Below, piece by piece: positions 1 through 35,088 of a stretch of DNA of 35,088 nt. The notes under the pieces are model-generated. The model worked only from the letters and a program-made list of their open reading frames with translations, did no database searches and was not told where the DNA came from. Positions within the stretch are counted from its first letter, which is position 1, and each line of letters begins with the position of its first letter. Origin of the DNA: Methanothrix sp. (GTDB lineage: Archaea > Halobacteriota > Methanosarcinia > Methanotrichales > Methanotrichaceae); contig JAPKYC010000177.1 of the NCBI GenBank assembly GCA_026394505.1, forward strand, positions 1-35,088, in the 5' to 3' direction. The translations under genes were made by a program, and so were the position numbers.

Positions 1-1
1 C

Positions 2-1189
2 CTAGTCGACGACTGCAACGTTCGCGTCTTCACCGGCGACGATGCCCTGGCAGACGAGATTGATGATCAGTACCTGATCGACATCAACAAGATGTTCCCA
101 GCCGACCAGGCCGAGGCCCTCAAGGCCGCTATCGGCAAGACAAGCTGGCAGGCCATCCATGTTCCAACCATCGTCGTCAGGTCCTGCGACGGCGGCACCA
201 CCTCCCGGTGGAGCGCCATGCAGCTATGTATGACCTTCATCGACGCCTACAACATGTGCGCCGGTGAGGCCGCTGTGGCTGATCTGGCCTACGCCGCCAA
301 GCACGCAGCCGTTCTGCAGATGTCCGAGATGCTGCCCGCAAGACGCGCACGCGGACCCAACAACCCCGGAGGACTGTCCTTTGGATTCCTGGCCGATATG
401 ATCCAGACCTCCAGGACACATGCTGCCGACCCAGTGAAGGTCTCCCTGAACGTAGTCGCCGCAGGCGCTGCGCTCTACGATCAGATCTGGCTGGGAAGCT
501 ACATGTCCGGCGGTGTCGGATTCACCCAGTACGCCACTGCAGCCTACACCAACGATGTCCTGGACGACTTCTGCTACTACGGCGTCGATTTCGCCGCAGA
601 CAAGTTCGGAGGATTCGCCAAGGCACCCCAGACTCTGGATCTAGCCAAGGAGCTGGCCACTGAGGTCAACGCCTACGGCATGGAGCAGTATGAGGAATTC
701 CCGACTCTGCTCGAGGATCACTTCGGTGGATCCCAGAGGGCATCCGTTCTGGCAGCCGCATCCGGTATTAGCTGCGCTATCGCCTCCGGCCACAGCCAGG
801 TAGGTCTCGCCGGCTGGTACCTGTCCATGCTCCTGCATAAGGAAGGATGGGGACGCCTGGGCTTCTTCGGCTACGACCTGCAGGATCAATGCGGTCCAAC
901 CAACGTGTTCTCCTACCAGTCAGACGAGGGCGCACCACTCGAGCTGAGGGGAGCTAACTACCCCAACTACGCGATGAACGTAGGTCACCAGGGCGAGTAC
1001 GCAGGCATCTCCAGCGCCGCACACGCCGGCCGCATGGACGCCTTCGCATGCAACCCCTTGATCAAGGTAACCTTCGCCAACCCCGGCATGGTATTCGACT
1101 GGGCAGATGTCCGCGCTTGCTTCGGCAAGGGTGGCGCCCGCGAGTTCCGCGCTGCAGGCGAGAGAAGCCTGGTCATGCCCGCAGTGTAG
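2..1189 (+). CDS. mcrA: Methyl-coenzyme M reductase alpha subunit (3' part)
   Basis: C-terminal about 395 residues of McrA; the gene begins before the window and the frame is open from base 2. McrA carries much of the coenzyme F430 active site of the enzyme that releases methane from methyl-CoM and CoB. The signature [14 protein letters not shown], used in mcrA primers, lies at 509-550, and [12 protein letters not shown] follows near 860-895. Aligning by eye with the Methanothermobacter enzyme, the residues that carry modifications are all present: N-methyl-His in AAKHAAV (codon at 302), 5-methyl-Arg in PARRARG (codon at 344), methyl-Gln in GGSQRA (codon at 734), thioglycine Gly (codon 869-871), didehydro-Asp (codon 884) and S-methyl-Cys (codon 890-892). 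mcrA is normally the last gene of mcrBDCGA, which fits the terminator just downstream. Confidence 0.98.
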
Positions 1190-1192
1190 GCC

Positions 1193-1219
1193 AAAAGCCT
1201 ACAGCTTTTCTCTTTTTTT
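1193..1219 (+). terminator. Terminator after mcrA
   Basis: A short inverted repeat (AAAAGC / GCTTTT, 1193-1198 and 1204-1209) begins four bases after the mcrA stop and runs into a T-rich tract ending in seven T (1213-1219). Oligo-T tracts terminate archaeal RNA polymerase; the small hairpin may help. Confidence 0.6.
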
Positions 1220-1296
1220 AGCTGTTCTTCGATATTTCTATTGCCTAGCGCTTGTAGCCTAATCGGCTAATGAATAATTTAATTAGAAGCTTGTCA

Positions 1297-1914
1297 TCAG
1301 GTCAGGGTCATTATGCCCTCGCCGTAGGCCACATTGTGCTTGAGGCTGATATCGGAGTTGTTGGATAGCGCCCAGATTATGGAGATCGCCTGGCCGGGCG
1401 AGAAAGATTTGTCGAACCTGTCTCCCGTATCCAGCTTTCTCTTAAGCTCGATGACAGTGCGACCGGCGCCTTTGCTGCCGCCAAATTCCTCAATGTCGTT
1501 TGTGCCTCCTAGCATGGTGTCCTCGATATGCGGACCGTAGTTGCCCGTGCAATACTCGTCCAGTGCCATCGCCTTGCCTGCTTGCACTGAGGCCAGGATT
1601 ATGTCGGCGTTCTTCATCCATTCCAGGGGCTCGAAGCCAATGGCCAGCCAGCCATCAGTGCTGCCGTTCAGGGCCAGGTAGAGATATTCCCCATCGTTCT
1701 TCCAGGAGATCTCCATCTCTCCTCCGCTGTATCCCTGCCTGGCCGGGCCCTGCAGGAGCATGCTGCGGGAGTATTCGCTCTCACCCACAATTCCATCAGC
1801 TTTCCACTCCGTTGTGGCTGCCTTCTCCGCTACGATCGGGGCTTCTTTAGGCTGAATGCAGCCGGAGGACAGGAGCAGCAAACCTAATAATAACGCGACA
1901 AGAATTGACTTCAT
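1297..1914 (-). CDS. DOMON-domain lipoprotein
   Basis: A 205-residue exported protein. Residues 1-18 are a hydrophobic signal with lipobox LSSGC (Cys19), so it is probably lipid-anchored on the outer face of the membrane. Residues about 35-205 look like a DOMON domain: a beta-rich fold with the segments EYLYLALNGSTDGWLAIGF and a C-terminal PGQAISIIWALS strand typical of that family. DOMON domains bind heme or sugars and often belong to redox chains; which ligand applies here cannot be told. It stands alone, convergent with mcrA. A TATA-like GATATATC centred about 27 bases upstream of the ATG, with no Shine-Dalgarno sequence, suggests a leaderless transcript. Confidence 0.75.
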   Translation of the reverse strand: MKSILVALLLGLLLLSSGCIQPKEAPIVAEKAATTEWKADGIVGESEYSRSMLLQGPARQGYSGGEMEISWKNDGEYLYLALNGSTDGWLAIGFEPLEWMKNADIILASVQAGKAMALDEYCTGNYGPHIEDTMLGGTNDIEEFGGSKGAGRTVIELKRKLDTGDRFDKSFSPGQAISIIWALSNNSDISLKHNVAYGEGIMTLT

Positions 1915-1937
1915 ATTGCAATTATATTGGTCTGAGG

Positions 1938-1945
1938 GATATATC
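1938..1945 (-). promoter_or_regulatory. TATA-like box for DOMON lipoprotein
   Basis: GATATATC lies about 27 bases before the ATG at 1914. That is the usual archaeal TATA-to-start distance, so transcription would begin at or very near the start codon. Confidence 0.45.
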
Positions 1946-2120
1946 AGATTTTCGAATTAGTGGTAAAGGCTTGGCTGGGCTGAGGCAGTCCTTTTGGACG
2001 AGAGCCGGGTCAGGATTTACGGGGGCGATCCAATCCAAATATTTGATGCCGTCCTGCAGTTCACTTCGAGCTGCGCTGCTGCACAAGAGGTTTAAGTGAC
2101 TGATCCGCAGATAGGCAGCA

Positions 2121-2130
2121 AATTAAAATA
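2121..2130 (+). promoter_or_regulatory. TATA-like box for ZIP transporter
   Basis: AATTAAAATA is centred about 27 bases upstream of the GTG at 2153, and no ribosome binding site is visible, so a leaderless transcript is likely. The box is flanked by GATAGG (about 2110-2115) and CCTATC (about 2139-2144), a 6-base inverted repeat that could be an operator for a metal-responsive regulator. Confidence 0.4.
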
Positions 2131-2152
2131 GATTCTTCCCTATCAGATTCTT

Positions 2153-2911
2153 GTGGAAGAAAATATTCTGGCAGCTCTCGCGCTCACCCTCTTTGCCGGC
2201 CTGGCCACCGGCATAGGCAGCCTGATCTCCTATTTCATCCCAAAACCCGACATGCGCTACCTCTCCGTGAGCCTGGGATTTGCGGCCGGAGTGATGATCT
2301 ACGTGGGCTTTGTGGACCTCTTCTTTAGCGCCAAAGCCGTATTGGGATTAGGCTACGCCAATCTCTTCTTCTTGTGCGGGCTTGTCCTCATCTATCTGCT
2401 GGACCATCTCATTCCTCATATTCACATGGACGGACAGGTGGATTCTCAGTGCAACCGTCTCTACCGGAGTGGGATAATGACCACCATCGGCATAGCCATC
2501 CACAATCTGCCCGAGGGCATGACCGTGGCTTTGGTCTCCCTGGCGGATCTCCGTCTGGGAATTCCCGTTGCCATAGCCATCGCCATTCACAATATTCCGG
2601 AAGGGATTGCCTGCTGCATACCGCTTTACTGCGCCACATCCGACAGAAAGAAATCCTGCTTGCTCTCTTTCGCCGCCGGCATGACCGAGCCCCTGGGAGG
2701 AGTCGTGGCTGTGCTTCTGCTCTATCCCTTTCTTAATGCCTGGATCTTGGCGGCAGCATCGGCCCTGGTGGCAGGGATCATGGTCTTCATCTGTTTTGAT
2801 GAGCTCATACCCATTGCCAATAAATATGGCAGCGAGCATCTCACCAATCTGGGAATCATAGTCGGATTTATCATAATGATGATTGGACTTGGCTTGATGG
2901 AAAATTTTTGA
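2153..2911 (+). CDS. zupT: ZIP-family divalent metal transporter
   Basis: A 252-residue polytopic membrane protein of the ZIP family (ZupT/GufA type), which imports Zn2+, Fe2+ or related ions. About eight hydrophobic segments are visible. The two metal-path motifs are intact: IAIHNLPEG (His117, Glu121) in TM4 and IAIHNIPEG (His146, Glu150) in TM5. A short His-containing loop (LIPHIHMDG, about residues 87-94) precedes them. Length is typical for bacterial and archaeal ZupT. Start is taken at GTG 2153 because no ATG precedes the first membrane helix. It stands alone between intergenic stretches. The true metal cannot be inferred from sequence. Confidence 0.92.
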   Translation: MEENILAALALTLFAGLATGIGSLISYFIPKPDMRYLSVSLGFAAGVMIYVGFVDLFFSAKAVLGLGYANLFFLCGLVLIYLLDHLIPHIHMDGQVDSQCNRLYRSGIMTTIGIAIHNLPEGMTVALVSLADLRLGIPVAIAIAIHNIPEGIACCIPLYCATSDRKKSCLLSFAAGMTEPLGGVVAVLLLYPFLNAWILAAASALVAGIMVFICFDELIPIANKYGSEHLTNLGIIVGFIIMMIGLGLMENF

Positions 2912-3024
2912 GGCATTGTGAACATAGCTTCATGGCCGCAGAAGGCGCAAATCCTGCGTCTCCCATGTCAAGGTATAAATAATTTCTCACAATGTTGCTA
3001 TTTACTATTACTATAAGAAAAGCT

Positions 3025-3061
3025 GATCTCGAACGAAATAGGATTACGCTCATTCGAGATC
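3025..3061. repeat. 12-base inverted repeat upstream of small secreted frame
   Basis: GATCTCGAACGA (3025-3036) and TCATTCGAGATC (3050-3061) are inverted copies with one mismatch, separated by 13 bases. The pair ends 22 bases before the ATG at 3084. It could be an operator or an RNA hairpin. Confidence 0.45.
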
Positions 3062-3083
3062 AAGGCTTTCGATCTGGTGATGG

Positions 3084-3297
3084 ATGATGAAGGCAATGCT
3101 CTTGGGCAGCTTCTGTCTGCTGCTGGCGTCAGTTTTAAGCACGGTTTATGCTTCTGATCGTAGGAGCAGTCGGCTAAGTGTTGGATGCCGTCGATGACTG
3201 GCGGGCGGAAATGCTGACCCGCGCCGATCTGGACATTGCCTGCAAAGACCCTAAGCATGGCCTCAATTCGAGGCCAGCTTTCTCACCAGAGGCATGA
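3084..3297 (+). pseudogene. Possible small secreted peptide, frame broken
   Basis: ATG at 3084 opens a 37-codon frame whose first 25 residues are a textbook signal peptide (MMKAM, then a leucine-rich core, then VYASD); it ends at a TGA (3195-3197). A second frame, shifted by one base, runs on from GTG 3178 to TGA 3295-3297 with protein-like composition (DDWRAEMLTRADLDIACKD). Joined by one frameshift they would make a secreted polypeptide of about 70 residues. It lies convergent to the neighbouring SPASM radical SAM gene and overlaps its 3' end. The alternatives are a genuine 37-residue secreted peptide, or chance. The rest of 2912-3083 shows only the inverted repeat described separately. Confidence 0.35.
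3259..3275. repeat. Perfect hairpin at radical SAM stop codon
   Basis: GGCCTC-AATTC-GAGGCC is a perfect 6-base-arm inverted repeat that spans the stop codon of the minus-strand radical SAM gene. It could stall or end transcription of that gene. Confidence 0.4.
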
Positions 3298-4444
3298 TTG
3301 CCGGCCTGGTGCCCTTCGCCGGCTTTGCCGGCCCGGCTGAAAGGCCCATCTCCAGGCCCAGGGATCCCATCATCTCCTGGTTGAAGCGCTCACCAATCTC
3401 ATCGAAGATCCTCTGATAGGCAATGCAATGAGGGTCGACCCCCTTAATCTCGCCGTTCGTGGGCGCTATGGCATTGTAGGGGCAGCCTCCCCGGCAGTAG
3501 CGGATATGCTTGCAGCCTTTGCATTCCCGGTCCACATACTCCTTGAAGCGGCCCATGCGCACTCCTGCCGCGGATTCTGCCAGATCCTTCCGGCTGGGAT
3601 GATCGCGGACATGGCCCATGACGTACTCCGGCATGCCCACGAAGCGATAGCAGGGATAGATGCTGCCATCCGGGCCCACGGCAAAGGTGTTCTCCATGCA
3701 GTCTACAAAGGTGCAGACAGTGCCCCGCCCGGTGAAGACGCATCGGCAGTAGTCATTGATATTGCGAACCTCTATCCGGTTCATGTTCTCCAGGTACTTG
3801 TCCAGCAAATAGACCAGAAGCTCGCCGTACTTTTCCGGAGAGAGCGCCCATTTGTCCGGCTCGTTGCTTCGCAGCGACGGCAATGCCGGATGCAGCTTGA
3901 GCGTGAGATCGTTTTCCAGGAAAAAATTGAATATATCTTCTTTGAATTGCACGGAGTAAGAGGTAAAAGTGCATATGAACTGCACCTGCAGACCGTGGCT
4001 CTTTGCCAGTTCATAGCCTCGCATGGTTCTCTCGTAGTAGCCCTCCGATCTTTGCAGGTCGTTTAACTCCTGGGGCCCATCCAGGCTGGAGCCGATGGGG
4101 ATGCTGTACTGGGCCAGGACATCGGCTAATTCAGGAGTAAGCTTCCAGAGGTTGGTCTGCAAAGCGAAGTTGGGCTCTAGATGCTGGAGTTCACCGGTAA
4201 GCAGGGGAAGAGCCTGCCGATAGAAATCGGCCCCGGCTAAGAGGGGTTCGCCTCCATGAAATGTGAAGGTGACGGGATCGCTCCGGAAATCCTTGAGCCA
4301 GGCCACAGTATCCTTAACGGTCTCTATGCTCATAATAGGAGAGCCCACCTCAGAACTCCAGCAATAAGCGCATTTGGATGGACAGCCAAGGGTGGGGATG
4401 ATCATGACGTGAAAAGGCCTTTTTTGTTTCATCTTTTGTCTCAT
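3263..4444 (-). CDS. Radical SAM/SPASM peptide- or protein-modifying enzyme
   Basis: About 393 residues. The N-terminal CPSKCAYC (CX3CX2C) binds the SAM-cleaving [4Fe-4S] cluster. A GGEP motif (FHGGEPLL) follows near residue 65. The C-terminal part has the cysteine pattern of a SPASM domain, CTFVDC then YPCYR then CKGCKHIRYCRGGC and a final Cys, which would hold two auxiliary clusters. Such enzymes install cross-links or oxidise residues in peptides, or mature anaerobic sulfatases. No sulfatase is nearby, and the arrangement resembles methanogen families annotated as putative peptide-modifying (Mhun_1560 type), an inference from memory. ATG 4444 is preferred over the adjacent TTG. A perfect 18-base palindrome sits just upstream. 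The substrate is unknown; see the small frame at 3084. Confidence 0.85.
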   Translation of the reverse strand: MRQKMKQKRPFHVMIIPTLGCPSKCAYCWSSEVGSPIMSIETVKDTVAWLKDFRSDPVTFTFHGGEPLLAGADFYRQALPLLTGELQHLEPNFALQTNLWKLTPELADVLAQYSIPIGSSLDGPQELNDLQRSEGYYERTMRGYELAKSHGLQVQFICTFTSYSVQFKEDIFNFFLENDLTLKLHPALPSLRSNEPDKWALSPEKYGELLVYLLDKYLENMNRIEVRNINDYCRCVFTGRGTVCTFVDCMENTFAVGPDGSIYPCYRFVGMPEYVMGHVRDHPSRKDLAESAAGVRMGRFKEYVDRECKGCKHIRYCRGGCPYNAIAPTNGEIKGVDPHCIAYQRIFDEIGERFNQEMMGSLGLEMGLSAGPAKPAKGTRPAIMPLVRKLASN

Positions 4445-4461
4445 CAATTTTTGCCCTTCTT

Positions 4462-4479
4462 TAAACTACAAATAGTTTA
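4462..4479. promoter_or_regulatory. 18-base perfect palindrome upstream of radical SAM gene
   Basis: TAAACTA-CAAA-TAGTTTA has perfect 7-base arms and lies 18-35 bases before the radical SAM ATG. It is AT-rich and in promoter position, so it may be an operator overlapping the TATA region. The rest of 4480-4701 shows nothing I can interpret. Confidence 0.45.
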
Positions 4480-4701
4480 TCTCGAAAGGTTCTGTCAACT
4501 CTTCGGTAGTTCACCTTATCCCAAGCGACCTGTCAAGACTCGGTGAAAAAGAATGGATACCATTCGTCATAAGGATATCTTCTAAAATTAATTCACTGGC
4601 AATTTCATCGCAAGCCAGGAAAAATCGGATGTAGTGCACGACCAGGCTAGCCTTTCTGGCGGAGAGGAGGCTGGAGATGAACAAGCCTTCCGCCCAATCA
4701 A

Positions 4702-5604
4702 TCAGCTCTTGACCGCCAGCATCCTCTCAATCGACCGGCGCGCCCTCACCGCTATCTCCTCGGGCACCGTCACCTGCGGCTGCAACGTTTGCAGCGCCTG
4801 CAACACCAGGGCCAGGGTGGTCTTCTTCATATTCTGGCAGATGGCGTTCGTGCTCAGCGGATAAAACTCCTTCAGAGGATTCTCCTTCTTCAGTCGGTAG
4901 ATCATGCCCGTCTCCGTGCCGATGATAAACTCCCTGGCAGCGCCGTCCTTGGCATGTCTGCCCATTCCGGCCGTGCTGTAGACGAAATCGGCCTGATCGA
5001 TGACTTCCGGTCGGCACTCCGGGTGCACCAGCACCTCTGCATTCGGGTGCTTTGACCGGGCGGCCTGCACCTCCTCCGCAGTGAGGTGATCGTGCACATA
5101 GCAGTAGCCGTTCCAGGGAATGATCTTCTTATCGGTATGGCGGGCCACGTAGGCGGCCAGATTCCTGTCCGGAACAAAGATGACCTCCTTCTCGGACAGT
5201 GAGTTTACCACCTGCACGCCGTTGGCGGAAGTGCAACAGACATCGCTCTCCGCTTTTATCTCAGCCGTGGAATTGACATAACAGACCACTGCTGCACCCG
5301 GATTCAGGGCTATAAGATCGCGGAGCTGATCAGGTGTAATCATGTGGGCCATGGGGCACCAGGCACCCTTAACCGGCAGAACGACCTTTTTTTGCGGGGA
5401 GAGAATGGCCGCAGTCTCCGCCATGAAGTCCACTCCACAAAAGATAATGACCTCCGAGTCCAGGCGGGCTGCAGCCCGGGAGAGCTCCAGGGAGTCGCCC
5501 ACCAGGTCGGCTGCATCCTGCACTTGCGGCATCTGGTAGTTATGGGCCAGGATGGTCGCATGGCGCTCCTTTTTTAAAGCGAGAATCTCTTCTATCATAG
5601 CCAT
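4702..5604 (-). CDS. nadA: Quinolinate synthase NadA
   Basis: A 300-residue NadA, which condenses iminoaspartate with dihydroxyacetone phosphate to quinolinate, the first committed intermediate of de novo NAD synthesis. The three repeated alpha/beta domains and family motifs are visible: ILAHNYQMPQVQD, SLELSRAA, CGVDFMAETA, and NSTAEIKAESDVCCTSAN. The single [4Fe-4S] cluster ligands fall at Cys83 (WCPMAHM), Cys168 (NGYCYVH) and Cys256 (NAICQNMKKTTL), with the expected spacing of about 86 residues. It is the last gene of the run thioesterase > ycaO > tfuA > nadA, 36 bases after tfuA, and may be co-transcribed. No aspartate oxidase/dehydrogenase or nadC is in the window. Confidence 0.96.
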   Translation of the reverse strand: MAMIEEILALKKERHATILAHNYQMPQVQDAADLVGDSLELSRAAARLDSEVIIFCGVDFMAETAAILSPQKKVVLPVKGAWCPMAHMITPDQLRDLIALNPGAAVVCYVNSTAEIKAESDVCCTSANGVQVVNSLSEKEVIFVPDRNLAAYVARHTDKKIIPWNGYCYVHDHLTAEEVQAARSKHPNAEVLVHPECRPEVIDQADFVYSTAGMGRHAKDGAAREFIIGTETGMIYRLKKENPLKEFYPLSTNAICQNMKKTTLALVLQALQTLQPQVTVPEEIAVRARRSIERMLAVKS

Positions 5605-5640
5605 TGAACTGTCCCCCTGTCTGAGAACTATTATTTCAAC

Positions 5641-6300
5641 CTAGTCATCTGCCATTCTGCGGACCCGCTCCAGGGCCAGCAGCGCATCCTCCATCTTGAA
5701 GTCCCGCTTCTCCCTGGCCAAAAATTCGCGAAAACGCTGCAGCTCCTTTTCCTTCACCAGGCCTGATGCATCCGAAAGCATGCGCTCATAGGTTCGATCG
5801 GGAAAGTATTGGGCCTCTGCGAAATGAAATAGCTTGTCTTTGCAGGAAGCGCTAATTACCCCCATCTGCCAGGCCAAATCCAAATTGAAGCGAATATTCA
5901 CCAGCGGCTCGGACCTGGGCTCATAGGAGAATGGATCGAAGACCAGAGCCACCTCATCATCCGAGACCAGATGGCCGCTTTTGTAAGCCTGATAAATCTT
6001 GCCTATGCCCTCCATGCCGTAAATGTCCAGCTCTGAGGCACGCAAGGCTCCCATGCTGGAGGCGCCCAGGACCTTTGCCCCCGCCTCCAGAGCATAGATT
6101 ACCTCCTTGTGAGCCACGGAGCATTCCTGAAAGAAGACGCCATCGATGAGCAGAATGATCCCGGCCCCTTCCTTGGCAGCCAGGTAAATGTCGCCCCGCT
6201 TGGCTGGTGGCCGATAGTCAGCCTCCAAAATCTGCTCCGCCCTAGCCCTGGAGAGGCTTGGCCCTAGGAAGACGACGATTCCTGGCATTTCTGCTGGCAT
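5641..6300 (-). CDS. tfuA: TfuA-like protein, partner of YcaO (McrA thioamidation)
   Basis: A 219-residue TfuA-family protein with the typical N-terminal VVFLGPSLSRARAEQIL and central GASSMGALRASEL segments. TfuA works with YcaO: in methanogens the pair converts a backbone glycine of McrA to thioglycine, TfuA probably delivering or generating sulfide equivalents (established genetically in Methanosarcina). It follows ycaO directly. With the first ATG (6300) the two genes overlap by 59 bases; the second ATG (6288, giving MPGIVVF) still overlaps by 47. Such long overlap suggests translational coupling and a fixed enzyme ratio. Confidence 0.92.
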   Translation of the reverse strand: MPAEMPGIVVFLGPSLSRARAEQILEADYRPPAKRGDIYLAAKEGAGIILLIDGVFFQECSVAHKEVIYALEAGAKVLGASSMGALRASELDIYGMEGIGKIYQAYKSGHLVSDDEVALVFDPFSYEPRSEPLVNIRFNLDLAWQMGVISASCKDKLFHFAEAQYFPDRTYERMLSDASGLVKEKELQRFREFLAREKRDFKMEDALLALERVRRMADD

Positions 6301-7507
6301 CTTTGCACCTTTTCCCCACCCTTTCCGGGTCCACCGCCGCTATCTCAAGCCCCGGCACAATCACCCTGACCACGGGAAGGCCTATCTCCTCGCGAGTCAA
6401 GTCCACTACCACTACCCGATCGAGGCTTGCCTCTTCCAGTTTCTTTAGCATGTATTTTATGTCAAGCAGAAAGTCATCGCTCTCAAAGGACTGGATCTTT
6501 GCAAAGCACTTCGTATCGGTTGCTTCAAACCAGTGCTTGTTAAGCCTCTTGGTCCGATCGTAGCCGATCTGCTTTCTAAAATCAGCTATCGTTGTGTCCT
6601 CTCTCGCCCCGTGAATCTGGGTGAGACGGCTTTGCGCCACCTCGGTGAGGGCGCGCAGCACGGCCACGCCGGCGCTGGTGTGCGTGCCCATGCCCGTGGT
6701 GAGAAGGGTTGGATCGCGCAGCCGTACATCATCGGCCGCGGCCGCGCAGGTCGGAACGCCAATGTCGCTGGTGATATCCCTCAGATAGACATCTACCTCG
6801 GCAGCCGCGAATTTATCCAGGAGGCCTTTCGCCAGGCCGTCCTCAACGTCGCAGATCAAAGGGCCGGCCCTCCTCGTCGCCTCCACCAGGGCCCAGGCAT
6901 CTCTTTCAATAACCTCGGCCAGACCATGAAATATTGCCTCTTCAATCACATTGCCCGAGGCCAGGCCAGTGGTATTGGTTCTAAAGAGGCGTTTGTAATC
7001 GGAGGGCAACGGATGAAAAACGGCATTGGCCGGAACTAAGATCTCTTCGTCATTCATGATGTCCCAGCCGGAAATCCAGGGTATCATGGCATCCGGCTCT
7101 GCCCCCTCCGGCAGGATCAGCTCGCGTGGGTCCAGCGCCCCGTCCAGACGGGAGAAGCAGTCGATTTTAAGCTCCCTGTCTTTCACCTCAGCGGAGTAGC
7201 GCTCCAGGCCCTCCATCATGGCCGATACTTTGGCCTCGGTGGGCGTGGCTCCTTTGCCGTTGTAGACGGAGATGGCACCGCGATCAGCCATGGGCCGGAT
7301 GGAGGAGAAGACGGGTATACCGATTCGGTCCAGATTGGTTATGTCCGCCACCCTGGTGATCCCGGCGGCGGGCAATTTGGCCTCGGCGCGCTTTAGCGTC
7401 TCCTCGGGTGGCAGAGCCCGATGGGTATCGTCTTTGTACTTTTTTATGCAGGACGCAAGTCTCATTGCCTGGGCTAAGGGCAGCGATGGAATATAAACTC
7501 TGTTCAA
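6242..7507 (-). CDS. ycaO: YcaO-type thioamide-forming enzyme (McrA glycine)
   Basis: A YcaO-domain protein of 407-421 residues. YcaO uses ATP to activate a peptide backbone carbonyl; with TfuA it makes the McrA thioglycine. Family features include the THRALPPEETL start region, FSSIRPMADRGAISVYNGKG, MEGLERYSAE, AIFHGLAEVIERDAW and ALTEVAQSRLTQIHGARED, where the acidic ATP/Mg residues reside. The open frame begins at TTG 7507, overlapping the thioesterase stop, but ATG 7465 (giving MRLASCIKKY) matches the usual YcaO N-terminus better and may be the real start. The substrate gene mcrA lies 5 kb away in the same window. Confidence 0.93.
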   Translation of the reverse strand: MNRVYIPSLPLAQAMRLASCIKKYKDDTHRALPPEETLKRAEAKLPAAGITRVADITNLDRIGIPVFSSIRPMADRGAISVYNGKGATPTEAKVSAMMEGLERYSAEVKDRELKIDCFSRLDGALDPRELILPEGAEPDAMIPWISGWDIMNDEEILVPANAVFHPLPSDYKRLFRTNTTGLASGNVIEEAIFHGLAEVIERDAWALVEATRRAGPLICDVEDGLAKGLLDKFAAAEVDVYLRDITSDIGVPTCAAAADDVRLRDPTLLTTGMGTHTSAGVAVLRALTEVAQSRLTQIHGAREDTTIADFRKQIGYDRTKRLNKHWFEATDTKCFAKIQSFESDDFLLDIKYMLKKLEEASLDRVVVVDLTREEIGLPVVRVIVPGLEIAAVDPERVGKRCKDASRNARNRRLPRAKPLQG

Positions 7508-7920
7508 AGGAAGGGCAATTTGTCCTTCTTTCGGTAAGCCAGGGCCTGGCAGGTCGCGATCAATCGCCCGTCTTCGCCGGTGACGGAAATCTGGCAGGCC
7601 GAGATCTTTCGAGAGCGATTGACCTCCCGCCCCTCTGCCAGCAAGCTCTCGCCGGCAAGAGGCGCGCTGAGGTAATTCATATTCACGCCTAAGGCCACAG
7701 CCACTGTGCCGTGCGAGTTGACGGCCAACTCGAAGGCGGCATCCACCAGCGAGTAGATGGCGGCTCCATGAGTAGTGCCGAAGAGGTTGTTCATATTCTC
7801 GGAGGTCTTCATCTTGAGAAGAGCGCGGCCCTCATCGAGCTCTACAATCCGAATGCCGAAGATCTTAGCATAAGGCTCCTCCAAAAAGCGTTTCTCTAAA
7901 GCTGCCAGGCATTGGTCCAA
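7504..7920 (-). CDS. PaaI-type hotdog thioesterase
   Basis: A 138-residue single hotdog-fold protein of the PaaI/YbgC thioesterase group, which hydrolyses acyl- or aryl-CoA. The motif NLFGTTHGAAIYSLVDAAF (about residues 44-62) matches the family active-site helix, with Asp in the usual catalytic place, and the strand ALGVNMNYLSAP follows. The start is TTG 7920, with a GAGAGGG ribosome site about 10 bases upstream; no ATG is available in frame. It is the first gene of the ycaO-tfuA-nadA run, and its stop touches the TTG of the ycaO frame. Nothing suggests that it takes part in McrA modification. Confidence 0.85.
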   Translation of the reverse strand: MDQCLAALEKRFLEEPYAKIFGIRIVELDEGRALLKMKTSENMNNLFGTTHGAAIYSLVDAAFELAVNSHGTVAVALGVNMNYLSAPLAGESLLAEGREVNRSRKISACQISVTGEDGRLIATCQALAYRKKDKLPFL

Positions 7921-7988
7921 AGCATCATCCCTCTCTTGGATGAGTATTCTCGAAACGGTTATATCTGCTCCGCTCGATCTAGGGGCCT

Positions 7989-8492
7989 ATGCCCAGCTCC
8001 TCAGGCAATAGGCCGGAGCCGGTCTCCATTGAGGTGAGCGGCTCTGCGGTATCCATTGTCCTCACCCAGGGCGCTATCAATATCTGGTTCGGAAGAAAAT
8101 TAGATAAGTCACTTATCGCCAAGATTCTTCTGATAATCTCCAAGGTCGATGGAACAGCGGAGCACGAAAAGGAGGTCTTATGCCGTTTCGATGAGATCAG
8201 CGAGTTTGAGAACAACGGATATATCCTCACCTCCTACGCCCGCAAGAAAGAGTTGTACAGGGCCATATTTGTGGTTCCGTTCTCCAATTGCCGGGCGCTG
8301 GAGATGTTCATGGAGTCCATCTCCCAGGAGACGGAGAAAGAGGATGTTAAGATCACCCTTTATTGGAGAGGGGGCAGAATCAGGATGAATCTTATAAAAG
8401 AGGAGCTGTCCAGGCTCAATTGCTTTGGCACACAGAATGTGGTTTATAAGGATGAGCCGGCGGGAAATGTAGGCAGGAGGGAGGAGCCATGA
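7989..8492 (+). CDS. Conserved-looking protein of unknown function
   Basis: A 167-residue soluble protein that I do not recognise. It appears mixed alpha/beta, with beta-like strands (SGSAVSIVLTQGAINIWFG, DVKITLYWRGGRIRMN) around a helical middle and no signal peptide, membrane helix or metal motif. Its TGA overlaps the aminotransferase ATG in an ATGA junction with a strong GGAGGGAGGAG site, so it is translationally coupled to that gene. It is divergent from the thioesterase, sharing a 68-base intergenic promoter region. Codon usage and the coupling support a real gene. Confidence 0.7.
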   Translation: MPSSSGNRPEPVSIEVSGSAVSIVLTQGAINIWFGRKLDKSLIAKILLIISKVDGTAEHEKEVLCRFDEISEFENNGYILTSYARKKELYRAIFVVPFSNCRALEMFMESISQETEKEDVKITLYWRGGRIRMNLIKEELSRLNCFGTQNVVYKDEPAGNVGRREEP

Positions 8493-9592
8493 GATTTGCA
8501 AGCTGCACGGAAAAGATTGAGATTTCAGGCATAAGGAAATGTTTTGAGGGAGCGGCCCCGGGTTCTGTGAATTTGGGACTGGGCCAGCCCGACTTCGACA
8601 CGCCGGAGCACATCAAGAAAGCGGCCATTGAGGCTATTGAAAAGGGACTGTGCGGCTACACTCCCAACTGCGGAGTGCCGGCCCTTCGCTCTGCCCTCGC
8701 GGAAAAATTCCGCTCCGAGAACCGGATCGATTGCACGGCGGAGGAGATAATGGTGACCAGCGGGGCCAGTGAAGCTCTCTTCCTGGTTATAGCCGCGCTG
8801 GTCGATAGGGGCGATGAGGTCCTGATAGGCGATCCGAGCTTCCTGTCCTATGCCGAGCTGACCCGCCTGGTGGGCGGTAGACCAGTGTGCGTCCCTCTCG
8901 ATGACAGCCTGCGACTCGCGCCCGAGGCCATAGAGGAGAGGATTACAGACAAAACCCGGCTGATAATAGTCAATTCGCCCTCCAATCCCACTGGATCGGT
9001 GGCAACGCCCCAGCAGATGCACGCTATTGCAAAAATCGCCGAGGATAGAGGCATTGCTGTGCTCTCCGATGAGGTCTATGAGCATTTCATCTACAAAGGA
9101 GAACATGTCAGCCCAGGCCGGTTCTCGGACAACGTCATCACCGTCAATGCCGTCTCCAAGACCTATGCCATGACGGGCTGGAGGCTGGGCTATCTGGTGG
9201 CCAAAGGCGGCGCTCTGGAGCAACTGCTCAAGATTCACCAGTATGTTCAGGCCTGCGCCGGCTCCATCTCTCAGGCGGCGGCAATAGAAGCCATCACCGG
9301 GCCGCAGGACTGCGTGACCCGGATGAGGGACGAATTCAAAGCTCGCCGGGATCTGCTGGTAAAAGGCTTCAGGGAGATGGGCATAGATCTCATTGAGCCG
9401 GAGGGCGCATTCTATCTCTTCCCCCGGGTAGGAGACGGCGACGCTGTCGCTGCCAGGCTGGGCCAGGCCGGGGTCATTGTCGTTCCCGGATCGGCCTTTG
9501 GGCCGGGCGGAAAAGAGCACATCAGAATCTCTTATGCTGCGGCGCGCTCAGAGCTTGAGGAAGCAATGCGACGCATGAAAGACATCCTTTAA
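8489..9592 (+). CDS. PLP-dependent class I/II aminotransferase
   Basis: A 367-residue fold-type I aminotransferase, probably acting on aspartate or aromatic amino acids. Visible motifs are LGQPDFDTPEHI near the N-terminus, VNSPSNPTGS (Asn166), LSDEVYEHF (Asp194, Tyr197), the PLP lysine Lys224 in AVSKTYAMTGWRLGY, and HIRISYA with the carboxylate-binding Arg near residue 350. Length is slightly short for the family but no motif is missing. It is coupled by ATGA to the preceding unknown gene. Substrate specificity cannot be fixed by eye; archaeal relatives are annotated as aspartate aminotransferases. Confidence 0.92.
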   Translation: MRFASCTEKIEISGIRKCFEGAAPGSVNLGLGQPDFDTPEHIKKAAIEAIEKGLCGYTPNCGVPALRSALAEKFRSENRIDCTAEEIMVTSGASEALFLVIAALVDRGDEVLIGDPSFLSYAELTRLVGGRPVCVPLDDSLRLAPEAIEERITDKTRLIIVNSPSNPTGSVATPQQMHAIAKIAEDRGIAVLSDEVYEHFIYKGEHVSPGRFSDNVITVNAVSKTYAMTGWRLGYLVAKGGALEQLLKIHQYVQACAGSISQAAAIEAITGPQDCVTRMRDEFKARRDLLVKGFREMGIDLIEPEGAFYLFPRVGDGDAVAARLGQAGVIVVPGSAFGPGGKEHIRISYAAARSELEEAMRRMKDIL

Positions 9593-9627
9593 ATAGGAGA
9601 GTTGCATTCGTCGCTAGGAGTGATGAA

Positions 9628-10011
9628 ATGAAGGAGCAGGTTGAGGTCAGAGAGCTGAAAGAAGGAAGATACGTTATCATCGACGAAGAGCCCTGCATAA
9701 TCAAGAGCATATCCCATTCCAAGCCCGGCAAGCACGGCAGCGCTAAAGCCAGGGTGGACGCCATAGGCATCTTCGATAACCAGAAGAAGTCCATCGTTCA
9801 GCCGGTTACCACCAAGATTTATGTGCCCAATGTGGAGCGCAAAACTGGCCAGGTTCTATCCATCGGCAGCACATCGGTGCAGATCATGGACCTGGGCAGC
9901 TACGCCACAGTCGAGGTTCCCATAACCGCAGATCAGAAGCCGAAGATCAAGGAAGGAAAAGAGGTTTCCTATCTCTCCGTCATGGGCAGGACCAAGCTGG
10001 ACGTGAGCTGA
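9628..10011 (+). CDS. eif5A: Translation factor aIF5A
   Basis: A 127-residue archaeal IF5A, which helps ribosomes through difficult peptide bonds. The N-terminal SH3-like domain has the modification loop SHSKPGKHGSAKAR; Lys35 (GKHG) is the residue expected to become deoxyhypusine or hypusine. The C-terminal OB fold begins near residue 70. A site AGGAG lies 9 bases before ATG 9628. An agmatinase gene normally follows in related archaea; here that gene is broken. Confidence 0.97.
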   Translation: MKEQVEVRELKEGRYVIIDEEPCIIKSISHSKPGKHGSAKARVDAIGIFDNQKKSIVQPVTTKIYVPNVERKTGQVLSIGSTSVQIMDLGSYATVEVPITADQKPKIKEGKEVSYLSVMGRTKLDVS

Positions 10012-10021
10012 AATCCTTTTC

Positions 10022-10594
10022 ATGTTTCAAAGGTGCGGCTTTGCCGACGCCGATGCAAATTTGCCGGATGCGGACTGCGTGGTAGTTGGACTGCCCTTCG
10101 ACTGCATCGCCTCTTTTAATTTCGAGAGCTATGATCACTATTACGACGTGGATCTGGCAGAGCTAGCTATTTGCGATCTTTTAGGGGGAGAGCATTCCAT
10201 CACTCCGCCCATTGTGGAGAGCCTGGCGCGGCGAAGCGCGCCGGGGCGCGCTCAGCGTGCTGGTGCTGGACGCGCACCTGGACCTGCGCGATGAATTCGG
10301 CAACACCCGGTACAGCCACGCCTGCGCCAGCCGGAGAATCCTGAAAAAGAAGGGCGTCAAGGCTTACGCCTCCATCGGCATTCGCAGCGGCAGCAAAGAG
10401 GAGTTCTCATTCGCGAAGGTGAATAACATCTCGTATTTCGAGTGATCGAGCGCGCTGCGCCGAAGGCGATAGGCCTGGATATAAACGAGCTTACCCCAGC
10501 CTATGATCGCGGCGAGACGGCGCTGCTGGCGGCAAGGCTGGCGCGGGAGTTTATAGCGGCGAAGGAAAAAATGAATTCAAAAACAAAAATTTAA
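10022..10594 (+). pseudogene. speB: Agmatinase (SpeB) pseudogene
   Basis: Agmatinase hydrolyses agmatine to putrescine and urea. The first frame (10022 on) gives PDADCVVVGLPFDCIASF, NFESYDHYYDVDLAEL and LLGGEHSITPPIVESLAR, then drifts. A second frame resumes with LSVLVLDAHLDLRDEFG, the Mn-binding LDAHLDLR motif, and YSHACASRRI, GIRSGSKEEFSF, stopping at 10445. The original frame resumes at 10442 with AIGLDINELTPAYDRGETA through the TAA at 10592-10594. Against the usual length of about 290 residues there are two frameshifts and at least three internal deletions, including the block around the second metal motif. It cannot give an active enzyme. The 3' end overlaps the convergent coaD stop. Confidence 0.88.
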
Positions 10595-11055
10595 CCAATC
10601 AAAATCTTGCCATGCATATCGATCTTTCCCTCAGAGATCCGGGTAGAGCTTATGCGGACAAGATCCTGAGCCAGTTGATACTCAATCACCGATATTTGCA
10701 GCGGCTTCAGGTTTTTCTTTACCCTCAGCCGGTTAATCTTCTCGGCCATGGGCATGGTCTCCGGAGAGACGACAATGAAATCAAAGTCTTCGTAGATGGA
10801 GGAGCCGCATTGATCGTCGATCTTTATGATGTTGGCATGCTTGATGCCAAAGCACCTTCGCACGATCGCCCGCAAATTCTTCTCCCTTGCCTCAAAACTG
10901 CGCACGGCTCTGGTTCTGCTCTCTCTGGCCATCCCGTCAGAGGTGAGACCAATTACTACCTCGCCTTCTCCCCCCAGCTCATAGGCACGCCTCAGCAAGG
11001 AGATATGCCCATCATGAATGGGATCGAAGGTGCCTCCTACTGCAACTCTGGCCAT
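10591..11055 (-). CDS. coaD: Phosphopantetheine adenylyltransferase (archaeal type)
   Basis: A 154-residue nucleotidyltransferase of the archaeal PPAT family (COG1019), which makes dephospho-CoA from 4'-phosphopantetheine and ATP. It has the N-terminal GGTFDPIHDGH with the HXGH motif (His14-His17) and the C-terminal VRISSTRISEG phosphate-binding motif. ATG 11055 (MARVAVGG) is chosen although the frame is open 14 codons further, because family members begin right before the first strand. It is convergent with the speB pseudogene; the stops overlap. Confidence 0.93.
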   Translation of the reverse strand: MARVAVGGTFDPIHDGHISLLRRAYELGGEGEVVIGLTSDGMARESRTRAVRSFEAREKNLRAIVRRCFGIKHANIIKIDDQCGSSIYEDFDFIVVSPETMPMAEKINRLRVKKNLKPLQISVIEYQLAQDLVRISSTRISEGKIDMHGKILIG

Positions 11056-11115
11056 CAGGCCCGCTAACGAGAGAGCCGTATAAGTACTTGACGGCATTGC
11101 CCGGCCTCTCTATTT

Positions 11116-11300
11116 TCAGGTGCCGGTGGTGAGCCTGTAAGTGTAAGCCGCAAAGATGTAGTGGAAGCCTTTCGCGCCCTGGCGGAGACTAAAGGCTATG
11201 GCTCTTCAGCCCCAAAATCTCATCGACCTTGACGCCCACCAGCTTCCAGACGGAGCTTTTCTCCCCCGGCAGCAAGACCTCCACCGACTCTTCCAACGAA
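11116..11300 (-). pseudogene. Possible decayed coding fragment
   Basis: On the minus strand, codons from about 11300 read LEESVEVLLPGEKSSVWKLV and go on to a TAG near 11193; after a frame change, GAKGFHYIFAAYTYRLTTGT runs to a TGA at 11116. Alternating hydrophobic strands resemble the end of an archaeal surface-protein beta domain. No start and no intact frame exist, so this is at best a remnant. Nothing else was seen in 11056-11367 apart from AT-rich sequence just before the next gene. Confidence 0.3.
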
Positions 11301-11367
11301 TGGCCCAGAGATTACTTTCGCCCCGCAAGCATATTGGTTATAATCCATAAGTTCACAGATAATCCCA

Positions 11368-12588
11368 ATGGTCACCCTGGAGAAGATCGCCCACCTGGCT
11401 GAGGAGTGCAAATTTGACTCCCTGGGCCCGGCCCGATGCCCGACGGTGGTGGGCGTGAACGCTGAGAAGCTCAGCACTTTGGGAGAGGGCACGCGTCATG
11501 ACGTTTGCGCGTCCACCTTCTCCCCACGCGAAACGCCTTTGCCCGGAATTTGCCATGCCTTCACCCAAGACGGCAGATGCGTCAGCCTCTTCAAGACCCT
11601 TTACACCAACCACTGCACCCATCAGTGCAGCTACTGCACCAATGCTGTAAACTGCAGCCGCAAAGCCAGAGCCTTCTCCTATACCCCGCAAGAGCTGGCC
11701 AGGATCACCCTCTCCCTTTACCGGTCGAATTATATTGAAGGTCTCTTTCTCAGTTCCGGCGCGGGTCGAGATGAGGACAACGTCATGGAAAAGATGGTAG
11801 AGACCGCCAGGCTGCTTCGCCAAAAATTCGCTTTTTCCGGATACATTCATCTCAAGGTCCTGCCCGGCGCATCCCAGGCTCATATCCAGGAGGCTGTAGA
11901 GCTGGCGGATCGGGTAAGCATAAATTTAGAGGCGGCATCTGCCTCGCGCATGTTTGATATCTGTGCTACCAAGAACTACGAGAGCGATATCCTGCAAAGA
12001 CAGAGATATATCCGCGATATGTCATCCGAGACCTCCCATGCCGCCCAGACCATTCTGCCTGCCGGCCAGACCACGCAGCTTGTGGTAGGTGCAGCCGGGG
12101 AGAGCGATGAGGAGATCTTCAAAAGGGTCCTTTATGAGTACAAAGAGATTGGAGTGCGAAGGGCCTACTACAGCGCTTTTTCCCCTCAGCGGGGTACATT
12201 CTTTGAGAACAAAAAGGCCCAGCCGCTCTGGCGAGAGCACCGCCTCTATCAGATGGACTGGCTATTTCGGGTCTACCACTTCCAGCCAGGCGAGATCCGT
12301 CATGCCTTTAATGAGAATGGCTTTCTCTGCAATGCCGACCCCAAGACGGCCATCGCCAGGGAGTTTCTGGACTTGCCAGTGGACCCAAATACCGCCTCAT
12401 TCCGGGAATTGCTGAGAGTGCCGGGCATAGGGCCCAGGAGCGCAGAAAGAATTGTTGCCTACCGCAAACGGCAGCCGATTGCGGCCAAAGCAGAGCTGGC
12501 GACAATGGGGGTGCGAATCAAGAGTGCCTCGACCTTTCTGAAGATCAACGGCTGGAGAGATACAACTCTGGAGATGTGGCAGGCTTGA
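11368..12588 (+). CDS. Radical SAM protein with helix-hairpin-helix, putative DNA modification/repair
   Basis: A 406-residue protein of the family annotated as putative DNA modification/repair radical SAM protein (TIGR03916 type). The cluster motif is CTHQCSYC (Cys83, Cys87, Cys90), followed by LFLSSGAGRDEDNVMEKM typical of the family. Residues about 346-370 form a helix-hairpin-helix, LRVPGIGPRSAERIVAYR, a non-specific DNA-binding element. The next gene, a DUF4130 protein, overlaps its 3' end; the two are a recurring pair in bacteria and archaea. The chemistry has not been settled to my knowledge. Confidence 0.9.
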   Translation: MVTLEKIAHLAEECKFDSLGPARCPTVVGVNAEKLSTLGEGTRHDVCASTFSPRETPLPGICHAFTQDGRCVSLFKTLYTNHCTHQCSYCTNAVNCSRKARAFSYTPQELARITLSLYRSNYIEGLFLSSGAGRDEDNVMEKMVETARLLRQKFAFSGYIHLKVLPGASQAHIQEAVELADRVSINLEAASASRMFDICATKNYESDILQRQRYIRDMSSETSHAAQTILPAGQTTQLVVGAAGESDEEIFKRVLYEYKEIGVRRAYYSAFSPQRGTFFENKKAQPLWREHRLYQMDWLFRVYHFQPGEIRHAFNENGFLCNADPKTAIAREFLDLPVDPNTASFRELLRVPGIGPRSAERIVAYRKRQPIAAKAELATMGVRIKSASTFLKINGWRDTTLEMWQA

Positions 12589-13202
12589 AGATTCCGGAAA
12601 AATTCCACTACTACCTCTCCCTGCATGAGGACTGCAATGAATTGCTTCTTGCCAGAGCGAAGCACCTGCGAGCTGAAGATGTGGAAGTCTCCCAACATAT
12701 CGAAGCTGCCCGCATAAGAAAGATGGTCTTTGCCGTTTTAGGAGAGTCGCATAGGATGAAGGCGTTTGTGAGGCTCTCTTTTCTTGGCACCACTGTCCTT
12801 TACGGCTTTCTAAAGCCCAGGCACAGAATAGGAGAGCATACCTGCGACCACTTCGCCCGCAGGAATCCTGGGATAATAGTAGTACTGGGAAACGGCAGGG
12901 AGAGCTGGATCTCGCTTTGCCGGGGGGGCAGAGTCTGGCGCGATCACGGCCGAGGATTGAATGAGAGCCTGGAGAGGCTGAAGTCGGCCTTGCATTGCAG
13001 CGAGAATGGACCCGATGTGGAGGGCCTCTGGCAGGTCTACTACGACAGCCAATACTGTCCGGAAAGAAAGAATCCGGCGGCATTTCACAGGCATATGCCC
13101 CGGAGAGATCAGGAGGCAGCGGGACTGCGGCTGGTGCAAAGTCAAATCTTGCTTATCGCTTCTTTCGCAACGCCACTGCGGCCAGACCGATCATGGCCAT
13201 AG
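12576..13202 (+). CDS. DUF4130 protein, partner of DNA-repair radical SAM
   Basis: A 205-208-residue member of the DUF4130 family (TIGR03915, putative DNA metabolism protein). Family hallmarks are TVLYGFLKPRHRIGEHTCDH, FARRNPGIIVVLGNGRESWI and a C-terminal YCPERKNPAAFHRHMPRR. Start is GTG 12576 or TTG 12585; both lie in the end of the radical SAM gene, so translation is coupled. The last 25-30 residues after MPRR look unrelated to the family and overlap the convergent gene by 50 bases, suggesting a lost original stop. The pair probably acts together on DNA bases or thymine adducts, an inference from the partner. Confidence 0.85.
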   Translation: MAGLKIPEKFHYYLSLHEDCNELLLARAKHLRAEDVEVSQHIEAARIRKMVFAVLGESHRMKAFVRLSFLGTTVLYGFLKPRHRIGEHTCDHFARRNPGIIVVLGNGRESWISLCRGGRVWRDHGRGLNESLERLKSALHCSENGPDVEGLWQVYYDSQYCPERKNPAAFHRHMPRRDQEAAGLRLVQSQILLIASFATPLRPDRSWP

Positions 13203-14145
13203 CCATCAACGCCATGAAATCAGGCGCTTCTGCCGACGTCTTTTGTGCCGTGCTGTTTTCAAACGCACTGACACTCATTTCGGCAGGCTCAGCAGCCGCT
13301 CCTTCAGTGACGAATGCTCCCGTCCTCGTTCCTCTGGCCGCCAAACGCTCCTTTTCTCCCAGCATTGTCGTGGCATTGAGCTGCACATAGTCCTGCCCCT
13401 GGCCTACGATTGTGGAATTGCTCCAGATGAGTACATCAACAACATAGTTGTACCTGTCCGGTACAGTGAGGTTGACACTCCTGATGGCCGTCTCGTCGGG
13501 AGCGATTATCCCGGTATTGCTCCACTGCTTATCCGCCACCAACTTTGAATCGATGTCGGTAGCTTTTAGCATCAGCTCATAATCCTGGCTTGTCCTGGCT
13601 CCAAAGTTGGTTACGTAGATGTCGCTCTGGATGACTACCTTCTCCTCCGCCGCCTTTCGCACCAGGAAGTCGATGCCATCGATTCGCAGGCTGATCGCCT
13701 TGCTGTCGGCGGGAAGGCTCTCCAGATTGTAAACCGTCCTGTACCCCCGGTCCACTTCCTTATCCTCCTCAAAGAGAATGGCCTCCAGCTTGTAGCCGCC
13801 CTTCTTGGGAAGCGTCAGGATCTGAGTGACGTTAACGGTCTTCTCCGGCGCGATCTTGCCGATAAATGTCGTGGTCTGGTTGACAAGGAAGTCTCTGTCT
13901 GAACTGGTGGCCTTTAGCAGCAGAGATGTGTTTTGGCTGCTCTTGCCAGCCGTGCCCTCATCAGAGTTCTTGATATAAGTCGTGACCTTCAATTCGATCG
14001 TCGATGTCTTTATCTGGCCGGGAACAATTTCCAGGTTCGTTACCGATAGTGGATTCCTATCGGGTTTGCTAACGCAGCCGCTCAAGGCGACCACAGAAAT
14101 TAAAGCTAGCAAAATCAGCAATGACACAGCCTTATTTTGGAGCAT
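13153..14145 (-). CDS. Surface lipoprotein, DUF7490-like, with C-terminal anchor
   Basis: A 330-residue exported protein with a signal sequence and lipobox ALSGC (Cys24), then two similar beta-rich repeats of about 120 residues. In each, a strand set ending in TTYIKN or SDIYVTNFG is followed by LLKATSSD or LMLKATDIDS and by TGKIAPE or TGIIAPDE-type turns. This fits the DUF7490 family of methanogen lipoproteins. The C-terminus ends in a hydrophobic stretch capped by RKKR (APDFMALMAMAMIGLAAVAL), like a PGF-CTERM archaeosortase signal but without a strict PGF. The double anchor signal (lipobox and C-terminal helix) is unusual to interpret; one may be vestigial. GGGGG lies a few bases before the ATG. 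Function unknown. Confidence 0.75.
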   Translation of the reverse strand: MLQNKAVSLLILLALISVVALSGCVSKPDRNPLSVTNLEIVPGQIKTSTIELKVTTYIKNSDEGTAGKSSQNTSLLLKATSSDRDFLVNQTTTFIGKIAPEKTVNVTQILTLPKKGGYKLEAILFEEDKEVDRGYRTVYNLESLPADSKAISLRIDGIDFLVRKAAEEKVVIQSDIYVTNFGARTSQDYELMLKATDIDSKLVADKQWSNTGIIAPDETAIRSVNLTVPDRYNYVVDVLIWSNSTIVGQGQDYVQLNATTMLGEKERLAARGTRTGAFVTEGAAAEPAEMSVSAFENSTAQKTSAEAPDFMALMAMAMIGLAAVALRKKR

Positions 14146-14175
14146 TATCTTTCCCCCACAGTTAGCATATTCCTA

Positions 14176-14260
14176 AATCTATGTGAACTACCGCGCCCTG
14201 AAGGATGGGGACTTCCCGCTTCGTCCTTCGCAATCCTACATGTTAAACCTTTGGCTCTTC
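14176..14260 (+). mobile_element. Possible degenerate IS200/IS605-type end
   Basis: The stretch beginning GTGAACTACCGCGCCCTGAA and continuing through GGATGGGGACTTCCCGCTTCG resembles the subterminal hairpin and omega-RNA scaffold end seen after tnpB in IS200/IS605 elements, usually written CGCCCTGAAGGGCGGGG. Here the stem has mismatches and no tnpA or tnpB is present. The assignment is by pattern recall only. Nothing else was seen in 14261-14385. Confidence 0.35.
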
Positions 14261-14387
14261 GCCAAGTCCCTGATTAAGGCATGCATAGCAAAAGGGCCGC
14301 TTACTCGATTGTTCTATTACCCACTCGGAACAGCGAGGAACCGCTTATCTTTTTCCTCCCGATTTTATCCCCCTTGCTCGATCCGAC

Positions 14388-14406
14388 TGGAAAAAGGATT
14401 TATCCT
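14388..14406 (+). promoter_or_regulatory. Promoter of ribose-1,5-bisphosphate isomerase
   Basis: GGAAAAAGGATTTATCCT combines an A-rich BRE-like element with a TATA-like ATTTATCC and contains the palindrome AGGAT-TT-ATCCT (14395-14406), about 23 bases before ATG 14429. Confidence 0.45.
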
Positions 14407-14428
14407 AATCCAGCTTAATAAGGATCAG

Positions 14429-15361
14429 ATGAAACCGATGGACCAGATATTGGAAACTTCTGCAAAGATTCGCAGCATGGAGATCAGAGGAGCGGGCCGA
14501 ATTGCCACAGCCGCAGCAGCATCCATGCGCGACTTTTCCATGACTTTAGAAGCGCTAAGCCTTGAGGATTTCAACCTGCAGATGGAGAAGGCCGCCGACA
14601 TCCTTCTCAAGACCAGGCCTACAGCGGTCTCCCTCTCCAACGCCATACGCATGGTGATGAAGTACAGGGCCGAGACCCTGGCTTCGGCTCGTTCGGCCGT
14701 AGTTCTTAACGCCAATCGCTTCATCGAGAATTCCGAAAAGGCTCTGGAGAGAATCGGCCAGATCGGCAGCCGCAGGATCAGGGATGGCGATACCGTGCTC
14801 ACCCACTGCAACTCTCTGGCAGCCATCTCCGTCATCAGTACCGCCCATAAGTCGGGAAAGAAGATCAAGGTGATAGCCACCGAGTCGCGACCCAGGTTTC
14901 AGGGCATCACCACCATCGGCATGCTGGACCGGTTGGGGATCGAGACGGAGCTGATTATCGACTCGGCGGCCAGAAGCGTCATGAATGAGGTAGATCTGGT
15001 GGTGGTGGGAGCAGACGTGATAATGGTCAACGGAACTCTGGTAAATAAGATCGGCACATCCCAGATCGCCCTCTCCGCTCATGAGGCCAGGACCTGCTTC
15101 ATGGTGGCTGCCGAAACCTACAAGTTCAGCCCCCGAACCATCCTTGGCGAACTGGTTACCATCGAGGAGCGCGAGGCCGGCGAGGTCTTGCCCGATATTT
15201 CCAAGTACAGCCACGTTCGAGTGAGAAATCCGGCCTTTGATGTCACGCCCCATCAGTACATCGACCTGATCAGCACCGAGGTGGGGGCCATACCCCCAGA
15301 GATGAGCTACCTGATCATCAGGGAGCGGCTGGGCTGGGAGATGGAAGAGGATCTGATCTAA
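14429..15361 (+). CDS. e2b2: Ribose-1,5-bisphosphate isomerase
   Basis: A 310-residue member of the eIF2B-alpha-like family. In archaea it converts ribose-1,5-bisphosphate to ribulose-1,5-bisphosphate, between AMP phosphorylase and form III RuBisCO, thus salvaging the ribose of AMP. Motifs include RGAGRIATAAA, THCNSLAAISV with the catalytic Cys127, ESRPRFQG, and VVVGADVIMVNGTLVNKIGT with the catalytic Asp196. The frame is open 82 codons further upstream, but that extension is not protein-like and has the possible IS end in it; ATG 14429, preceded by AAGGATCAG, gives the family length. AMP phosphorylase and RuBisCO are not in the window. Confidence 0.94.
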   Translation: MKPMDQILETSAKIRSMEIRGAGRIATAAAASMRDFSMTLEALSLEDFNLQMEKAADILLKTRPTAVSLSNAIRMVMKYRAETLASARSAVVLNANRFIENSEKALERIGQIGSRRIRDGDTVLTHCNSLAAISVISTAHKSGKKIKVIATESRPRFQGITTIGMLDRLGIETELIIDSAARSVMNEVDLVVVGADVIMVNGTLVNKIGTSQIALSAHEARTCFMVAAETYKFSPRTILGELVTIEEREAGEVLPDISKYSHVRVRNPAFDVTPHQYIDLISTEVGAIPPEMSYLIIRERLGWEMEEDLI

Positions 15362-15362
15362 A

Positions 15363-15845
15363 TTACGGCCAGCACATGGCGGGCCGGTTGAAGACGCTAT
15401 TGATAATGATCTTCCTTTGGGCGGCGAACCTTTCGCCCGTATTGGCCCAACCGCGAAGCTCATTTGGGTCAAGATCTATGCTGCTATTTTGAGCTTTCTT
15501 AGGGATTTGCAGCTTTGCCGGAAAGCCAAGCACTTCTGCCATTGTTCCATCAATTTTCCTGCAATCTCCCGGCTTATCGCAGACAATCAGATGCTCGATA
15601 ATCCAAATTCCCCCTTCGCGGGACGGGGAAAAGGACATGTTAATAGTATAGTTGCCGTTCCTGGCGTCTCACGAGAACAGATTCGTGGAATTCATGATCG
15701 CCGCTATGGATTGGTTTTGCGAGGGGCTCTGAAAGACCGCCTCAATAGAACTTATATCGCCGTTATCATCGGCAACATGAGTCTGCAGGGCAATCTGCAA
15801 GGATGCATCATCCAGGATTTGCTTAATAGTAGTATGAAAATGTTT
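15363..15845 (-). pseudogene. Secreted beta-domain protein pseudogene with in-frame TGA
   Basis: On the minus strand one frame reads from near 15845: KQILDDASLQIALQTHVADD, then GDISSIEAVFQSPSQNQSIA, then LFS, TGA (15669-15671), then DARNGNYTINMSFSPSREGG, IWIIEHLIVCDKPGDCRKID and on to TAA at 15363-15365. Reading through the stop gives one continuous bacterial-Ig-like domain of the kind EAXYXSP...NGXYTXXMXXP...GXWXIEXLXXCDXXGN. There is no start codon or signal peptide at the 5' end, which begins a few bases after the stop of the upstream surface-protein gene. It is therefore 5'-truncated and has a nonsense mutation. The + strand frame 15417-15884 is its shadow. The pseudogene fills the 500-base gap. 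Confidence 0.7.
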
Positions 15846-15861
15846 TGGGCGAATTATTTAT

Positions 15862-16437
15862 TTATCTCTTCATCCTCCGCATAGCAACCAGCATGGCTAA
15901 AATTGCCGCCATTGCCCCTGGGGCAGGAGTTTTCTGGACCTGGGGCACCTTCGCGGGGGTTTGATTGCCCTGGTCTGCCCCGGATGCATTATATGCTTGC
16001 AGCGCTGGCCCCGTTGGGATCGGCTGCTTCCCGGGCTCAGTTGCCGCATTGCTCTTTGCCGCTACCACATTAATGAAGGCGGTCTTCTTGCCGGAGGGCG
16101 ATCCCCTGGCGGCAACATCCACCACAAAGGAGTAGTTGCCCGGCACCACATCCGCTGCCTTGACGGTGCAGTTGTATTTTGTCACGCCCGCCGGAAAGAC
16201 ATTTTTAATCATCGTCGGGCAGGTGAAATCCAATCCCTCGGTCATGTTCTTGAAGACCAGCTCCACATAGGCCCTCTCGCTGCCCAGGCCCTTGACAGAG
16301 ACGGTGAAGTTGGCTTCGCTATGGGGCGTCATCTCAATGGGCGTGACATCGATCACCTGGAACCAGTAGGAAGCACCGGCCAGGCCCGCCAGGAGCAAGA
16401 GGAGCGGGATGAAGAGAAGAGAGATGTGAGTTTTCAT
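15862..16437 (-). CDS. Small exported protein with PGF-CTERM-like tail
   Basis: A 191-residue protein with signal peptide (residues 1-22), one beta-sandwich domain (about 25-127) with two cysteines (FTCPTM and KYNCTV) that could pair outside the cell, several N-X-T/S sites, a linker rich in Pro/Gln/Ala/Asn, and a C-terminal APGAMAAILAMLVAMRRMKR, which resembles a PGF-CTERM archaeosortase sorting signal with Ala-Met in place of Phe. It probably sits on the cell surface. It lies 66 bases downstream of the CcdA-like gene on the same strand and might be co-transcribed. Function unknown. Confidence 0.7.
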   Translation of the reverse strand: MKTHISLLFIPLLLLLAGLAGASYWFQVIDVTPIEMTPHSEANFTVSVKGLGSERAYVELVFKNMTEGLDFTCPTMIKNVFPAGVTKYNCTVKAADVVPGNYSFVVDVAARGSPSGKKTAFINVVAAKSNAATEPGKQPIPTGPALQAYNASGADQGNQTPAKVPQVQKTPAPGAMAAILAMLVAMRRMKR

Positions 16438-16503
16438 GAGCAGCAGGTTGTCTGGAAGATTATAAAGAGGTTTCGGAATTTAAAAAAAAAACAAGCCGGG
16501 CCT

Positions 16504-17919
16504 TCACCAAAGCAAGAACCCGGCATACCTCGCCGCATACACCACGCCCACTACTATCACCAGCAGCCCGAAGAATTTGGTAGTCCACTCTCCAATGGAG
16601 ACATACTTCTCTGCGATCCTTCCCCCCACCGTCCGGGAGAAGGTGGCAATGGGAATGATGGGCACGCCATGCCCAAGTCCGAAGATGGCAAGCATCACGC
16701 CTCCCGCCAGGGGTGTGACGTTTTGCGATGCCAGCCAGATCAATACCGGCATCACCATGGAGAGGGCACAGGGCGCCCAGCCCAGGGCAAAGAATATGCC
16801 CAGCGTGAAGGCTCCAAGGAAGGCGGAGTACTTGAATAGACCAATAGAGGTCTCAACCGACCTTTGCAGCAGGCTCTTCTTTGTCTCACAATACGTCCCC
16901 CCTCGATCAGGCCGAATTCGAGAGGTTATGGGCTCCAAGATCTCTTCCAGGGGCTTGAGGTTGCTGATGCCGAGGATGATCATGATCAGGCCGGCTGCCA
17001 GGTCGAAGAGCCTTGAGTCGCGAATGAAAAGGCCCACCTGAGAGATGAAAAGCCCCAGCACAAAGAAGACGGCGGCCATTCCCAGGGTAAAGGCAACTCC
17101 AATCATAAATCCCTCTCTGGAAGTGGAGGCACTCTTCCGCAGATAATCATCCTTCCTGCGCACCGTCAGAACATAGGAGAATACAGCAATCAAGAGAGCG
17201 ATGGAGCATGGAGCCAGCGATGTAAAAATGCCCGCTAAAAACATTGTGGAGGCGGTCACTTCCTGCCCGAAGACCTTTCCCTCCAGGCCCTTCCACATTG
17301 AGCCGCCCACATCTTGCAGCTCTTGGTAAAGCTTCTCTGCACTTTGCACGCCGTCTAACTCGCCCTCGCCCACCCGGTAGACGTGATAGACTCCGGCGAT
17401 ATTGCCATCTTTGTCGATCAGTAGGAGAGTGGGATTTGAGGAGCCGCCCCTCACATTCCAGTAGTCGAGATATTTGCCGGCGATGGTATAAGGCTCAATA
17501 TCCTCCGCCCAGGGCCAGGTGACATTGACCTTCCACCACTTCTCCGCCAGGGACTTGCCATCCCGGGAATAGGGATTCTTCCTCATGTTCAATGTGACTA
17601 TCTGGACACCGGGGTCCATGGCCTTGAGCTTTGCCAGCTCCTCTACCTGTCCTTTCAGGGACTTTTCGCATTCAACGCATAACGGGATCTCGATGTTGGT
17701 GATATGAAAAATAAGGGGAGAGCCCTGAAAGTCGGAAAGAGAGAAGTTCTTACCGTCCACACCAACGGCAGTGAACTCTGGGGCCTGGATGGCCTCGCCG
17801 GCAAAGACGGGGCTGGAAAAGAGAGAGAGGGCGGCCAGGGCGAAAAGGAGCAGAAAAGCTGCCGATTGCAGCTTCTTTTTGTAGGTATTGGCAATTATTG
17901 ATATCACTCTCAGATCCAT
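16504..17919 (-). CDS. Thioredoxin-like/CcdA fusion, transmembrane thiol-disulfide carrier
   Basis: A 471-residue two-part protein. Residues 17-40 are a signal/anchor helix. Residues about 42-205 are a TlpA/peroxiredoxin-like thioredoxin fold, APEFTAVGVDGKNFSLSDF, with the cysteine pair CVEC (Cys81, Cys84) and the cis-proline segment SNPTLLLIDKDG. Residues about 225-471 are six hydrophobic helices of the CcdA/DsbD beta family, with the conserved cysteines in SLAPCSIAL (Cys238) and WAPCALSMV (Cys384). Such proteins pass reducing equivalents from cytoplasmic thioredoxin to the outer face, for cytochrome c assembly or surface-protein disulfides. It overlaps the preceding thioredoxin gene by 10 bases, so the two form one pathway. 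Confidence 0.88.
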   Translation of the reverse strand: MDLRVISIIANTYKKKLQSAAFLLLFALAALSLFSSPVFAGEAIQAPEFTAVGVDGKNFSLSDFQGSPLIFHITNIEIPLCVECEKSLKGQVEELAKLKAMDPGVQIVTLNMRKNPYSRDGKSLAEKWWKVNVTWPWAEDIEPYTIAGKYLDYWNVRGGSSNPTLLLIDKDGNIAGVYHVYRVGEGELDGVQSAEKLYQELQDVGGSMWKGLEGKVFGQEVTASTMFLAGIFTSLAPCSIALLIAVFSYVLTVRRKDDYLRKSASTSREGFMIGVAFTLGMAAVFFVLGLFISQVGLFIRDSRLFDLAAGLIMIILGISNLKPLEEILEPITSRIRPDRGGTYCETKKSLLQRSVETSIGLFKYSAFLGAFTLGIFFALGWAPCALSMVMPVLIWLASQNVTPLAGGVMLAIFGLGHGVPIIPIATFSRTVGGRIAEKYVSIGEWTTKFFGLLVIVVGVVYAARYAGFLLW

Positions 17920-18494
17920 GCGGCTCTATTCTGCTTGTAGTAGTAGATGGAATCCTTCACGTAAGCATCGATTCTTTCCTGGCTCATGGCATCAATCTCG
18001 CTGCGCCAGACTACATCCACCGCTCCATCCGGGCCCTTGGCCAGGGTGATGAAGATGGTCGTTGGAACGACCGGTTTTCCGCCGCCGGCCGGATCATAGA
18101 CATCCAGGATATCAATAGCCTGTTGCAAGCTACTTCCTTCCCCCAGAACATCGTCGTATTTGAGATCGCCGCTAAAGCTCTTTGCAGCCGCTTTAATTCT
18201 TGGCGTCTGAGTCAGACACGGTACGCAGTTGCTGCTATGAATCAGGATGAGCACCGACTTCTCCTTGAGAGCTTTCAGAATCCAGTCAGGATGTTTTACC
18301 ACCGAGCCGGAGTTTTCATGCTGATCGGGGTATGTCGTCCACCAGTCGTCATCACCGGAGCCTACTGCATGTGCCGGACTGTAGCTATTCCAATCCAGAG
18401 AAAGGGCAGTGTCCGCCGTTATGAATACGGCCATCGAAAAAGCCGCCATTGCCGCCAATACCAGTAACGTGAAATTCTTGAACTCACTGAGCAT
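17910..18494 (-). CDS. Exported thioredoxin-family protein
   Basis: A 194-residue protein with an N-terminal membrane helix (about residues 8-30) and a thioredoxin-like domain with active-site CVPC (Cys90, Cys93) and the cis-Pro segment VVPTTIFIT near residue 150. It should act outside the membrane as a thiol oxidoreductase. The stop lies within the start of the CcdA fusion gene, a 10-base overlap, so the two are co-translated; the membrane protein is the likely electron donor. Confidence 0.85.
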   Translation of the reverse strand: MLSEFKNFTLLVLAAMAAFSMAVFITADTALSLDWNSYSPAHAVGSGDDDWWTTYPDQHENSGSVVKHPDWILKALKEKSVLILIHSSNCVPCLTQTPRIKAAAKSFSGDLKYDDVLGEGSSLQQAIDILDVYDPAGGGKPVVPTTIFITLAKGPDGAVDVVWRSEIDAMSQERIDAYVKDSIYYYKQNRAAWI

Positions 18495-18809
18495 GATTTA
18501 AACCCCCGAAATATCTCTTGCTCCATTCATCTGCTAAATATTTAGAGCTTATCTTCAATCAGCCTCAAAACTCATCAAGGACCTTAAGAATTCGGTTTGG
18601 TCGGAGATCGACAAAAGACTGGAAAATCGCGCCTATCCCCGGCCTCTCGCATCCACAGCATAGAAACATTAGCAGGAACCAGGATGTAACGCTTCATATT
18701 TATTGTTTTTGGGCCAGAATTTGGAAGACAACGTCACTACGTTTAAATCCCTAAATTAAAAAGAAAATGAGACGATATGTGCATCGTCCCCTATCGTGCT
18801 ACCCAAGAT
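18495..18809. other. Intergenic region with one weak coding-like stretch
   Basis: 315 bases without a convincing gene. On the + strand 18538-18663 is an open 41-codon stretch without a start codon (ASKLIKDLKNSVWSEIDKRL); its helical, charged composition looks protein-like, so it may be a remnant, but I cannot name it. The AT-rich end (18740-18800) would hold the 3' region of the HEAT-repeat gene. Confidence 0.25.
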
Positions 18810-20000
18810 TTAATGATTCTTCAGTATTTTCTTTAGTGCTTCTGCAGCACTTGATTTGACAGAATCGCTCTCATCATCTTGGACTGATTTGATAAGCGCA
18901 TCTGCCGCTTTTGGATCACCAATCCTCCCTAATGCTTCAGCAGAACTTGCTCTAACATTTGACTCTTCATCGTCTTCCAGAACCTCAATCAATGGATCTA
19001 TGGCATTGGAATTGCCGATCATTCCTAAAGCTAAAGCAGCATTAGATCTAACGAGGTTATCTTCGTCGCTTAATGCCGATATCAGGGCATCATTGGCCTG
19101 ATTATTGCCCATGAAACCGAGAGCTTTTGCTGAATTGGCGCGAATATCGCGATCGTTATCGTTGAGTGATTCCGAAAGAGCGTTTATTGCCCTGGCATCT
19201 CCTAAAGATCCCAAAGCAATGGCTGCACCAGCTCTCTTTTCAGGTTTTTCGTTAATGTCACTTAACACCTGCATTAGAGGTGCTAAAACTGGCTCTCCCA
19301 TGAAAGCCAGAGCTCCTGGGACTACTTCATTACTGCAGGATGAACTGCCCATGATATCAATCATTGGGACTATTGCTCTGGTGTCATTGATAAATGCCAA
19401 AGAGACTGCAGCCATGCATGATGTTGGTGAGTCGTTCTTCATTGCTTGAATAAGAGAATCAACAGCTCTGGGATCTTTTATCCAACCAAGAGCAACGGAA
19501 CTTGCGTCTCTCACCTCTCTATTTTCATCCTGCAAACTCTTTATAAGCGGATCTACAGCTCTAGAATCTCTTATCCACCCCAAGGCGATTGCAGAATAAG
19601 CCCTAACTAGGGCGTCGCTATCTTCCAGGCTTATTATGAGTGGATCCACAGCCCTTGGATCCTTAATCCAACCAAGAGAAAGAGCTGCCACCATCCTCGT
19701 TTCTTCATCATCGCTAGACAGAGATTCGATCAGTGGTTCTACAGCCATTGGGTCTTCAATTATATCCATCGCAATTAATGCGAAAACACTGGTTTCCATA
19801 TCATCAGATTTCAATGCCTGTGCGGCAAGATCAATGCCTGTCGCACCCATGTCTACAATCGATGCAAATGCTAATACTTTCGTAACTGGGTTCGAATCGT
19901 TCATTGCATTTTCTATCTTATCTGTGACCTGGTCTGTCGCAGAGCAGCTTCCCGCGGATAGTATCAACAACATTAGGACAAACATAGATATTATTTTCAT
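18810..20000 (-). CDS. Exported HEAT-repeat (PBS-lyase type) protein
   Basis: A 396-residue protein: signal peptide with possible lipobox (LSAGSC, Cys19), then about eleven HEAT repeats of about 31 residues covering residues 25-396. Repeats 3-5 are almost identical in core: SLGWIKDPRAVDPLI, ALGWIRDSRAVDPLI, ALGWIKDPRAVDSLI. HEAT solenoids bind partner proteins; no catalytic motif is seen. The frame is open upstream to 20336, but ATG 20000 is chosen because it starts the signal peptide and has GAGGG seven bases before it and a TATA-like box further up. The near-identical repeats suggest recent expansion or recombination between repeats. It lies downstream of, and on the same strand as, the tubulin-like gene cluster but is separated by gene remnants and has its own promoter. 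Confidence 0.85.
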   Translation of the reverse strand: MKIISMFVLMLLILSAGSCSATDQVTDKIENAMNDSNPVTKVLAFASIVDMGATGIDLAAQALKSDDMETSVFALIAMDIIEDPMAVEPLIESLSSDDEETRMVAALSLGWIKDPRAVDPLIISLEDSDALVRAYSAIALGWIRDSRAVDPLIKSLQDENREVRDASSVALGWIKDPRAVDSLIQAMKNDSPTSCMAAVSLAFINDTRAIVPMIDIMGSSSCSNEVVPGALAFMGEPVLAPLMQVLSDINEKPEKRAGAAIALGSLGDARAINALSESLNDNDRDIRANSAKALGFMGNNQANDALISALSDEDNLVRSNAALALGMIGNSNAIDPLIEVLEDDEESNVRASSAEALGRIGDPKAADALIKSVQDDESDSVKSSAAEALKKILKNH

Positions 20001-20035
20001 GAAATCCCTCACTGCAAAAAGGAGGGTTTTCACAT

Positions 20036-20045
20036 AGATATATCT
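20036..20045 (-). promoter_or_regulatory. TATA box of HEAT-repeat gene
   Basis: AGATATATCT, a palindromic TATA-like element 36-45 bases before ATG 20000, leaving room for a short leader with the GAGGG ribosome site. Confidence 0.45.
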
Positions 20046-20072
20046 TTGCAGAGCAGTTGATGGAGCCATGCA

Positions 20073-20261
20073 GTGCCAGGTATTCAAGGGGCAGGTGAAC
20101 TGTGGGCCCAGCAGCCAGGGAAGCATCTGGTGGAGAACCTGGTGGCCGATCTGAGCCACGTCACCGACCCAGCCAAACAGAAGCGAGCTATCGAGAACCT
20201 GAAGAAAGCAGATGAGGGAATGGGCAGAGCCGTGGCGGTGGGACTCGGGCTGGAGAGGTAG
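20073..20261 (+). pseudogene. Catalase C-terminal remnant
   Basis: The 62-codon open stretch encodes GAGELWAQQPGKHLVENLVA, then DLSHVTDPAKQKRAIENLKK and ADEGMGRAVAVGLGLE, then TAG. This pattern (AGxLW..., LVxNLxxDL..V, ...KADxxxGRxVAxxLGL) is the C-terminal helical end of monofunctional heme catalases. Nothing of the roughly 400 upstream catalase residues is present; an in-frame TGA lies at 20058. It is a 3' relic, possibly left by transfer and decay. Confidence 0.65.
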
Positions 20262-20400
20262 ATAGATAAGCAAGAGTGCCTGAAGAACGGCATGGATGAG
20301 TACATCAGCTAGCCTGCTCTGGTGGAAGAGCTGCAAAAGGCGCTGGAGAATGCCTCAAAATTAGAACAAGGAGGGAGGGGAAGCATAAGAACGAATCGAT
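20262..20400 (+). pseudogene. Response-regulator receiver domain remnant
   Basis: Immediately after the catalase stop and in the same frame, codons read DKQECLKNGMDEYIS, TAG (20310-20312), PALVEELQKALENASKLEQG. This is the last helix and beta5 region of a REC domain (EECLKAGMDDYISKPIxxEEL in functional proteins). The conserved lysine codon of the KP pair has become TAG, one base change from AAG. No phospho-acceptor half is present. The source was probably a hybrid histidine kinase. Confidence 0.65.
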
Positions 20401-20404
20401 TCGC

Positions 20405-22468
20405 TCAGTTTCCACCCTTTGCAATCTCCTTGACCTTCTGATTGAACTCCGGCCTTGCCAGCATATCCTGGAACTTTTTCTCAAACAGCTCCTCAAATTC
20501 CTTGTTATCGATCTCTTTGGATTCTCGTTTTGTGGGATCGGATGTGACCGCAGCTGAACTGTCCTCAAAATCCAAGTATATGTTTAGCACATTATTTTCC
20601 ATCTTTGCTATGAATCTGTCAGTTCTACCGTCATCAATTTCCAAGATTACTTCAAGATTTTTATCGTTAAGTTTTAATGAAAGGGAATTTTTTTCGTTGG
20701 ATACTTTGATAGTCTTACTACTACCGATTTTTTCAATGTTTTCAGTTTTTATCCAATCAATACCAAATTTCTGAGTTAGAAATTCTATGAGTATTCCGTT
20801 ATCGTTTCCTGGAATTTCATTCCACCTAAACAACTTCGGGAATATATTGAGCTGTTTGATGAATATCGGCTTCTTGCCCTCTTCAATTCTCTTGAGAGCC
20901 TTCTTAAGCTCCTCCCGCAGGCCGCCGCTGCCATAGAGGTAATTTCTCAGGTATTTCTTGGTGAGATCTGAATAGCCCAGGTAGTCGATGATATTTATTT
21001 CATTTGTCTCGATGTATCTGATGGCTGAATCTATGAGGTCGTAGAGGCGCGACTCAAAGGTCAGATCATTTCCGTTCTGCTTTTTGTTTTGCTCTCCGGC
21101 TTTGCCTCCGTAGGGATTTCGCAGGAGGATCAAGATATCCTCTCCAAAGCCGTTGCCTAGCTTCCTGTAAACATTAGTGTGATCTTCTGCAATTCCCGTC
21201 AAATCCTTTATGGCGGACTTGACCTTTTCAGCGTTGACATAGCCTCTGGCAAAGACATAAGCTCTATCTGCCTTGGATGGAGTACACGGGAACAGCCGGC
21301 ATTCCTCGCTCAAAGCATGCTCTACCAAGGACTTCTCGCCGCCATCAGACTCACCATGCGAATAATAGCAGGGAACTAGAATTGGCGGAAGCAGGATTGT
21401 CTTACCGTTCTCATCTTTAACAACATCATCCGCATCAGCATCCCAGAACACCCTCTTCATCGCCGGAGCGTCATCTTGAAGCTTTGCCCCGGGATAGTTT
21501 CTCAGATCGAACATAGGCTTCATGGAGGCGTAAATGGCGCTATCATTGGCATTGAAGTTGCCCTTGCCATATCTTCTTCTCAAAACCTCGTTGTCTATTA
21601 CAATCAGAGCGTCTAATCCCTCGCCAGCCGGTTTTGTGAGGAGATCGTACATGGCAATAGTTGCTCCGAGGTTTCTCTGGCCTTCTTTGGCTTGTCTTGC
21701 ATCATCTCCTTTCTCAGTTAATATCCCCAGCGCGAAGAACGGAAAGGCTTTTTCTTCCCGTCTGACGTAGCTGGTTATGGGATTGATGAAGCCCGTTCCC
21801 GTTCCCCCTCCAAGCGACGCCAGAAAGAGTATGCTGTCGCACAGCTTATTTTGCATTTCCGGACCGCAAGAAGCTTCCTTATTTTTATTCATCAGGGCGC
21901 CGATCGACCCCAAGGAAGAGCCAATGTTTTTAAGAACTGCAAATTTTGATTTGTTATCCTCGGACGCAGCGACTGATGCCGGGTCAGCCTTCATGCCTGA
22001 GCTTGCTCCTGCTCTCATGCCCAGTACCGTAAACGGTCTGATGCCGACCTTCCACATATACCCGGGAAGCGGATTATCCTCCTTATTGAACTCCTTTCTG
22101 GCCATCGCCTTGACTTTCTCGATTTCAAAGACCTCAAAGATGCCCTTCAAGTACTCAGCACGCCTGTCATAACCCTGCGCCTTGAGGTCGAAACCGTAAG
22201 TGTCCTTAATCCATTTCTTAAAGGGGGAACCTGCAGATATCATTCCGTGGCATATCAGATATCCTGGATACTTTCCTTCCTCAAGGTTCCCAAAGTATGT
22301 CTGGTCCTGAGTATCCTGAGTTGCCGAGTCGAGCCATATTCCCTTCGCATTTCCAAAAGCCAGGTGCTCTCCAAGACGGAACACTGGAAGTTGCACGTCC
22401 TGCGTTTCCAGGAATTTTCCCAGTATATTGCCGCCGGCTCCTCCTATTCCGACTACCATTGGTTTCAT
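20405..22468 (-). CDS. Divergent FtsZ/tubulin-superfamily GTPase
   Basis: A 687-residue cytoplasmic protein. It shows the tubulin/FtsZ nucleotide-binding elements in order: T1 loop GIGGAGGN (residues 7-14), T2-like WLDSATQD (45-52), T3-like MRAGASSG (151-158), the signature T4 loop SLGGGTGTG (218-226), the strand LDALIVIDNEVL (285-296; FtsZ LIVIPNDKLL), and the helix H7 start NANDSAIY (306-313; FtsZ EANDVL). The T4 loop lies about 110 residues later than in FtsZ, so a large insert precedes it. The T7 region aligned by eye, PGAKLQDDAP (326-335), keeps one acidic position but seems to lack the second catalytic Asp. Residues 340-687 have no FtsZ counterpart that I recognise. It would match Pfam Tubulin_2-type proteins rather than FtsZ1, FtsZ2 or CetZ. 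AAGGAGGT lies just before its ATG, and the gene is ATGA-coupled to the membrane gene upstream. Confidence 0.88.
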   Translation of the reverse strand: MKPMVVGIGGAGGNILGKFLETQDVQLPVFRLGEHLAFGNAKGIWLDSATQDTQDQTYFGNLEEGKYPGYLICHGMISAGSPFKKWIKDTYGFDLKAQGYDRRAEYLKGIFEVFEIEKVKAMARKEFNKEDNPLPGYMWKVGIRPFTVLGMRAGASSGMKADPASVAASEDNKSKFAVLKNIGSSLGSIGALMNKNKEASCGPEMQNKLCDSILFLASLGGGTGTGFINPITSYVRREEKAFPFFALGILTEKGDDARQAKEGQRNLGATIAMYDLLTKPAGEGLDALIVIDNEVLRRRYGKGNFNANDSAIYASMKPMFDLRNYPGAKLQDDAPAMKRVFWDADADDVVKDENGKTILLPPILVPCYYSHGESDGGEKSLVEHALSEECRLFPCTPSKADRAYVFARGYVNAEKVKSAIKDLTGIAEDHTNVYRKLGNGFGEDILILLRNPYGGKAGEQNKKQNGNDLTFESRLYDLIDSAIRYIETNEINIIDYLGYSDLTKKYLRNYLYGSGGLREELKKALKRIEEGKKPIFIKQLNIFPKLFRWNEIPGNDNGILIEFLTQKFGIDWIKTENIEKIGSSKTIKVSNEKNSLSLKLNDKNLEVILEIDDGRTDRFIAKMENNVLNIYLDFEDSSAAVTSDPTKRESKEIDNKEFEELFEKKFQDMLARPEFNQKVKEIAKGGN

Positions 22469-23058
22469 TTTGCTACCTCCTTAAGGCTGCAAACTATGGG
22501 CGTGATCAAAAGGATCAAAGGTGCCACAAGCGTAACATATCCCAGGATCCAGAAAAGATCCCATGATTGCTCACTGGCTTGTGGATAAACCGTCCCATGG
22601 TATATCGATATGGCTATGGATATCATGAGAAGCGGCAGTGCAAAGTTGACCATCAGTGCCTTGATGCCTCTTGATACGATATAATAGCGGTAAACTTTGG
22701 GGATGCTAAAGGCGGCCAAGGCCGTGACGATCATAACCGCAAGACCGAAGACTATCAGGCCGAATTCGCTGGAGGCTATCTGAATCGCCTGGAAGTAGTA
22801 CCAGGGAGATATTCCCGGCGTCTGGAAGAAAAATAAGGCCAGAGCTACAAAGAAGAGCATCCAGGAGGCGATCATAAATGTATTGAAGTTGGAGCCTTGC
22901 GGCAGCTCCAGATGCGTCAATAGCTCCTCCTTCTTAAAGCCGCCATCATTGGTCTCCTTTACCTTTCTGAAGATCTTATTTATGTACAGATTATGAAAGA
23001 CCAATGCCCCGGCCATAATAGCCAGAATCACTACGAGAGGAAAGACTCCCATGCTCAT
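22465..23058 (-). CDS. Five-helix membrane protein of the tubulin-like cluster
   Basis: A 197-residue membrane protein with predicted helices at about 5-22, 59-78, 99-119, 134-153 and 166-190, and basic loops (KIFRKVKETNDGG; YRYYIVSRG) likely on the cytoplasmic side. I recognise no family. Its stop overlaps the tubulin-like ATG (ATGA), and its ATG overlaps the stop of the exported protein gene before it by 4 bases. Its position between surface proteins and a cytoskeletal GTPase suggests a membrane anchor that links them; that role is inferred. Confidence 0.75.
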   Translation of the reverse strand: MSMGVFPLVVILAIMAGALVFHNLYINKIFRKVKETNDGGFKKEELLTHLELPQGSNFNTFMIASWMLFFVALALFFFQTPGISPWYYFQAIQIASSEFGLIVFGLAVMIVTALAAFSIPKVYRYYIVSRGIKALMVNFALPLLMISIAISIYHGTVYPQASEQSWDLFWILGYVTLVAPLILLITPIVCSLKEVAK

Positions 23059-24491
23059 CTGTAGAACCTCCTTTCAACTAATACCGCGCCCGCCAATGCA
23101 ATGCAAAGCAATGCCAGCCAGTTCACCAGCGCAGGAATTGAGAAGATATCATACTTGACCAGTTTTGCATTGATCTTTCCTTCTCCAATGCCTTCTCTGC
23201 TATTGCTGCTGTGTTGATCGACCTCATCATACACGAATCTGTATCTAAATGGCTGATTCGCATCCTCCACCAGGAAAGGCCTGACATTATACCAGACGGT
23301 GGTTCCCTGGCTGGAGATGTCCCAGTCATTGGATGCCGCAGGCTTCCATTGGTGAGACGGGGTGTATGTCTCCAGCGATACACGCACCTTTGCAGTTCCA
23401 GCTTCCTGGTTTCTCATACCTATGCTGAAATTGTAATCCTGCCACCAGTATTGGTTCTTTTCACCGCTTAGTTTGGGATCTTCAACATATAACGTTACGC
23501 TCTTCCTTAAATTCGGCCCATCAAAGGATCTGGTATTAGTAGTATTGATTCCATCGCTGATCGTGTAATCGTAAGTGAAGTTCTTGCCGGAATCGTCCTT
23601 CGAGAAGAATCCATAATCACCAGCCATGAATACAACATCCTCCCCGGATTTAGCGCTTTGGGTGGCATTGATCTTCTCTGTGTGGTTCAGATCCTGAATA
23701 TGAAGAGTCACAGTGACGGGATCGCTCTCATTATCGACGACACGGGCAATATACTTGATGGGCTCTTTGAACCTTGGCTGAGAGTTCTGAGTAATCAGGC
23801 TGACATTTTCAAGAGTTGGCGGCGTGTTTATGATATTCAATACCAGCTCTGAGAAGAACGGTTCCTGATTTATCTTTTCTTTCGTTGTGTTCCATTCATT
23901 TCGTGTATCTGATACATTGACCATGAATCGGACCACTCCAACCTTTTTCATGTCCTTGAAGTCCACAATCTCCGGCCAGTCGATGGTAGTATAGTTGTAG
24001 TTTCCCTCATCGTTATGCCATTTGTAATCGCTCTGCCCGATGATCTGGGGATATTTGCTGATCTGCTCGTAGCTCTCTCCAGGTTTCTTCTCTTGGAGAT
24101 ATAGCCAGATCACCCGTCTCATGGAATCCTGGGGATTTGTATCCTTAATGTAGCTCATTATTTTTATGGGCTGGGTTCTGGTAATATTGGTTCTGTTCCC
24201 CTTAAAGTACATGTAGACGACTGGCTGGATGTTGTCGCCCTTGGAGGCCGGCTCCTTGTAAAGCAGATCTCGAAGCTGCTGATACTTCTTGTTGTTGTTC
24301 TTCTCATCCTTGGCCTTCTTCACGACATTGATGAGGTCGTCAATAGTTGTCTGCTTATGGCTGCTTCCACTGCTTCCGCTGCTTACCGTGGAATCCGGGG
24401 CACTTGGCTGCGGCCCTGGCACTGCAATCACAGGAACTATTGATAGCAGAAAAGCTGCAATAACAAGCAAGCAAATAGCCTTTTGTCTCAT
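23055..24491 (-). CDS. Exported anchored protein sharing a module with the large surface protein
   Basis: A 478-residue protein: signal peptide (1-23), a low-complexity Ser/Gly linker (32-45), a helical segment (48-80), several beta-sandwich-like segments with many N-X-S/T sites, and one C-terminal membrane helix (about 453-472) followed by ERRFYR inside. Residues about 345-425 (YWWQDYNFSIGM, KVRVSLETYTP, TTVWYNVRPF, RYRFVYDE) follow the same pattern as three segments of the 1054-residue neighbour, so both carry one shared module. The start overlaps the stop of that neighbour by one base. It is probably a single-pass surface protein with a short cytoplasmic tail that could contact the membrane partner or the tubulin-like GTPase. 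Confidence 0.8.
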   Translation of the reverse strand: MRQKAICLLVIAAFLLSIVPVIAVPGPQPSAPDSTVSSGSSGSSHKQTTIDDLINVVKKAKDEKNNNKKYQQLRDLLYKEPASKGDNIQPVVYMYFKGNRTNITRTQPIKIMSYIKDTNPQDSMRRVIWLYLQEKKPGESYEQISKYPQIIGQSDYKWHNDEGNYNYTTIDWPEIVDFKDMKKVGVVRFMVNVSDTRNEWNTTKEKINQEPFFSELVLNIINTPPTLENVSLITQNSQPRFKEPIKYIARVVDNESDPVTVTLHIQDLNHTEKINATQSAKSGEDVVFMAGDYGFFSKDDSGKNFTYDYTISDGINTTNTRSFDGPNLRKSVTLYVEDPKLSGEKNQYWWQDYNFSIGMRNQEAGTAKVRVSLETYTPSHQWKPAASNDWDISSQGTTVWYNVRPFLVEDANQPFRYRFVYDEVDQHSSNSREGIGEGKINAKLVKYDIFSIPALVNWLALLCIALAGAVLVERRFYR

Positions 24492-27400
24492 CAGCTAATC
24501 ACCTCACCGGCAGCCGTTTTGATATCAAACTCAAAATTTCGTATAACGGGCAGGTCTCTCCAGATGATCAGCACCTCGCCGCTTCCTGCCAAATAATTCT
24601 GAGGTTTGCCAATATTCCTCCAATGCACTTTATCTTCTGAACCCAATAGGTCAACAGTAAGGTTGATGGACCCGTTGATCTTGCCGAAATAGTTATACTT
24701 GCCTCTACTCGTCGAATTGAAATTCAAATCCTTATAGATAGCCACGATCTCAGGTCCATTAAACGGAGCGCTATCTAATCCGTTGATGATGAATTTGAAC
24801 TCTGCTGTTCCCAGGAACTCTGTATTGTAGAAGGGCTTGACATCCCAACTTAAATTGCCTTGGGCCGGATCATACTGTTGCTTTTGGCCCGCTCCCTCCC
24901 AGGAACGACCGGGGGCCTTGACGGAAAGCTCTACCCAAGGCCTCTCCTCTAAGCTCAAATTATTGAAATGGGCCGTGTAGACGAAAGCATATAACTCATT
25001 TGGATCCTGCCAAGCCTGCAGTACACCTCTTCTCGGGCTAACATTGCCGATTACATCTAGATGTGATTTTGACGTAGTGCTTGAGCCATTAATTCCGTTG
25101 GAATTCGGTCCACTTTCCCCTGTTTTGACTCCGCTGATGAACGGTCCATAATATTCATCTGATTTAAAAGTCTTCCCTTCGAAGCGGGCAACAAAGTGGT
25201 ATCTAGCATTCTTTCCTTCTGCCTCGGCGCATTTATATTTGAAAGGCTTGGCCGTGAGATTGACCCGGCTCTCACCAGGCGCAGCCGTGCCAGAAGCTCG
25301 CTCTACCCACTCAATGTCAATGTCGCAGGGATTATAGACCTCCAATGCGACCTTCGTCTCGACGCTGGAGTTTACCTGCACAGAGTAGGTAAAGGTATCA
25401 TTCCATTTGCCTTTATCAGGCGCCACAGTCGCATCGGCAAAGTTGATTGATATTGCTTTGACGTCAATCGACTTTTCTGCCAGCGAGAACTCTGCGGCAA
25501 GGCTGGGGTGCTTGTAGCTGATAGTGTAATTGAAACTCTTGTCGATATCTGCCTCATCGAAGGGCAGGCTCCAATCGTAACGATATAGATTGCCGCCCAG
25601 GATAACTCCCTGGCTTGTCTCATCTATGTTCTTTTCCGGCACCTTCAGATGGAGAGTTGCCTGGCCCGGGCCCTGGTCGGCTCCATATTCCACCACAGCC
25701 TGAATGCTGCTGGATGATTCGCTGCCTTCGGAGACATAGACCACCATGGGATCGCTCTCCGGGGAGAGGGAGATCAGTGTTGGTTTTGCTCCCAGGATGG
25801 TCGGACCCCTGTAGGCCTGGGATGATGCAATCTCTTCCCCGGCAAAGATGGCCATAAACTGGTACTTTGCCCCTTGTTGTGCCATCTCCTGGCATTCATT
25901 GGCAAAGGGTCGCAGCGTCCAGTTGATGGACGTATTTGCTCCAATTGCGGCCTCCTTCGTCTCTTTCTTTATCCATGCAAACCTGCATGGATCGAAGATC
26001 TGAAGTTGAACCTTGAGTGGAACGGTGGTGTCCATCTTAAGCGAATATGTGTAGCTGTCATTCCACTGTCCGGCAGGCAAAGAGACGTCTCCTTTCAAGA
26101 ACTGCACGGAGACGGGAGATACATGTATGGTCTTTTTCTCCACGAAGTCGTACCTGCCCCCTTCCAGTTGATCCTGGAGGAAGGATAGGGACAGAGTGTA
26201 ATTATTATTGACGTGGCTTTCATTGAATGTGACCGGCCACTTGTACCGGTACTTGTTGCCTCCCAGAGGAGTTCCCTTCTCTGAGGATTTGAAATCCATA
26301 GAGGGGCCGGTCAGCCTGACTTCAAGATCTCCTGGACCCTTGCTAAACGTAACTGTAGCTGCCATGTCCTGAGGAGAGTCCTCGCCTGAGGAGATGTAAA
26401 CGTTAGCAGGATATAAAAGATCGCCGAGCTTGGGAACCTCTTCTATAACAATAAAGGTTACATTGGCGCTCTTTGCCGAGAAGCCCCATTTATCATTCTT
26501 ATATTCGAATCTGCCCGTAAATGGCGCTATTTTGCTCAATTCTACATCGCTGCGGTTGAAGAGAGCCGGATCGTTCTCATTTGTCCACCTGAATACAAGC
26601 TTCTCTCCGCTGATCTCCGGATCGGATGAGGTGTAAGCGATCTCGCCCTTCTGGGGCTGGCTTATTATGAGCCGTCCCTCCGCATTGCTTCCTTCCATCC
26701 TGGCAGAGGCATCCCGGACGGTGGCCAGAATGGTGAAGTTGGTATAATCAAGTTTTTTGTCAATCTTCGGGCTCTCTGCGGCGGGAGTATAGGGGAGAAG
26801 GGTAATGTTGTAAGGCCCAAAGGTGAGAGGACTCATCTTGAGGTTGTTATAGACCAGCTTGAAAGTGAAATTTCCTCCGTTTCTGTAAGTGGAGAGGGGC
26901 TCATTGAGAGTACAGGTGTAGATGCTCTTTCCAGAGGAGCGGCAATTGACGTCATCCGAATTCCAGGTCCTGGATTCACTGGTTCCCAGAGGGCCTGTGA
27001 TCACCAGAAGGCATGTCGGCTTGGGGTCCAGCCCGTCCTGGTCCTTGAAACCGACTGAGGCGGAGATTCCTTGGAAGAAATAGGGAGTCGCCTTGAAATT
27101 GATTCCCGTTAATTCGGGCTGATGGACGATGGGGCCTGGCAATTTTCCTGTAGTATCCCGAGGGCCGCCTACATTAAGAGAGAACGCAAATGTGGCATTG
27201 TCGGTTTCTTCTATGCCGAATCTATTCTTGAAGTTATAGGGTCCGAAGACAAAAGACAATTTTCCCTGTTGGGTTATTGTTTCAGTGTGTATCTGTTTAT
27301 TATTATAGATAACCAGCGTTAGCTGAAATTTAGTCACTGCGACGGCCCCCGATTTGGCCGCGACTTCAGGACTGAGTGCTACATCTGCAGAGTAGGTGAA

Positions 27401-27655
27401 ATCCTCATAACCATATTCAGGAGTAACTACTGCATTTGCGATTTGATAGTACTGGTCCGCTGCACATGTTGGGACAAGGCATAAAGCAGAAATTATGCTT
27501 ACTAATAATAGCAATAGTGTGAGATTTAGTCTCTCTTTTGCTGCATTCTTGCATAGTGATAAACATAGATCCAATCCTTTGGCAACCAAATCTGCTTTAA
27601 TTCCATTCAAATGCTTCAGCCCCCATGAAATCAAGATGTACTTTACCCCTATCAC
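24491..27655 (-). CDS. Large repetitive extracellular protein, first gene of tubulin-like cluster
   Basis: Up to 1054 residues. A hydrophobic helix at about 46-62 (LLLLLVSIISALCLVPTCAA) acts as signal or anchor; the rest is predicted extracellular beta-sandwich with many N-X-S/T sites. Residues 419-622 and 639-842 are a tandem duplication with a period of about 220 residues: VYISSGE/VYVSEGS, GGNKYRYKWPVTF/GGNLYRYDWSLPF, QWNDSYTYSL/KWNDTFTYSV, and cysteine pairs Cys557-Cys588 and Cys777-Cys809, which may form disulfides. A third, cysteine-free copy of the second half-module lies at about 885-970. No C-terminal helix or sorting signal is present. The GTG at 27655 may be too far upstream: a TATA-like AATATG and A-rich tract end only a few bases before it, and no good ribosome site is seen; TTG codons at 27610 or 27574 are alternatives. 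Confidence 0.8.
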   Translation of the reverse strand: MIGVKYILISWGLKHLNGIKADLVAKGLDLCLSLCKNAAKERLNLTLLLLLVSIISALCLVPTCAADQYYQIANAVVTPEYGYEDFTYSADVALSPEVAAKSGAVAVTKFQLTLVIYNNKQIHTETITQQGKLSFVFGPYNFKNRFGIEETDNATFAFSLNVGGPRDTTGKLPGPIVHQPELTGINFKATPYFFQGISASVGFKDQDGLDPKPTCLLVITGPLGTSESRTWNSDDVNCRSSGKSIYTCTLNEPLSTYRNGGNFTFKLVYNNLKMSPLTFGPYNITLLPYTPAAESPKIDKKLDYTNFTILATVRDASARMEGSNAEGRLIISQPQKGEIAYTSSDPEISGEKLVFRWTNENDPALFNRSDVELSKIAPFTGRFEYKNDKWGFSAKSANVTFIVIEEVPKLGDLLYPANVYISSGEDSPQDMAATVTFSKGPGDLEVRLTGPSMDFKSSEKGTPLGGNKYRYKWPVTFNESHVNNNYTLSLSFLQDQLEGGRYDFVEKKTIHVSPVSVQFLKGDVSLPAGQWNDSYTYSLKMDTTVPLKVQLQIFDPCRFAWIKKETKEAAIGANTSINWTLRPFANECQEMAQQGAKYQFMAIFAGEEIASSQAYRGPTILGAKPTLISLSPESDPMVVYVSEGSESSSSIQAVVEYGADQGPGQATLHLKVPEKNIDETSQGVILGGNLYRYDWSLPFDEADIDKSFNYTISYKHPSLAAEFSLAEKSIDVKAISINFADATVAPDKGKWNDTFTYSVQVNSSVETKVALEVYNPCDIDIEWVERASGTAAPGESRVNLTAKPFKYKCAEAEGKNARYHFVARFEGKTFKSDEYYGPFISGVKTGESGPNSNGINGSSTTSKSHLDVIGNVSPRRGVLQAWQDPNELYAFVYTAHFNNLSLEERPWVELSVKAPGRSWEGAGQKQQYDPAQGNLSWDVKPFYNTEFLGTAEFKFIINGLDSAPFNGPEIVAIYKDLNFNSTSRGKYNYFGKINGSINLTVDLLGSEDKVHWRNIGKPQNYLAGSGEVLIIWRDLPVIRNFEFDIKTAAGEVIS

Positions 27656-27796
27656 ACATATTAAGGCTTTTTGCCTCAGTCTACCTGTCTAAATTCTCTG
27701 AGAGCTTACTGCTCAATTGCAGTCAATTCGAGAGAGCATCACGCCAGGCAATTTTGCGCGACTCCAGCACAGACTCAAACGTAGATGAAATTATTT

Positions 27797-27967
27797 CTAT
27801 CTGGAGTACCAGCGCTCCGCCTCCTCCGGGGGCAGATCGTAGATCACCACGCCCTTTTCGGCCAACTGGTCGATCATCCTGGTGCAGTCGCTCTCGTTTA
27901 AACGGCAAAAGCAAGACTTATCGTGTTCGCCCCCATGAAATAGCGATGAGCCAAAAAAATATTTTGG
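27797..27967 (-). pseudogene. Unidentified coding remnant
   Basis: An open minus-strand stretch without a start codon encodes FFGSSLFHGGEHDKSCFCRL, NESDCTRMIDQLAEKGVVIY and DLPPEEAERWYSR, then TAG at 27797. It looks like a true protein C-terminus (Cys-X-Cys followed by a helix-strand ending), but I do not recognise the family. It starts where the oxidoreductase fragment next door ends. Overlapping + and - frames here are shadows. Nothing is seen in 27666-27796 except the likely promoter of the large surface-protein gene. Confidence 0.4.
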
Positions 27968-27969
27968 GT

Positions 27970-28157
27970 CTACTTCCTCGCCGACATCTCCAGCACCTTA
28001 GCAGCCTGCGCCCCTGCCTCCAGAATATCGAGGTTCTTGGCGATGAGCCTGGGTTTCTTGGCAAAGGTCACACGAAAGGCGTTCCCATAGGCTTCGCGGG
28101 GCAGGCCCAGCTTTCCTGCCTGCATCAAGGCCCCGAACATGGCTATGTTCGCGGCCT
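27970..28157 (-). pseudogene. Truncated second copy of 2-oxoacid oxidoreductase gamma C-terminus
   Basis: 61 codons, [20 protein letters not shown], then [20 protein letters not shown], then [19 protein letters not shown] and TAG, closely match the last 61 residues of the complete gene at 30296-31741. Most base differences fall at third positions, so the copy had evolved as a functional paralogue before it was cut. The 5' break is abrupt at about 28157, next to the toxin gene. Confidence 0.85.
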
Positions 28158-28172
28158 ATGGCACGCACTTCT

Positions 28173-28433
28173 CTACTTATACGATTTATACCAGCGCTCG
28201 TACTCCTTGTGATTGGCGAAGCAGTGCAGGACGCAAATCAGATCTCCTTTGATATCGTAGACTATTCTCGCCTGCTTGGTCACCTTTTCTACGTGGCAGG
28301 GTATGCCGTACTTCATATGCTTGCGATGGGATCCCCTTTGCATCTTCTCAAGGTGCTCGATGAATTGATATTTCAGCTCCTGCTCCAGATCCTCCATCTC
28401 CCTTTTGGCGGAGTCTGAAAAGATAATCTCCAT
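28173..28433 (-). CDS. RelE/ParE-family toxin
   Basis: An 86-residue RelE-superfamily protein: EIIFSDSAKREMEDLEQE at the N-terminus, central GIPCHVEKVTKQARIVYDI, and C-terminal CVLHCFANHKEYERWYKSY, with the basic and aromatic residues usual in mRNA-cutting interferases. It begins 10 bases after the antitoxin stop, the common antitoxin-first order. It would be held inactive by the antitoxin and could cut mRNA on ribosomes. The truncated oxidoreductase copy follows directly downstream, so the pair may have been inserted into, or preserved in, a decaying region. Confidence 0.85.
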   Translation of the reverse strand: MEIIFSDSAKREMEDLEQELKYQFIEHLEKMQRGSHRKHMKYGIPCHVEKVTKQARIVYDIKGDLICVLHCFANHKEYERWYKSYK

Positions 28434-28443
28434 AGCCGCAGTG

Positions 28444-28680
28444 CTACCTCTTGACGATCTTCTTTATGTCCTCGAAAGAATAGGTTTTGCTCTTTTTGGC
28501 CTCGATATCTTCCATCTCTATCTCGACCGCTTTGTGCACCAGGGCCAGTTCTTCCTCCTCGATCATCCGCTCGTAGGCAAGGATGGCCTGGCGTATGACC
28601 TCAGTTTGGCTTCCAGCATAGCCCTTCTCAATGATGCTCTTTATGGCGGCCTCATACGGCGCGCCCAGATTGATGTTCAT
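28444..28680 (-). CDS. Ribbon-helix-helix antitoxin
   Basis: A 78-residue protein: an N-terminal RHH-like segment (MNINLGAPYEAAIKSIIEKG, AGSQTEVIRQAILAYERM), then an acidic helix (EEEELALVHKAVEIEMEDIE) that would wrap the toxin. RHH antitoxins bind their own operator as dimers; the inverted repeat at 28702-28715 lies in the right place. Confidence 0.82.
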   Translation of the reverse strand: MNINLGAPYEAAIKSIIEKGYAGSQTEVIRQAILAYERMIEEEELALVHKAVEIEMEDIEAKKSKTYSFEDIKKIVKR

Positions 28681-28701
28681 GGCCCATCACTCAATGTACG
28701 T

Positions 28702-28715
28702 TTAATGGGCATTAA
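28702..28715. promoter_or_regulatory. Candidate operator of the toxin-antitoxin pair
   Basis: TTAAT-GGGC-ATTAA, a perfect inverted repeat with 5-base arms, lies 22 bases upstream of the antitoxin ATG. Position and size suit binding by an RHH dimer and autoregulation. Confidence 0.5.
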
Positions 28716-28754
28716 GGCATAAAAGCATTGTTCATCGACAATAACCTTAACTTC

Positions 28755-29003
28755 AGCTTCAAAGACCGCCGAGGTTCCTGTCGCGCTTGGGCATGGTGGG
28801 CGAGATCATCGCGACGCCTGGTCTACTGGGATGACAGCGTCAGCCTGATCCTAGATGGAGGTGTGGCTTTTGCTGGCAACTTGTCCGGTCGGGCCTGGGG
28901 AGCAGACCCGATGCATCAGGTCGAAATAAGCTGGCAGAGGATACGAGCCATGAATGTGGAGAAAATTTATCCGGGGCACGGGACGGTGAGGAGATTGGAA
29001 TAA
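28755..29003 (+). pseudogene. Metallo-beta-lactamase-fold hydrolase remnant
   Basis: One frame reads PPRFLSRLGMVGEIIATPG up to about 28823. The next frame continues DDSVSLILDGGVAFAGNL, then VEISWQRIRAMNVEKIYPGH and G to TAA at 29003. Together they are the C-terminal half of a metallo-beta-lactamase-fold protein (EIIxTPGHTxDSVSLxL...GDL and YPGHG motifs). The expected TPGHT metal His is lost in the frameshift, the GDL Asp has become Asn, and the N-terminal half with HXHXDH is missing. Confidence 0.75.
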
Positions 29004-29171
29004 TACGACCATCCGTGGAGCTGGGCATCCAGGATCGTGCTTGATGTCTATTGTTTGATTATTGCGGCTTATTGGAGTTCAAGGATATCTCCACAATGAG
29101 CAGACCGAACTTGGCCATCAAAATCTTTAATGCTGAATATCTAAGAGGTTGTCACTAAGGCGGGAGGAGAG

Positions 29172-30221
29172 ATTACGTTATATAAGGTTGATATCGCTGG
29201 AAAGCAACTTAATAAGCTTGATTCCAAAAATTTTGCTGATCTAGGCATTAGAGAGCGATTTGATATCGAGAAATGGATTGAAAGATCGCCGGATGTTTTA
29301 GGTGAAGATCTTCTGGTGATTCAAAAAGAACTTCCTCTTCCATCAGGGATTCGACTTGATCTCTTAGCGATAGATGGTGAGGCAAATTTGGTTGTGATTG
29401 AACTTAAGCGTGATAAATCTGGCAATGACGCTGAATTGCAGGCGATTAAATATGCCTCTTATTGCTCTGCCTTCCATTCCGATGAAATTTTTTCGTATTA
29501 TGCTCTCTACCTTAAATCGAATGTCGATGAGGCCAAACGGAAAATAAGAGAGTTTATCGACGATGAATTGGATGACGAAGAATTAGAGGACAGCTTGAAT
29601 CGGGATCAGCGCATTATTCTTGTTGCTGGTGAATTCAACTCTGACGTAATTTCCGCTGTATTATGGCTTCTTTCTCATGAAATAGAAATTAAATGTATAC
29701 GATTAGAGACATATATAGATAGTAATGGTAGCTTATTTATAAACCCTGATGTAATACTCCCCTTACCAGAAGCTGAAGACATTTTAAAACGCAAACAAAT
29801 AAAAGAAAAAGAATCGAGGCCACCAATAATCACTTATGACGATAAAGGTACCTTTAATTTGTCCGATTTGGAGGAAAGACTTAGAACTACTCTAAATCGA
29901 CCAAGTAAACTAACACCAAGATTGATTAATCTCTTAGAGATTCTGCTATCTGAAGACAGGGTATTTCGCAGGGAAGAGGTTTTGCGGATGTTATTTGAAA
30001 AGAAAGTCGGCTCTGACGTAGGACAAACGGGAAGATATCTTAGTGGTCTTTCCCAATTCTTAACAAAGAAGAGAAATTCACATTTGCGCCAAATAATTGA
30101 GTATACGACGACAGGGGGACCAGGAGGGTTGAAAGATAACTATAAAATTACATCAGAATATAGGGAATTAATAAAATCCCTTGTTGATCAGTTGAACAAA
30201 GGCAAACCCACATGTGAATAG
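29172..30221 (+). CDS. PD-(D/E)XK nuclease-family protein (NucS/DUF91-like)
   Basis: A 349-residue protein if started at ATT 29172, 301 if at GTG 29316. The N-terminal domain has the nuclease core: RLDLLAIDGEANLVVIELKR, with Asp63, Glu77 and Lys79 forming D...EXK, followed by the helix AELQAIKYASYCSAF. The C-terminal third (about 220-345) is a helical domain of unknown role with a possible winged-helix segment (FRREEVLRMLFEKKVGSDVG). The earlier start is preferred because related proteins begin with an xLYxVD segment about 60 residues before the core, and GGGAGGAG lies 2 bases before the ATT; no ATG, GTG or TTG is in frame between 29145 and 29316. The gene is AT-richer than its neighbours and stands alone, suggesting transfer. 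A role in DNA repair or defence is possible but unproven. Confidence 0.8.
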   Translation: MTLYKVDIAGKQLNKLDSKNFADLGIRERFDIEKWIERSPDVLGEDLLVIQKELPLPSGIRLDLLAIDGEANLVVIELKRDKSGNDAELQAIKYASYCSAFHSDEIFSYYALYLKSNVDEAKRKIREFIDDELDDEELEDSLNRDQRIILVAGEFNSDVISAVLWLLSHEIEIKCIRLETYIDSNGSLFINPDVILPLPEAEDILKRKQIKEKESRPPIITYDDKGTFNLSDLEERLRTTLNRPSKLTPRLINLLEILLSEDRVFRREEVLRMLFEKKVGSDVGQTGRYLSGLSQFLTKKRNSHLRQIIEYTTTGGPGGLKDNYKITSEYRELIKSLVDQLNKGKPTCE

Positions 30222-30295
30222 CTATAGATGGATCAAGAGACATATTCCTAAAAATGATAAATGAGTCCCCTCTTCTCCCGAGTGGACCCCAATCC

Positions 30296-31741
30296 TCACT
30301 TCCTCGCCACCATCTCCAGAACCATAGCCGCCTGCGCCCCTGCCTCCAGAATCTCCAGGTTCTTGGTTATGAGCTTGGGCTTCTTGGCAAAGGTCACACG
30401 GAAGGCGTCCCCATAAGCCTCCCTGGGCAGGCCCAGCTTTCCTGCCTGAATCAGGGCCCCGAACATGGCCGTGTTGGCCGCCTGGGTTACCCCCTGCTCC
30501 GTAGCGATCTTTGTTGCCGGGACGGATATGGCTTTGACGCCCTCCGCTGCCTGGAACTGTCCGGCTAAAGAGTCGTAGATAATCAAGCCGCCCTTCTTGA
30601 CAAAGGGCGCGAACTTCTCCAGAGACGGCCGATTGAAGGCCACCAGCACATCGGGATGATCCACCACCGGCGAGCTGATGGGCAGGCCGGAAATGATCAC
30701 GGAGCAGTTCGAGGTTCCGCCTCTCTGCTCCGGCCCGTAGTCCGGATAGTAAGACACATAGCGCCCGCTGCCGAAGCCCGCCTGGGCCAGGGCCAGGCCC
30801 ATGCTCAGCACTCCCTGCCCTCCGAAGCCGGCGATCTTCACGCCCCTGGCCGCAAACTCCGGGTCCTCCTGGAACTGCACGCAAACCCCGCCCTCACAGC
30901 CGAAGATCTTATCCAGGGATTCCCGGGAAAAGTCGCTCTTTGGCCTGGTAATGGCCTCTGCTTCCCCGGATCTGTCCCGGAATCTCTTTAAAGGAAACTC
31001 CTTTTCCATCTGCTCATTGATGAACCTGGTAATGCCATGCACATCCATCCTCAGGATGGTAGGACAGGGGGAGAGCAACTCCACGAAGGCGTAGCCTTTT
31101 TTGTCCCTCTGAATCTCCAGAGCCTTCTTGACCGCTCGTCGCGCTTTTCTGATATGCTCGATGTCTGAAAGCGATGCCCGCTCGATGAATACCGGCGCTT
31201 TTAGCGTATCCAACAGCTCGCAGATGTGAATGGGATAACCCTGCTCCTGCGCATCACGCCCGTTGGGAGTGGTGGCCGTGACCTCTCCAATCAAGGTGGT
31301 GGGCGCCATCTGCCCTCCCGTCATGCCGTAGACGCTGTTGTTGACGAAAAATACCGCCAGCTTCTCGCCCCGGTTGGCAGCCTGAATGGTCTCGTTCAGG
31401 CCGATGGACCCCAGATCGCCGTCTCCCTGATAGGAGATGACGACGGCATTGTCCTCGGCCCGGGATATGCCTGTGGCGACAGCCGGAGCCCGACCATGAG
31501 CGGCCTGCACATGGCCGCAGTCCAGATAATAGTAGGCGAAGACGGCGCAGCCCACAGGACTGATCACGACGCACCGATCCTGGATACCCAGGTCAGCAAC
31601 GGCCTCGCCGATGAGCTTATGCAAAATGCCGTGGCCGCAGCCGGGACAGTAATGGGTGGCAGTAGGAGCACCTCCGCCTTTTCTGGGAAACTCTGCATAT
31701 ATGCCGGGATGCCCCCCGATAACCTTTTCTTTTGCCGCCAT
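30296..31741 (-). CDS. 2-oxoacid:ferredoxin oxidoreductase, fused beta-gamma subunits
   Basis: A 481-residue fusion. The beta part (1 to about 285) binds thiamine diphosphate and a [4Fe-4S] cluster: HYCPGCGHG (Cys32, Cys35), [11 protein letters not shown], and [10 protein letters not shown]...NN. The gamma part (about 295-481) starts [14 protein letters not shown] and has [16 protein letters not shown]. Together with the alpha gene it oxidatively decarboxylates a 2-oxoacid to acyl-CoA, reducing ferredoxin, or runs in reverse. The linked acyl-CoA synthetase suggests a branched-chain or aryl substrate rather than pyruvate. ATG 31741 is chosen over an upstream start because it follows the alpha stop by one base. 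A truncated second copy of its 3' end lies at 27970. Confidence 0.92.
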
Positions 31742-31742
31742 T

Positions 31743-32786
31743 TTAGGCCACCTCCCTGATCTTCTCCAAGATTGCATCCAGCCGGATCAAATTTCCTCCG
31801 TAGCGGCAGACCAGCTCTACCGACCGGCCTCCACTGGCCAGGCGAATGTCTTCACGCATCTGTCCGTTGCTCATCTCCACGGAGATAAACTTGCAGCCCC
31901 TTTCCGCCAGAAGGCGCACAGCCTTTTCCGGGAAGGGGAAGAGGGTGATGGGCCGGAAGAGACCGGCCTTGATGCCCTCCTTTCGGGCGGCATCCACCGC
32001 AGACCTCGCGATTCTGCTGCTGATGCCGTAGGAGACCAGCACAACGCCGGCGTCCTCCAGCCGATAGCCTTCCCATGCCGCTTCGCTGCTCTTTATGCGC
32101 TCGTATTTTTCCTGCAGCAAGCAATTATGCCTCTCCAAATCATCGAAGTTGAGCATAATTGAGGTTATCAGATTTCCTCTGGTCTCGGCCCGACCGGCCA
32201 CCGCCCAGGTGGTGTCGATGCTGGGCAGGGGCGCCTCTTTCGGGAACTCCAGGGGCTCAACCATATGCCCCAGCACACCGTCCGCCAAAATCAGCACGGG
32301 ATTCCTGTACTTGAAGGCCAGAGCGAAACCCTTGCTGGCATTGTCGCACATCTCCTGCACGCTTGCCGGTGCCAGAACGATGTTGTGATAGCAGCCATGC
32401 CCTCCCCCCTTGCAGGCCTGATTGTAGTCCGACTGCTCCGGCCCGATGTTGCCCAGGCCCGGCCCCGCCCGGCAGATATCAACAATAACGCAGGGAAGCT
32501 CAGCTCCTGCAAGGTATGTTATCCCCTCCTGCTTCAGGCTCATGCCGGGGCCGGAAGAGGCCGCCAGCACGCGGTGTCCTGCGGCTGCCGCCCCGTAGAC
32601 CATGTTGATTGCCGCCTCTTCCGATTCGGCCTGAACGAACTTGCGGCCAACCAGGGGGAAAATGCGAGAGGCTTCGTGCAATATCTCGCTGGCGGGAGTG
32701 ATGGGGTAGCCAAAGAAGCAGTCACAGCCTGCATAAAGAGCTCCCACGATCACGGCGCTGTTTCCGTCAATTAACTGAGACGCCAT
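31743..32786 (-). CDS. 2-oxoacid:ferredoxin oxidoreductase, alpha subunit
   Basis: A 347-residue alpha subunit (VorB/KorA/PorA type). It has [33 protein letters not shown] with the TPP-contacting Glu, and ATSSGPG-like [15 protein letters not shown], then the C-terminal transketolase-like domain [18 protein letters not shown]. It follows the acyl-CoA synthetase stop by 3 bases and is followed by the beta-gamma gene one base after its stop, so all three are one transcript. GGAGAAATGAAG precedes the ATG. Confidence 0.93.
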
Positions 32787-32789
32787 TCT

Positions 32790-34688
32790 TCATTTCTCCT
32801 CTGTCTTCTCTTTCTGGGGCACATGGACCTCAACGGCCAGCGGCTCGGGGCAGGTGTAATAGCATGCTGCGCAGCCAATGCAACCGTCGCCGCTATAGAG
32901 CACATAGTGATAGCCTCGGGAATTAATATCTTCGCCCATCTTCAATACATTCGCAGGGCATGCCTCAATACACCGCTCGCAAGCCTTGCATTCCAGGGCA
33001 TTGATGAGTGGATAGGGCTTGTCTTTGTCTCTGATCTCCACCCGCCGGATCTTTCCGCTTATGGTCTTGGGCAGCTCCTCTACAAACTCGATGATTCTCG
33101 GGTACTTGTAGGGTGCAGTGACCAACTTTACGTGGTCTTGCAGCTCCTTTTTCAGCTCCTCGGAGCCGGCATATCCCCGGGCCAGAACCACAGTTGCCTT
33201 CACCACCTGTCCCCGAATAGGGTCAGGAACACCGGTAATGGCCACCTCCAAGACAGAGGGATGAGACATGAGGGCACTTTCCACCTCGAAGGGCCCGACC
33301 CGATAACCGGAGCTCTTGATCATGTCATCTGTGCGGCCTATGAACCAGAAGAATCCGTCCTCGTCTTGCCAGGCGGTGTCTCCAGTATGATAGTAATCGT
33401 CATGCCAGGTGTTACGGGTCTTGTCCGGATCGGAATGGTAATCGGTGAAAAGGCCGACGGGCTTTCCCTTGTCCGTCTTGATCACAATCTCGCCCTCTTC
33501 GCCCACCTCGCATAATTTGTCGTTCTTGCCCACCAGTACGACATCAAATCCTGGTGCAGGCTTGCCCATGGAGCCGGGCTTGGGATTCATCCAGGGATAG
33601 TTGGCAATGCAGACCACAGTCTCCGTCTGACCGAATCCTTCCATGAGCCTTAGATCGGTGGTCTCCAGGAAGCTCTCATATACCGATGGATTGAGCGGCT
33701 CTCCGGTGGTGACCGCATATTTAAGCCGGGAGAAGTCGTACCTGGACATGTCGCTCTTGATCATGAACCTGAAGATGGTCGGCGGAGCGCAGAAGGTCGT
33801 CACCCCATATTTGCCCATCTCGTCCATCATCTTTCCTGCGTCAAAGCGATCATAATCGTAGACGAAGACCGCCGAGCCGGCCAGCCACTGGCCATAGATC
33901 TTGCCCCAGGCGCACTTGGCCCATCCCGTATCCGCCACGGTGTAATGCAGTCCGTCGTCCTCCACATTCTGCCAGTACTTGGCAGTGAGGATATGACCCA
34001 GAGGATAGGTCTGATCGTGTTCGACCATTTTTGGGTATCCGGTAGTTCCGGAGGTAAAGTACCCGAGGAGGATGTCCTCATTTCTCGTCGCCTGCTCTCC
34101 CACCGGGCGGACGAAATCAGCCGAGGCCTCCTCTAGCTCCTTATTGAAATTGATCCAGCCCTCCCGCTTCTGGTCGGCACTTCCTGCAAGCGCTTTGACC
34201 AGGGAAATATTGCCCAGATCCTTGTGGGCCGCATCGAATTCATCAGGCACCCCGTTCTCTGCTATGCAAATGATCATTTTCAGATCGGCCTTCTTGATGC
34301 GATAGACGAAGTCCTTGGCCTTGAGCATATGTGTAGAAGGAATGGAGACGGCCCCGATCTTGTTTAAACCCACCATGCAGACCCAGAACTCCCAGCGGCT
34401 CTTGAGGGTGAGCATGACTGTATCCCCTTTCTGCAGTCCATATTTCGAAAAGAGATTGGCGGCCCGATCACTCATGATCTTCAGATCTTTGAAGGTGATG
34501 ATCATCTCTTCTCCGTGATCATTGCACCAGACTAAGGCGCGTTTATCAGGATATTCTTTTGCATAGGCATCAACTACATCGTAAGCAAAATTGAAGTTAT
34601 CGGGAACCAGGATCTTCAGATTTTCCTTAAAATCCTCGTATGATTTGTATTCGACCCGAGAGACGAACTTCTGCAATAATGACGACAT
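32790..34688 (-). CDS. AMP-forming acyl-CoA synthetase fused to two-cluster ferredoxin
   Basis: A 632-residue fusion. Residues 1 to about 555 are a medium-chain-type acyl-CoA synthetase: P-loop [30 protein letters not shown], and [20 protein letters not shown], with the catalytic lysine in [10 protein letters not shown]. Residues about 560-625 are a 2[4Fe-4S] ferredoxin: [12 protein letters not shown] (567-578) and [12 protein letters not shown] (603-614), resembling the delta subunit of archaeal 2-oxoacid oxidoreductases. That delta subunit is otherwise absent from the operon, so the fusion probably provides it and ties acid activation to the oxidoreductase. The likely use is reductive carboxylation of acyl-CoA made from isobutyrate, 2-methylbutyrate or aryl acids to give amino-acid precursors, or the reverse; the substrate is not known. 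Confidence 0.93.
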
Positions 34689-34709
34689 TTTTCCTTTCCT
34701 CTTTCTCTC

Positions 34710-35088
34710 CTACATGACCACAGCCAGCAGCTTCACCGGCTTGTCGTTTAAGGCTTCCATGAAGTGATCATAAGACGAATCGAAGAATATGGAGTCTCCA
34801 ACGTTTAGCACTACATCGTTGTCGTGAATGGTGATCTTCAGAGACCCCTCGAGCACATATTCAAACTCCTGGCCAGGATGATTGTAGAATGATGGGCTGC
34901 CTTTTCTGGGATCGATGATGACTATAAACGGCTCGGCCTTCTTATGGGCGAACTTTCTGGCCAGGCTCTGGTAGTGGTATTGCTTTCTGCGCTCCACTTC
35001 CACCGCCTCGCCCTTTCGAGTAATGGTGAAGATGCTCATCTTGGACTCTTCGCCTGTGAGCAGCAGGCCTGTATCTACGTTGAGTTTT
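34710..35088 (-). CDS. XRE-cupin transcription regulator (C-terminal part)
   Basis: The part in the window is mainly a cupin domain ([40 protein letters not shown]). An ATG lies at 35039, but the frame stays open to the window edge and encodes [15 protein letters not shown], the linker normally found after an N-terminal XRE helix-turn-helix. The gene therefore continues beyond the window and is a HTH-cupin regulator, not a 109-residue cupin. It is the likely first gene and regulator of the acyl-CoA synthetase-oxidoreductase operon, 21 bases upstream of the synthetase. The cupin may sense an acid or acyl-CoA. Confidence 0.85.

Follow-up and report, generated by a model that had tools for sequence, protein, structure and literature searches.

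Which molecule does a radical SAM enzyme act upon when its gene overlaps what looks like the gene of a small secreted peptide? The question is raised by a window of 35,088 nucleotides, the whole stretch of DNA analysed here (contig C163 of a Methanothrix sp. assembly), which carries the part of mcrA that encodes the C terminus, the YcaO/TfuA pair for McrA thioamidation and a TIGR04083 gene. The original prediction had correctly called the product of the last a SPASM radical SAM enzyme (683 bits against a cut-off of 300), and had placed candidate substrates at the 3' end of its gene. All the frames that it described exist: in an ORF check of the window, a 37-codon frame with a signal-peptide-like start lies on the plus strand at 3084-3197, a +1 frame with a cysteine-containing tail at 3178-3297 reaches into the 3' end of the enzyme gene, and an 86-codon frame lies on the minus strand. 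The features of this region, including our reading of each frame, are as follows.

2153-2911, plus strand: ZupT zinc transporter, upstream end of a truncated metal cassette (NF003243, 288 bits; same neighbour in loci L060, L061 and L062)
2998-3258, minus strand: 86-codon frame with three cysteines, antisense shadow of the scar and no gene (no family match, relative only antisense)
3084-3159, plus strand: DUF2202 remnant, first ~25 codons with the signal peptide (DNA match to contig C190 and L062; Pfam DUF2202)
3158-3159, no strand: deletion junction with a 2-base overlap (blastn breakpoints)
3158-3258, plus strand: remnant of a NifX/NifB-family gene, last ~33 codons, the "Cys tail" (DNA identity; PF02579)
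3263-4447, minus strand: TIGR04083 radical SAM/SPASM enzyme, 394 codons from TTG at 4447, ATG at 4444 being possible (NCBIfam profile)

A deletion scar beside the enzyme gene

A query covering 2905-3262 gave two separate matches within the same genome, 2907-3159 corresponding to C190:6678-6928 and 3158-3258 to C190:3846-3946; the two share one orientation and are separated by 2.7 kb. The first corresponds to the 5' part of a DUF2202 gene (2912-3159, i.e., from ~2912 onwards, taking in the upstream region of the remnant) and the second to the 3'-terminal part of a NifX-family gene. In C190 and in relatives such as genome G017 (L062), zupT comes first, then the gene of a secreted DUF2202 protein, then a CDF transporter gene whose product has a NifX-like domain, and last NifX-1 and NifX-2; the DUF2202 ORFs of C190 and G017 are intact (216-220 aa). 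Behind zupT, the window has only ~25 codons from the start of DUF2202, to which the final ~33 codons of NifX-2 are joined directly, so that the rest of DUF2202, the CDF transporter, NifX-1 and most of NifX-2 are lost, a stretch of 2732 bp compared with C190 and 2936 bp compared with G017. DNA identity is 90.7% to C190 over 2075-3159, and 78-84% between the NifX tail and intact genes in L060, L062, L059 and L065. The breakpoints are concordant in L060, L061 and L062; together with the origin in two genes, they show, on DNA comparison, that the plus-strand "peptide" is a deletion scar that joins two unrelated gene ends and encodes no substrate.

Thus, of the suggested "decayed substrate gene", the decay is confirmed but the substrate is not: the frame is a chimera of a DUF2202 start and a NifX end left by a 2.7-2.9 kb deletion. 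The "one-base shift" is likewise present, and is explained by the two halves matching separate genes in different frames, not by a frameshift within one gene. That 3084-3297 is a real substrate gene broken by a frameshift or a sequencing error, as the signal-peptide-like start and the cysteine in the tail might invite one to believe, is hardly credible, given that the halves belong to two genes 2.7-2.9 kb apart both in relatives and in the same genome, and we consider it ruled out by the matching breakpoints; a 37-residue peptide fails on the same match to two different genes. Neither frame is kept beside the enzyme in the close relatives that have it (24 of the 25 members of the genus), and no intact small ORF of the kind expected of a RiPP precursor was found, the 37-aa frame not being conserved next to the enzyme among these genus relatives. 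Outside the window, its start is seen only where DUF2202-type genes begin, and the Cys tail only where NifX genes end. The minus-strand frame, put forward as a second substrate candidate, gave no protein-family match in a profile search of the window, and its sole relative runs antisense to the NifX tail in G017 (L017), a pattern that does not amount to conserved coding; the frame is antisense to the scar region and is not a gene. Judged from these comparisons, the frames are more than chance, yet not peptides.

It could be argued that the junction is an assembly chimera and that no deletion took place. The assembly is fragmented (310 contigs, 78% complete) and contains near-duplicate regions, the mcrA ends of C163 and C190 being 96% identical and C81 bearing a further, partial copy of the enzyme. 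However, on either side of the junction the flanks of the window are 9-17% different from C190, so that the junction is not a splice of C190 itself, and we regard a chimera as quite improbable. Whether deletion or chimera, there is no peptide gene at the junction.

Some further observations concern the assembly and the cassette. C163 (window 2-1189) and C190 (L240:2064-3245) both break inside mcrA, and C81 begins with its partial TIGR04083 at 91% DNA identity; these near-duplicates reflect a segmental duplication or the presence of two strains in the assembly. The CDF cation transporter seen at L062:3973-5211 and L060:4841-6082, whose C-terminal domain is NifX-like (PF02579), is encoded together with ZupT, DUF2202 and two NifX proteins, of which one ends in a Gly/Arg-rich tail, and the whole cassette is probably a metal-handling cluster. 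Elsewhere in the window, 11368-12588 encodes a TIGR03916-like radical SAM protein (338 bits, just below the cut-off of 343.5; putative DNA modification/repair), whose end is overlapped by a 208-aa ORF, and a 90-aa ORF at 10022-10294 resembles the start of an agmatinase-type gene, ends early and is possibly frameshifted.

The enzyme and its neighbours

The enzyme itself is a clear full-length member of TIGR04083 (NCBIfam rSAM_pep_methan; 682.9 bits, covering profile positions 1-376 of 376), a family curated as putatively peptide-modifying with no known function. The cysteines of the Cx3Cx2C motif of the SAM cluster (Cys 22, 26 and 29) and those of the SPASM region (Cys 245, 250, 266, 309, 312, 318, 322 and 341) are invariant in an alignment of 20 homologues. 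Its nearest solved relatives are anaerobic sulfatase maturases (4k36/4k37, E 3e-46), with which (4k36/4k37/4k38/4k39) it has the radical SAM and SPASM architecture in common; it is not itself a member of that group, reaching 165 bits against an equivalog cut-off of 349.45 for TIGR03942. Matches above the TIGR04083 cut-off are present in 150 of 394 Halobacteriota and 132 of 151 Methanobacteriales genomes, usually as a single copy (nearly always in Halobacteriota), and the viral contigs gave remote radical SAM relatives only and no closer match. It is a methanogen-specific SPASM radical SAM enzyme.

The window places it among genes of methyl-coenzyme M reductase (MCR), the methane-forming enzyme of archaea, and its maturation:

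2-1189, plus strand: C-terminal part of McrA, truncated at the contig start, candidate substrate (TIGR03256)
4702-5604, minus strand: quinolinate synthase NadA, between the enzyme and TfuA/YcaO (NF006878, 424 bits)
5641-6300, minus strand: TfuA-related McrA-glycine thioamidation protein (NF033432, 274.7 bits)
6242-7507, minus strand: YcaO-type McrA-glycine thioamidation protein (TIGR03266, 491 bits)

Such a neighbourhood is conserved, though not in every lineage. The enzyme follows mcrBDCGA on the same strand in all 10 enzyme-bearing genomes of genus g7, and in the enzyme-negative congeners mcrA directly adjoins the next gene, the enzyme being precisely absent in between. The order in G085, from another family, is mcrBDCGA, DUF169 and enzyme. 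Across 29 loci from the window's genus and sampled relatives of its class, mmp10 lies immediately upstream of the enzyme in eight, all of them from the window's genus; the mmp10-enzyme pair is convergent to the mcr operon in G009, and G235 has enzyme and mmp10 in divergent orientation, with ~5 kb between the enzyme and mcrA. The enzyme is not near mcr in Methanosarcina and Methanothermobacter. By a rough estimate that assumes a linkage rate of 0.8% per genus, chance would link ~0.4 genera among ~45, and at least four were observed.

The consistent presence of mcr and mmp10 as neighbours ties the enzyme to MCR. Mmp10 (TIGR03278), encoded by the adjacent gene in several relatives, is likewise a radical SAM enzyme that acts on McrA (arginine methylation), but it is a B12-dependent methyltransferase of another subfamily, whereas TIGR04083 has a SPASM domain instead. 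The YcaO-TfuA pair brings MCR maturation genes into the same window; unlike the enzyme, it is not radical SAM, and it modifies a glycine neighbouring the aspartate that we propose as target. We consider with fair confidence that the TIGR04083 enzyme is a strong candidate for the formation of didehydroaspartate in McrA, which would be its most likely substrate. The link to MCR is newly proposed here: among the open-access articles searched, none mentions TIGR04083 or connects it with MCR. Within one genus, no McrA residues were found that distinguish members with the enzyme from those without it. In G033, part of the mcrA 3' end, the modified loop included, occurs a second time immediately downstream of the enzyme (L070:9714-10198), as if recombination with a second copy of the mcrA end had brought the enzyme gene into the mcr operon.

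The curated family names suggest another target, the 50-aa Cys-rich protein TIGR04165, which in Methanobacteriales adjoins the enzyme at 7 of 10 loci and lies just upstream of it in Methanothermobacter. Nevertheless, TIGR04165 is not above cut-off in any of 41 genomes of the window's class, the window's genus included, even though 29 of these have the enzyme; it resembles a CxxC...CxxC zinc ribbon; and no small-ORF family of at least 40 aa recurs beside the enzyme across the window's genus. The window's own genome (78% complete) likewise gave no TIGR04165 match at E <= 0.001. It is thus unlikely that TIGR04165, or some other small peptide, is what the family modifies, and McrA remains our preferred substrate. 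Within Methanobacteriales, where its positions include L193:6886-7038 and L160:2627-2833, TIGR04165 could be a small-protein substrate of the enzyme or an accessory factor. In M. wolfeii it is intact despite a stop in the enzyme gene.

Species patterns of enzyme and modification

Didehydroaspartate is present in M. marburgensis, M. barkeri and M. acetivorans (PMC9081873 Table 1; M. marburgensis also PMC7058361) and in ANME-2c and ANME-2d (PMC12413448), and is absent from M. wolfeii, Ca. Ethanoperedens thermophilum, M. shengliensis, M. kandleri, M. formicicus, M. thermolithotrophicus and ANME-1 (PMC9081873). The enzyme that installs it is stated as unknown (PMC7581889, PMC8070964), and S-methylcysteine has its own enzyme, McmA (PMC7058361).

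Taxa were assigned via the identity of their McrA to solved structures. The enzyme is intact (375 aa) in M. marburgensis (G558, McrA identical over 362 aa) and present in M. acetivorans (G375, McrA 100% to 8gf5) and M. barkeri (G408, McrA 100% to 1e6y). It is also present in all three sampled Methanoperedens genomes (G330, G357 and G395), the nearest structures to the McrA of G357 being 9qqt and 9qr1, which we take to be the ANME-2d entries of PMC12413448. No enzyme was found for Ca. Ethanoperedens (G381, McrA identical to 7b1s) among the matches listed in the Halobacteriota profile search. Finally, the gene of M. wolfeii (G565, McrA identical to PDB 5A8K over 362 aa) has an in-frame TAG after codon 336, with the loss of several nearly invariant tail residues. 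Presence or absence of the enzyme thus agrees with the published didehydroaspartate data in all six testable taxa, a small sample for which agreement by count alone has 1 chance in 15. An ANME-2c genome was recognised via its McrA (G589, 92% to 9qm5).

The M. wolfeii gene otherwise looks constrained, with dN/dS of 0.06-0.10 against its congeners and no relaxed selection seen by this measure, which implies that the loss, if real, is recent. The stop codon rests on one assembly, and may be recent, an error or tolerated. In G563, the TIGR04083 gene is split by a frameshift (L191:5709-6835); didehydroaspartate is predicted to be absent there, unless the frameshift is a sequencing error.

Linkage to mcr and mmp10 would be equally strong for an enzyme that matured MCR by any other modification, whether of another residue or of the beta or gamma subunit. 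However, among the modifications without an assigned enzyme, only didehydroaspartate is distributed across species as the enzyme is: N1-methylhistidine occurs universally, M. marburgensis and Methanosarcina lack 6-hydroxytryptophan, and the remaining ones are restricted to ANME-1, ANME-2d or Ethanoperedens. As this counts against any other MCR modification, we think such a role improbable and retain didehydroaspartate as the likelier product.

Proposed reaction and its meaning

Anaerobic sulfatase maturases perform a two-electron oxidation of Cys or Ser via abstraction of a C-beta hydrogen, assisted by an auxiliary cluster. By analogy with them, we infer all chemical steps of the TIGR04083 reaction. 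The substrate would be the McrA aspartate in the ...GYDLQDQC... loop beside thioglycine, whose equivalent in the McrA of the window is encoded at 884-886. The SAM cluster would generate a 5'-deoxyadenosyl radical that abstracts the C-beta hydrogen of this aspartate, the auxiliary cluster would take up an electron from it, and a base would remove the C-alpha proton, yielding didehydroaspartate. The catalytic Asp277 of the Clostridium maturase aligns with the invariant Tyr267 of the window protein, which is followed by the invariant Arg268; one may speculate that this arginine holds the carboxylate of the substrate.

Almost all biological methane is made by MCR, whose active site holds unusual modified residues. 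For the original prediction, our analysis is a correction, the neighbouring "secreted peptide" being an ordinary deletion scar. A named candidate gene, a species-level prediction and an operon-level pattern of gain and loss make the didehydroaspartate question testable. We lean slightly towards the wider view that TIGR04083, as a SPASM radical SAM dehydrogenase, is the synthase of didehydroaspartate in MCR, and that its gene has been gained and lost at the mcr operon. If true, this would bear on the expression of active MCR in other hosts, and the gain and loss of the enzyme would explain the patchy occurrence of didehydroaspartate among methanogens and methanotrophs.
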